Of a stretch of 64,000 nt of DNA, positions 1 to 64,000 are shown one piece after another. A model generated the notes under the pieces. It was not told the DNA's origin, searched no databases, and was given only the letters and a program-made list of their open reading frames with translations. Each line of letters begins with the position of its first letter. The stretch's first letter is position 1. Both the position numbers and the translations under genes were made by a program. The stretch lies in contig LSAX01000004.1 in assembly GCA_001557505.1 (NCBI GenBank), positions 558,001-622,000 of the forward strand, written 5' to 3'. The stretch is from Reticulascus tulasneorum. Its lineage: Eukaryota > Ascomycota > Sordariomycetes > Glomerellales > Reticulascaceae.

Positions 1-91
1 ACTCGCGGCTCTTTCGCCATTTGGAAACCCCGAGGCTGCGAATAACTGGGACGTCTGGAAGGTACCGCAGATATCAGTTCTGCCCCTGTGA
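1..91 (+). CDS. possible 3' end of a gene cut by the window edge
   Basis: From base 2 a short open frame of 29 codons runs to a TGA at 89-91. Its composition (NPEAANNWDVWKVPQ and similar) looks like real protein rather than random translation. No family is recognised. Without the sequence to the left it cannot be told from chance. Confidence 0.3.
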   Translation, partial: LAALSPFGNPEAANNWDVWKVPQISVLPL

Positions 92-975
92 GCTGGTGGT
101 TCCGCTTAGTGAAGACGGTTGAGGATTGGGCATTTGAGAGAGTGCCCTTGCCTTCATAATAGGCAGTCTTATTCTTTTAGGTCGATTTGGTGTTCAAAGC
201 ACCGACCGCGAGGTCTCAAGCGACGATGGCTCATACGATGCATCGTCACTTTGGCTATTACATGTTCACAACTCAGACTCAACATTCATTACTTAAAAGG
301 GCACTTTAGCGGATAGATAGAAGCCCGATTTTAACTAGCTTCTGTTCATTGGCATGAAACCCAGGGCTGCGTGCGCAGATGAGCTTCATGTAGCCCATTC
401 AGTCACTCGAATCCCTGTGGGATAGTGCCCTTTGAACGCGCATGATAATGCTCTTTAAATTTACGTACCAACGAATTTATTCTATGGACAATCGACCCAC
501 TACTACCAACGGCCGCCAAGATCCGCAGATGCTTCCTCTTCAGGCAAAAGGCTCAAAATCCCCAAGCCCAGAGTCGTTCGTTGGATCAGTAGTACAAATA
601 CGGCTGCATAGTAGCCGAAAGCGTCAAAACATCAATTCTGAAAGTCCACTCGCAATACGAATCAGCTCAGCATCTGTTCGGCCCGTATTTGGAAGGTCCA
701 GGTACAGGTAATATTGGTCGATTCTTCGCAGAAACCTTCACATGCCGTGCATTGGGTGTTGCCTGCTCTCAGCCGCTTCAATGGGTCCGAAACAATACAG
801 GACTGAGTGAGGGGTTGGTGGCAGTGGCGCACCCACCATTGGTTTGGCAACTTGCATTGTTTGGCTTCCAATCTCTTGGCTTAATTTCCCCCATCGCCGT
901 CTCCTTTCGTGAGGAACTACTTATTCTATCGTACCTGCCTCCGCCATCCGACCACTGCAGTTGAATGCCACTCAA
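92..975. other. intergenic, no gene seen
   Basis: Only short overlapping open frames in all phases, none with a recognisable product or splice pattern. It includes the upstream region of the monooxygenase gene that begins at 976. Confidence 0.5.
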
Positions 976-2314
976 ATGCGGATCATCATAGTCGGCGCGG
1001 GCCCCGCGGGCCTCGTCCTCGCCCACGCTCTTCCCCTTGCTGGAATCGACGATTTCATCGTGCTAGAAAAACGCTCCGATGTTGTCGAGTTCTCTGGGGC
1101 CGGAATTGGGCTCTGGCCACACTGTGTGCGAGTGCTCGACCAGCTTGGGAATGGTTTGCTCGAGGAAGCGAGAAAAGTCGCGCCAAAGATGAAGCGCAGC
1201 GTCCGGCTCGGAGCAGATGGGAAACTTATTTTAGGAACTAATTTATACGAACAAATCGAGGAAAAGTAGGCGTCATCATGGAATACTCGCTGCGCAGATA
1301 TTGACTGCCACTAGCCACGGGCATCCTTTCATGCTATTCGAACGCATGCGGCTGATGCAGCTTTTATATGAGCAACTACCTAACAACTCTACTCGTATTC
1401 TCACCAACAAAGCAGTCATGTCGCTCGTACAATCAGATTCCGCAGTGAACGTAGCATGCACGGATGGCTCTTCGTACGAAGCGGATCTTGTCATCGGCGC
1501 CGATGGTGTAAGGAGTACCATTCGGAATCTCATGCTAGGCTCTTCGGTTGAATCACTGCCAAAGGGCTTCTCGTCGTCTTTCAAATGCATCTTTGGCTGT
1601 GGACCAAGGGTCCCTGCATTGCCAATCGGAGAAATGATAGAAACTCAAGATGGGTGGCTGTCATGGCAATTGCTCGTATCCGAGGACATGGTGGTGTGGT
1701 TTTTTTATATTCGAATGGAACATTCTGTGAGAGAATGGGCGAATTATGCAGACGAAGAGATGCATGCCCTTGCCAACCAATATTTGGACCATCCCGTCTC
1801 CGAGGGCGGAAAGGTCGTATTTGGCGACCTATGGCAGACGAGAAAGAGAGCAAAGCTGGTTGATCTCGAAGAGGGAGTTCTGGAAAAATGGTATAACGAC
1901 CGAGTTGTACTGGTTGGAGACAGTGCACACAAGATGGCTTCGAATCTTGCCTTGGGGGCCAATAACGCAATTGAGTCAGCCGCATCCCTCGTAAACCATC
2001 TTCGGAACGTTGCCCAATCCAATTCAACGCCAAGTTTACAGACGCTGCAGGATGCATTTGGGTCGTACCAAAATCAGCGGCACAGCCGTGCGAGATGGTG
2101 TGCGCGATACTCTGGGATCATGTTAAGGTTTTCAGGGTGGCTGAATAGTCTGCTCAACTTTGCAAGTCTCTTCATGACTATAGATTCTGGAGATAGATTT
2201 GTGGCTGATATAGTGGTTCCCTGGATTCCGAGAGATGCAGTTGTCCTAGAATTTATTTCAGAGAAGGAGTCTGTGATTGGGAGAATACCGTGGGCTAACA
2301 AGGCACCAAGCTGA
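976..2314 (+). CDS. FAD-dependent monooxygenase, PaxM/salicylate hydroxylase-like
   Basis: Exons 976-1265 and 1315-2314; the 49-nt intron is GTAGGC...CTAG and joining restores the frame across the conserved [12 protein letters not shown] segment. The product is 429 residues. The N-terminus has the FAD-binding GAGPAGL motif, followed by an acidic VLEKR strand end. A second FAD contact, [20 protein letters not shown], lies near residue 310. The HKM..NL..G.N.AIE form is typical of PaxM-type enzymes, which epoxidise prenyl chains in fungal indole-diterpene and meroterpenoid pathways. The start is the ATG at 976; the frame upstream has only a TTG. The C-terminal stretch is hydrophobic, possibly a membrane contact. 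No prenyltransferase, cyclase or GGPP synthase is nearby, so the substrate is unknown. The family is well supported, the substrate class only inferred. Confidence 0.85.
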
Positions 2315-3545
2315 GGAGGTGTAAGGAACAGAGCAGTCATAGCCTGGCGGTCGATCTCTCTCATGAATACTGCTGATTGCCGCTCATTGTTAGAACTAGA
2401 TGGACGTTTGTCTATTTGAGTAATTGTAGCACTATCCCCATCAGAATATGCATGACCACGAACATAAGTTGTACCAGCCATAACGCCATTTCTCCCAGGA
2501 CGAAACATAGATCCTTGCGAAAAGTCGCCTGAAATGGTCATCGCAATTCAACTACAAGTGGTCGGACGAACCAGGAGATTTTTGCCCTTCCAAACAAAGA
2601 GACATGCACAAAGAAGGGGGATACATTAGTGTTATAGTACTACCCACATGCTTCGCTCCAAACGACAATCCCACAAATAGGCCACCTGAGCATTTATCAC
2701 TCAAGCATCTCCCAGTAATGATGAAGCGATATCGGTTCCGGGAAACCTCTAATATTCCAACGAAATGCCAATTTCGGCCGTAGAGGTATATGGAAGGTGT
2801 GTTCGTGTTCTGCGTGGACTCTTGATTGTCCCTCTCGCAATTCGGTGGACACCTGGATACTTATTGGGCTAACCTTCATAATGACGGCTTCAACACAGGA
2901 TTTGTACCCATCGTTGCAGATGCAAAACGACTTGGAATGAGATGGCGGTTCGAAAAAGAATGAAATGTATAAGAATATTAAAAGAGAAATGCTGCTTCTA
3001 GCACTTTTCCAAGGGGTAGCATGAGAAGGAAAATGGAAGCGTCCAGGCCCCCAGTGGCACGACGCTTGTGCAACCGAGCGTCCGAGAACATGCAGTCGCC
3101 AGTCGCTAGCCGAACCATCCGCGGTACGAAAATCAGGTGTGTAACAGTACTACAACTCTGAAGTACACGATGCTACCTGACGTACCTCTCTACCACAATC
3201 AATCTGTGGTTGGTCTACTAAATTAGACGCTGCGTGGCTGACTTACATGCTAAATGGGGCACAGCCTCCATGCTTGCGCCGCGGTTAAAGCCCTTGTAGT
3301 TCGCGCGTATTGGCTAGACCATGATCTGCGCGTAAGCCGCCAAGGCAATAATATCGCCCTCCCGCAATCAATATCCGCCAAGGATAGAATCCTTCAAATC
3401 CTGCGCAACCATCTGCCGTTGCTTGACCATCAATCATTGCTTCTTAACCTTAGGACCCGCCGTCCGACCCGCCCTCTGTCCACAATGGAACAGCTTCAAG
3501 TCCCAGATATGTCTAGAGAGAATCCACTCTTGGCACAGCCGCATC
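2315..3545. other. intergenic, no gene seen
   Basis: About 1.2 kb between two genes on the same strand. Only short frames full of shadows; no tRNA-like structure or repeat was seen. Confidence 0.5.
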
Positions 3546-5248
3546 ATGACTTCGACGAACTCGAACTCGAACTCGAACGCGGAGGACTACTACTACGGCG
3601 GTGCAGACACTCGCGACACTCGTGGCCAAGAGCCATGGTTCGAAGGAACGACCAAGTTCCGTCTTCCTGATAGGAATGCGCTGCCCGAAGTTCACCACCG
3701 AAACTTGCCCGAGTTCATTCCCGGCGTGCGACCCTTTCAACCTGTAGCGCAATCGTATCAATCTGAATCGCAACCGTTTCAAGTTGTACCTGAACATTAT
3801 CAACCTGCACCGGAGCAGTATCAACCTGCACCAGAACAGTACCAACCTGTACTGCAACCTGTCGATTACAGCGGCCCAAATGTCGTCCGCGAGTACTACC
3901 ACCCCCACCCCAGTGAATCGGGTGACTCGACCGAAGCGAAGATAGAGGTTGAGGCTCCAATCGTTGTGGGCTCTGTCAAGCGAAATACCGGTACAATTTG
4001 TGGCATAAGACGAAAGTTCTTTCTGATCCTGCTTGGCGTCGCCTTGTTCATCATTGTCGCTGGTGCAGTCGGAGCAGGAGTTGGCATTGCAGTGTCGAGG
4101 AATAACCAAGGGAACGACTCGGAAGCCGGCGATACGACTGATGAGGGTGGTGGCGGCGGCGGTGGTGGCTCCAGCTCACCAATGAACGCCATGGGACTTT
4201 TGTCCAGTACCAAACTGTCAGCGGTCAACTTCACAGATGAGTTTGGCTACGAGAACTATATCGTTTTCTTTCAGCTTCGCTCCAGGGCCCTGTGCCAGTC
4301 GGCGTATAACGCGTCCAGGGGGACGTGGACTGCAACGCTAGTCAATAACAATACCGATATCTTGAAAGAAGGCACGCCCATAACGGCAAGCATGTTCTGG
4401 CATAGCAGAGTTGTAAGCAATCATTGACGCCACGGTCGCAATTGGTTTAGCTGACAATCTTGCTACAGCAACGTGACACACGTCTCTACTTCCTTGACAA
4501 GTCCGACAAAATCCTGGGCCAAATCACGGGTCGCCGCGGCGTTGCCAGTACGCTGGCGGACTGGAGTGCCTCGGGTATATCCGGTATCTTCGCAGCAGCT
4601 TCATCGTCCTTGCTGCTCTCTAATGGGAAAGAAACGCCAGATTCCTACCTCTCAAATCTGGTCATCTTTCAAGATGTGAGTCGTGCCATACGTGTGTTGA
4701 GAAAAATGGGCGGCAGTACGGACTGGGACTCGACCCCTGTACCCATCGATTTCGGGATTCCAGTAAATGGATCTGGACTGGCCTCCGTGCCGGTATATCA
4801 AATCGGGGACAGAAGTCTGAGTCTGTTCTACAATTCTGAAGAAACTGGAACGCTCAAGCACCTGAGCCTAATGTATGATAATGACTGGACAAGCGAGACT
4901 CTGCCCACCGGCCTGGACAAGTCTGCTGTCATTGCTGCATTCTCTTCCGGGTACAATAACCCGACAGGAGCCGGATTAGGGGCGCAGAGTAACTTGACGA
5001 TGCAAGTCTTGACGGTTCAACCTGGGAAACCTGTTGAGCTCACATCATTTCGACAAGGGAAGTGGACATCAGACGGAGAGATCTCGACGATGGCAGGTGA
5101 TGATGCGCCGCTCACAATTGCGGCGAACCAAGCAGGCAGGGTTTACGGAACTGTAGAGGGAAGTGATGGGACTGTCGAGATTGTGGAATGGGCGTGGAGA
5201 GGCGATAACAAGTATGAGCGTATCGGTACAGTAAAAACGACCTTTTAG
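3546..5248 (+). CDS. type II membrane protein with fucose-lectin-like C-terminal domain
   Basis: Two exons, 3546-4412 and 4469-5248, with a 56-nt GTAAGC...ACAG intron; 548 residues. The ATG at 3546 (MTSTNSNSN) is preferred; the frame is open upstream but without a better start. Residues 1-150 are a disordered cytosolic part with tandem proline/glutamine repeats (YQPAPEQ units, about residues 63-106). A single hydrophobic segment at about 158-184 (FFLILLGVALFIIVAG...) follows basic residues, and then a run of eight glycines at about 201-208. The rest resembles the six-bladed fungal fucose-specific lectin fold (RLYFLDKSDKILGQ, SLSLFYNSEETG repeats). The arrangement predicts a lectin head outside the cell or in the secretory lumen. 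The sugar specificity is not shown by the sequence. Confidence 0.75.
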
Positions 5249-5655
5249 AGTTTTACAGGAGGACAAAATTTCGGGAGTATAACAAGGGGCGTTGGGTCAC
5301 ATACAGGAACTAGCACTAAATGGCGTCTCAAGGTCTAGATGCCTGTTGATTCGCAACATGAAGCTAGAATTATACTTAATCCATGACGATAATTACAAAC
5401 ATTAAGCTTGAGCTGCTGTGTGCGACCTTTCTCGATGCTCCCACTCGCCGGCCCGAATCGGAATCAAGATCGTGAAACACGTTGAGAGAGAGAGCGACAT
5501 CGTCTGGGTTTAGTATTCTTATGAGTAATATGCGAGCCCGGTTTGGTATTGACTACCTACGAGGACAAGTGAAAGACCTCTCCCGACCAGGCACGATCAA
5601 TTGACATTACTGACTGAAATGGAAGTTCCTGCACAACATCAGTCTTGCGGAGTGT
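5249..5655. other. convergent intergenic region
   Basis: About 400 bases between the 3' ends of the lectin-like gene (+) and the glycosyltransferase gene (-). No coding signal seen. Confidence 0.5.
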
Positions 5656-7080
5656 CTAAGACGACAGCCTCTTAGGATAAGCGCTGCCCTGCACCAGTTT
5701 TTCAAGCTCCTCTTCCACAATTCCGTAGATGTCCATCTTCTCAGCAGTCTCCTTCATCCCACTTGCAGCGTTTTTGAACTTCTCGTCCGATAACACGGTC
5801 TCGATAGCTGCACCTAGCCGTTCAGGGCCAGGACGCGCAGTCCCAAGATCAAGACCAATCCCGCTCCACTGGACTCGCTTCCCGCTCTCCGGCTTGTCCT
5901 GGCCTTCGCCTGCAATAACCATGGGCACACCGTGGTCGATGCCATGGCACGTAGCACCATAGCCTCCGTTATGAACCCACAGATCTGCGTAGGGAAGAAT
6001 AGCATCATAAGACAGATAGTCTGCTATGTGGCAATTCGGGGAGAGCGCGGTTCCTGTTGGCAAAGTAGCACCCCTGGAGCCTAGGATAGCGATAGCGATG
6101 GTGTCTGCTCTTCTTGAAGCCCATTGCAGGGTGGGAATAATAAGTTCCGTAGGATCTGTCTCCACAGTCCCTTGGGCCACGGCAATAACCCTCCTTCTCT
6201 TCGCGTTGGTTGACTCTAGGCCCGAATTTGCGATGAGCTGGTCCCACCACGGGAAATCTGGCCTTCCCAGAACTCTCTTGCCAGGATTTATGCCGATCAC
6301 TCTAAAGCCCGGCGGGAAGTCGCTTCGCGGATACTCAAACTCGGGCACCCCAATCTGAAGTATTGCATCGTGGTGCCTGTAGTTTGCGCCGGCCATAAAA
6401 ACCTCTCCGGTTCCATGCACAGCACCAGCTTCGAGGAGCTTGCGATCAAGCTGCTCGGTCAAGGGCTGCACCTGCTCCTCCCATTCTTGCCACAGCGCTT
6501 CATTCCTGGCTCGTCCTTGCGGAGAAGGATCAAACGGAAATGGGAATCCGAACGGCGGCAGATCTACGCTCCTTATCACTGGTGATGTGATGGAAACGCA
6601 AATTGACTTTGGTCTCTGCACTCCATCGGGCAACGAAGCACCAAACTTGAGTGGCAGAACGCCATAGAAGAAGGCTTCCGAGATGATAATAACTTCCCTT
6701 AGCGGATCTCGTCGGTGGAGTTGCTGTAGAGAAGACTTGACACCCTCCCACGCAGCAGGTATGGCATCTATGGTTTGATGGCGGAGGTCGATAATGATGG
6801 ACTGTGGTGGGATCGGCGGGGAATCGTCATTCGGAAGAGGCACCGTCTTATCAAACAGCTTAGCATCATCAAGATTTGCCTCTCGCCGAGACTGGAAGAA
6901 CTCGATGCCAGCTGCCTCAATAGCTGGGCGGAAGTAGGTTGAGCCCAAAAATGAGACTGGCCATTCTCTTGCATGCAACGCTTGTGCAATTTTGAATACT
7001 GGTGTAAAGTGCCCGGTCAAGGGATGGCAAAGGAAGAGGAGAAACGGCTTGGAATTGGAGAAGTCAACAGTTGCAGCCAT
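5656..7080 (-). CDS. GT1-type glycosyltransferase, calicheamicin/macrolide-like
   Basis: Single exon, 474 residues, ATG at 7080. The N-terminal half carries TGHFTPVFKIAQAL near residue 22, where the His (about 24) matches the catalytic base of GT-B family 1 enzymes. The donor-binding C-terminal half has VHNGGYGATCHGIDHGVP at about 369-386 and GEGQDKPESGKRVQWSGIG after it, the pattern of UDP-sugar-dependent enzymes related to bacterial macrolide and calicheamicin glycosyltransferases. It has no transmembrane anchor, so it is likely cytosolic and conjugates small molecules. The PaxM-like monooxygenase lies 3.3 kb away on the other strand with the lectin-like gene between, so a joint pathway is possible but weakly supported. 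Confidence 0.85.
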   Translation of the reverse strand: MAATVDFSNSKPFLLFLCHPLTGHFTPVFKIAQALHAREWPVSFLGSTYFRPAIEAAGIEFFQSRREANLDDAKLFDKTVPLPNDDSPPIPPQSIIIDLRHQTIDAIPAAWEGVKSSLQQLHRRDPLREVIIISEAFFYGVLPLKFGASLPDGVQRPKSICVSITSPVIRSVDLPPFGFPFPFDPSPQGRARNEALWQEWEEQVQPLTEQLDRKLLEAGAVHGTGEVFMAGANYRHHDAILQIGVPEFEYPRSDFPPGFRVIGINPGKRVLGRPDFPWWDQLIANSGLESTNAKRRRVIAVAQGTVETDPTELIIPTLQWASRRADTIAIAILGSRGATLPTGTALSPNCHIADYLSYDAILPYADLWVHNGGYGATCHGIDHGVPMVIAGEGQDKPESGKRVQWSGIGLDLGTARPGPERLGAAIETVLSDEKFKNAASGMKETAEKMDIYGIVEEELEKLVQGSAYPKRLSS

Positions 7081-7675
7081 TTTAAGTCTGATAGCCTCGT
7101 TCTCAAAGAGAATTCACCAGGCAGATAGATATGTAGTTGTCGTTGAGTTTGAGCTCACTGAATCCTGAAAATGTTGAGTGGTGGAGACTGAGCCCTGAGA
7201 CATTGCTGCAGTGACGCTAATGCGGGTGTCACAGCCCCAGCGGGGTGAGTAGCTCGGATATATAGGGCATAATAACCAGGAACGGCTTCAACTGCCCAAT
7301 TTCCATAGACTGTCGATCGCCTGTCATGGGATTCGTGAAACTGAGAAAATGAAAACTGACCTTGATTAACCTACGAGTCGTTTTCCGGTGTAAGCATCTA
7401 AAGAGGAAGACATATCTCGAAACAGATGTAAAGTGCTGCATTCTATTTGGCATGAAAATCAAATATACACAGCTTGTTCCAACCGGATCTCGCCTGGGTC
7501 AATATATACCGAGAAGAAAATAAGCCCTTGCTGACCTCTGATCACGGCTGGCCGTACAAGGCTATCGAGGTCATGAGGTTCGGAAGCTGGGGCAAGCAAC
7601 ATGGAGCAGCAAGCTTGGTCGGTAAACGGTATCATTACTTCCACGCAACATCCAAGTGCCTTTCATGGGTCTCTT
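7081..7675. other. intergenic region between two minus-strand genes
   Basis: Upstream region of the glycosyltransferase and 3' flank of the xylanase gene. Only short frames; no gene supported. Confidence 0.5.
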
Positions 7676-12499
<4,824 letters not shown>

Positions 12500-14692
12500 A
12501 TGGCCAACTCTTTTGCCAGGGGCAACATGAGCAGGGTCGGACATTGGTCGACAGACCAACCCTACTGCTCGTCTGATCATGGCTCGCACTGTGAGATCGC
12601 TCAGCTCTTTCCTCCCCAGGAGCGGGATGCCGTTTATGCCGTCCCGAACGACCCTGAGTTCGGTCGCCGTCTGTACGTACGGGGGCTCAATGGCGCCATT
12701 TTCAAGGCCACCGGCGGCGCCATTCTCTGTGACAAGAGCGGCAAGTCATACCAGCTGACCGCCGGCCGTGTTTTTGGAGGCAAGGAGGGAATCCGTCCCC
12801 TGGTTCCGAAATCGACCTTCCTGCACGATCTGGAGCACGACGTAGAAACCGATTCGGATATGTCCGCTAGCGATCAATCCACCACGGCAGGCCATGGTAA
12901 CCCAGCACTTCAGCCTCCGCATGACTTCGACTTGCGCCCATCTGAATCCTCAGTCCCAGAGCCCGAAGCAGTTCTTGACCATGAAGGCAAGGGCAAGGAA
13001 TTGGAGCTACCACGTGCTGCTGTTCGCATCGGAAGGCTGGCAACCGCCCACTTGTCTCATGTCAATGGTTCACCAGACTGTGCACTTATCGAGCTCGAGG
13101 GCACTCACAGAGATGAGTGCAACGACGTGTCGCATGCTCACGGCAGCGATATCAAGCGTCGTGTTAGGCAATTCAGCCGCATCCGCGACGAGGTTCTCGT
13201 GGTGGTCATCACACCTTCCGGCCCCGTTACTGGGCGACTCCTGCCCGCCGAATCGCACTACCTACCGCAGGGCAGCAATAGGATTATCCGCACGTATGAG
13301 GTTCTGTTGAAGGATCGTTCGCTGGGGCGAGGCGATGCTGGCGCTGGCGTGATTGATTCGCAGCTAGGATATCTCTATGGCCACGTCGTTGACGGTATAG
13401 CTGGATCTCGATCTGCTTATATGTTGTCAGGAGAAGACATCATTGAATTTGTCGCCAAGGCACTTGGCAAAGACTCCTCTTTCGCATCGCCATCGACGGT
13501 TGAAGGGCATGGCAGCGCCTGGTTTGAACCGCAAGCGGTACGGGAGCTCGGCTCCAGACAATACCGGTCCGAGGTCCTTGGCCGGGACGTTCCGAAGCGC
13601 ACATGGTATCAGAGACTACTACCCTCGGTAATGGTAGGATCTGCGAGAGAAACGGGTTCCTCCACAAGCACGCCTGCTGCTCGACCACGAGGCCGGCCGG
13701 CCATATGCTCCGGCTTTGAAGGACGGTTCTTTGACCTACCAGGAGAGCTTAAAATTCATATCATGGCATTCATCCCTCCCCGAAGTCTCATGCATCTACG
13801 AAACACTTCGAGGAGTTGGCGCAGCTTGATTGAAGGCAGCGGAGAGCTCATTTCGAAACTGCTGGTTCACCGACCCCTCCCGCGCCTGACTCGCAATCTA
13901 CGACACCTTGACGCTTTTGGTCTCGAGGATGTGTTTGAGATTTGGCATCGCAACAACGTGGCGATAAAGTTGGCCACACACATTTCCAATTGGATGGTCG
14001 AGGAGTACTGGGCGCGGAGAAACGAGAGGCAGAAGGCCAAATTTCAGGAGGAGAAGGCACGCTTGCGGAGGCGCCTGGTCCCGCGTCTCTTTTTTGCTTT
14101 CTTTTTCTTCGAGGCATTATCACGATCTTTGTCCCAATCGCACGGTTCAACCGATGGAAATGCACCGAAAGATGTGCGAAAAGCCGCAGTCGACCGCCCC
14201 TTCGACTCCTCGGCTCGGTTTGACTGGCGGGATGACGACATCATTTCACAAGCGCGGCGGATATTCCCCATCGTCGCAGCCTTCCTAGAGCGTATTCTTC
14301 GACCTGCGTCATATCATAGTAGAGCGGAAAGGATTCTCCGTCGTGAGTGGAGGGAAGCTCCACCCGAGGATGTGCCAGCTCGCATTCTTTACGCCGGCGC
14401 CCTTGGAGCCGTGACGAGGTTTGCCGATACTGGCAACTACATGCAGAGGAGGAAGGCAGTTGACGAGTTTCTCGAGCTGCGTCCCCTCCCATTAGTGACA
14501 CCTCCAACCTTGCGTGAGCTTTGGCACCAGATCCAAACAGGGTCTTCACATAATGAGGTCGTAAGGGATGGATGGCAACTTCGGTATATCCGAATCTCCC
14601 CGGCGGTGATGAATGAGTTGGTTGCGGAGGCCGCAACGGAGGAGGATGAACTCTACGAGGAGCATCGGCTATGGGGTGATGAGCCTGAATGA
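12500..14692 (+). CDS. F-box protein with N-terminal degenerate trypsin-like domain
   Basis: Single exon, 730 residues from the ATG at 12500; an upstream exon is not excluded. Residues about 55-330 resemble a fungal trypsin-like domain. YQLTAGRVFGG stands where family members have a catalytic His (LTAGHVF type), PDCALIEL holds the Asp position, and RGDAGAGVIDSQLGYLYGHVV stands where the active-site GDSG would be. His is replaced by Arg and Ser by Ala, so proteolysis is not expected. An F-box follows at about 412-455 (FDLPGELKIHIMAFIPP..LMHLRNTSRSW), which normally binds Skp1 in SCF ubiquitin ligases. The middle has a strongly basic helical stretch (NERQKAKFQEEKARLRRR). The fusion would let the dead protease domain serve as a substrate-binding module; that is inference. 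Neighbouring C2H2 and HET genes suggest a non-self-recognition setting. Confidence 0.75.
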   Translation: MANSFARGNMSRVGHWSTDQPYCSSDHGSHCEIAQLFPPQERDAVYAVPNDPEFGRRLYVRGLNGAIFKATGGAILCDKSGKSYQLTAGRVFGGKEGIRPLVPKSTFLHDLEHDVETDSDMSASDQSTTAGHGNPALQPPHDFDLRPSESSVPEPEAVLDHEGKGKELELPRAAVRIGRLATAHLSHVNGSPDCALIELEGTHRDECNDVSHAHGSDIKRRVRQFSRIRDEVLVVVITPSGPVTGRLLPAESHYLPQGSNRIIRTYEVLLKDRSLGRGDAGAGVIDSQLGYLYGHVVDGIAGSRSAYMLSGEDIIEFVAKALGKDSSFASPSTVEGHGSAWFEPQAVRELGSRQYRSEVLGRDVPKRTWYQRLLPSVMVGSARETGSSTSTPAARPRGRPAICSGFEGRFFDLPGELKIHIMAFIPPRSLMHLRNTSRSWRSLIEGSGELISKLLVHRPLPRLTRNLRHLDAFGLEDVFEIWHRNNVAIKLATHISNWMVEEYWARRNERQKAKFQEEKARLRRRLVPRLFFAFFFFEALSRSLSQSHGSTDGNAPKDVRKAAVDRPFDSSARFDWRDDDIISQARRIFPIVAAFLERILRPASYHSRAERILRREWREAPPEDVPARILYAGALGAVTRFADTGNYMQRRKAVDEFLELRPLPLVTPPTLRELWHQIQTGSSHNEVVRDGWQLRYIRISPAVMNELVAEAATEEDELYEEHRLWGDEPE

Positions 14693-16450
14693 GCAGCATG
14701 GTACTATTATCTGGCGCGATTCAGTGCCAGCAATATGCATTTGGGGCATGGATTTCGATGAGAACTGCCGGCGAGCAGATTTGAAACCTCCTCGTGCCGT
14801 TAATTTAACGAGGATATAGGTATGATTGATGACTGGTTCATTTGGTGTACAGGACCACATTAAGAACTGTATAGGAGGATGAGAGTTCCCGACCGTATAT
14901 AAATATCTAGACTGTACAAATGTTCTAAACTTCTGGCGAAAAAGCAGATCGATCCTTATCAATGCCATTGCCCCATAATCCCCCCGCCATGGTGCCTTAT
15001 CATGTCCCAGCCTTCGCTCCACGCAAATCATAATCATTTCTTACGATGTCGCATATGTATGTAGTAAAATACTCATTGCACCGCCTGTTGAATGCCAAGA
15101 TTCTCCCATCTGGATTGCCATTGGGACATGAGCTGCGGTATGTCGCGGCGTTGATCGTCGAGATGCCCATTCGCCATCTTCTCGGTTTGGGTGGGTTTGG
15201 CGGCCAGATATGCTTTCAGCGCCTCTGACGCGGCGTTTTGGGCCTGGCTGCGCTATGTGTCAGCCTATGATGACCTGTAGGCCTACCAGGCGCCGGTTCT
15301 ATGCGGAGTCGGCAGCCACTTACTCGGAGTCTTCTGACACACGCCTTAGAGATGTGCTGGTGGACATAATTTACTTAGGCTGCTGGCGCAGTTTACTGCC
15401 ACAGCAGTATTTTGACAGAGTCTCTATGGCGACTGGCAATGTTTCTTTTCAAAGAGGTGGGATTTTGAGAGACAGTCAGAACATGCCTAGAGCTGATTTA
15501 CGTATTTATGGCGAAGCCTTGGTGAAATCGTCACTTTAATTATACGACGGATACATTGCCTGAGAGCATCAACACGGCTCCTGATCTCAAAGTTCACAGC
15601 ACGCTGGTGAAGATTGAGATCATATTCAAGCATCGCATGCTTGTGTGCCAAACAGCTCCAGTGCAAGAAGCTGCACTGTACCATTGCGCAGAAACCAACG
15701 CAGCAGAAACACAAGTCTGTCTTCCTTCTCGCTGCCTTGGAAGCTTCATCCAATAGCAACGATATGCGACAGCAAGGGCCGGTCAGTGCCAACGGTATTG
15801 AAAGCGCCAGAGTGACGAGAGCGAAGCTGCGCTTTCGCATGCTTTGCTACCGTTCGTCAGCGCCATCAATGCGTCTGTTCCAAACCAATGGGCCCTGGTT
15901 AAAAACGCCGTGTTACGGATCAAAATGCACTTCACTTAGCACACCGACAGAAAATGGCGCAAATTATGACCTGCCTGTTTCGTGTCAGGCAGGCCACGTT
16001 GCCAGCGCCATGGCCCAAAGGCGGACCGGTAAGTCATGGTTCGCCAATTTTGAGAAGGCTGTGGCAGCCAAACCCTGAGCTCCAGAGCATACAAGGCCGA
16101 CGTCTCCCAAGAAACTGTGCAAAATTGAGTGCGCAATCGTTGACTTTCTCATGAGGCTCTTTATGAGGCTCTGCTGTGATAATCTACACCTTTGTGTACT
16201 CGTTATCTTGTGCCTTGCGAGCTCTAAAGTTCTCCTAAACGAGGTTCTGAGTTCTAAAGCATCTCTCTGCTTTTCGACTCGAGGCACGGACGTCACGCAT
16301 ACCGCTATGCGGTTACGAGTCAGGCGTTCCTGGCTTCAAGGGCCTTGATCCTGGCATGGTCTCACATCCGCCATAGCTCTTTGGTTGTAGAAACTTTGCT
16401 CTACAGCTGCGTGGCAATTTCACCAGGCTGCACTTGCACATCAGAGAATA
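14693..16450. other. intergenic, no gene seen
   Basis: 1.76 kb between two plus-strand genes. The longest frame (15614-16078) has no recognisable motif, a biased composition and no conserved start context; it is not accepted as a gene. Confidence 0.5.
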
Positions 16451-18412
16451 ATGACCAAGTCGGTGTCTTCGAGCGGCCACCGGCGGAAGCCGGGCCTTTC
16501 CTGGACCAACCCCGAAAGATATTGCGGTGAATTTATTGCCCCACTGCCGGAAGGGAAGTCTTGCTGGGCCGCGGTGGGTCCGGTAGCTGAGGCCTGGAAG
16601 ACCATATCGCGGAAAATCATAGGATTGATCGAAACGAAGCCGGAGCTGCAAGGTGGAGATCACAATGCCGACGTGCGGTTTGCCTTTTATATGATCGGCA
16701 AGACCAAATCCACAGCATCGCCAATGATTATCTTCTGTTCTACCGATGTCATAGTCAGAAAGAACATTCGAAAAGCTGTCCGACAAAGCGATATTCTGAA
16801 CGACTATCCCCAGTTCAACTTGGGGGACACATCGTCGCTATGGACGGGTTTCGAGAGTACACCGGAGACTGCGCAGCGGCCCTCGGCATACGTGCCGGCG
16901 AGGGAGGGACAGTCTCTGAGGGCTCTAGCTCTAAGGTTCCGGCCACCCGCCCAAGCTGGGGCAAGCGCGACGTTGTCATCTAGAAGCAAGATTCCTGAGA
17001 CTGTTGTTTCTAGAACCTCAGACGATACTATTCTTAGCAGAACCTTTCCATTGCAGGACAGCGCGAGCGCCCATTTTACGACGCCATCCACGGCGACAAG
17101 GGGAAGCATGGAGTCAAGGAGCGAAAGCCTTTCGCAAAGTTCGATACACTCTAGGTCGACTGCCGCATCTTCAAAAACCACGGTACACTTAGACGCCGGA
17201 CAGTCCTTCTCCAACACTCGCACGATCAAGGGGGAGGCTTCATCAGATGAGCTAGAGAGCACAAGTGAAGACGACTTCTACTCGGTGTCCGGGGAATCCG
17301 AGGAACCAGAGCTCCTGGAGAGTGATGACTGTCTGATCCCAGAGATTCGTCTAATTATGACGGTACTCCTCGACGATTATGCTGCATACCGAGTACGTCC
17401 CACTGGGCCACAAGCTTCAGCAAGCTCGCAAGTTTCCTCCTTCGGCCCCAATAATGTTGCAGACACACTCCGGGTGTCATCAAAACGGCCAGCCAAGCGA
17501 GGATACCACGACGATGAGTCTGCAGACGACTCAGGTCCGCCTGATAGGCTGGCCAAGCATGCGAAACGCTCTGCTGTAAACGGAAGGCTATTTGCATGTC
17601 CTTATTATAAGAATGACTGCCGCAAGTATGTAAGTTGCGCCAGAAGAGTTCTGCGACGAGTAAACTACGTCAAGCAACACTTGCACAATCATCACCGACA
17701 GCCAATTCGCTGCGTTCGCTGCCAAGTGGTGTTTTCAACCAGGGATCTCGAAGAACGACACCTCTTGGACGACGAGCGCTGTCCAGTTCTGCAACGAGTA
17801 GAAGATGACGGTATTTCGGAACCACAAGCCGTCCAGCTACACCGTCGCGGGCGTGTGGGGACGACGCAGGAACAACAGTGGTTCAACATGTGGGACATCG
17901 TCTTCCCTGCATTAGACAGGCCAGAATCACCGTATCTTGATGACAACGGTCTCATTGAGAATATGACGAATTTTCGATCCTTCGTGGAAACAAATGGCCG
18001 AGCCACCGCAAGGCAGATCTTACAGGAACGTGGGTTTTGGACTGTCGAGAATGAACAACGTGGCTTGGATCAGGCGGTGATTGCCGCCATGGATACGCTT
18101 TCTGAGGAGTACGTGTCGCAGTCGCTATCAGGGGCTGTAGCAGCAACGACAGCAAATGATATCGAGCCGACAAACGCGCTGCAAAGACCAACTGGTTACA
18201 CGCCCTCGTATGATGGTGTAGACGGAACCATTACAGCTGAATATGGTGGGTGGATGCAAGAAGATTTTCCAAATTGGAGAGAAGATGATAGCTTGGATGG
18301 TGCCATGCTTTCTGGCATCATAGAGCCCCATACCTTGGAGCGGATCGGAAATACTAACTATGACCATGCCGCTCAATTTCATAGACATGGTAGCAATCAA
18401 CGACCGGCGTAG
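16451..18412 (+). CDS. fungal C2H2-type zinc-finger protein
   Basis: 653 residues in one exon, ATG at 16451. Residues 20-135 form a conserved-looking domain (FAFYMIGKTKS..PMIIFCSTDVIVRKNIRKAV..SDILNDYPQFNLG). From memory, comparable segments occur at the N-terminus of fungal proteins that also carry trypsin-like domains. A serine-rich low-complexity stretch spans about 140-300. At about 380-455 lie atypical zinc fingers: FACPYYKNDC...VKQHLHNHH, then IRCVRCQVVFSTRDLEERH...C. The block QQWFNMWDIVFPALDRPESPYLD follows, the usual tail of this Sordariomycete/Dothideomycete family. Its members are annotated only as C2H2 proteins; DNA binding is unproven. The C-terminus is acidic. It sits between the F-box fusion gene and two HET genes. 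Confidence 0.8.
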   Translation: MTKSVSSSGHRRKPGLSWTNPERYCGEFIAPLPEGKSCWAAVGPVAEAWKTISRKIIGLIETKPELQGGDHNADVRFAFYMIGKTKSTASPMIIFCSTDVIVRKNIRKAVRQSDILNDYPQFNLGDTSSLWTGFESTPETAQRPSAYVPAREGQSLRALALRFRPPAQAGASATLSSRSKIPETVVSRTSDDTILSRTFPLQDSASAHFTTPSTATRGSMESRSESLSQSSIHSRSTAASSKTTVHLDAGQSFSNTRTIKGEASSDELESTSEDDFYSVSGESEEPELLESDDCLIPEIRLIMTVLLDDYAAYRVRPTGPQASASSQVSSFGPNNVADTLRVSSKRPAKRGYHDDESADDSGPPDRLAKHAKRSAVNGRLFACPYYKNDCRKYVSCARRVLRRVNYVKQHLHNHHRQPIRCVRCQVVFSTRDLEERHLLDDERCPVLQRVEDDGISEPQAVQLHRRGRVGTTQEQQWFNMWDIVFPALDRPESPYLDDNGLIENMTNFRSFVETNGRATARQILQERGFWTVENEQRGLDQAVIAAMDTLSEEYVSQSLSGAVAATTANDIEPTNALQRPTGYTPSYDGVDGTITAEYGGWMQEDFPNWREDDSLDGAMLSGIIEPHTLERIGNTNYDHAAQFHRHGSNQRPA

Positions 18413-20008
18413 ACGCGGGTGTTTTGTTCGACCAGAATCATCATTTTTCGATATCATAGCGGCAGGTTTACAATAGTTGTTTCCTGGAAACATACAGGTT
18501 AGAAGCATAGGGCTATATAACTCAAGGAGAACTAATGTTGAGATCTATCGTCTAGCGGAAGAGGGAATGGTCGTAAGGCAAAGGAAAGATGTCTGAGCAG
18601 GGCACTTCGACTTCCGTCTCAGAGGGCCTACTTGCCTTGCAAAAGCGATACCACCTATCGGTGTGCTCTCAGCTTTGCACAGATGACTCATATTTTAGGA
18701 AGAATAGGCACCATACTAGCTTATAAATACATCACTACAGCACATGTGTTCCAGTTGCCTGGGCGATAAGACCGTTCCTCAGAGGCGGCATTAAAACCCC
18801 ATAAATCCAGATTCGGATCACTCACCACACTTTATATATCGATCAACTACTCTGTTTTAAACAGGCTCATGTCATATTTAGATCCATGGAGTCTCATTTT
18901 AGGCGTCTACTGGGATACAACCACTCTACTGAGAACATAGCGGCGGCAATATGTTCAGCTTCGCGTGGCAACGGGGTTTATTGTACAGCGAAGGACTAAC
19001 GGATCAGAAGATTAGGAATTGGGATACGCTAGCATTGAACAGACGGGTTAATTTATGCACAGACACGTTGCCCTAGGCTATTTAGTGCCTTTATCAAGAC
19101 ATTTGCACAAGTCGAGTCGTTCATTTCTCCCAAGATATCACAACCTAGATATCCAAGCCACTGGATCCACAAATCCCACATATGCAGAGTCGCCATACTC
19201 AGGGCCATGTTGAACTGATTCGACTACAGACTTGCTCCAGAGACACTCAAACTAGAAAATGATGACCAGACGGCTGCCTGCTCGACAAATCGAGGTGGGC
19301 ACCACCTGCCAGACGTCAATTCGTCAACAAAAAAGCCAAGGGATACGACCGAGCACTCGCAACAAGCCGGGCAGCTGGAGAAAATTCGACCAGTACATCC
19401 ACATTGAACCATATGAGAGGAAACCAGGAAAAAGCAGAAATAGGACTGTAAGCACTATGTGTTGGCCTGCGGGATTCTTCTCTTTCCACAAACTCCGATC
19501 ACGCTTGTACCAAATGGGGACAAGAAGCCAAGCGACAAGCGCGACTGCTGCGCTGCGATCATGAAACCGACAGAAGCGTTCATATGCTCTCGAATTGGAT
19601 CGTTGGGAAACCACTGACGCGTCAGCTTTGACGCGTTTGTCCTGTTGAGTTCAGCTTCAAAGTTATGGAGTAGCAGCTATCATGTCGGAACTGAGCTCTA
19701 AGAATATTTAGTGCATCCCATCAGCCACAGGGAAGGCACTAGTGCAGGGTTGTGTTGCCGTTGGCTCGATGCGCAGGTTGCCCGCAGCGGCTTTCCCGTT
19801 CAGGGCTCATGATTTGCGTATTCTCTGAGGTGGTACATTCTAGTTGCATGACTAGCACCATGCATGGTGTCGGGGTATGGCCAGACTGGCACGACAGGCT
19901 CTCCTACATTATATCCTCTATATTCCTCACAAAAATGAGTGACCTGTGCATCCGATTTGGATCTCTAGATTCATTATTCTTATCCATTCATTCTCTATCA
20001 GCCACATC
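18413..20008. other. intergenic, upstream of first HET gene
   Basis: 1.6 kb without a convincing coding frame. It contains the palindrome TGACGCGTCA at 19615-19624 and a second ACGCGT at 19631-19636. Confidence 0.5.
19615..19636. promoter_or_regulatory. paired ACGCGT motifs, one in a perfect 10-bp palindrome
   Basis: TGACGCGTCA at 19615-19624 and TTGACGCGTTT around 19631-19636 share TGACGCGT. ACGCGT is the core bound by MBF-type factors, and TGACG..CGTCA half-sites suit bZIP factors. They lie about 380 bases before the HET gene start. Function is not shown. Confidence 0.3.
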
Positions 20009-22150
20009 ATGGGTTTGTGGAAGCGGCTAACCAAGAAGAAGGAGAAAGGGGATCAAACCGATTTTGCATCCAGCTCACAGCTTCCGCACACTCATACAGC
20101 TCCCGTACCGGCCACGGCCAGGAAGCGAAACGATGTCCAAGATCACAGCTCTACCCCCTTGTATTACTCCCTTGACAGCAGTCGGAGTGAGACCCGGTTT
20201 CTAGAGATTAGACCTACCAACAATGCTGAGGCGCCAGTTATTTGCAATCTCTCGACTGCGTCCTTGAACGACTGTGGGGCTTACCATGCCCTCTCTTATG
20301 CGTGGGGTTCGCCGACCAGTACTGGATCGGTGTTGTGCAATGGCGCCAGGCGCACGATCACGGCAAATCTCGAGGCTGCTCTTCGCCGCTTGCGAGCCTC
20401 GGGTTACGTCAACACGCCGCTATGGATTGACGCATTGTGCATCAACCAGGAGGATCTACCCGAGCGCAGTAACCAGGTGCGGATCATGGGACGCATCTAT
20501 GAATCCGCCACTCAGGTCATCATATGGCTTGGGGAGGAGGAAGAGGGAAGCTCCGAGGCCATGGACTTGATTACTAAGTGGGCTTCAATGCATGAGTACA
20601 TCTCTCCCGACTACTACGAGGGAGAAGATCCGGCGGCATCCATAGATGACCTGATGATCCCCATACTCTACCCTACAGACTCTCCAGGTGCCGCCATAGA
20701 TCTGGAAGACAGCTTTGGACAGGCAGACTACCCCTTTGACAAGTGGTCGTATGATATGATGAACCGATTCCATGAGAAACACTTCGCCTACGCTTCAGTT
20801 TGTACTGAGGAGAATAGGAGCGTTTTTAGCGAATCGGCGTGGACGGCTGTCAGCAAGTTCCTGGAGAGGCCATGGTGGGGAAGATGTTGGGTTATCCAAG
20901 AGGCCGTTCAGGCTAAGGCCCTTGTTATTCAATGTGGCCCCAGGCAGTTCGCCTGGGCAACTCTTTGGAAGTGTGTCGTGGTCTGGAATATGTTTCGCGC
21001 TCGCTCCAGCAAGCACACTCCTGACGCAACGTTCGAGACCTTATGGCTGATCGTCAGCGACGGACAAAAGCGCTTCGCCATCATCGAGAAACTGCGAAGA
21101 GCAAAGCTGCTACGAGATCCCAGGATGACGCTGACCAACATCCTGGCCATGTGTCGAGGATTCGAGGCAAGCGACCCTCGCGACAAGATATATTCCATTC
21201 TCGGCATCGCTACCGACGGATTCACTGTCGTACCTGACTACTCTAAGTCCATTGAGGAAGTATACACAGAATTCACTAAGGAAGAGATCCGACGGACAAA
21301 GAAGCTAGATATTCTTGCCCATTGCGCGTTATACCCTGGAGCCTCTCCCGCCACAGGGCGGAGCTGGGTACCCTCATGGAACTCACCTAATCCGCCAGAG
21401 CAACTTTGTAACTTCGACTTTCCTATTTATCCTTTTCACGGTATAAAGCCATCCCACTCCATAACACGCCACGGAGAGCAGATTTCAGCAGAGCTTCTCA
21501 GAATAGGCGGTCTCTGCTATGACACGGTCGTCAGCAGCACCGATGCCTACAACCTCCTCCATTCAGGGCAGGCTGGGCGGACATGGGATTGGCTAAAGTG
21601 GATACTGGATCCAAGCTGCCCACCCTATCCGACCGGGGGCACTCGTGGAGCAGCTTTCCTGCGGGCGTGCTTGAGGGACCAGAACCCAACAAAGCCGGAG
21701 AGACTTGGAGACGGGGAAGACTTCGACGCCGTACTCGCTCTATTCTACCTAATGCTTATGAATTTCAACGACATCCCAATGCCGACGATCCTAAGGGTCG
21801 CATACGGCATGGAGTGTTCGATGGGCGCGCAGCAGGAAATTGCGGCGGTGATGATGGACGCATCCAGGTCACTCGGAACCACCGTAGGCTTGGCCATGAT
21901 GAACTGGAACCGGACTATATTCCTGACAGCCAGAGGCTTCGTGGGGATAGCAAACACGGTTGCTGCTCCAGGCGACATCATCTTCGTAGCGCCGGGTTGC
22001 AACGTGATGCATGTAACCTCGCGAGTCCAGGAAGATGATGGAGTATATCTCCTAAAAGGATCTTGTTTCATTTCAGGTGCTATGGACGGACAGGTCGTCA
22101 CGGACCGTGAGGCCGGAAACGTTTCTTTCGAATCGATTTGGGTGTTTTGA
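20009..22150 (+). CDS. HET-domain (heterokaryon incompatibility) protein
   Basis: 713 residues in one exon. The ATG at 20009 (MGLWKRL) is chosen because the frame upstream has only a GTG. A lysine-rich leader precedes the HET domain at about 92-240, which shows the three diagnostic blocks: YHALSYAWG, LWIDALCINQEDLPER and the VRIMGRIYESATQVIIWLGEE segment. The family's usual C-terminal region is present (GFVGIANTVAAPGDIIFVAPG, then DGVYLLKGSCFISG). HET domains are distantly TIR-like and trigger cell death when non-self is sensed in hyphal fusion. Whether this copy acts in incompatibility cannot be read from the sequence. A second HET gene starts 0.8 kb downstream on the same strand but is a different subfamily, so this is not a recent tandem duplicate. 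Confidence 0.93.
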   Translation: MGLWKRLTKKKEKGDQTDFASSSQLPHTHTAPVPATARKRNDVQDHSSTPLYYSLDSSRSETRFLEIRPTNNAEAPVICNLSTASLNDCGAYHALSYAWGSPTSTGSVLCNGARRTITANLEAALRRLRASGYVNTPLWIDALCINQEDLPERSNQVRIMGRIYESATQVIIWLGEEEEGSSEAMDLITKWASMHEYISPDYYEGEDPAASIDDLMIPILYPTDSPGAAIDLEDSFGQADYPFDKWSYDMMNRFHEKHFAYASVCTEENRSVFSESAWTAVSKFLERPWWGRCWVIQEAVQAKALVIQCGPRQFAWATLWKCVVVWNMFRARSSKHTPDATFETLWLIVSDGQKRFAIIEKLRRAKLLRDPRMTLTNILAMCRGFEASDPRDKIYSILGIATDGFTVVPDYSKSIEEVYTEFTKEEIRRTKKLDILAHCALYPGASPATGRSWVPSWNSPNPPEQLCNFDFPIYPFHGIKPSHSITRHGEQISAELLRIGGLCYDTVVSSTDAYNLLHSGQAGRTWDWLKWILDPSCPPYPTGGTRGAAFLRACLRDQNPTKPERLGDGEDFDAVLALFYLMLMNFNDIPMPTILRVAYGMECSMGAQQEIAAVMMDASRSLGTTVGLAMMNWNRTIFLTARGFVGIANTVAAPGDIIFVAPGCNVMHVTSRVQEDDGVYLLKGSCFISGAMDGQVVTDREAGNVSFESIWVF

Positions 22151-22928
22151 TCCCACGAATATGCGTTGGGGTAGCTCCAGCCTCTGGACGTCAACCATTG
22201 GGAGGGTCGGTGAGGAGCCGTAGCGGGCTGCGAAGCGTCGGGGTAAGGGTGCGGCTGAGAGGTAAGTCCAGGGGTTACTCGCAGGGTCAAGTTCCCTGTC
22301 GAGACAAGCAGCCACTGCAATGCACCAAGGCGGTGCGAAACCGCCCCTAATACCGTGGTAGATGTCGTATAGTACACGAATAATAAACCTTCTCACTAAG
22401 ACTCTCGGCAAAGCGGAATATCTCTGCATAATAGCTGGCAAGCACCTGTTTCCATAGATGCCCTTACTCAGATGAAATGAATCAGTAAGCTAGATTCGAT
22501 TGAAGCGAGCCCGCGTGCAGCCCAGTCGGGAAACCTGTGGGCCTGATACGCTAGCTTGGCGAAAATCTCGTTTTCGCCATAAGTGAATGCACCAATTGTG
22601 AGGTTGGAGCTTATCAATTGGCTGAGACTGGAGCAGTCCGCGGCGTATGTTGCGCAATCAGATCTCAGACACATCCAGGGCTATTTCAGGGGAGGACTAA
22701 TATGTAGTGGTAGCCGACTGGTGTATTGCACCACACTGGGACAACCCGCCGCAGAGCGCGAATCATATTCCCCCTAGAGGTTTTTGGGGAAGAAGAGAGG
22801 CAAGGAGGACTTCGGGAACGTCTTAAAATAAGCAGATTTGCAGTACTTGCCTGGAGGAGTGCAAATACCCGTCTCCCAACAAGAATCGGTCGAGTACAGT
22901 TTCTTTGTGGCTCCCAAGATAGAAAGAA
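22151..22928. other. intergenic between two HET genes
   Basis: About 780 bases; short frames only, no coding or repeat signal. Confidence 0.5.
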
Positions 22929-25385
22929 ATGGATCTGTCCTTCCTTGGCGCGCTGATGGGCACTCCAGAGCTGGTTGGTGAGCAACGCGGACCAAAGAGC
23001 TCCCACTTGGTTCAACTTCGATACCAAGGCCTCTGGAGAGAATATCAAAACCGTATCGAGAAGCCGCTTGCGAGAGACGTGGTAGAGACGCCGCTCAGAG
23101 TGGCAGAAGCAAGGGCTGTAGCTCCGCGAGAGACTCTCTGCCGTGTTTGCCGGGAGATTGACTGGCCTGCAACGTCTGCTGCACCCCTACCCGACTCGAC
23201 CGGAAAATTCGCACCTGTTCACTTTGATCTCGGGTTCGTCGAGGACATCGCGTTAACAAAGAACTGCTCGCTATGTCGTTTAGTAACAGTTGCGCTGTCT
23301 AAAGCCAGCCCGGTTCAGTTGGTCAGCCGATGGGGCAAGCAGCGAACTCGTTGCTACGTTCCCAATGTTGGCCTCGTTGCGACGGATCATGGCCCTCGGC
23401 GAATCTTCTGGGAGCTGCCTATATACGTGGAATCGGTGGACCCTGGACCGGACGTCATGAAACTGTCGTATACCCCATGTTTCCGCTTGGATTCCGCTGA
23501 TAGTCGAAAAGTACACGCACCAGAGGGCGTACAGCGATTAGCGAAGAGAATCAACACTGAACAGTGCAACCCTGGTTTCATCGCCGAAGCGCTCCAGCTG
23601 TGCACAAGAGAGCATCATAGTGACAAGGTGCGAGGCGGTGCAGACTGTACGCAGCGGAGAGACTGGCTTCCCAGCGATATGCACGAGCTTGACCGAGAAG
23701 GTTCATATGCAGGGCTCCCCGGGTGCCTCCGCATGATTGACGTCCGGAACAAGTGTGTTGTCGACGCTCCGCGTGATTGTCAATATGTGGCGCTGTCATA
23801 CGTCTGGGGAGGGTCCAGTTTCATTCAGCTGACGCGAGCGAATTATGCCTTGCTAACCTCCACTGGTGGTCTGGCCGAAGTGGTGCTCCCGATCACAATT
23901 GCGGATGCCATGACGGCAACCGAGCACGCAAGACAGAAATACCTGTGGGTTGATGCTCTCTGCATAATTCAAGACGACTATGAAGACAAGGCTGTTCAAA
24001 TCAAAAACATGGGGGCTGTATATAGCTACGCAACAATGACAATCGTCGCCGCCGCCGGTGTGGACGCTGACTCTGGACTCGCGGGAATCCGACCGAATTC
24101 CCGCGATCATCGGGCAGCTCAGCATATCGAAAAAATCAAGCACGTAAACTTCATCACTATGGGGCCAACGCTACGTGAGTCGTTGCAGGCGTCCAACTGG
24201 TCGACGCGGGGCTGGACATACCAGGAGTACATCTTGTCTCGGCGACTGTTGGTCTTCACGACCACGCGCGTTTATTTCGTATGCTCCCAGGATGCCGTAT
24301 GCGAGGATACCGAGCATATGAGCAGCTCTGCTAGACTTGGATTTCTTGTAGAGGGGGGGACTCGCTTTGGCCCGCCGTTAAACAATCAGTTCGAATCGCG
24401 CACCAGCCAACCGAATCGCCCCTTTGATCCTTACACTTATCCGTGGAAGACATATTGCAACATGGTCGAGAACTACACGCCCCGCAAACTAACCAAGAAT
24501 GAAGATGTTCTCAATGCAGTTGATGGTATCCTTCGAATCTTAACCTGCCGTATGGTGAGATCGTTCCTGATTGCCGGCATGCCGGAGCACTGTCTCGAAC
24601 AGGCGCTTATGTGGCTCCATACTGGCCCAGCTCATAGACGTTTCCCCCCTGAAAGTCACGAGGTTGCCAGGTTTCCATCCTGGTCGTGGGCCGGCTGGAT
24701 TGGTCCAGCTGCCTATGAGAACATACCCAGAGAGCACTACCGTGAGGTCGACAAGTGGTATCTGCAGCCGAATGGGAACTGCGACCCGGTACTGCTGGAC
24801 AACGACCACATCGAAAACCCTTTCATCCTTATGAAATCAAGGGAAGCAGAAATGGCCAAGCGGATGCAGAGTCCAAATACCCACCTCTTCACCAACTTTG
24901 AGCAATGCTTGCTGAAGTTTAGCAGTCGCTCCGCCATGTTCTATGTCGACATGAGGAACAGTTCAGCGATAGGCCAGTTCGAGACTCATCCCGGCGCACA
25001 TCTTTACCCCATATACGCATATGTCACCCCAGGCGATCCAAAGCACGTGGGGTGCGTGATCTGCACAGACGCTCAGGCCGAGGAGCAGCGACAGTGGGCG
25101 GAAACCAAGGGAGCTGAGCCGTTTGCCGTTCCTGCAGAGTTCGTGATCTTGTCGAGTACACCACGTGCGTGGCAGGCTTCACTTCCCCTGGGCAATCTGG
25201 CATCCATATATGACGAAAACGAGTTTGAATACTATGCTAAGCAGAAGTTGGTCTACAATCTAATGTGGATACGGCCATTTACCGGGTCAACCACACACAG
25301 GACTCGCATCACAGTAGGGCAGATCCACATAGATGGATGGAAAATGGGGGAAGAAGCCTCTGAACAGGAGTACATGTATGGCTAG
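22929..25385 (+). CDS. HET-domain protein with N-terminal cysteine motif
   Basis: 818 residues, single exon, ATG at 22929 in a purine-rich context (AGAAAGAAATGG). Paired cysteine motifs CRVCREIDW and NCSLCRLV in the first 130 residues form the putative zinc-binding head common in this HET subclass. The HET domain starts at about residue 286 with YVALSYVWGG, followed by YLWVDALCIIQDDYEDK and VYSYATMTIVAAAG. RGWTYQEYILSRRLLVF, the usual block after the HET core, is present. Compared with the upstream gene it differs in length, head and sequence. It is likely a cytosolic cell-death effector by family, not by direct evidence here. Confidence 0.93.
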   Translation: MDLSFLGALMGTPELVGEQRGPKSSHLVQLRYQGLWREYQNRIEKPLARDVVETPLRVAEARAVAPRETLCRVCREIDWPATSAAPLPDSTGKFAPVHFDLGFVEDIALTKNCSLCRLVTVALSKASPVQLVSRWGKQRTRCYVPNVGLVATDHGPRRIFWELPIYVESVDPGPDVMKLSYTPCFRLDSADSRKVHAPEGVQRLAKRINTEQCNPGFIAEALQLCTREHHSDKVRGGADCTQRRDWLPSDMHELDREGSYAGLPGCLRMIDVRNKCVVDAPRDCQYVALSYVWGGSSFIQLTRANYALLTSTGGLAEVVLPITIADAMTATEHARQKYLWVDALCIIQDDYEDKAVQIKNMGAVYSYATMTIVAAAGVDADSGLAGIRPNSRDHRAAQHIEKIKHVNFITMGPTLRESLQASNWSTRGWTYQEYILSRRLLVFTTTRVYFVCSQDAVCEDTEHMSSSARLGFLVEGGTRFGPPLNNQFESRTSQPNRPFDPYTYPWKTYCNMVENYTPRKLTKNEDVLNAVDGILRILTCRMVRSFLIAGMPEHCLEQALMWLHTGPAHRRFPPESHEVARFPSWSWAGWIGPAAYENIPREHYREVDKWYLQPNGNCDPVLLDNDHIENPFILMKSREAEMAKRMQSPNTHLFTNFEQCLLKFSSRSAMFYVDMRNSSAIGQFETHPGAHLYPIYAYVTPGDPKHVGCVICTDAQAEEQRQWAETKGAEPFAVPAEFVILSSTPRAWQASLPLGNLASIYDENEFEYYAKQKLVYNLMWIRPFTGSTTHRTRITVGQIHIDGWKMGEEASEQEYMYG

Positions 25386-25559
25386 TTCATCAATAATCTC
25401 GACGACAGGGAGACCGTAGAGGGAAGTGGGCAGGAGTTATGGATGTATCGCGATCAAGCCGCCAAACGAACGTGCAGTATCGGGTGACAATAGGTACATG
25501 TTAAGTGGCTTCTGCTCTCTCTGTTGACCAACTCCGTTTGTCCAACCGATAAAGTCGCA

Positions 25560-26936
25560 CTAGGCGTCGTTTGAACTTGAGAGCATACAGCCAGCGGCCG
25601 TGAACACTCGTTCCAGTCGAAACGATGTCGGCATCCATTCGGGCTCCCCACCCGTCATCATCTCAACAAGAGCCTCAGCGCATCGGAAGGCCATAGCCAT
25701 ACCATGGCCGTTCATACCTACCGATATCCATAACCCCTTCTCACCAGGCGCCTCGCCCACCAGAGGGAACGAATCAGGCGTGTAGGCAACAATGCCAGTC
25801 CAGTCCCGAACAGAGGCGCCTTCTTCGCCCCATTTCTCATGGCCGAAAAAGCCCATTGCGGCATGTTGAAGATAGTTTGCGATACCCGCATGAACCACCG
25901 AGTCATCCGTAGTATTTCTCTCTCCCGTTTTGGAAAGACTTTTCGCGCCCCCGTACAATACATCACCTTCGCCCCTGAGACCCGGCGCCCGCGACATGAA
26001 GTAGTCTCCAGTGGCTATGTCGACCAAGCCAATGCTCTTCCGCAGCACTGGGTCGCCTTCAATGTTCTTTCCAGGGCGTATGGCGGCGACTTGGTTTCGA
26101 GCTGGCACCAAGAACTTTGTGGCTGCCAAGCCGGAGTGCAGGGCGTTAGTGTAGCCGTTGGTAGCCAGAACCACGTTGCTGGCTCGAACTGTGCCTTTAT
26201 CTGTCTCGACTTCCCAAATAGCCCCGGACCTATAGACTCTAGTCGCCAGGGTACCCGTTTGCAGGTTCAATCCCTTCTCGAGAGACAACTCAAGCATGCG
26301 ACACACCAACAAATAGGGATTTTGTGTATGTGCTGGATAGGTCACACAACCCAAAATACTGGCTATGCCCATGTACTTTCTCGCCTCAGCACCGTGTCGC
26401 ACTTCGAAATTCATCGTGGCTCTTGTGTTAGGCCTCCTCTGTTGTACCTCTTCTCGGAAGCGATTCACCTCTAGCGCTTCGGCCCACCCGTTCTCGGTCA
26501 GATAGACGTCGGCTGTCTCAACATTTTGAAAATCGCATTCTACATCGTGCGCACGCACGAACTCGGCAATGTCTTGCACATTCTCCTGCTCTAACCTATC
26601 CAGCCGAAGCGCCTCATCCTCACCAAAGGCGTCGTAATACTTCTTGAAATCCAACCACCGTCCGGCTCGGCAATGACCGCCGTTTCGACCTGATGCTCCC
26701 GATGCGGCGGTGCGCGCCTCGAGCATCAAGATGGAAAGTTTGGGGTCTCGCGACAACAGCTTATAGGCCACAGCTGCACCCGATATGCCTGAGCCGATAA
26801 TGACATAGTCGAACGTTGCGGAAGTTGGGAGTTGGGAGGTCGTGCGATGGCTGGCGATGGCGTGGGGTGGGAGCTGCCAGTATGACTCGGTGGGATGCCG
26901 CTGAGGAAATCCCGGGGGTGAGTCTCCGCCGCCCAT
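25560..26936 (-). CDS. FAD-dependent oxidoreductase of the DAO family
   Basis: 458 residues from the ATG at 26936; a longer frame to 26999 would need a TTG start. The Rossmann dinucleotide motif YVIIGSGISGAAVAYKLL lies at about 44-61, followed by the acidic end LEAR and the flavin motif SGASGRNGGHCRAG. The C-terminal VGMNGHGMAMAFRCAEALVEMM is the second FAD contact seen in amine and amino-acid oxidases such as gamma-glutamylputrescine or glycine oxidases. It probably oxidises an amine substrate with oxygen; which one is unknown. No clear signal peptide is visible. It ends about 170 bases from the 3' end of the second HET gene, convergently. Confidence 0.9.
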   Translation of the reverse strand: MGGGDSPPGFPQRHPTESYWQLPPHAIASHRTTSQLPTSATFDYVIIGSGISGAAVAYKLLSRDPKLSILMLEARTAASGASGRNGGHCRAGRWLDFKKYYDAFGEDEALRLDRLEQENVQDIAEFVRAHDVECDFQNVETADVYLTENGWAEALEVNRFREEVQQRRPNTRATMNFEVRHGAEARKYMGIASILGCVTYPAHTQNPYLLVCRMLELSLEKGLNLQTGTLATRVYRSGAIWEVETDKGTVRASNVVLATNGYTNALHSGLAATKFLVPARNQVAAIRPGKNIEGDPVLRKSIGLVDIATGDYFMSRAPGLRGEGDVLYGGAKSLSKTGERNTTDDSVVHAGIANYLQHAAMGFFGHEKWGEEGASVRDWTGIVAYTPDSFPLVGEAPGEKGLWISVGMNGHGMAMAFRCAEALVEMMTGGEPEWMPTSFRLERVFTAAGCMLSSSNDA

Positions 26937-28138
26937 GTTTCGACCAATTCGAGGTGAAAAAGGGAATAAGCCGATGAAATGAGAAATTCGAGAGAGCAAA
27001 ACTGGTTGACCTGGAAGTACAATCAGAGAAGGAAGTAGATTAAAAGCTGAACGGGAAGTCCGCGTACAATTTATTTAGATAATTCATCTTGTGATGGATG
27101 AAAGGCTTGCGTAGTAGGCCGCGCAATTAAGACATGGATCTAATTTCATAGACTAGTCTACGTCATTGAGGTGATCCTTCGGAATACCAACTAACCCTTC
27201 AGATTCCCCTACTGGGCAGATCGGAGTATGTCAGTTGGAGGGGTCACAGCTATTGAAATCCAGATGGCTCCACAGCTCACCCGAGATATGGTACTGAGCG
27301 GAACTCGCAGGAGATAAACGTCGGCCAGGAGAGCGCTAGAGATAAAGCAACGGGACACCCACCTATTTAGTGTACGCAACCTACAGATGTTGTTGAGACA
27401 TGGATAGAACTTTGTAGTATAAGTTCTTCCCTTCCATGAAACCTACCGTAAATAGTTGTGTAAACTTGAGTCTCAGACTGGTCAAAAGAGTAGAAGTTGG
27501 GACTGAAAGAGGCAAAAGTTTGTACCAGTGTTGCATTACATGAATATGGAGCCGACTATCGTACTATTTGATAGGTTTTTAGCTTATGCTGCTGTTAACA
27601 TTTCTCTATGGTATTTAGTTCATGTCAGTTTCGCAAGATTTACTTGATTATATGCGATAATGTTGGGTTGGGCAAGTGAGAAGACTTGGGCCGAAACTTA
27701 CGCCAAGGACTGGTCGAAGCCATAAGCAGACGAAGATTCCACGTGACCTGCACGACGCTAGCTCAGCAGACTGGATGTGGAATAGCACTTCTGTCAGTCC
27801 CCTGGTCTGCTTCTCTTCCAGCCCCCGTTAAGTCTAGACTGCAGCTGACTTTGAACAAGGTACCGAAGATTAACCGGATGGTACTTTCGTTGCCTCACCT
27901 TACTAGCTCCGAACAGATGGCCAACCCCCCCCCCCCACCCACCTCGACATTACCTTCGACTCTCTTCATGTGTCCCTGGTAAGAACACACCGAAGTATCT
28001 GAGAACGGACAGATAGCGCATCATGCATGATCGTGAAAAAGAAACGGAGGATGTGCCGCACTCGAGCCGGAGTAAAATGAAGTCTTTCCTGTAAGCGCCC
28101 AATCTCGTAACCTCCAGATTTGAATAATATCTTACCTG
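26937..28138. other. divergent intergenic region with a poly-C run
   Basis: 1.2 kb between divergently transcribed genes, so it likely holds both promoters. A run of twelve C residues lies at about 27925-27936. No gene seen. Confidence 0.5.
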
Positions 28139-28990
28139 ATGACCAGAAAGGGTGGAATCTCGAAAGGAAAAGATGAGCTGCTGAAGGGGAAGCTCAAGCT
28201 CGAGCAGTCCCTGGGACTGGGCCACCAACCTAACGCCATCCCGCCAGCCGAGCCCGATATCAATTGCGAGCACCGCACCGTTCAAATTGGCTGGCACCCC
28301 GTTGCTGGATTCGCAGGCAAGTGGTTTGCCGAGAAAACCGGGCTCGGCAAGATGATCGCCGAGAAGGTCACCAAGTACCCAGATCCCACGCAACACTGGG
28401 GCGTGCTTGTGGGTGACTTTTGTCATCAGCTGTGGATGGTATGGTGGATGTTCCAGCTCTCAAACCAGTGCCTCAATGCTTACGAGGTTCCATAGGACGA
28501 GCATCTTCATGTGATCTATACAAATGAGAAGATCAACCGAGAGGAATGGCATACATTCGAGGTCGGAAAGACGAAATTCAACGATGAGGCGCTCAGGCAA
28601 GCCGGTTAGTTTCCTCTCGTGCTGATACTGCCACCCCCACCTCGGAAAGTCTCTAACACTCATCTTTTTCCCGGATCAGGCGAGATGGTCATATACAATA
28701 TGAGAGAAAAGAAGCCGGCCTACAACCTCATCAGCAATAACTGCCAGAACTTCGCGTTGCTAATGCTGGAAACGATACAAGTCGCAACACACCGAGAGTT
28801 TGCGACAACCTTCGCCATCTACCAGCGGGCGACCGGCGCGGGCAAAGTCACGGACTTGTTCATCGAGGAACACCCGGATGAGGCTTCAGGCAACCAGCCC
28901 CTGGAGCCTGACCACCAAAACGCAGTGGCGATTGCGCAGCAAGTGATGGACGAAAACACGACGACGTTGGATAATCACCATCATTGTTGA
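28139..28990 (+). CDS. PPPDE/LRAT-like papain-fold protein
   Basis: Three exons, 28139-28438, 28496-28604 and 28680-28990, with introns of 57 and 75 nt; all phases agree and give 239 residues. The likely catalytic pair of the papain-like (NlpC/P60, PPPDE, LRAT) fold is visible: His in TQHWGVLVGDF and Cys in NLISNNCQNFALLML. Between them lies the conserved segment HLHVIYTNEKINREEWHTF. Such proteins cleave peptide or isopeptide bonds or transfer acyl groups. The fungal group resembling this one is uncharacterised as far as I recall. The N-terminus is lysine-rich without a signal peptide. The single-exon reading would stop early, so the spliced model is needed. Confidence 0.75.
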
Positions 28991-29417
28991 GGCGCCCGTC
29001 ATTGTTGTCACCCCTCGTCTTTTAGCCCATGACTATTTGCTATGTCTTCCCTGATATGCCAAGTAACCGTGCGCGACCCAACGGTGAGGAGTCAGGTAGA
29101 AACTAAGACAGCGGGGGTGGGGCCGGAGAGATCCAGTGAAATTCGCAGCCGAGCAGTCTTTCATTGTTTTATTTCCCCTAGACCTATATATCCAATAGAA
29201 GCCTTGTCTGCTATCCGCATTTGCTGGGATGAAGTTTCTTGACCCTAATTATGCTTTGCTACCACCGTAGGAGAAACAACGACGGTACTATTTCGGTTCA
29301 TTTCCATGCGAAGATAACTCCTATATCTACTGTTAACTTCGTCTAGGATCTGTAAATATTTGACACCAGGGCCCGAACGAATTTCCTGCTCCTCCTACCC
29401 AGGTCAAACCCGATGTG
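28991..29417. other. convergent intergenic region
   Basis: About 430 bases between the ends of two convergent genes. Nothing recognisable. Confidence 0.5.
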
Positions 29418-31118
29418 CTAGTCAAAGATGTTGAGAAGTTCTGGGGACGGAAGGCTAGTCTCGGCAAAATGCAGAACAGTCTCTCCGCTTTGTTCTTCAG
29501 CGCCAATCCTGCGAAAAGTGTCCAACAGATCCTTATTTGGACGCCACAGCGCTTCGTGGCCAAGCTGGAACACAACCCTGCGAGTTGATATGTCCTCCTC
29601 ATCTTCACTTAACCTGTCGGATGCACGCCCTGGAGCGAGGCACGAAACTGCCCATTGCTCCCCTGGACTATTCAGTAGCGGCATTCCAGTCCCAGCTCTC
29701 AACTGCCCAGTCTGCAGTACCGGCATGCGTCCTAGTGCTTTGGCGTAAGCCTTAAGCAGGGGCGTGATGGCTTTTTCATTTGGAACCACCTCCCGCGCGT
29801 CGAATGCCGTCATCTCGGTACCTTGTTGCTCGTTCTCTTCGGCTTCGGAGAAGCCAGTGTCCTGAATAGAGGGGTCGTCTGGCAGGTCAGGTGGATAGTC
29901 CTGACCCGGAGGGTGGTAGATGGGTCGAGCCGGCCAGGCTTCTTCATCATCCTGTTCCAGGGAGCTAAAGTCAAAGTACCATGTTCCAGATGGCGTCGCC
30001 CTTTCAAATTCAACATCAAGAGACTCCAGCGCAGGCCACGCCGGGGTCTTTGTGATATCTTCGTCGCCTGTCGGCCAAAAGAGAGATGGACCTATGACAC
30101 CTGTGATGACGAGCTTTTTGAGATGCTCTGACAACTGCCGTAAAGAGGAACTGAATGGGTCATATGTCAGAGGGAAAGTGAGGTCAGGGGCCTGGAATGC
30201 TGGATCTAAAACAATGTATTTGCCGCCGTCAAGTACTATGTAGCTTTCTTCGAGCTGCGGCAAGAAATCAGCTTGTCGCATCGCCTTGGCGAAATTGTGG
30301 CGGGCATCACGTCGTGGCCCCGGATACCTGTTGTCGTTGTCGTCCAAGGTCATCTGCAGGACCCTGGCAGACGGGAGCCTCGACATTATATCAGCCCCGA
30401 TGCAGAGGTCCATATGCCGACACGCTCGCTCATGTACTATGAGATTTGAAATGAAAGGTATCTCTGGTAGGCTCTCGGGAGAAATAAGACGAGGGCGAGA
30501 CCTCAAGTATCGGTGGTGATCTATGTCAAACTCAATCCCAAGACTCTCGTCGTACTCCCATCCACTCAGACCATGAAGTCTCAGCCCCTCAGCGTGTCGA
30601 GGACCGCGATCCATGGATGACATGGGCGAGACAATTGTCAAGCTCATAGAGCCGCCCTTTCGATCGGGTTCAGACACCCAGCCTCGGAGCAAACCAAACA
30701 AGCGATCGATGGCAGCAGAGAATGCGACATTGTTCTTCCTCTTATCTTGATCCCTCTCGAATCGCCCGCAGTCGTGGGCGCAGTAAGACGGCAACACGGG
30801 CGTGTACTCCAGATTCCGGAGCCATCGTCGACGAGTAGGGTCAAAAATCGCCTCGAACGCATCAATCTCGGTGCTCTTGATGCTGAGATCTTGAAAAGTG
30901 TGCCGCTCAATCGCCGCCTTCCACTTCAAAGAGAGGGTAGCAAGTGCAGGGAGCACGCGCTGGGCGCATTTGACGTCGGTGTCATCAATAAAGTCATCAA
31001 ACTCCGAGCCATCGCCGACTGGCTCCGGTTCGGAGTGAATAACATAGAACACGACCAGTTCGTGGATTTCCTGAGAAAGTAAATCCATGCTGATGCATCG
31101 CTGCAAGTGTGATGACAT
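29418..31118 (-). CDS. F-box-like protein, fungal expanded family
   Basis: 566 residues from the ATG at 31118; the frame extends to 31151 only with a GTG. The head MDLLSQEIHELVVFYVI...LPALATLSLKWKAAIERHTF is F-box-like and is followed by the LSIKSTEIDAFEAIF and LRNLEYTPVLPSYC pattern seen in a large family of Sordariomycete F-box-like proteins of unknown target. A middle acidic/proline stretch (about 415-450) divides it from a C-terminal block with LWRPNKDLLDTFRRIG. A role as SCF substrate adaptor is inferred from the family only. Confidence 0.7.
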   Translation of the reverse strand: MSSHLQRCISMDLLSQEIHELVVFYVIHSEPEPVGDGSEFDDFIDDTDVKCAQRVLPALATLSLKWKAAIERHTFQDLSIKSTEIDAFEAIFDPTRRRWLRNLEYTPVLPSYCAHDCGRFERDQDKRKNNVAFSAAIDRLFGLLRGWVSEPDRKGGSMSLTIVSPMSSMDRGPRHAEGLRLHGLSGWEYDESLGIEFDIDHHRYLRSRPRLISPESLPEIPFISNLIVHERACRHMDLCIGADIMSRLPSARVLQMTLDDNDNRYPGPRRDARHNFAKAMRQADFLPQLEESYIVLDGGKYIVLDPAFQAPDLTFPLTYDPFSSSLRQLSEHLKKLVITGVIGPSLFWPTGDEDITKTPAWPALESLDVEFERATPSGTWYFDFSSLEQDDEEAWPARPIYHPPGQDYPPDLPDDPSIQDTGFSEAEENEQQGTEMTAFDAREVVPNEKAITPLLKAYAKALGRMPVLQTGQLRAGTGMPLLNSPGEQWAVSCLAPGRASDRLSEDEEDISTRRVVFQLGHEALWRPNKDLLDTFRRIGAEEQSGETVLHFAETSLPSPELLNIFD

Positions 31119-32006
31119 TTCAACTTGAGAGAGATCCTGCTGAGATTTCACAATTTATACTGCCAATAATTAAGATGGACGAGCAGGAACGTTGGCGGTC
31201 ACCAAATTGATTGGTGGCAGGTACGAGAAGTGGAGATTCCTCTGTCCCGACCACTTCATGCAAAGCTGGGTAGCCCTTACAGCAATCGCAAGCATCAGTA
31301 TCTTCCAAGGTTCTTTGAGTAACCGAAGTCTACAATATGCACAATCGCGGCTAATTGGCGCACTCGCCGCCGCTTGCATGTGCCTAGTATCAGTGGGCAA
31401 TGTCTCGCGGTCGAGGACTCCGTGCCCTCGAGTCTTCCGCGTCGCAGACTTAGGAAAGATCCATGTTCAGAAGCACACGAATACCTGCTTCCATTCTAGG
31501 CAGTAGGACTGTTCCATCAGCAGACAAAGCAGGGCTTTCTTCGGTGCAAACTGTCGCGAAGATGGGATCGACGGCGGGGGCGGACATGGTGCCAAGGCGC
31601 GGGTGCAATGGTATGTTGCATCGGATCCGGTTCGTCGTATCCTGTTGTGAGGGACTCCGCTCGAGATCCTTTCCATACGTTGCTTGGATCGGAGCTTTCG
31701 GAGTAATGCAAATGCAACTAACCAGTGAGTGGCAGGCGGCCAAGGGTGGCTGTCGAGACTGAAAGGATGGATGAGTCGAGCGAAGGATCTCGGGCTGTGA
31801 TCCGACGTTCCCAAAGTCGAGTTCTCTGCATTATGATACTAGGGTACTAGTATTAGATTGCAGTACTCTTACTGGTTGGTATGTATAGAGCTGCCAGTCA
31901 TATTTCAACAGATCATTAAGGGGCCACGTTTATTTCTTTGAGTAGTTATATAAGCATAACATCAGGATTCTTCCATAAAAATGCGGGTGAAGCATCGGTG
32001 GACGTA
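31119..32006. other. intergenic, between F-box-like gene and Tc1 element
   Basis: Nearly 0.9 kb of normal base composition, then a shift to AT-rich DNA at about 31.8 kb. No gene accepted. Confidence 0.5.
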
Positions 32007-32016
32007 AAAACAAAGG

Positions 32017-32036
32017 TCAAAAGTCTAGTTACACCC
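32017..32036 (+). repeat. left terminal inverted repeat (core)
   Basis: Twenty bases that match the right end in inverse orientation with one mismatch (A versus G at the 11th base), a transition consistent with RIP. Confidence 0.85.
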
Positions 32037-32151
32037 CCACCCACACCAATATCTACTATTATAACCCCTTTTAAAGACAAGTTAATATCTTTGCCAACTT
32101 AAGTCGTATATAATAATATTATATATCATTATAAAGCTAAAAGCTTAATAG

Positions 32152-33210
32152 TCAATACTTTATATACCAACCGCAGGCTAAGCGTATAACTTGAAAACGG
32201 CACGTGATTGATTTTATAAACCTCGTTATTAGGTCTTAGCTAATAATATCCTACGTAATAACTATTCTTCTAGCTAACTCTGCCCTACCGGCTATAGAAT
32301 CAGGTATATCGTCAATATTAGGCCATAAGCTATATAATATACTCTTTAAAGCTTTCTAAGTATGCTTAATAAGGTTTAAATCAGGGCTATAAATAAGCCA
32401 ATCGATAACCTAAATCCCGTATAATTCTAACCACTCTTTTATTACTTATAACATATGAATTCTAGCGTTATCTTGTTGAAATGGTGTCCCCGGCTCGTAT
32501 ATAGATAAGAGTCCCTCCTCGAGAGCCTATATATACGATCGTAACAAGTATCTATTACGCGGAAAGTCCTTATCCCGCTATATAACGATAAAAGGACTCT
32601 TTAAGTACTACTAGATTATTACCCACACCATGATCGAGATCCTTTTACCGTAACCACTTTAGTTAACAAATCAAGGCTTATATTACTACCAAGAATATCA
32701 AAAAACCTAAACTTGACGCTCGTTTAGATTACTTTAGATAAAGTATTCGTCGGTAAAAGTAGCCTAAACTAATTTATACTCTCTACCTCTCTAGAAACAG
32801 GCAAATTAGCGTCTTTCCTATATAATCTCTTCTATAAGAATAATCCTCTTCTTAGAGATCTATTTTCATATCCCTAGCTTACGTAACTCGCGCTATATCG
32901 TACTCCAGGATACCTCAAATGAGCTCTAAGAAACTAAAGCTCGGTATGATATCTTTAGAAATTACTTAATAATTTATAATATAGATCAAATCTCCCGATC
33001 TAACAGTTTCTTTAGATGTCCTTTTCGAGGCCGTAAGGCGTTATTATGAATATCAGCGCGTCGTTGAAGTATATGATATACTGTGGGTCTTAAGATCTAG
33101 AACGCCCTCGCGACAACAGCCTTACTTTGACCTGCTATAATAACAGATTCAATAGCCGCACGCGTTTCTAGATTTAATTCTTGATTCCGTCTACGATTTC
33201 CACTTATTTC
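32152..33210 (-). pseudogene. Tc1-family DD34E transposase remnant
   Basis: Reading the minus strand through many stops gives an ordered transposase: a helix-turn-helix-like LNLETRAAIESVIIAGQSKAV, then LRKLGI, FTDE (first catalytic Asp), MVW, and GTPFQQDNARIH (second Asp, codon at about 32470-32472). DWLIYSPDLNLIKH comes last, and GWYIKY precedes a TGA at 32152-32154. Thirty-four residues separate the second Asp from the position of the third acidic residue, the DD34E spacing of Tc1 proper. That Glu reads as Lys (G to A), and several Trp or Gln codons read as stops, so the enzyme is dead. The upper boundary is approximate. Confidence 0.88.
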
Positions 33211-33344
33211 CGTACTAAAGGCACGTAGGTTATTAGCTATTATTAAGGGTTACTGTAGTGGTAAAGTTAAAGGTGTGTCGGCGCGTTGTTTTGATTTTGG
33301 GGGGTGGTGGGGTGGGTGTAACCAGACTTTTGACACCGGATTTT
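32515..33344. other. RIP-like AT-rich tract
   Basis: Within the element the sequence is unusually rich in TA, and ancestral codons can be recognised as C-to-T or G-to-A changes (TGG or CAG to TAG, GAG to AAG). This is the signature of RIP acting on a repeated copy. Confidence 0.7.
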
Positions 33345-34093
33345 TACTGTACTGTACTGTTCATGGCACCAAGCTCCTCTGCCCGCTCAAGCTCATTACT
33401 CATTGGGCCTGCAGCGGGTATGCATGCCAAGCATTACCCCTATTCGCCTACACGTGTGCTCCATCCAGCACAATGAGTCCCACGGCCAAACTGTTTGCTG
33501 CTGTGGCGAGATCCAATCCAATCCAATCCCTTTGCTTTCTTCTCTGGTCTTATCATTCTGGAATTGCGTTCAAAGGCATTCCTGGACTTGTGGGAAGGTT
33601 CCCCAACCCCAATTATGCGACGGCTACCTGGCTCCTAGGTATTTTACCCCGGTTTCTCAGCGATCTACGAGCAACGGGGCGGGGCCTACACGTCCCAGAA
33701 ACAGACTGACTGACTGGTTAATTACTGCAATGCTAGGCGGGTCCATTGGCACAAACTCGATGGAAACGATCTTTTGATAGCTTGGGGTAGCTCGTGACTT
33801 GTCGCAGGCCACGGTTCATCGCCGCCTGGACTCCTCAGTTGAGCCTCACGCCAAATACCTAGTAAAGGATCACAAGACAGCCAACACATAGCCAACCATG
33901 AGGCCTGTGCTGCTTATGACTCTTATCGTTGCCCAGTGATCCTCTCACATCTCTGACCAGATATTGGGCTCCATTTACGGCTTTGTATGGGGAATTTCTA
34001 TCACCGCCTGTTCTAGAGACTAGCTAGACCTATATATTCTCTAATTATCATCAACATGACGCGTTTCCGATCTGCACTAGCTGGCCGATTAGT
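33345..34093. other. intergenic, right of the transposon
   Basis: Base composition returns to normal at once. A frame at 33275-33709 crosses the transposon end and has no recognisable motif, so it is not taken as a gene. Confidence 0.5.
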
Positions 34094-37000
34094 TTACTCC
34101 CGCAAATGTCTACGGAGTATTTCCGCAGCCGCGCAACTGGTCGCGTATTTTCCTTCCGAAGCTCGCTGCAAAGGAGACATGCCTAGATTATCCCGGATAT
34201 GAGCATCCGCTCCAAGACGGAGCAGGACGTGGACTACGGTACAGTAACCTTGGGCTGCAGCAAAATATAACGGGGTCCGGCCAAGATGGTCACGTTCGTC
34301 CAGCTTTGCTCCTAATGCGACCATTCTTTCTATTGGTCCGTATATACCGGCATCGGCCGCAACATGCAAAGCAGTTAGTCCAGTCATCGTCTTGGCCGAA
34401 GGGTCCCCTCCGAGTTCCAGTAGCTTATCACATAGGTCGATTCTCCATTTACTACCGCGGGTGGGGGTGGTGAGTGGTTTCCAGAAGTCGGAGATCAACG
34501 TTTCTGAGGTACAGAGAGCAAATGCAATGTGAAGCACTGTTCGACCCTGTTCGTCCTTTTCGTTTATATCTGCGCCATGCGTTGTGCACAATCTTGCAAG
34601 TGGCCAGTTTTCAGCGATAACTGCTTTGTGTAACAGTGTCCAGCCATGTGTATCTCTGCGTTTAGTATCAAGGCGGGCACCAGCAGATGCGAGTGCGTCG
34701 ATGTCCTTAACTACCTGGCTATTGGACCAGGAATCGTCATAGACTTCAAACATAATGTCCATTGGGGTGCGATCCTTTGCGTCTTTGGCATGAACATTAG
34801 CACCGTTGACAATTAGCTCCGTAACCAGGCATCTCCTCCGAGCCCTTTGAATGCTGTGGTGTAGCGGCGTGAGGCCCTCATGATCCTTTGCGTTGATGTC
34901 TGCACCAGCGCCTAGGATATCCTGAATGAGTTTGCCATGGCCATGGTAGTTGACAAGATAGTGGAGTGGCGTCCAGCCAAAGTGACTCTTGGCGTTTGTA
35001 TCTGCACCCGCGACTATTAGCTCCGTGAGCAGGGCGATAATCTCGCTCGCATCTTTGCTTTTGTGCCATTGCCTAGCATCGTCGTCATAAGTTCCCGCAA
35101 TTAGATGTAATGGAGTGCGACCATAATCATCCACCGCATTTACGTCAGCCCCGGAGGATACCAGGTGCTCAAGAATGCTGGAGCTAGCTTCCGAGTTTAT
35201 TGTAGGTATGCGGTGGAGTGCTGTCAGGCCTCGTCGATCCTTTTCATTTATATCTGCGCCATGGCCAACAAGCAGTTCCAGTGCTGAAGCAATAGAAGAC
35301 TGCGATTCAAACTGCATCATATCCATAGCTTGAAGGGGGAACCTCACGCCGAACTTGAGCAGGTCAGACGCAAAGGACACATCGCCGCATTGCAGAGCAT
35401 CTTTTAGTAAAATCCCGTACCCTGGCAGCACCGCGCTCAATGCCTGTTCATTTGTCCTGCTTCCGTCTTGCATCTGTTCCATGGCGGCGAGGAAGGCCTG
35501 CCGAGTTTTACAGTTCTTCAATGCCTCCACTAGGCGCTTCTCCAGGCCGGCCTTTGCACCATGTGCTGCCAGAATTGTAATCACCTTTGCCCGGCGACGG
35601 CGGATGGCAAGAGAGAGAGCATCGTTCATTTCTTTCACGATAACCTCTCTGGACTTGCATTCCACTATACACTGCACCCAGGTGTCCAAACTCTGTTCTA
35701 CCGCCAAAGAGAGCAACGAACTGGTCCGCGTGATGTTGTCTTGCAATATCAGCCACCGCTCCCAGTAACATCCATCATAGAGAAGGAGAATGATCGGCAT
35801 TGGGTTTGCTCCGCCATCTTGGGCCAATCGAGCATGAAGAAAGGTCCTATTGATAGCATATGACTCCAGAGCCGGGTATACATCGAGTACTTGGGACTTG
35901 ATTGACATCGAACCTAGGTCAGTCGCTTCAGATCTCCCAGAATTTGTAGCAAGTGTGGTGGCACTTTTGATGTTTTGCAAGAGAAGAGACATAGGATTTC
36001 CGCTGTGGCTGCCAGCCGATGACCCGAAACTGGCCGTGTCTAGAGACGAAGCTCTGCGATAGGTCAGGTCAAGGCTTGGGACTTTCGATTTGGATTTCGG
36101 TCTTGGGCTCTGTTCCTCGTTATAGCCCCGCTTCGTGTCCTGTTCTTCGTTATAGCCTCGCTTCGTGTGTCTCAGGCGTGATTCGTAGTATTTCTGGAGT
36201 TCGTCAATGGCGAGATACTGGAAGCAACAGCGCATAATGACAATGTGTCCCTCGGCGGAAAACGAGGCAGTGTCCTGCCTTGGGTACTCTGCAGCCTTCA
36301 ACGCCTCGGACAACCACTCCCCGCCACTCAAAAAGAATGCACGCACGGATTCGTGAATTGGCTGTACAATTCTGCTGTCTCCAGACGCACTGTCGAGCGA
36401 GCCTGCTCCAGCACCAACGGAACCCACACCATCCCCATCTGAAAAGGCAGCAGATATGGGGTGTACTTTGACTTCGACTAGACCCCGCGAGATGGCCCTG
36501 ATCTGCCTTTCTAGTTGCTCATCCGTCTGAGTGCAGTAGGTGGAATTTTTCCACTCCGCAAGCGATTTCGGCGGGTCGTCTCGAATGAAGGCGAGAATAT
36601 GATGCCACTCTCGAAGCCGCAACGCGCTCGTAGATAGAATTGTCCACTGAAACAGCCGCAGAGTTACACGCAACTCTGATTTTGACATCTTGTGTAGATC
36701 TAGTAGCTTGGTGAAGAGGCTGTCGAGCTGAACTGGCAAGTGACGAATCTGTTCGAGGAGGTACCGTTCGTTCCGCCCGTTGTCTCTCTCTTTAACGATT
36801 TCGTCAATGACCAGAACAACCCAGAGGAAAATTCCGTTCGCCTTGTCAGCGATTTCGCAACGCATTTCCTGCGCAGCATCGCTACCACCAAACCCTGCGA
36901 TATCTAGCTGCCTCGAGATGTAGTGCTTGATGTCACTTTGAGTAAACCTCTCTATTTTGATTGTAGGGCAGTCTTTGAGAAAAACGGTTGGAAAATCTCT

Positions 37001-38842
37001 CCTGGCCAAGCAAACATCGAGCTGCACACCGACGTTGTACGCCGAGTCCGTGAGTTGGCGGAAAAAATAAGCTATGTCTCGGTTCCCTGGCTCGTCGCAT
37101 TCGTCGATGGCGTCCACAAATATTATCGTTCTGAATTTGTTGGTCTCGTCAAGAAACACGTCTCGGAATATTTGTTGCAGGCTAGAGAGATGCAAGTCCG
37201 AGTTGCGGGCGTCATCCTCTTCGTATAGGCTCATTAGCGCCGCAAGCTTTAAGGGATGAAGTTCCAGAATCTGGTAGAGCAACGAGCGGAACATCCCCAA
37301 TGACGTGTGCTCCAACGAGTTGCCGCGCTTATTGAAAAAGAAACCAGCAACACAGGTTGAAGTCCCAGCGGCGCTCGAAAGAACTTGCTCGTAGGTCTTT
37401 TTCATGATTGTTGACTTGCCCGACCCCGGATTCCCGGTCACTTGCAGCAACCCATGATGCTCATCAAGTTTGGACCGAGAGATCCAATTTGCGTACAATT
37501 CCACCTGAGGTAGCCACATGCAAGTATTGTCGAGTGGGTGGCTGATTGTCTTCAAGCGGTTTTGCATGCCCGGAAAGCGAAGAATTCGCGCGGCATTCGG
37601 CACAGTCTTAATGAAATTCGTGTAATCAAACTTGGTTGTGTGAATACCAGAGACCAAAGCTTCGAGCTGAGAGTAGATCCTCACAAGCTCGCCTGACACC
37701 TTTCTATAATTTGGGCAATTGGCACTGCTGAATCGACACATTGCTCTGTGATCGGCATGCAGAGTCTCTGCCCGCTCACGTGGATCTCCAAGACAGGACG
37801 AGAAATCAGGAACAACCTATGACTGTCAGTCGTCGTAACCCCGCCGTTGCCAGGATACCGTGTGCCTTGCCTTTTCTCGTACAGCAGGAAAAGGCAGACC
37901 AATAGTCGTAAGCGCCAGTCCTTCTTGGAATGACTTAACCTGAAAGTCATGCTTGGCCCAAAGTGATGAAAACACGTCTTGACAGCGGGAGAGATCGGCA
38001 TTCTTGAGTGCCAGACTATCAAGGACGCTGGAGTTCGTATCTAGCAAGAGCAGGCTGGCAGCCTTTCTTGCGATTGTTCCGAGAGATGCCATTGAACTTC
38101 CTCTATGTGGTGTGCCCAGAAACACGACAGCAGAAGTCGAGTTTAGTATATCTTGAAGTTCACCGGAATTGGAGGTCGAGCAGCTGGCAAGTATCTGCTC
38201 AAGTGAAATGAGCTACGTTAGCCATGCTACGAAATATCAATAGATAGGGTGCTCCATTCCACAAACCTCTTTGACTAGGATGCCCCCTAACGAATGGGCG
38301 ACGAAGATGGTTCTGCGACCCGGAGGACGCGTGCGTGCGAGTTCATTCATGAGATCCTTGCTATGTGTGAAAATGCTGTTTTGGTTCGTCCCTCCGCTAG
38401 ACTGTAACTTGGCGACCACAGTGTCATACCCCAAAACGATAACTCTAGCCTTGGGACATTTGATTGGAAGAAGATCTCGCGGCCAAAAGACAGGACCACG
38501 TTGCGTTGTGCCTGTGGCTTTGCGGCGTATAAGCCTTGGGATAATACCCGAAAGACTCCGCCTTTTCTTCGGTGGCTCTGACTGGCTGATTTGACTAGAA
38601 GAACTCGATATCTCTGCTTTCGTCGTCTCTTTTGCTGTAGATTCTCCATCGATCTTCGCGTCACAAGTCCAGGTGCGGAAGGGATTGCCCTGCAATCCAT
38701 GGACAAAGACGATACTAGCGGATTGTTAGCAGGGGCGATCTTGGTGCACACAATGAGGCGCTTCGCACTCAACAACTGGCTCAACTCTCTTTGGCTCGTA
38801 GACTATCGATGCTCCCGTATCAAATACCCCAGTACTCGCCAT
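34094..38842 (-). CDS. NLR-type protein: SesB-like hydrolase, NACHT, ankyrin repeats
   Basis: Four exons: 38842-38769, 38714-38267, 38194-37883 and 37816-34094. Introns of 54, 72 and 66 nt have GT-AG ends and all phases fit, giving about 1518 residues. The third donor has a weaker alternative (GTATCC). The N-terminus is an alpha/beta hydrolase of the SesB type: IVFVHGLQGNPFRTW after residue 25 and the nucleophile elbow VAHSLGGILVK with Ser about 166, then VVFLGTPHRGS. The NACHT NTPase has a P-loop GNPGSGKST at about 406-414 and Walker B IIFVDAIDE at about 509-516. About nine ankyrin repeats (GADINAKDHEGLTPLHH type) fill the last 400 residues. Fungal NLRs of this plan are non-self sensors: ankyrins bind a ligand, NACHT oligomerises and the hydrolase is the effector. 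It looks intact. Confidence 0.9.
36114..36170 (-). repeat. short in-frame tandem duplication in the NLR gene
   Basis: The segment TKRGYNEEQD/S is present twice in direct succession, about 30 bases per unit, in the linker between the NACHT region and the ankyrin repeats. Length change here would keep the frame. Confidence 0.8.
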
Positions 38843-40682
38843 TTTCACGAAGTGGGATCTAGTTGAGTTGGCTGATACCTTGCCAGCCAGCGTTGGACCA
38901 ACAAGAAATTAACAAGGTAAATGCCACGCTGCCACCTTCAGAGACTTAGACTAAACGCATCCTCTGGTCGTTAAGTCCGTGATATACAACAACACGAAAC
39001 GTAGGGAAAGGATTCAAGATAGCGAACAAACCCCGCCGTTCCAGAGTGAGGCTGCAAAGGCATAGCGAGATTTGTGCCTTAGGCAACCAAATCGCTTTGA
39101 GGCGCTGCTCAGCCGCACACTAAGCAATGGCTTTGCAAAACACGAAAACCAGGCTGCCACAATAGTGAGTTTAAGCTCCGTAGTTCATGGGACAGTGTTG
39201 GTAATATCGAACACGCACGAAGTAGTATGAATGCAGAATGTTGAGTAATCTAGTAGGCGGACACTGCTGTACGTCGCAGCGCAATCAGTAGCCACGCCGC
39301 ATTAATACCCATCATGAATGCTAATTTGCTATCCCCGAATAGGCTTGTTCATTCTGGACTTGCAGTTTGCATAGGCAATACCGTAGGACGAACGTAGACG
39401 AGAGCGAATATTTCAATTAACTATAGTAGCTTATCAGTTTAGCCTTCCGGGTTCAGCTTCGACAGGAACTGTGGCATGTACTCACAAGGTTAAAGATGTA
39501 GGCTAAAGTGGTGTGTATGAAGAAGGCTAGCTAGGAAAAACGGAGGCAGCCAAGGAAGGGGGAGGGCATAGACCACCTGCCAGCAGGTGGTTCTAGCTGC
39601 TTAGCACTCTACACTCCATAGTGAACTAGCCAAGCGGAAAACAACATGGTCCGGACAGAAGGATAGCTGTTCTCTTAAACCGCATATTTTGTTTTGGGCA
39701 GGCCCTCCTGCGCACTTCTCCTGTTGAACCGAGTTTGGAAATCCAACGGATGTAAAGATGGCGAAGAACGACCAAAATAACAACCAAACCCCGTCAAATT
39801 CTGCTACTAAACCAACCAGGCCTCTTGTTAACGAATTCGTAATCTTCAAGCCGATGACAGTATTCCGGCGTTAAATCTTTTTACCTAACAAGAGCGCTGA
39901 AATCTTCAATACAGACGGCGCTCGCTGATGACGACTCTGCGCTGGACTTGGTAGGGCCGGCGTAGTTCAACAGACAGATCTAAGAGTTACTCGTAAGAAC
40001 GCCTAGTCCTCAGATAGCAGCACGGCTGCTTTATTGTCATCTAGTATCTTCAAATGCCGTGTGGAAATAGCCGGACTTATCACGCTTATAAGGAAGGATG
40101 TGAGTCTATCAGTCGCGAAGTTTCAGGGGCGTACCTAGTCTAACATACATCCTGCTAAACGATGAAGTATCCAGTCTACCGAAACCTGAAGAACCGTTCA
40201 TATAGTGACGAGCTCCCCATACTTTTAGGTTGATAATGAGCGGCTAGGTAAGTTTCTGCCTCGGTAGTTGCTCGTCAGACGCTTTGCTGGTCATTCAACT
40301 GACATCTAGACCGTCAGCATCACATTTTGCTTCCTGACGCTCGATAACAGATTGTAACAGTTCTTGCTTTCCAAGCGAGGTAGTTTTTGTATAAAGGCTT
40401 AGTATGATGATTATGCACCCTATCGATGACCACAGAATGACAACTCTAATGTGCAGTTTCCCAGCGCTGGTGGCTAAGATGGACAACGGTCCAGACATCC
40501 ACTTCAGATCCCGTAGGATTAAACAACCAGTCAGCGCTAACGGCAACCTCCGTATTATCTTTTGCAGTAATTAAAGTGAGCATATGATTAAGTACATAAG
40601 CTGGATTTCCCCTGCACGTTTAGCATAATATTATATCTCAAGTTATCCTTCTTCCCTAAGCTTACCAATTGGACCAGCAGAT
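38843..40682. other. divergent intergenic region with a perfect inverted repeat
   Basis: 1.84 kb between the divergent NLR and methyltransferase genes. No coding frame accepted. A 9-bp perfect inverted repeat lies at 39572-39591. Confidence 0.5.
39572..39591. repeat. 9-bp perfect inverted repeat with 2-base centre
   Basis: ACCACCTGC then CA then GCAGGTGGT. It contains two CACCTG E-box-like cores facing each other. It could be a dimeric factor site; a hairpin is less likely with so short a centre. Confidence 0.5.
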
Positions 40683-41663
40683 ATGACTGACAGTAACATC
40701 TACACACAGGTGTCGTCTACATTCTGGGAGGCCTACTTAAAAGGCCGCCCATCCGTTCCGGAAAGTTTTTGGGATCGGATATTCCAGTACCAAGTAGAAC
40801 ATTCGGGGAACTTTGAGACCGTCTGCGATCTCGGTTCCGGTTTCGGAATACATTCCCCAAAGCTAGCCCGTCGCTTCTCGCACGTCATCCTCTGCGATCC
40901 GGGACAGGCCAATATCGACCTGGCTCGCCAAGCTCTTTTGTCTTCAGCAGTTGGCGTGGGCGGTGCTTCCAAATTCGAATTCCACGTCTGTACGGCCGAG
41001 AATTCATCGTTACCCGATGCGAGCCTCGATATGGTGTTTATGTCCAACTCCCTCCACTGGACAGACCCAGAACCAGCACTCCGCAATGTCGCAAGGCAGC
41101 TCAAACCAGGTGGGACTTTTGTCGCCGCTGCGTTTGGGCTCGCTTACTTTGAAGACGCGGACATCCATGCTATATTCAGACGCATCATTGAGCATTGCTA
41201 TACGACGACGGCAGAGGTTCTCGGTTCCGAAAGCAATACAAATATGAATTTTGCTCGGATTTTGGAAATGCAGGACAGCGGATACGATTCAGTAGCGTTA
41301 CCACCCGAGTTATCCGAGGGTGGAGTTCAAAGAGTGAAGCTCAATGTCCGCGGGAGGGACAAGCCATTTCATATGGCCAAATTCGAAACAACCACGCCTG
41401 TGTCAAGACTAGGGCATCATGACCAACGTATTGAGCTAGACGACACGGACTGGTATTTCGACATGGACTTGAAAGGCGTAAAAGATCACTGGAGCTCGAT
41501 GCCGTTCCGCAATTACAACCAGGAATATATGACAAAGTGTTGGCAGGATTTAGAGGCTGCTGCGCTGGGTGGCCATTACAAAGGTGCTTGGCCAGTGAGC
41601 ATTGTATTAGCCACTAGAGGAGATAAGCCCCCAAGCAAACAATCACCCCACATCTCGGGCTAA
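40683..41663 (+). CDS. class I SAM-dependent methyltransferase
   Basis: 326 residues, single exon, ATG at 40683. Motif I VCDLGSGFG lies at about 47-55 and VILCDPGQANIDLAR supplies the acidic ribose contact. VFMSNSLHWTDPEPALRNVARQLKPGG is the motif IV-V region typical of the trans-aconitate/UbiE-like Methyltransf_11 group. The acceptor cannot be told. There is no signal peptide, so it is probably cytosolic. No biosynthetic core gene is adjacent. The small YdeI-like gene follows 170 bases downstream on the same strand, possibly by chance. Confidence 0.88.
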   Translation: MTDSNIYTQVSSTFWEAYLKGRPSVPESFWDRIFQYQVEHSGNFETVCDLGSGFGIHSPKLARRFSHVILCDPGQANIDLARQALLSSAVGVGGASKFEFHVCTAENSSLPDASLDMVFMSNSLHWTDPEPALRNVARQLKPGGTFVAAAFGLAYFEDADIHAIFRRIIEHCYTTTAEVLGSESNTNMNFARILEMQDSGYDSVALPPELSEGGVQRVKLNVRGRDKPFHMAKFETTTPVSRLGHHDQRIELDDTDWYFDMDLKGVKDHWSSMPFRNYNQEYMTKCWQDLEAAALGGHYKGAWPVSIVLATRGDKPPSKQSPHISG

Positions 41664-41832
41664 AACTAGATGCTGTACTACATAAAACCCCACACTGGGA
41701 GCAAAGGTCGTCGACCTTTGGCAATTCACGCAAGTGATTTCTCCTGTTCACCAATACTTCAACCAGAACCTCCCTCCAAAAGATCCCAATATCTTCCTCG
41801 GAAGAGCGGCACATTAAGGGCCGCATTTTCAA

Positions 41833-42102
41833 ATGTCCGCCACAACATCGCTACCAGGTGGCAAGCCCCACGAACTACCCGACGACCTTGCTGAGGCGCT
41901 TACAGCTGACGAGACCGCCCAGGCGGCCTGGCTCGACATCACAGTGCTGGCGCGCAATGAGTTCATCTGCTGGGTCAGCGATGCGAAGCAGACGAAGACG
42001 CGCGAGCGCAGAATTACTCGCGCCATTGAGGAACTCAACCTGGGAAAGCGCCGGCCCTGCTGCTGGCCCGGATGCTCCCATCGAGAGCGCACTGGGAAAT
42101 AG
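41833..42102 (+). CDS. YdeI/OmpD-associated-type mini-protein
   Basis: 89 residues from the ATG at 41833. HELPDDLAEALTADETAQAAW, NEFICWVSDAKQTKTRERRI and RAIEELNLGKR match the C-terminal helical part of bacterial YdeI/OmpD-associated proteins, where LP.DL..AL, W...AK....R..RI are the fixed points. Bacterial proteins are about twice this length, so this is the C-terminal half alone, a form I recall from other ascomycetes. The tail CCWPGCSH adds three closely spaced cysteines. The function in fungi is unknown. Confidence 0.7.
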   Translation: MSATTSLPGGKPHELPDDLAEALTADETAQAAWLDITVLARNEFICWVSDAKQTKTRERRITRAIEELNLGKRRPCCWPGCSHRERTGK

Positions 42103-42748
42103 GCACGTCGTCGCGTGAGGGGGACCATGTGCGCTTTTCATAGGGGGTTTCGCACTGAACAAACGATATTTTGGAGCCTAGACGCCCATCTGACAGCCCA
42201 GTTGGTCGTGGGGCGTAGTCTTATTGAAGGGCCCAGGACATGGCCTAAGGGTCGCTTGCAACTAGCCTGCTTATTACTCTCCGAGCACGCTTTCACTGCG
42301 TGTGCAGGTCAACATCGATGCGCAACCAAAGATGTGCCGCTAGAAGGGGTACTTATCTGCTTGGACTTGTCCGTCTGGGGGCTGGTATGCAGGCAAATGC
42401 TGCGTGCAACTGCTGTAGCAGATAAGAGATGTAGTGGGGCATCACTCAATGATACTACTGCAGGGGGCCAAAATCTCGGGGATTGATGGCTGGAAGACTT
42501 CAATCCCGACATTGGCACAAATGGAAAGACAGGTTTTGATGTAAATTAATGATATTATTGCGAAACAAGTCTACTCTATGTGGATATCGTGCTCATCTAT
42601 TATACTCCAGCAGACTCCCTGAGCCCCCCAAAAACCAAATGCCATGCCACTCCCTGATTGCTCTACTCCGGAAACAAGCATGTACTCTTCCCAAGTAAAA
42701 TCAAATCGCTAAGTTGTCAAACTCGACTGCTCGCACACCCTCTGCTCT
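42103..42748. other. convergent intergenic region
   Basis: 650 bases between the YdeI-type gene and the next minus-strand gene. No coding signal. Confidence 0.5.
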
Positions 42749-43015
42749 CTACTGGGGGTTGGCGCTGCCACCGCCATACATGACGGCGTAGGCGGTGTTC
42801 ACGCTGGCGTGGTGGTCCTTGGCGTGCTGCTTGATGCCGTCCCAAGACAGGGAGGATCGGGCAGACGAGGCGGAGGAGTCATTGCGGGGCGCGGGCTTTG
42901 CGGTGGTGGAGACGGTGCCGTAGTAGTTGCCGACTGTGGCCTCGACGGACTCGTGGTGCTCCTTGGCGTGGCGGACGACGGAGGCCCAAACCTTCTGAGC
43001 GGTGTTGGAAACCAT
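42749..43015 (-). CDS. small conserved-looking protein with a duplicated HAKEHH motif
   Basis: 88 residues from the ATG at 43015 (MVSNTAQKVW). The frame is open upstream to 43345, but that part is a low-complexity threonine/histidine stretch translated from a TG/CA microsatellite and is taken as 5' leader. The protein has two copies of one motif: VWASVVRHAKEHHESVEATVGNYYG and, after a serine-rich spacer, SWDGIKQHAKDHHASVNTAYAVMYG (25 residues each in register; shown here only in shortened form as W..(V/I)..HAK(E/D)HH.SV....... YG). No signal peptide or membrane segment is visible. No named family is recognised. It may be an abundant small cytosolic protein like other fungal stress or conidiation proteins, but this is a guess. 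Confidence 0.65.
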   Translation of the reverse strand: MVSNTAQKVWASVVRHAKEHHESVEATVGNYYGTVSTTAKPAPRNDSSASSARSSLSWDGIKQHAKDHHASVNTAYAVMYGGGSANPQ

Positions 43016-44345
43016 ATTTGATGTTGTTATTGGGTTGTTGGGGGTGGTGTTTTGGAGAGGTTTGCTTGGAAGAAGCGGTGTTGAGGTCGTTGGTGAATGT
43101 AGTAAAGTTCTTGTGTGTATGTGTGTGTGTGTGTGTGTTGCGAGATGCTTTATGCTTGTGTGAAGTGTTGCGGGTGATGTTGAAGTTGTTTGTGTGTAGA
43201 TGGAGTGAAGTGTTTGTGAAGATTGCTCTGAATGGATTGTTTGGTTGGATTGCTTGATTGTATTGCTGGATGTGTTGTACTGATGAGTGAATTCAAGTCC
43301 TTCTACTCGCAGGACGACCTTCTCCTTTATACCCTCGACGGCCACGATGCTCCGATGGCATTTCGGTATTGTGCCATGTGCTCATCAGATGCTCAGATGC
43401 TCAGATGGCGTTTGACATTGCATTGTGGATACCCGGTCAAAGTTCAGTCAGCGCGCCTTGTCCTTGGCAGAAGGGCTTCCCGAAGCTGGCCGCCAGCCCT
43501 ACTGATGATTAATTCTAGCTTCTTCTCCCGCGCTGCAGGGGCACGTATAGCGCAATTCGGCGTAGGCTACACACGTTTGGCTACTAACTAGGCTAGTGTG
43601 CGTTTGCGCAAACGCCTGTCGACCACAAGGGCGCGTTCGAACGGTGTCAATCCCGAATTTCTAATCGAGCGAGTTTGTCAGCTTGGCTCGCATCCATGCC
43701 TCCTATTGGCCCAATGTGCCCTTTTGGTGGGGTGGCGGGGTCGATTTGCCGGGCCCGTGCCCTCCAGCTTTGACATGACATTATGTCATTTCTCAGCGAC
43801 TGGGCAGGGATCCTTTCAAAAGCCTATCGATCACATCCGGTGTCGGGATTTTTCCTGTGTCGTATCCTCTTTCTCTCCCGTTAGGGGTGTTTTTTTTTTT
43901 CCGTTCTCAGGACACAGCGCTGGGAGAGGCCGATGTGTCATAGTGCTACGCTAGGCCATCGTCTGACATTACATCTCTGACATTTGCTCCACATCTATGA
44001 ATAGAGAATGCTTGATCATCTACGCTCCGTATCCATCTCGCCTTGTTATTTGCTGGAACGGCAACGAACGGGTACACGGGTGTCGGGTTTTAGCGGCCTC
44101 TCCTCCGTCCTCGTGAAGAACAGGTAGATTGCTGATTCCCATTCAACCTCCTGTGAATCTTATCCCTATCCCGTCTTTCCCTCGCATGATCCCCGATGCC
44201 GCAATTGTGAGTAGCCTTTCAATGCCTGCTGATCTCTCGATTCGCCATGAGTTGTGTCTCTCGCCCGGCGCTCTACTACCGAATTTTTAAATCGTCATCG
44301 ACGATCAACCGCAACATACGACCCCCCCTCCCAATACCACTTGCT
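43016..44345. other. intergenic, leader and promoter of the small gene, then unassigned
   Basis: 1.33 kb. The first 350 bases are pyrimidine-rich on the minus strand with the TG/CA microsatellite. The rest has no accepted gene; a T-run lies near 43890. Confidence 0.5.
43112..43139. repeat. TG/CA dinucleotide microsatellite
   Basis: Twenty-eight bases, almost pure TG on the plus strand with one interruption (GTAT). It lies about 100 bases upstream of the small duplicated-motif gene, in its presumed leader or promoter. Confidence 0.9.
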
Positions 44346-46477
44346 CTAAATGATCCTCACTGTCGTCTTTGTAGCGACTGCCTCGACGAAATCCTGGTAC
44401 ACGGAGACAGCGCCTCTCTGCTCCCCGAATAACTCCAGTAGTCCGATTCTCTCATACGTTGGGTGGGGACCTGCTGCAGAAACAGCGGCGGAAGGCTTCA
44501 AAATCAGCAGTATGCAGGTCCGCGAAGCTGCGATCTGGCCGATATGGAAGCAAGCCACTGCGGTGCCGGGACCGACCTGTCGGGCTCCATCCACCGCTGA
44601 GTCATAGTCTGCGTGCGCATTCCCTGTCCTGTCGTGCAAGATGTCCAGGTCGAACAGGTTCCACGGCGCAGCCTTCCCCGGAGTCGCCGTCTTATACAGC
44701 AGGCATGCAGGAACTAACAGGCCCTGCAATACAAGCGTTCCACCCGTCAGCTCCCCACTCGGGTCAGGCCCAGCCGCCATGCTGCATACACTGACAACCT
44801 CGCACGCGTGGAGCATCTCCCCGGCCGAAATAAACGAGACCGGCCCCTTCACGGATGCCCACGACCAGGTCGGCGCGCGCCACTTATCCGGCCGCCCCAT
44901 CCACGCCCATGCCGCCGACCCTTGAGCATGCCATAACAACCCTGCCAAAATGGACCCTGTCCACAAGCCGGCATGGTAACTCTCCCCGAGTACTCTTTGA
45001 AACTCCTTTGTCAGCCCGGATAACGCCGGGAAGATGTCCTTGTCGAACGTCAGCTGCAGCGCTGAGTATTCCTTCACTAAATTCCCCCATCTCTGCACCA
45101 CGGCGTCTTTGCCTTTTGTCCGCAACGCCGACTCGAGTGCCGACGTCTTATAATAACGCTTCGGGCTGATGAGCCAATCTACTTCGCTCGCGAGACTAGC
45201 CTGCTCTTCCGAGATGCGAATTTCCCTAGTTCCGCTACACTGGCAAGCCGCATGCTCTCCACACTCCCAGGAGAGTTCCTCCGAAGAAAAGTAGAGCACT
45301 CGCTGGGAGAGGATTCGCTCTTGGAAGGCCCAGCCACGCTGAAGCAACGGAAGGCTTTCGTCCGGCTCGGACAAAGCCGCAAGGCGCATGAGGCGGTGGC
45401 GTTCTACATGCGACAGGAGACGGCGGGCGAAGACGCCTTGGCTCTGTGACACAGGAACTGGGGTCTTGGCGTCGTCGGTTGAGAGGTTGAGTTCGTGGGT
45501 TCTGAATTTCGGGTGCACAGCAGAGAACAGCCCACCGCTGGAATCTGTGGAATGCGCTACGGCGATGGTGAGGTATGCGTCAGCGTATATCGACACCATC
45601 TTTGCAGACTCGCTCCGCCAGTCGTCTTCATCATCTTGGACTATACAGAGGCTGTCGATCCATAGGTAGCGTATATTCAGGTTCCGTGTGAACGCGATTG
45701 CTTCCTGGAATGTGAGCGGTAGATCGTTCCAGGGAACGCTTGTTTGGTGGGCAGCATAGTTCGCGACGAGGGTTCGCAGAAGAGGCCGTGGTCCCCAGCA
45801 ATGACTCAGGCACACGTAGCGGTCGGTCTCGCCGTCGGACAGGTGCAGCTTAATGCTGTTGGACCCATGATCGCCGATATCAAGAACCCGCTTCGGGAGA
45901 CCCAGACTGGGGCGGACCCTACAGCTCTCGTGGGAGGCATCGCATTCCTGCAAACGCTGGACAGCCCAGGCGACACTTTCGCTTGATGCGGTGCTTTCTG
46001 AAATCTCGTAGCCTACTGGCCAGCTTGACAACATGCCATCGAGTGGGATCACGCCTACGCAGAGTCAGGACACCACTCAGTCTGAGGTAAGTACCATGCT
46101 CGAAGGTTTTCAAGCATATATCGCGGATTAGGAACAAGTGCATATCAGCCAGTCGTCTTACCTGGCCTCACAAAGAACGAAATCTCATCATTGGTCCCAA
46201 GAACCGTAATGTTCAGACTTCGAACGCCGGATATATTTATCTCCACTCGGACTTGGGTCTCGGGGGGTCCTCTCTCGCCCACACACCGCTCCATTCCTTC
46301 TAATAAAAGCCGGCATGTTTGGCATCCCTGCTCAGCGTTTGTGGTTAATTCATGGACGCTCGATATCAGGTACGTGGATGTCAGATCGTCCTTGCGTGGG
46401 TGCCCGCAGCCTTTACATTCCTGCACCGGCGTTCGTTGCGGATCTGGTTGAGGCCGCGGGTGTGACACTACATCCAT
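44346..46477 (-). CDS. HET-domain protein with N-terminal cysteine head
   Basis: Two exons, 46477-46162 and 46054-44346, separated by a 107-nt GTAAGA...CGTAG intron. The phases fit and give 674 residues. The ATG at 46477 (MDVVSHPRP) is the first in frame. The head has CKGCGHP and CQTCRLLLEG, the paired-cysteine motif also seen in the HET gene at 22929. The HET domain begins near residue 185 with YVCLSHCWGP, then YLWIDSLCIVQDDEDDW and MVSIYADAYLTIAVA, with RGWAFQERILSQRVLYFSSEELSWEC behind. The intron is longer than the others here, so a small extra exon is possible. The gene ends 2 kb from the methyltransferase group and lies head-side 0.3 kb from the 3' end of the nuclease-glucanase gene. 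Confidence 0.9.
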
Positions 46478-46754
46478 CTTCAGCAAACCCGGGATTCGAC
46501 GACTTCTCTGTGTCGGATCAGATTAACCAAGGAGCAAGGCAAAATGCAACAAACGAGTATTTTAGAACTGAGGGTGTGTGAGACCAGGGAAATCTGCGCC
46601 ATGCCATCCTTCGCTCTTGGTCACGTGGAGCTGCCGATTCGCCTGGGCACTTGAAGCTGAAGGAAGTGGGGCAATTGGGTGCTTTGCCAACACATAGGTA
46701 GGCATCTAGGTGAGTATACCTAGCTATCGCAACTTTGATACTATCTACAAGTCC

Positions 46755-49700
46755 TCACAACTTTTCTCTATTATCACACCCAGTGAGGTAGTCGATACTG
46801 ATAAAACACCCGGTGCCGAGATTCTTACTCCCGCACTTACTACAGCCGCTGTCGCGAATATCCTGATAAGCCCACCACATCGTGTTGCCGCTGAAGATAC
46901 ATTCAGCTGGTCCTTGAACGTAGACATGGCACCCATCGCCGTTAATGTTAGAAAAGCAGTTGCCCCGGAGTGGCTTCCCGCTCCTATTACATAATGTGTT
47001 AGTTGCGGCTGAGTAACAGGGAGGGGTGGAGATACGTACCCGGACGCGCCGTAGTTCAAGTCATTGTTGCGTATCAAGCTGTTGACGGCGTGGTCGCAGT
47101 ACTTGACCTGCAGGGTCCTGCAAAGAGCCGAGCCTTTGCAGTCGTAGCTGATGACGGGTGCTGGTGGAGTTGGTGGATCCTCCGGTGGATCCGGTTCAGT
47201 TGGCGGATCCGGAGCCTTCGTCGAAACCACCGGCCGGGATGTTGACACTGTTGAAATCGATGTCCTTATGGTGGTGAGCGACCGCGAGGCGGTTGAGCTG
47301 ACTGGGTCGTCGTCTTCGTCCTCTTCGCTTCCCGGGGGCACGGTTCCGCAAGCATAGAGCATGCCGTTGTCGGCAAGACAGCCAACCCCTGAACCGTTGA
47401 TGCCGCCTTGGCCCACGCTACCTCCGCTGTTGGACCCGGCGCCAGACTGGCCCGAGACGGTGTTGCCGTTGCTATCAGGAGTGTCGATGAGCGGTGCATC
47501 GGCGTTCATGACGCCGGTGCAGGCATACTCTTCCTCTTCCTCCTCTTCTTCTTCGTCCTCATCCTCGTCTTCTTCCTCTTCCCCACCCTCCGTCCCGCAT
47601 GCTGCCCCTACGCAAGCGCCAGGTGGGCAGTTGGCCGGACCGCAGTCGCCACCCTTCGTACATTGCGGCCCAATGCAGTCGCCTCCCTTTGTGCATTGGG
47701 GGCCGATGCAAGGTCCTCCATGGTGGCATATTGGCCCAATACAGTCTCCTCCGATACTGCAGAACGGCCCTTTGCAGCCGCCGCCTCGGTGGCATCTCGA
47801 TCCCTTGCACCGTCCACCCTTGTGACAGCTTGGCCCAGTGCAGTCCCCTCCACGGTCACAGTCATCGCTGTCACAGTCATTCCCGTCACAGTCAACTCCG
47901 CTGCAGTCGTTTGTGTCATCGCATCCGTCGCCTTCGCAATCCTCATCGTCTTCTTCGTCGCCGCCTGGAGGTGGCCCCGGAGCTGGTCCGTCAAGGATTA
48001 CAACCGGAGGGTGCTCGATCTTGCCTCCGCAGAACAGGAAACAGGGAGAGTCTTTGGGAGACGGAATAGGGAGTGGGATAGGGGGAAAACTCGCGGTGTG
48101 GCCCCCACACGCGTCTCCACAGGCCCATGGGGGTACAATGATGGCTGTCTGATTCGTTGTCGGCGTCACAAGGATGATGCCGCCAGTCTGTGTTACTCCG
48201 CCTCCAGGCGCTGTTCCAGTTGGTGGTGGTGTGATGGTCGTCGGCTTCCCGTCTGAGCCAGTTGTCGTGATTGGTGTTCCTGGCATCTGTCCGATCGTGA
48301 CGCGATTCCATGTGAGAGTGGCATTCTTGAGGGCTGGGGGTGTGATCGTATAGAGGACTCCATCCCATTCCGTGACGGTGGCTGGAGGCTGGAGCTGGGG
48401 GAATTGAAGAGTGGGAAACTCAATTACACAAGGTGTTGGGCAGGCGGCGGTTATGGTTCCGAAGCCTGTCCCGGTTTCCGTGGCAGCGTATTCCCAGATT
48501 GTGCTTTTCAAGGTGATCGTCTGACCCGTTTCGTTGCTCCCATCATCGTCACCGCCATCAGCATCACCTAACCAGGCGTTGATCGACGAAACGTTGCTCT
48601 TCGGGTCTTGCCAGGTTACACCCGAGACGTTCGCCCCGGGGGAGGTTATCATGTTCACAGTTCCAACCGTGGCGAGATTGTAGATGTAAATGTCCTGATC
48701 GTTAGACTGTGCAAATTTCAACAGTCAGCATCTGTAGTCTCAAGATCAAGGTGTACCAGCTAGAGAGATCTCGACCTGCTACTTTTGAAATGGCAGGCAA
48801 ACATGCGGGGAAACAACAGGCACGAGTAACTTACCAAATACAACATATCATCTTGACAGCTGAAAGTCAGGAGGCAGGACTGGTCGTAGTTCTGGAACCA
48901 GCTGTACAGCCCAGCGGCGTAGACCAAAACATTTCTGGATCGCTGGATCCGTACACCCCACGCCATGCAAGAGCTCCTGGATCCTGGATCACAGTTCAAA
49001 AACGTTGGATCTGACTTGAAGAGGCCGATCGCGTTTTGAAATGGTTCGGGGGCAGGTGGAGTCGTTTGAAAGTAGGGAGATTCGGTTTGAATCAATCCCA
49101 TAAATAGGTTGTTGGCTCCAGTAACCTCGTATTGGTAAAGCACGTTGTGCTCCGAACCGGTTCCGTAGAGCCACGTAGGGTTGGTTGATTCAATTAGGAA
49201 ACCTCTTGCCGCGTAGATGTCAATCTGCGTTCCTTCGTTTGTCTCCAAATCATGGTCGGCCACCCATCCCCAGACATTCTCAAAGTAGCCGGATCCGAAC
49301 GGAGTGATGTGAAACTGCAACGAAGCCGCAATGCATTTCGGGTTCACCTTCCCCGTCATCTTGGGACAGTCCTTGGCGAGGAGATCCGAGCCAGCATTTC
49401 CGCCGACGCGGAAGTGGCAATCCCACATGCCCGCACTGCCGGGACGGGACGCCTTGATGTTCCACTCCACCAGCACGGCACCAGCAGTCCCACCTTGGAC
49501 TGCGAACAGAAGGTCTGACATTTCAACTGAGCCAACATCACCCTTTTTGCCGACTTGGAGCATGACGTGCGGCGCATTCATGTCGCTGAATTTGGCACCG
49601 GAAGCTACAATGGAGCTCCAGGCCTCGCCCACTATTGTAATGCCGGGAACAATAAGGATAGTGTCGGTCACTCTGTAGACTCCCGCCGGGAGGAAAACGT

Positions 49701-52700
49701 AGCCGGGACTACCGAAGAGTTGCCTGAGACACGCTGTGTCATCGGCCACTCCGTCTCCTTTGCAAGAAGGCAAAGCGCTCTTGAATGAGCTCGCAGGGAC
49801 ATTCTCGTACTGAGGCTTTGGAATGTCAAGATAGCCGTCGTTAGGGCCACCCAAGAGGACTGCAGGCCGTACTCGAAGAGGCTTGGGGGTCTCTCCGTTG
49901 ACTCGCGATCCGCCAGGTGCATCCTGCGAAGCTACGACACCTTGCATCCAGGACTCGATCTTAGGCCCCCCAGCTATTAGGACCTTGCCCTTTGTGTCCT
50001 TCACGGCAGTACCAGACCCACCAAAGTCGACGTTATCAAGCGTTAGTTGGGCAGAGCCTTCGGAGGAGTTGAACGGATTGGTTCGGATGCCAGTTCCAGC
50101 GCTGATCTTACTGTCAAGCAAAAGGTACGCAAATGTCTGTTGGGCAGCGCCGACGAGGTCTGGGTTGATGAGATCTATGCCAATGGTTGCGCCTCCAATA
50201 TTGATGTTTTGCCAAAGGAAGCTCCAGTCCCAAATTGACTGAATAGCCGTCTCCGAGCCGATGAAGTTCAGATCCTTAATAGTGAACTGCTGGCTGCCAG
50301 CTCGCATTCCAATGTAGCCTCCATGGAACGTCAATCCGGTCATCATGCCTCCGCTGCCATTCTCCATGTATATTCCAACATGCTTTGACCCTGGACCATC
50401 ACTGATATAAAAGTCGATGTTTTGCAGGGAGGTTGCCTGCGCAACTTGCCAATGAAGACACGCCGGACCCGGAGACGGCGTATTGGGCGGGTTGTTTGGA
50501 GTGTTCCGAATATCGATAATGAAGTTGCGAAGCTGGCGGAAGAAGTTACTCTGGTTGATATACCATTGCGCGCCGCTTCCTCCGGGGATGTAGTAATCTG
50601 AGCTCAAGACACCCAAGCCCTGGAAAGACGGAGCGGCTATCAGTCGTGGTCGATTATGGGGATCACCAACCATAATGGTTTGGAAGTACATCTCGATTGG
50701 GGAGCTGATGAGATAGTTCCCCGAGGGAAAGTACACCACCAGCGGCATGATGGATGTCGAACCGCAGTCGCCACCACCACACCGCTTCTGATTGGAAATA
50801 CACTTCTGGATTGCCACAGTGTCGTCAGTTCCACCATTACCCGTAGCTCCACAGTCCGTCTTGACGTTGAGGAACACTTTGTATCCCGCTATTGGGTTGA
50901 AAGGGCTCTTGCCGTGCGCAACCTCGGTATACCAGTATGACGCGCTCTGGCGCTTGGCCGTAGCATTGACCGCGGTATCATCTGTGTCCCACGTATACGC
51001 CATTCGATTGTGCGAGGCGTCAAACTCGGCAACCAGCGCAGCAGCCTCACGAATAGTATCGTTGATGGGGATGTAGTCGTTCTTGGTTGGCAAAGGGACC
51101 GATTTGTCAAAAGTATAGTATCTTGCCTGGCTCCTGACTTTCCGGGGGTCTTCAATCCGTGCATGCGCAAATCTGCGAGCGTTGGATTCCAAGTTCTCGG
51201 TCGAGTACTCTTTGAGAATGTCCTTTGCCTCGACAACCTCCGCAGCGGTGACATCTCTGCCCCTGAGCCGGTATGTACCGGTCGGGATTGGCTCAGTGTT
51301 ATCCCGTTTATTCAGCCTCCACTTTTCATTCTTGGGCATTCTAGCCACAGGCACGGCTGGCCCAGATGTTTCGGTTGGTAAGACAAGCTTCTTGACTGGA
51401 GTTCGCTTGGAAACGTCTGCAAATCCGGGGACACCTCGTTCGTGTTCCAAGCCCAGGTTGGTTGGGGCGGATCGCTTTGAATAAACGCGTGTTGATCCGG
51501 TGTGGTCAATAACCCACGCTCGCGACGTATGGGGTGCTTGATCTATGTTGGCGGTTGATAAGTAGAATACTGCGACGTATTGGTCATTCTTTTGACCCTC
51601 GCCTGGCTTGGCACCAGGGATTTCATGCGCAGCTCTAAGGATATCCTAACGGTATGTTAGTGCCGTGAAATCGGAACACCGAGGTGCTAGAAAGTCATGA
51701 ACATAAAAAAACATACCTTTAGAGGACTCAGGGAATGTCCCTGCCAGTCCTGTTCACTAGGGTTCGTGTCGGGAATACCACCCATTGCCTTGATGATTTT
51801 GGCGGCTAGTAAATCGGGAATATCCTGTCTCGTCTTTGGATCTTTCTTCGTACCTTTTGCCGCGCAAAGTGCGTTTTGCGGTGCGCAAATGACCTCCGAA
51901 TCGATCCCGGAATACTTCCCAGTGGGTTTACCAGTTTTCCCTAGAACTTTAAGTCCTCGACCACCCTCAACCCAGCTATATCATGTCAGCTTCAAACAGT
52001 ATCATAGGAGGTCTATTTCAGCTAGCATGGGACTTACGACGCGGACGGGAACTCGTCACAGGTGTAGATTAAGCCGCTCGCATCTGTCTGCTGCCCCTGG
52101 CCGTCGACTGGTCCTAGAACGAGCTGGGCATCATTCGGGTGACTTTGAGCTGGAAGTCTTTCAAACACGTTGCTTCGGATTGTGCTGATACCTGTATCCG
52201 TTGAGACGCTTTTGCATTTTCCGGGAAATCCAGCCTTTTTGTAGAGACTCGTAGCTGCCGAACATGTGCCCGCTCTTCGTTCCCTATTCGTCGGGCGGCC
52301 GTCTATTTTGTCAACCAGATCGGCGTGAAGCTTAGCTTTGCCGTTGGTAAAAGTGATCTCGCCACGTTTGACAAAGTTTGCGACGTTCTTGCATATGAAT
52401 GGCATATATGCGCAGTTATACACGAGTGTAGGTATCGTTCTCCCAGCGACGGTAGAAGACTCCTTGACTGTCGCGGTAACTCCATTGTTCACGACTTCCC
52501 TATCCCAGTGGAATGTTCCACTGGGAGGATCCGACTTGACAGTATAAGACTCAGCAACTGCATCGCCTTTGGGATACCATACTGTTTTTGTAGGGCTTTC
52601 AGTTTTGACGAGCTGGTTGTACTGCCCTTGAACGGAGACAATGAGAGAGAAAAGAAGTGCGAAGAAGTAGTAGCGACGGGGCGAACACAAGATTGGAGTC

Positions 52701-52702
52701 AT
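46755..52702 (-). CDS. giant secreted fusion: NucA/NucB-type nuclease, GH55 glucanase, Cys array, KP4-like tail
   Basis: Five exons: 52702-52038, 51975-51717, 51645-48835, 48706-47040 and 46983-46755. Introns are 62, 71, 128 and 56 nt, all GT-AG with matching phases, giving about 1876 residues. A signal peptide (YYFFALLFSLIVSVQG) is followed by a NucA/NucB-type nuclease at about 100-300; CDEFPSASWVEGG spans the first intron and EQDWQGHSL follows. Next is a linker with several Lys-Arg pairs, then a GH55 exo-beta-1,3-glucanase at about 545-1290 with two beta-helices, each opening with the DDT motif (GGTDDTVAIQKC; GDGVADDTACL). Next come a proline part, about 20 cysteines spaced every 5-6 residues and a poly-Glu run. 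The tail (about 1740-1876) is cysteine-rich and resembles KP4 killer toxins. The glucanase is certain, the nuclease likely, and the KP4 call tentative. The frames alone look like three genes; splicing shows one. Confidence 0.85.
47527..47582 (-). repeat. coding poly-Glu/Asp microsatellite
   Basis: A CTTCCTC-type imperfect repeat on the plus strand encodes a run of more than fifteen acidic residues in the fusion protein, placed between the cysteine array and the C-terminal domain. Confidence 0.85.
47630..47935 (-). repeat. tandem cysteine repeats inside the fusion gene
   Basis: Units of 11 residues (33 bases) with the form C-x4-C-x5, mostly GGDCIGPQC-TK. At least five near-regular units occur, and a more divergent Asp-rich stretch with the same cysteine spacing comes before them. 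Two neighbouring units are nearly identical, so unit number may vary between strains. Confidence 0.85.
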
Positions 52703-54552
52703 ATTGTTACTGGAATTGGACACCTCAGGAGGTTTCCAGCTCACTAATTGTTGTGCAATATTCAACACAAATGGGACAAGTCACAGCAATGGCTGGTACT
52801 TCTGCCGCGTGTATCAGCCTCTTTATACATTGTTGTTTGACCACAGCTTCGTAAGATACTTGGGATAGGAGCTCATCATTCTGCTTTGGGAAAGAATCTA
52901 GACCACATGGCCGATATCTCTTAATCGACAGCGCCAGGCCCTGCGTCTGGAGGATCCTGCTGGAAAGCTTGAGCTCTAGCGGGAGCTGAAACCCCCACAG
53001 CAGAATGGCCATATTCCAAATGACTTTCCATGCACTAGCAAGGCAATGGGCTGGCAAGGCAGACCATTTGAGATGCACTTCTGTATATGCACCTGTAGCC
53101 GGGCAGATTACAACCTGGGGGGCCGTTCCGCTGTATCCCCACACATCGAAGTAGGATCGGCGCTCCATCGAAGCGACACCTGCCGGGACCAGGGCCCAAT
53201 TGGGCCATAACACTGATCCACTCGGCACCAACAGCCCGACACGGAACACTGAACGAGATTTAGGATCGTACCCCCCAAATCTGACCTGCCATTTGACGCA
53301 GAATAGTCACAACTGGGGGCCGAGAATGACCAGATTTCGAGCAGCGCCGGTATACGCCTGACCGCGCTAGCCGATTGGCAGTAAGACGAACCAATGATAT
53401 ACCCTCGAATACAAGCTTATTGTCCATGCGACGTAGTTTTAAGGCTAAATAACCCAGTATCGCGACCTCTCCGCTACCTTGACAACATTTCCTAGCTCTT
53501 TACAGTCTGATGAGATGTAGCCCTATGCAAATATCGCACATTAATTGCTGCCAAGGACAGTTGGGTTTGCCGCCCGCCATGTTCAAAGCCCAACAAATAG
53601 TGTTAAGTTGATTTTATAGAACCCTGATGTATGGCCAATTGGGTCATGAGACTGCCCCTTAACCCGGTTGTCATAAGCTCGCGGCCTTGCCTGGCCGTTT
53701 CCAGGGCAGGCATGTTGCGTTCGGTCAGTGTCTTCCTCACGTCCAGACCCACCCATTAAGAGGCACCATCCCACTCGGGACGACTCGTTTTGAGAAGTCA
53801 ACCGCGTGAATTGTGAAAAGAGTTCTTTTGCGAGGGTGCTTACGCGCCGCTAGAGGCAGGTGATGTAGTATGTCCGGTTAAAGAGGATCAGATGAAAAGA
53901 ACTTTGAACTAGCGCCGCCGCCCCGGGAGAGAAGCCCGTGTCTGTGCCGGTGGAGAATGGCCTGCATATCCAACTACCACCCAGTGCACCCTTTCATGAG
54001 AAATATCTTCACATGGGTATATCGCTTCCATGCTGACTATCCACTTCGAATGGCAGATGACTTGCAATTCAACCGTCAGCGGCCTTGCTGCAACCATGTT
54101 AATTCCAATATATTGACAACAGAATACGACGTACTGCGCCTCAGAATCCTAAGGGATCTAATACCGTGGCCAGGTTCATGATGGCTTCATATCTAATGTC
54201 TCATTCGCCCAGCGTTAATGCACTGGAGGCCAATATAGAGAACAAACGCAGGGGCTAAGTTGCCGTTTCCCGGAAGTAGAGTCAGGTCCGCGGAACTTTG
54301 GGATGACCCAGATAATAGAATAAAGCTAGATACTATTGCGGGTTCTGCTCCGATTTCCGCCTACTAGACCAGGCAGACAAAGAGGGAAGCCGACATAACA
54401 GTCTTACGAAGAGACCCAAACCAACGACATCACTTATAAGTACGCCTCTTTAGTAGCCGACAAGTATCAGAAATCAAGAATAGAAGCTCAGTTGCAGACT
54501 TCAGTCCAAACTACCCCAATCTACCATCTGTCAACTCATCTTCTCCAACACA
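52703..54552. other. divergent intergenic region
   Basis: 1.85 kb between the fusion gene and the small secreted protein gene. Minus-strand frame 52725-53249 has no recognisable motif and is not accepted. Confidence 0.5.
54434..54439 (+). promoter_or_regulatory. TATA-like element
   Basis: TTATAA within the palindrome ACTTATAAGT, about 115 bases before the small secreted protein start. The leader that follows is CA-rich and ends in CACAATGG, a good fungal start context. Confidence 0.4.
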
Positions 54553-55107
54553 ATGGTTCAAACGGCTCTCTTTGGAGCTCTCGCGCTCGTTGGCCAAGCT
54601 GCTGCTGCTGCTCTATCACCGGTGCCAGCACCAAACCCACTTCTCCCCCGCATCTGCTACGCGGGTGAGAGCTCGAAGCTTCTCTGCTATCGCAAACCTG
54701 CCGGCACGCCACAAGACGTTGACATCGATGATCTCATATTTGCCGGCAGCTACCTCCGCAGTTACGGCATAAACGTCAATCCCTTCTGGACCATGACAGC
54801 CGCGGATGCTCCGGACTGTGCCGAGTGGGGTGTCTTCTCATATGGCACCGTGCTCGTCTTGGCCAAGCATATCGGCACAAATCTCGACTCATCCGTGCTA
54901 TTCGAGGATATAGCTAATGCCATTGACGGTGGTGTCAATGCAACTCCAGCGCAGCAGAATGCTGCTCTCATTGGTTGCTTGAGTGATGGAGGATCCGTGG
55001 GTGTTACTGCGAACTCCTCAAGACCGGAGTATGTGTCTCAGGAATATATTGAGAACGGCTATAGCCCCCGAGGAATCTTGCTTAAGCTTGTCCACTATAA
55101 TGGTTAA
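54553..55107 (+). CDS. small secreted four-cysteine protein
   Basis: 184 residues, one exon, ATG at 54553. A signal peptide (TALFGALALVGQAAAAAL) precedes a proline-rich start of the mature protein. Four cysteines at 35, 45, 89 and 142 could form two disulfides, and there are two possible N-glycosylation sites (NAT near 129, NSS near 154). IDDLIFAGSYLRSYG and MTAADAPDCAEWGVFSYGT look like the conserved core of a widespread ascomycete family of unknown function, from memory. Size, secretion and cysteines fit an effector-like or cell-surface protein; neither is shown. Confidence 0.8.
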   Translation: MVQTALFGALALVGQAAAAALSPVPAPNPLLPRICYAGESSKLLCYRKPAGTPQDVDIDDLIFAGSYLRSYGINVNPFWTMTAADAPDCAEWGVFSYGTVLVLAKHIGTNLDSSVLFEDIANAIDGGVNATPAQQNAALIGCLSDGGSVGVTANSSRPEYVSQEYIENGYSPRGILLKLVHYNG

Positions 55108-55747
55108 GCAATGGGAGTGCAATCGGCTCTCTTATCTTCGACGTAGTTTATAACTTTTTTGGGGTATAATTGAATGTATTCAGATTGGCGATTTCAAAGT
55201 AGCTGCGGCTGCAGGTTATGAAGTGGAAGTGAGAATCAAAGACAACTTGCTCATGTGATGGAAATTCTTCCGGAAGCTGTAGTACAAGTTTCATAGCACC
55301 TTCAACGCAAAGGAATAGATCATATGAGCGAGCAAGTGTTGTCATTCCGTGCTAATTACCGGGGATTACAGAGTCCAACAGACGATGAAGTGAGAGTTTC
55401 ACGCAGTAATACATCATAGTTGCCTTGGGAAAGGAATGGGACATCACGACTTTCTGAAAACCGCCGTGTTCAGTGATCTCACTTAAAAGTGCGGTTGAGT
55501 TGACCACTCTTATTGATTAGAGTAAACTGACCTGACGCGGTCATCTATTGAGTAGACTCTGTGTTGAAATCCTCTAATATCTGTTAAGTTGTGTTAGCCG
55601 TTAGAGCCAATGAGCCGCTCTGGATTGGAGTAGTCTCATTAGATTGGTCAAGTGAGAGTTGCCAACTTTGTATACGGTCTATTTTTAAAGTCACCTTGGG
55701 TCCATTACAACTTCAGTGCACATGGAGGTTGTATAAACTAGAGACCA
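55108..55747. other. convergent intergenic region
   Basis: 640 AT-rich bases between convergent genes. No coding signal. Confidence 0.5.
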
Positions 55748-57437
55748 CTAGTCCATATTAATGATACGAAATAGCTCAACATCACTTTGTTCTCGGCTGT
55801 CCAGCTCATCCAGTTTCAACACCCTGCCTTCCTGGTCTCGCGAGATATGCCAAGCTAGCCAGCATATCCGAATGTACCTTAAACTAGGGGCAGCATTACC
55901 TAGACGACACGCGGTTTCTTCTAAATTCTCCGCTGAGAAGGTGGTCATGTCCGTCGCGAATTGCCTGACTTCACTCAGGGTGAGTTGAGGGTTAACTGCA
56001 AGCTGACGCAAGGCAGAAAGATCGGTGAGTGACTCCAAGAGCTTGTTTTCGGCATCTTCTTGCTCTTCGGGCTGTGTGACGGGTAGTTTAATATCTAGTC
56101 CTTCCAGAGAATCTGAGCAGACGGAGACGAGGTTCAAAAGCACCGTGTCGAGACTATCCTCCCGCTCCTCGTCTTCATACACGTCGAGCGTGAGCATGCG
56201 CAGTGGCAGCGGCAAGTTTTCATACTCCTCGTCTTCCTGCAGGAGGTCTGTAACATTGAGAATCTCCTGCGTCTCGAATGTCAGGGCTAGCTGACGCGTG
56301 AAGTCCGGTCCCTGCGCGCACAGCCAGTTCTGTACATCCTTTTTGTATTGGGAAGCTGAAAACCTATGCAGATTTGGATAGCGGTCCGGCGTAAACATGT
56401 TGAAATCCAGCCCTGACTCCTCATCATTGTCATACATGAGAATACAGTCAATCTCGTTCCACACCCCAAGGTTTTCGATATGTACTTCCTCGAGAAATGT
56501 AGGGTCTGTCAGTTTAGAAAGGCAGTCTCCATCCCAGACGAAGACACTGGTCCCGAGATACAATGAACGCAATCGCAGCGGGTCTGCACCTGTTGCCTGG
56601 TAGTCATTGCAAAGAGTCTCCAAGAAGAAGATGCTCGTCTCATCAGCGTAGTAAAGCCTTGTGATAGCATCTTTGGCGATTGACAAACGGAGTCGTTCCA
56701 ACTCCGGAGACAATCTGAGTATGGTGACTAGATGCGATGTCCAGAGCGACAAATCGTTGTGTAGACCTGACAGCGATAGTTCCTTCAAGTTGGTGAATCC
56801 AGTGAAATCTTGGACGCGATATGCGTTATCCTCCTCGGGATTTACTTCAGCTGCAGCAAAAGGACCGATGTGCAGATAGGATGCCTCCATGTCTGGATAC
56901 GAAATAGCCAAGGACTTTACCTTGGGACAGGACGACTTGAGAATTGCGATAGTAGCGGTTGCTAGTGGGCATTCGAACCACCTGCCTTATGTTAGTAAGA
57001 TTTTGCTTGGACCGGAGTAACCGCGTACTCAAAAGTAGTCAACAGGGGCATGAGTCTGAGCATGGCCTGGGCTCCAGTGTTGAACTCCTCATCCGTCACC
57101 CCATTATGAACATTTGGACCTAGTTCCTGGTGACACGACAGTTTCCAAGTATGGTGAATATGAGGATTGATGGCAAATGAGCGAAGGAACTGTCCATGTC
57201 GATTGTAAATGTCAATCTCTCGGTAGAGGAATGGCGTGAAAGCGGTATGAAAGGCTCTGTTCACGAGGCAGAGATTGTAAAACAGCTTCCTATTTCGCGT
57301 CTATAGGTGGGTTTGTTAGTTCAAAAAGCGATGTCAATCACTAGAGGGTTACTTCTCACCTGCGTTGCCACGGATCTTAGCAACTCAGGAGTCCTGGCAA
57401 GTGCGGTAGCCGCAGGGTGCGTCTCTGGAGACACCAT
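55748..57437 (-). CDS. F-box/LRR-like protein
   Basis: Three exons: 57437-57360, 57300-57029 and 56981-55748. Introns of 59 and 47 nt have GT-AG ends and consistent phases, giving 527 residues. The N-terminus (ARTPELLRSVATQ..RKLFYNLCLVNRAFHTAF, then TPFLYREIDIY) is a reduced F-box of the ascomycete type. The remainder has irregular leucine-rich repeats (LKELSLSGLHNDLSLW, LRLRSLYLGTSVFVW, LEEVHIENLGVWN, LRMLTLDVYED) and acidic stretches. It may act as a substrate receptor of an SCF ligase. No target is predictable. Confidence 0.75.
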
Positions 57438-60249
57438 GCTGTCTCTCTGTAATTGAATAGTTAGGGTGTCGGGAAGATCGCCAACCGCAAGGTAAACTGC
57501 GGGATCGTGTAGACGAAGCTATCAAGAAGTGGAATCGCCGAAATAGTTGGAAATGGTGACGATGATTCCTGTACCCTGTTGGCTACGTGCCTGGTCATCG
57601 GTACAGATCCGTCACACGGGGCAAAGGTTCCCGATATGGCATGCCCGCCCAATTAAGTAAGCGATTTTAGCGGCGCCCAATCACCAAAGTGCAAAGATAT
57701 TTAGGGTCGCGGATCAGCTGTGAAGAGGAACCAAAAGCGAAGCCAGAAGAGGTACATAGACCCCAAGCTCTACCACTCTCTGGCCCGCCCGAGCCGATAT
57801 CATTGTGGGCAGACCCTGGCTGCGTTGAGCGAAACCAGAGACGTTGGGCCTTACCACCCAGTAGCAAACAGCCAGGGACTCGGGACTCGGGAGGGAACAC
57901 CTGCAGTGCAGCGGACTGGTAAGCCCGGAGCCATGATTCTAGCGGCTAACCCTGCTAAATGTCTTGGCTGGGCTAGCCTTCCCCCGCTGGAGTCAAGAAG
58001 AGCCGATTCGGAGACATCAGATCAATAGCCCTCCAATGCCTCCCAAGTCAACAGTAATGAGTAGAATCAACTGTGATATGTTCGAATTGCGACCCAGGGA
58101 AATGCGACAAATTGCCCACTTAACTTTTGGAGACGCTGGAAGGGTTCTAATGCCAAAAAGGGACCTCTAGTCGTACACAGAAGCGTGTGGATCCAAACTG
58201 TCAGCTAAATGGAGATCTCTTGACAAAAGGCCATCCTCCAATGATGAAGGATTTGGAGGGAGATGTCGGAATAAGCTGTTAGGCCTATCCGTTTCTTGCA
58301 TGTGAGCACTGGTGACCAGGACAGTGTTCTGTAAGACGGACCGACGAAGCCCACGCCAATGACTACTCCGTATGCGCATCCCAATGGCTCGTCGCACTGC
58401 AGCTGTACTACCCTACGTAGTACGACGAGGGATTGGAAGAGTGACCTACGAGCATGTCGCCATTCGGCCGGTTTCGAGAGGTCACCCCCTCCATCCAATG
58501 AATCGTTCAGCACACCGCTTTGGGCTGGGGCTGAAGGATTTGGCGTTGAGACACCACACAGCCACGCTCAATAGGCTACCCGCGATAAAAGAGGAAAAGG
58601 CTTGTGGAGCTGCCGGGGATAACTTAATTAATTCGAGAATGGGCACTGGCTCTGGCAGAAACAGAGTTAAAAATAGGCTTATTATTACTGCGTACACAAG
58701 CCACACCATTCAGCAAGAGCCACAGCTTCGAAGCGTGGAAAGCATTGCTCCACTGCCAATCGGAACGCCATCCTCTCGAAGCACTGGCGAGAGTTACAAT
58801 TCCATCTTCTGTGACACCCCTGTGGCTGCCTGAAATCGCTCTTGGAAGACATCCACTCCATTCCCCTCATGACAGGCATAATTCACGAGCTGGGAACATC
58901 AAACAAACCTTTCCAAAGCGTCCAGTCCACTCACTCAAACTATCTCTCAACGAAAAGTTCGCTTGCTATTGAAACCAAAGGAGACTGACTGTAGGGTGCT
59001 CTTAGACTATGGACCGTAGGTACTCAACGAGGAACAAAAATAGCACGTGTCGGCGGCATCGGTGTGCTCACGAGCTTCCACAGCCTCACAGCACCGCAGC
59101 CAATGTCGGATTTGATATGTAAATTTAATGATGAAACAATTGACACCGTACAACCATCCCAGCATGAACCGTAAAGGTAATTTTCGTCTTCTCTTCTAGT
59201 TCTGACAATTTAATCCCCGCCCCCGCCCCCGCCCCGCTCTTTGTGCTGTGCTTCAACAAGAGCCCAAACTCTTCCCCCTGCGCCTAACTCACCCTGACTG
59301 TGTGGGCACGGCTTTCAAGAGATCTGTCAATTGTTATGCGGACGATTTCTTGACTTCTTCGTTGATGTCTGGCCGGCTAGTGAAACCCAAGGCAAGCTCC
59401 GAAGAAGGACAATTGGATCCTCTAAAGCCCATGTGTATAATGAGACTCGACCGAAACATGCAGCTCTGCTGAATTTTGCTACTCTTGTGCAGCTAATTCA
59501 CGGAAGTGCAAATATTCAGATCCTAGGTCCCCTTTTGTGTGCAGGGCCTGGGCCAGCGGGGCTTGCACATCCCCCTGGGCAATCTTAATACCTCGGAACC
59601 CATGCTTGGCGCCAGCCCGATCGCCAAAACCCCAATCCTTCCCAGGCCTGCTGTTCGCTATGAGACACTGACACTTCCTGCCTGGGGCATCAGTCAATCC
59701 TTCGGGTGCGCTAAATAGGGGTCATGGTCGCATTCTATGCCACAAAGAGGTCTGGGTCGGGACTAGCAATCTCCTGATCGCTTCCCTACCACCCCCCGGC
59801 TCAGGGTCCTGACCTGGTAGGCTGAAGGATGGCGGCGAGGCGCAGGCCGTGTCCGCCTTACAGCCTCAAGACCAAAGTCCCCCATTCGCGCCGCTCTGCT
59901 GCTAGCAAGCGCGTTTGGGGACGGCTGCGCTACTTGGCAACCCTAACTTTGGGCTTAGTTACGAATAGGATGACAGCATTGACGAATGTCTCCGGGGTGG
60001 CTTGCGCGCTATTGTGCATTTTATAAGATAACTGCATCGCGCGAGGGTGCTGCCTCCAGTCCGGTCCCCTTTCCACTCACGCGTTTATCATACCGCTCTT
60101 TTCCTGACAGCCTGTCGACGGTTGCGATCGAGCGCTTTTTCCTTGTGCATTCTGGTCTTTAGTTTCCTTGTATTTTGTTTTGTTCGCGGATTCTTTTGTG
60201 GAGTTGCGAATACCCAAGACATCCCTCATAGATCAATTCCGATCCGAAA
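57438..60249. other. divergent intergenic region
   Basis: 2.8 kb. No gene accepted. A GC-rich hexamer repeat (CCCCGC, four imperfect copies) lies at about 59213-59238. The last 160 bases before the S41 gene are pyrimidine-rich, typical of a fungal promoter/leader. Confidence 0.45.
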
Positions 60250-62665
60250 ATGCGCACTCAATACAGCACATGGGCGCTAGCCCTGGCTGGTCACGCAACA
60301 GCAGCGGCGGTTGACAAGAGAACAACGACTTCAGAACCCTGCGCCGTTGCCAGTCTCGCTGCCGAGGCCTACCTTACCGAGAACGAGGGAGCAAGCAGTG
60401 CGTACATTCCGCCTTCGCTGGCGCTTGACTGCCTGCTGTCGATACCGGTCGACGTGGAGCGGGATCTAGAGTTGCTGGATTACCTCGAGCCATACATCGA
60501 GTGGCAGAGTACCATCGAGGGTCTCGCCGACCCACCCGAGGGTTACCTGATTCCAGGCGTGGATATTTTTGCTGGATTTGATCAGATTCGTGCGAACCTG
60601 AAAAACGGCGAGTACGAGAGCCAGGCCATGTTTGCCTCTGATCTCAAATACATCGTCAGTTCGCCCACTTCCTCTTTCTCTTGCTCTGCAACCGCAAACA
60701 TCAGCTAATATCTTGCCGTAGTTCATCCAAGCCGCCGATGGCCATTTCGCATACTCGCCAGCTATTTTCAACGTATTCAGCTTCACTGCAACCTCCGGCG
60801 TTTTATCGGTATCCGTGGATGGCGTCGAGCTGCCCAAGGTGTACGACCAGGTGGACTTGCTCAAGGGTCGTCTGGAGGGCCGGAAGCCTTCCGAGATCGA
60901 AACAATCAACGGCCGACCCGTTGTCGAATATCTTGGCATACTGGCCGCTCGGTCTTCTTCTCAGGACCCGGATGCGAAGTACAACAGCCTGTTCGCCAAC
61001 GTCCCATATGCGATCACCGGCGCCGGGGACTTTTACATTGGAGGACGATTTCCCGGCACGCGGGACAATGAGACGATAGTGTTTGCGAACGGGACCATTC
61101 TCGAAGTCGCCAATTGGGCGGTGATCTCTTCATCAGACCTACCTGGCCTCGAATCTGCCGCCATCTTCCATGAGGCCTTTGAAGTGCCCACCACCACCGT
61201 GCCTGTTGACTTCGCCTCTGCTTCGGCTGAAGAAGAAGAGCCGACCGAAACTGAGACCTCCACGCCGGCCCCGCCCAAGAACGAGCCGATACGCGGGTAC
61301 CCCCCACCCGTGGAAAAGCACTTTCACGACTGGGTCGCAGGATACTACATCAACGAGACTGGCTACGAAGACACTGCTGTGCTAGCTATTTTGTCCTTTT
61401 CTCCCTACGATATTCCCTCGTCCCAGATCGATGGGCTTGAGGAGCTCCTTGAGGCTCAGCGTGCGGTCCGTGACTTCCTTGTCGCCGCCAAAAAAGACGG
61501 CAAGACTAAGCTCATCATTGACGTCAGCTCTAATGGTGGCGGTTTCATTTTCGCTGGTTTCGACTTCTACCGTCAGCTCTTTCCCAAGGCTGACATCTGG
61601 GATGCCAACCGCATTCGCGCCACCGAGACTCTCGATGCTCTCGGTGACTCGGCTTGGGACACGGCTCTCTTCCAGGATTACATTGGAACGGAGTTCGACA
61701 GAGACGGCAATGAGTGGAAGAACTGGGACGAGCTCTACGGTCCCGAAGTCGTGGAGGGCCAAAATACTACTCATCTCCTGCGGTACGACTTCTTCGACGA
61801 GGATGTAGACCAGGGCTTCTGGATTACTGGGTTCGACCCCAAGAACCCGCCCGCGTTCGACGAACCCCCGTTCGCACCAGAGGATATCATTGTTGTAACC
61901 GATGGTGTCTGTGCTTCCACCTGCACCATCTTCACTGGTCTTCTCGCCCGCGAGCAGGGCGTCCGCACCATCGCACTCGGCGGCCGTCCCCTCGAGGCCC
62001 CAATGCAAGCCATCGGCGGCGTCAAAGGTGCGCAGGTCCTCAACTATGACGAGCTGCGCATGATAGTCAAGAAGGCCATCGAGGATGCGATCGAGGATGG
62101 CAACACGGATCGTCTGGACAGGGCAATCGCCTCCCTCCCGTCCCTTCGTGAGCCCCCTCTCTTGCCACTACTGGAATCAGCCGGAGCCTACAACTACCGC
62201 AACGCCTACTCGCGTGACAATCCCGATGGTCACCCGTTGCAGTTCATCTACGAAGCAAGCAACTGCCGCTTGTTCTATACCTCGGAGATGATCACCAGCG
62301 TCGAGGCTGTATGGACTCGTGTCGCCGACTCGGCCTGGAATGGCGCTAAGTGCGTGCATGGCTCAACCGTCAATGAAGACGACACTATCGGCGAGAAGGC
62401 CGTGGGATACGACGAGTCGGTCCTGAGCGACGTGCCGGCCTACTATGGGCCCGGCAGCTTGGACTACCAAGGCGAAAGCGAGGAATCGAGCAAACGGACG
62501 CGGCTGGCCAAGCGAGAGACGCTAGAGGAGAAACTGAAGGATGGGAGCGATATTGTTTACAAGCCGCGCCCGCGCATTGCTAGCACTCCTCTTGAGGAGA
62601 TATTGGAGTCTGCAGAGGCACCGGAGTACAAGCCGAGACCACGGATTGGCCAGGTTATTTCGTGA
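60250..62665 (+). CDS. secreted S41-family (CPAF-like) peptidase
   Basis: Exons 60250-60654 and 60722-62665, with a 67-nt GTCAGT...CGTAG intron; 782 residues. The ATG at 60250 begins a signal peptide (TWALALAGHATAAA) followed by VDKR, a likely Kex2 site. The peptidase core lies in the C-terminal half: LIIDVSSNGGGFIFAGFDFY is the strand before the active site, and TDGVCASTCTIFTGLLA carries the presumed nucleophile Ser534 between two cysteines. GVRTIALGGRP follows. The middle is rich in threonine, glutamate and proline. The end of the protein repeats YKPRPRI twice. Fungal members resemble the chlamydial protease CPAF by fold; their substrates are unknown. All expected blocks are present. Confidence 0.9.
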
Positions 62666-63914
62666 ATGTTCAAGCATTAAGACATTTTGAACCGGCTGCA
62701 TGTTTGGCGTTTGGGAGGGGGTATACCACCATATGGTTCTTGCATGTACATTATCTAAAAGATTGAATCAACTACATCTTCCAAAGCACTTGAAGGAAAC
62801 ATCCAAGCTGTGAAGCCCGTGAGGTCGCGTCGCCCGTCGAAAAGCGGAGGTGGTCGTTGACGGTTAGTCGTGGGGGTGGGCCGCTCCATATGAAACCTAA
62901 TCTCAGAAGACGAGATATCCCGACCGTAAGCACGGCGAGACATAATCAACCACGGCGTCAAGTCACCCCGTACGGACTTTTAAGCCCACCAATCCCAATG
63001 CTTCTCGATTCCGATACTGCACGATTGATCGCTAGCTGCAAAAGCGCCACATCTCGTGCCTTCGACCCGGCAAATCGCTCGCAAACGTGGGCATGTTCCG
63101 AACCATCAATCGTGTTTCGCTTTCAGCGCCGCACCAGTGCATTCGCCCAATGGCCGTTCAGTGGCTGCGACGCCGCCCTTCGCGCGATCTCCCAGCCACC
63201 ATCGGCGTGGTTTCTTGGCGAAGACGCCTTTGGAGATTTCGGATGCAAGTCATGTCCTGCCACTGGACGACAGGTCGTCTGCCGATCCCCACTGTGCGCA
63301 ATCGGGACATGAGTAACTGGTAATCATGAATCAATATTATGGCCTGCACCAATCGAACCCGGTATCGTTTATTGTGCTAAATAGAGAAGTGTTCAGCTTT
63401 CGCTGCAAAATCCCCACTGAGCCCTGCTCTTGGGGTAGGCTCGCAGGTGGACATCTCGTGTTGATTGGATCACCGGCCTCGTGTACTGCAGTTGGGTTTA
63501 CCCGTGTGGATGGAGGGTAGTACCGAAGACTCTTGGCCATGCAGCCTGACTTGCAAGTTATAACCCCAAGAGGGCTAACGCAATGGCACCGCCCCCCCAT
63601 CATTGAACTCTCTTTACGATGCGTATACTACTTCTGAACAACAACCGAGGTGTGACGTCTTGGAACAGACTGTGACTGGACTACTGTCGAAATGGAATGT
63701 CGACATAATTAGACTGCTGCATTTCTGCCTAGCGTCGGTGGTGCACTCAGATCTGGGATGGTTGCCGGATGCCTTTGAGCAGGAAATCCACGCCTTATCT
63801 GCCGATGGGGCACCGTCGGGGTGGAATTTCGAATGCCACTCAGATTTAAAGCTGTCCGAATGCTTTGAATTCAGCTATCCTGGAGTCATCACCTCGGGAG
63901 CAATACCGGCAAGA
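62666..63914. other. 3' flank and unassigned sequence
   Basis: The stretch has short frames only. The one at 63603-63917 begins without an ATG; its amino-acid composition looks protein-like (VLEQTVTGLLSKWNVD), so it could be part of a spliced gene that continues to the right, but this cannot be confirmed. Confidence 0.4.
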
Positions 63915-64000
63915 TGACGGCCACCAGCATAATGCAACTAGATACTCATGAGCTGGCCTACGTCTTTGGGCCAGACAAAAGACTATCGTTGACCTTGAAG
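63915..64000 (+). CDS. possible 5' end of a gene cut by the window edge
   Basis: From the ATG at 63915 the frame stays open to the last base (MTATSIMQLDTHELAYVFGP and on). The codons look plausible, but 28 residues give no family. It may be an exon that belongs with the frame just upstream. Confidence 0.25.

What the first reader, a model, noticed from the sequence alone, without database searches (positions are those of the whole stretch)
46755..52702. One secreted protein fusing a NucA/NucB-type nuclease, a GH55 beta-1,3-glucanase, a cysteine array and a KP4-like domain
Three apparent frames join into one five-exon gene with every intron phase matching. The order is secretion signal, nuclease, wall-degrading enzyme, cysteine repeats, acidic spacer, small cysteine-rich toxin-like domain. 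This resembles the logic of bacterial polymorphic toxins: a part that breaches the target's wall and carried effector parts. I know of no described fungal system with this architecture. It stands next to a HET gene.
Basis: partly seen in the sequence, partly recalled or inferred. Interest (0 to 1): 0.88.

Follow-up and report, generated by a model that had tools for sequence, protein, structure and literature searches.

The report
Fungal glucanase carrying a nuclease-like domain
One secreted fungal protein joins a DNA-cutting-like domain, an enzyme that digests fungal cell walls and a small cysteine-rich domain; most of that design turns out to be shared by many moulds, where it may serve to attack other fungi.

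Summary
Window 52702-46755 (minus strand) is an intact five-exon gene model, 1876 aa, with four GT-AG introns in matching phases. Parts: signal-peptide-like start, divergent NucA/NucB (ComI)-like domain, GH55 beta-1,3-glucanase, cysteine array, acidic spacer, C-terminal domain. That last domain is MU117 (PF15474, 2.7e-21), not KP4 (PF09044 only 0.053). The front of the architecture is no oddity: a search gave 49 proteins (query included) with the N-domain, 48 with GH55 and one with a GH18 chitinase. PF14040 matches weakly in all 49; the acidic D-E dyad is kept in 50 of 51 aligned sequences. A kexin-type KR/RR precedes GH55 in 41 of 44 (7.1 expected). Long relatives end in a different tail (38 of 39); this gene carries MU117 instead. 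So nuclease-like domain plus wall hydrolase is a widespread family for which my paper searches found no description; the window copy is a variant. Killer-toxin-like antagonism is the favoured, unproven reading; nuclease activity is untested and two NucB active-site residues are not kept. The HET neighbour is uninformative (at least 150 HET matches in the genome).

The parts
46755..52702 (-). whole gene, five exons, 1876 aa
   Evidence: splice sites and phases
52038..52702 (-). exon 1: hydrophobic signal-peptide-like start and first part of the nuclease-like domain, up to CDEFPSA
51976..52037 (-). intron 1 (phase 2), position shared with the C12 and C16 paralogs
51717..51975 (-). exon 2: WVEGG ... 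SEQDWQ part of the nuclease-like domain
51481..52438 (-). NucA/NucB (ComI)-like domain, residues 89-363 (exons 1-3)
   Evidence: family HMM built here 1.5e-42, the window being one of its 51 rows; PF14040 0.019, sub-threshold
52046..52060 (-). CDEFP motif; D-E matches NucB Asp93-Glu94
51741..51755 (-). EQDWQ motif at a helix start, about where NucB has DNRG (Asn117)
   Evidence: correspondence is my reading
48835..51645 (-). exon 3: end of nuclease-like domain, linker, GH55
50950..50955 (-). Lys-Arg (kexin-type) site just before GH55
   Evidence: KR/RR at this place in 41 of 44 proteins, 7.1 expected
48838..50943 (-). GH55 beta-1,3-glucanase module
   Evidence: 5m5z 3.7e-170, 3eqn 1.8e-149; PF12708 7.9e-78
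49069..49089 (-). QTESPYF motif with the putative catalytic Glu (role recalled, not tested)
47040..48706 (-). exon 4: stretch after GH55, proline/threonine-rich part, cysteine array, acidic spacer, start of MU117
47594..47941 (-). cysteine array, in its second half an 11-residue unit of the GGxCxGPxCxx type
   Evidence: 33-nt direct repeat; similar array in the C12 paralog
47525..47593 (-). Glu/Asp-rich spacer
46776..47146 (-). MU117 domain (PF15474), residues 1766-1870, split by intron 4 (47039-46984)
   Evidence: 2.7e-21 over columns 1-105; halves found separately in the genome
46755..46983 (-). exon 5: most of MU117 and the stop
   Evidence: PF15474 6.9e-12 alone

Best explanation
This is a secreted, kexin-processed wall-lysing protein used against other fungi. 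SHOWN: one intact gene model; a hydrophobic start that reads as a signal peptide (no predictor run); a divergent ComI/NucB-like domain; a dibasic site before GH55; a GH55 module; and, in place of the tail usual in its relatives, a cysteine array, acidic spacer and MU117. INFERRED: kexin separates the nuclease-like chain from the glucanase chain, much as zymocin has separate wall-attacking and nuclease chains. GH55 opens the beta-1,3-glucan wall of a competitor or prey hypha. The nuclease-like chain then degrades DNA, either inside the weakened cell or as DNA released from it. The cysteine array and MU117 tune binding, stability or target choice.
For: GH55 over the full module. PF14040 weak but in 25 of 25 and 24 of 24 relatives at E <= 1; among ten family members whose scores I saw, window included, nine are below the 23.8-bit cut-off and one (P0039) stands at it. 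Conserved D (50/51), E (51/51), a third acidic residue (50/51) and GG (51/51), fitting the ComI description of a DE dyad plus a third acidic residue (PMC3482391 passages) and NucB Asp93/Glu94 (PMC5758888 passages). Profile-profile score with 80 bacterial NucB proteins 30.4, against at most 21.6 in 60 column shuffles and 11.1 reversed. The model of relative P0020 shows a strand (DE)-strand-helix (EQ) order at mostly high confidence. Dibasic site before GH55 41/44, 7.1 expected. Same N-domain and tail on a GH18 chitinase with a sub-threshold chitin-binding match (P0049); group C chitinases are likened to zymocin alpha/beta and thought to open fungal walls (PMC8715425 passages). MU117 in place of the tail in the window.
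Against: Two other NucB active-site residues are not kept: Asn117 seems matched by Gln, and I see no conserved His where His53 would fall (my reading). The window's own PF14040 score (15.9) is below the curated 23.8. The NucB profile match is short (22 columns, probability 28%), and the profile of relatives found no NucB in the PDB up to E 10. No ComJ match in the genome. The C16 paralog seems to lack the second half of the nuclease-like domain. No expression or activity data.
Confidence: 0.4

Rival explanations
1. A scavenging or autolytic enzyme: GH55 digests beta-glucan of dead or own hyphae and the nuclease-like domain digests released or extracellular DNA for food. No delivery into living cells.
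For: The solved relatives are beta-1,3-glucanases; the nearest characterised nuclease, NucB, degrades biofilm DNA (PMC5758888, title and passages); the named relatives span many genera, whose lifestyles I did not test; no immunity gene would be needed, and no ComJ match was found.
Against: A free nuclease would serve the same purpose, so the conserved fusion with a dibasic site between and the GH18 version in P0049 are left unexplained.
Confidence: 0.32
2. The N-domain is no longer a nuclease; it is a cleavable pro-domain or binding module of the glucanase.
For: Only part of the NucB active site is kept; a conserved dibasic site lies between it and GH55; PF14040 stays below its cut-off in the window protein; the C16 paralog seems to do without half of it.
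Against: Its most conserved stretch is the acidic catalytic-type motif, which a pure pro-domain would not need; the N-domain also occurs on GH18 (P0049) and on a serine-rich protein with no Pfam GH match (P0002).
Confidence: 0.2
3. A plant-directed secreted effector: MU117-containing small proteins are discussed among plant-pathogen effector candidates.
For: PMC7589765 (one passage) describes a Colletotrichum lupini gene, called a putative ToxB gene there, with both KP4 and MU117 signatures and says these domains were described among predicted Fusarium graminearum effectors; the MU117 domain is 56% identical to a Fusarium musae protein.
Against: The main enzyme is of a beta-1,3-glucanase family, beta-1,3-glucan being a polymer of fungal walls (recalled); the lifestyle of the window's organism is unknown.
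Confidence: 0.06
4. Artefact: separate neighbouring genes joined by a wrong gene model.
For: No transcript data.
Against: Splice phases, domains running within single exon frames, a conserved intron, and single-protein relatives for N-domain plus GH55.
Confidence: 0.02

Closest known systems
GH55 beta-1,3-glucanases (Chaetomium 5m5z, Phanerochaete Lam55A 3eqn)
   Same: whole catalytic module, 3.7e-170 and 1.8e-149; QTE[ST]PY motif
   Different: the solved chains (757 and 758 residues) match only the GH55 part; no nuclease-like domain, cysteine array or MU117 was aligned
NucA/NucB (ComI) nucleases, including the Tox-ComI toxin domain of bacterial polymorphic toxins (PMC3482391, PMC5758888, passages)
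   Same: DE dyad, third acidic residue, EGG; weak PF14040; consistent order of secondary structure in a relative's model
   Different: Asn117 seems matched by Gln, His53 not conserved, placed at the N-terminus, fused to a wall hydrolase, no ComJ match in the genome
Killer-toxin-like (group C) GH18 chitinases and yeast zymocin/PaT
   Same: wall hydrolase combined with a nuclease-type part; P0049 carries this N-domain and the same tail on a GH18 chitinase
   Different: GH55 here, a ComI-like domain instead of a tRNase, one chromosomal gene instead of linear-plasmid genes
MU117 (PF15474) and KP4 (PF09044)
   Same: full-length MU117 match; weak colinear KP4 match
   Different: KP4 stays far below its cut-off; I found no tested activity for MU117

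Membership tests
GH55 beta-1,3-glucanase | full-length match to solved GH55 enzymes | tested here: met
   residues 235-936 of exon 3 to 5m5z 4-708, 3.7e-170
GH55 beta-1,3-glucanase | Glu of the QTE motif (its catalytic role is recalled) | tested here: met
   QTESPYF at residue 1161; aligned Glu in 5m5z and 3eqn
NucA/NucB (PF14040, ComI) | curated PF14040 cut-off of 23.8 bits in the window protein | tested here: not met
   15.9 bits, E 0.019; relative P0039 stands at 23.8
NucA/NucB (PF14040, ComI) | DE dyad plus third acidic residue downstream | tested here: met
   D 50/51, E 51/51, E 50/51; definition from PMC3482391
NucA/NucB (PF14040, ComI) | metal ligand Asn117 (DNRG) | tested here: not met
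   EQ in 51/51 at the start of the helix, Gln at the Asn position by my reading, not by a superposition
NucA/NucB (PF14040, ComI) | beta-beta-alpha fold | tested here: inconclusive
   order of elements fits in the model of P0020; fold searches were filled by the beta-helix
NucA/NucB (PF14040, ComI) | nuclease activity | not testable with these tools
   needs purified protein
MU117 (PF15474) | curated cut-off 30.4 bits, full length | tested here: met
   76.8 bits, columns 1-105
KP4 (PF09044) | curated cut-off 27.8 bits | tested here: not met
   14.1 bits, E 0.053; the genome's one KP4 match, elsewhere, scores 115.8
Polymorphic toxin system | cognate immunity gene (ComJ type) | tested here: not met
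   no PF11033 match in the genome at E <= 1; other immunity families not tested
Polymorphic toxin system | one conserved part with exchangeable other parts | tested here: inconclusive
   GH18 in place of GH55 in 1 of 49 and MU117 in place of the tail in the window, but the tail is kept in 38 of 39 long relatives
Killer-toxin-like chitinase (zymocin alpha/beta type) | GH18 domain | tested here: not met
   GH55 instead; GH18 only in relative P0049

The most novel reading that the evidence does not exclude
A widespread, undescribed family of fungal killer proteins: a bacterial-type ComI nuclease fused to an exchangeable wall hydrolase (GH55 or GH18), matured by kexin, with an exchangeable C-terminal domain. 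It would be a chromosomal filamentous-fungus counterpart of zymocin and of bacterial polymorphic toxins.
Probability: 0.3. Interest if true: 0.85.

Novelty: new variant of a known kind. Interest (0 to 1): 0.62.

Why it matters
A set of fungal proteins now named only 'glycoside hydrolase family 55', 'pectin lyase-like' or 'hypothetical' carries an unlabelled nuclease-like domain in front, mostly with a conserved processing site between. If the domain cuts DNA, common moulds hold a chromosomal weapon or scavenging tool built like a yeast killer toxin. That is testable with one purified domain and one knockout.

Tried and rejected
KP4 membership: rejected. HET association: rejected as uninformative; 150 HET matches were scored from 347 candidates in 42.8 Mb, three of the 150 in the window. 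Homology of MU117 with the usual family tail: not seen (probability 0.2%). PDB sequence search with exon 1, with the MU117 region, and with the MU117 alignment: nothing relevant. PDB search with the profile of 44 relatives: 35 chains up to E 10, GH55 and other beta-helix proteins and a few weak ATP synthase rows, no NucB. Structure of the MU117 protein P0051: mean pLDDT 34, not used. Fold search with the P0020 model: the rows shown are GH55 and other beta-helices, so the N-domain is barely tested there. Full-length protein search: two hits, only the 7992 candidates sharing most words being scored. ComJ immunity: none. NCBIfam: nothing useful. Paper searches that gave no description of this architecture; only the open library was searched.

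Full report
GENE. The window gene lies on the minus strand at 52702-46755. Candidate splice sites and branch sites were listed; the chosen introns (52037-51976, 51716-51646, 48834-48707, 47039-46984) give phases 2, 0, 0, 2 and a 1876-residue product with a single terminal stop. The product starts with a hydrophobic stretch that reads as a signal peptide; no predictor was run. Large parts need no splicing to be seen as fused: exon 3 lies in a 961-residue stop-free frame and exon 4 in a 659-residue one. Intron 4 divides the MU117 domain, and the genome search found its two halves as columns 1-32 and 32-105 of the same profile (the first half, 26.7 bits, is below the cut-off on its own).

PARTS. 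Exon by exon, Pfam finds PF12708 in exon 3 (7.9e-78) and PF15474 MU117 in exon 5 (6.9e-12), nothing in exons 1 and 2, and only a chance-level hit in exon 4. Exon 3 aligns over the full GH55 module with 5m5z and 3eqn. With exons joined, the N-terminal part gives PF14040 at E 0.019 (15.9 bits, cut-off 23.8), and the C-terminal part gives MU117 at 2.7e-21 over the whole profile with Kp4 second at 0.053. The Fusarium musae protein P0051, 56% identical to the window domain, also matches Kp4 weakly (0.0033). One paper passage reports both signatures in one Colletotrichum lupini gene (PMC7589765). So MU117 and KP4 may be distant relatives, but the domain is MU117; the genome's one KP4 match is elsewhere.

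RELATIVES IN THE SAME GENOME. A paralog on contig C12 matches exon 1 at 41% and GH55 at 58, 71 and 67% by segment. It also has an acidic stretch and a similar cysteine array, but no MU117 or family tail was found in its frames. A paralog on C16 has the first half of the N-domain, GH55 segments and the usual family tail; the second half of its nuclease-like domain appears to be missing (my reading). Intron 1 has the same position and phase in all three (my reading).

RELATIVES ELSEWHERE. Searching with residues 56-275 of the Colletotrichum relative P0001 gave 49 proteins at E <= 1 including the query, from 337 candidates; 48 carry PF12708 and one (P0049, Parastagonospora nodorum) carries GH18, together with a sub-threshold chitin-binding match (22.7 bits, cut-off 27.8). 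Only proteins of about 890-2830 residues could be found, so stand-alone N-domains were out of reach; P0002 (Cladonia), has the N-domain on a serine-rich protein without a Pfam GH match.

IS THE N-DOMAIN A NUCLEASE? PF14040 matched 25 of 25 and 24 of 24 relatives at E <= 1, best 8.4e-5 and 6.8e-5. I saw individual scores for ten proteins: the window, P0001, P0002, P0005, P0008, P0014, P0027, P0039, P0049 and P0050. Nine range from 13.7 to 22.4 bits and P0039 stands at the 23.8 cut-off; the matched part is always the DE-EGG region. In an alignment of 51 (the 49, P0002 and the window), C is kept in 51, D in 50, E in 51, P in 51, the E of EGG in 50, GG in 51 and EQ in 51. In NucB the corresponding D-E is Asp93-Glu94, and replacing either, or Asn117 or the His53 equivalent, left no significant activity (PMC5758888 passages). 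Against activity: Asn117 seems matched by Gln, and I see no conserved His. Profile-profile comparison with 80 bacterial NucB proteins (the best 80 of 173 found) scored 30.4 over 22 columns (probability 28%, E 6.4e-4 for one comparison); 60 column-shuffled controls reached at most 21.6 and the reversed control 11.1. The AlphaFold model of P0020 (44 sequences, mean pLDDT 76.6) gives most ten-residue blocks from 61 to 290 above 80, three dips aside or so, with D-E on a strand, a second strand and then a helix beginning at EQ. A fold search could not test it, because the beta-helix filled the lists. My verdict is a divergent ComI/NucB-like domain, activity open.

PROCESSING. A KR or RR lies 25-75 residues before the GAxGDGxTDDT motif in 41 of 44 proteins (window included) against 7.1 expected from shuffling the same stretch; five proteins without the motif were dropped, four of other architecture were left out beforehand, and in P0013 the motif was placed wrongly. 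Anchored on the first GH55 tryptophan motif the count is 38 of 41 against 9.4, with eight dropped. A second site after the nuclease-like domain is less telling (48 of 49, 22.1 expected, one dropped). Cleavage itself is inferred.

TAIL. An HMM of the relatives' tail, built from 31 of them, matches 38 of 39 relatives longer than 1300 residues, P0049 included, some of them partly; none of the 39 matches the MU117 model, and the window does not match the tail. No relation between tail and MU117 was detectable. The cysteine array had no credible match among the proteins fetched (best E 0.49).

CONTEXT AND MECHANISM. HET genes are too numerous here to mean anything. A ComJ-type inhibitor was not found. 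Zhang et al. 2012 (PMC3482391, passages) list ComI nucleases as polymorphic-toxin domains that also occur in ascomycetes and basidiomycetes, name yeast killer toxins as the closest eukaryotic counterparts, and suggest that fungi may use such transferred domains in conflict; the text held contains no 'glucanase'. Group C chitinases are thought to open walls for antifungal molecules (PMC8715425, passages). The combination of a wall hydrolase and a nuclease-like part, with a dibasic site between, fits that logic. A food enzyme is nearly as likely.

Noticed in passing
L030:5081-6238 (own contig C15, about 16 kb past the gene, outside the window): A second, clearer NucA/NucB gene (PF14040 2e-11) with a long cysteine-rich array and a DN motif; only two PF14040 matches were found in the genome at E <= 0.001.
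   Followed up: partly
window 34097-37816, minus strand: NLR-like open frame: NPHP3_N NTPase with ankyrin repeats, in a window that also holds three HET matches.
   Followed up: no
window 60722-62662, plus strand: Open frame with a CPAF-like PDZ domain and a peptidase S41 match.
   Followed up: no
L029 (own contig C16, paralog): Paralog whose nuclease-like domain stops at intron 1 and appears to continue straight into GH55.
   Followed up: partly
L028:7100-7960 (own contig C12, paralog): The C12 paralog has a run of DQDKEGG-type repeats after its cysteine array and no recognised C-terminal domain.
   Followed up: partly
window 32001-33000: AT-rich kilobase (GC 0.336 against about 0.5 around it).
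   Followed up: no
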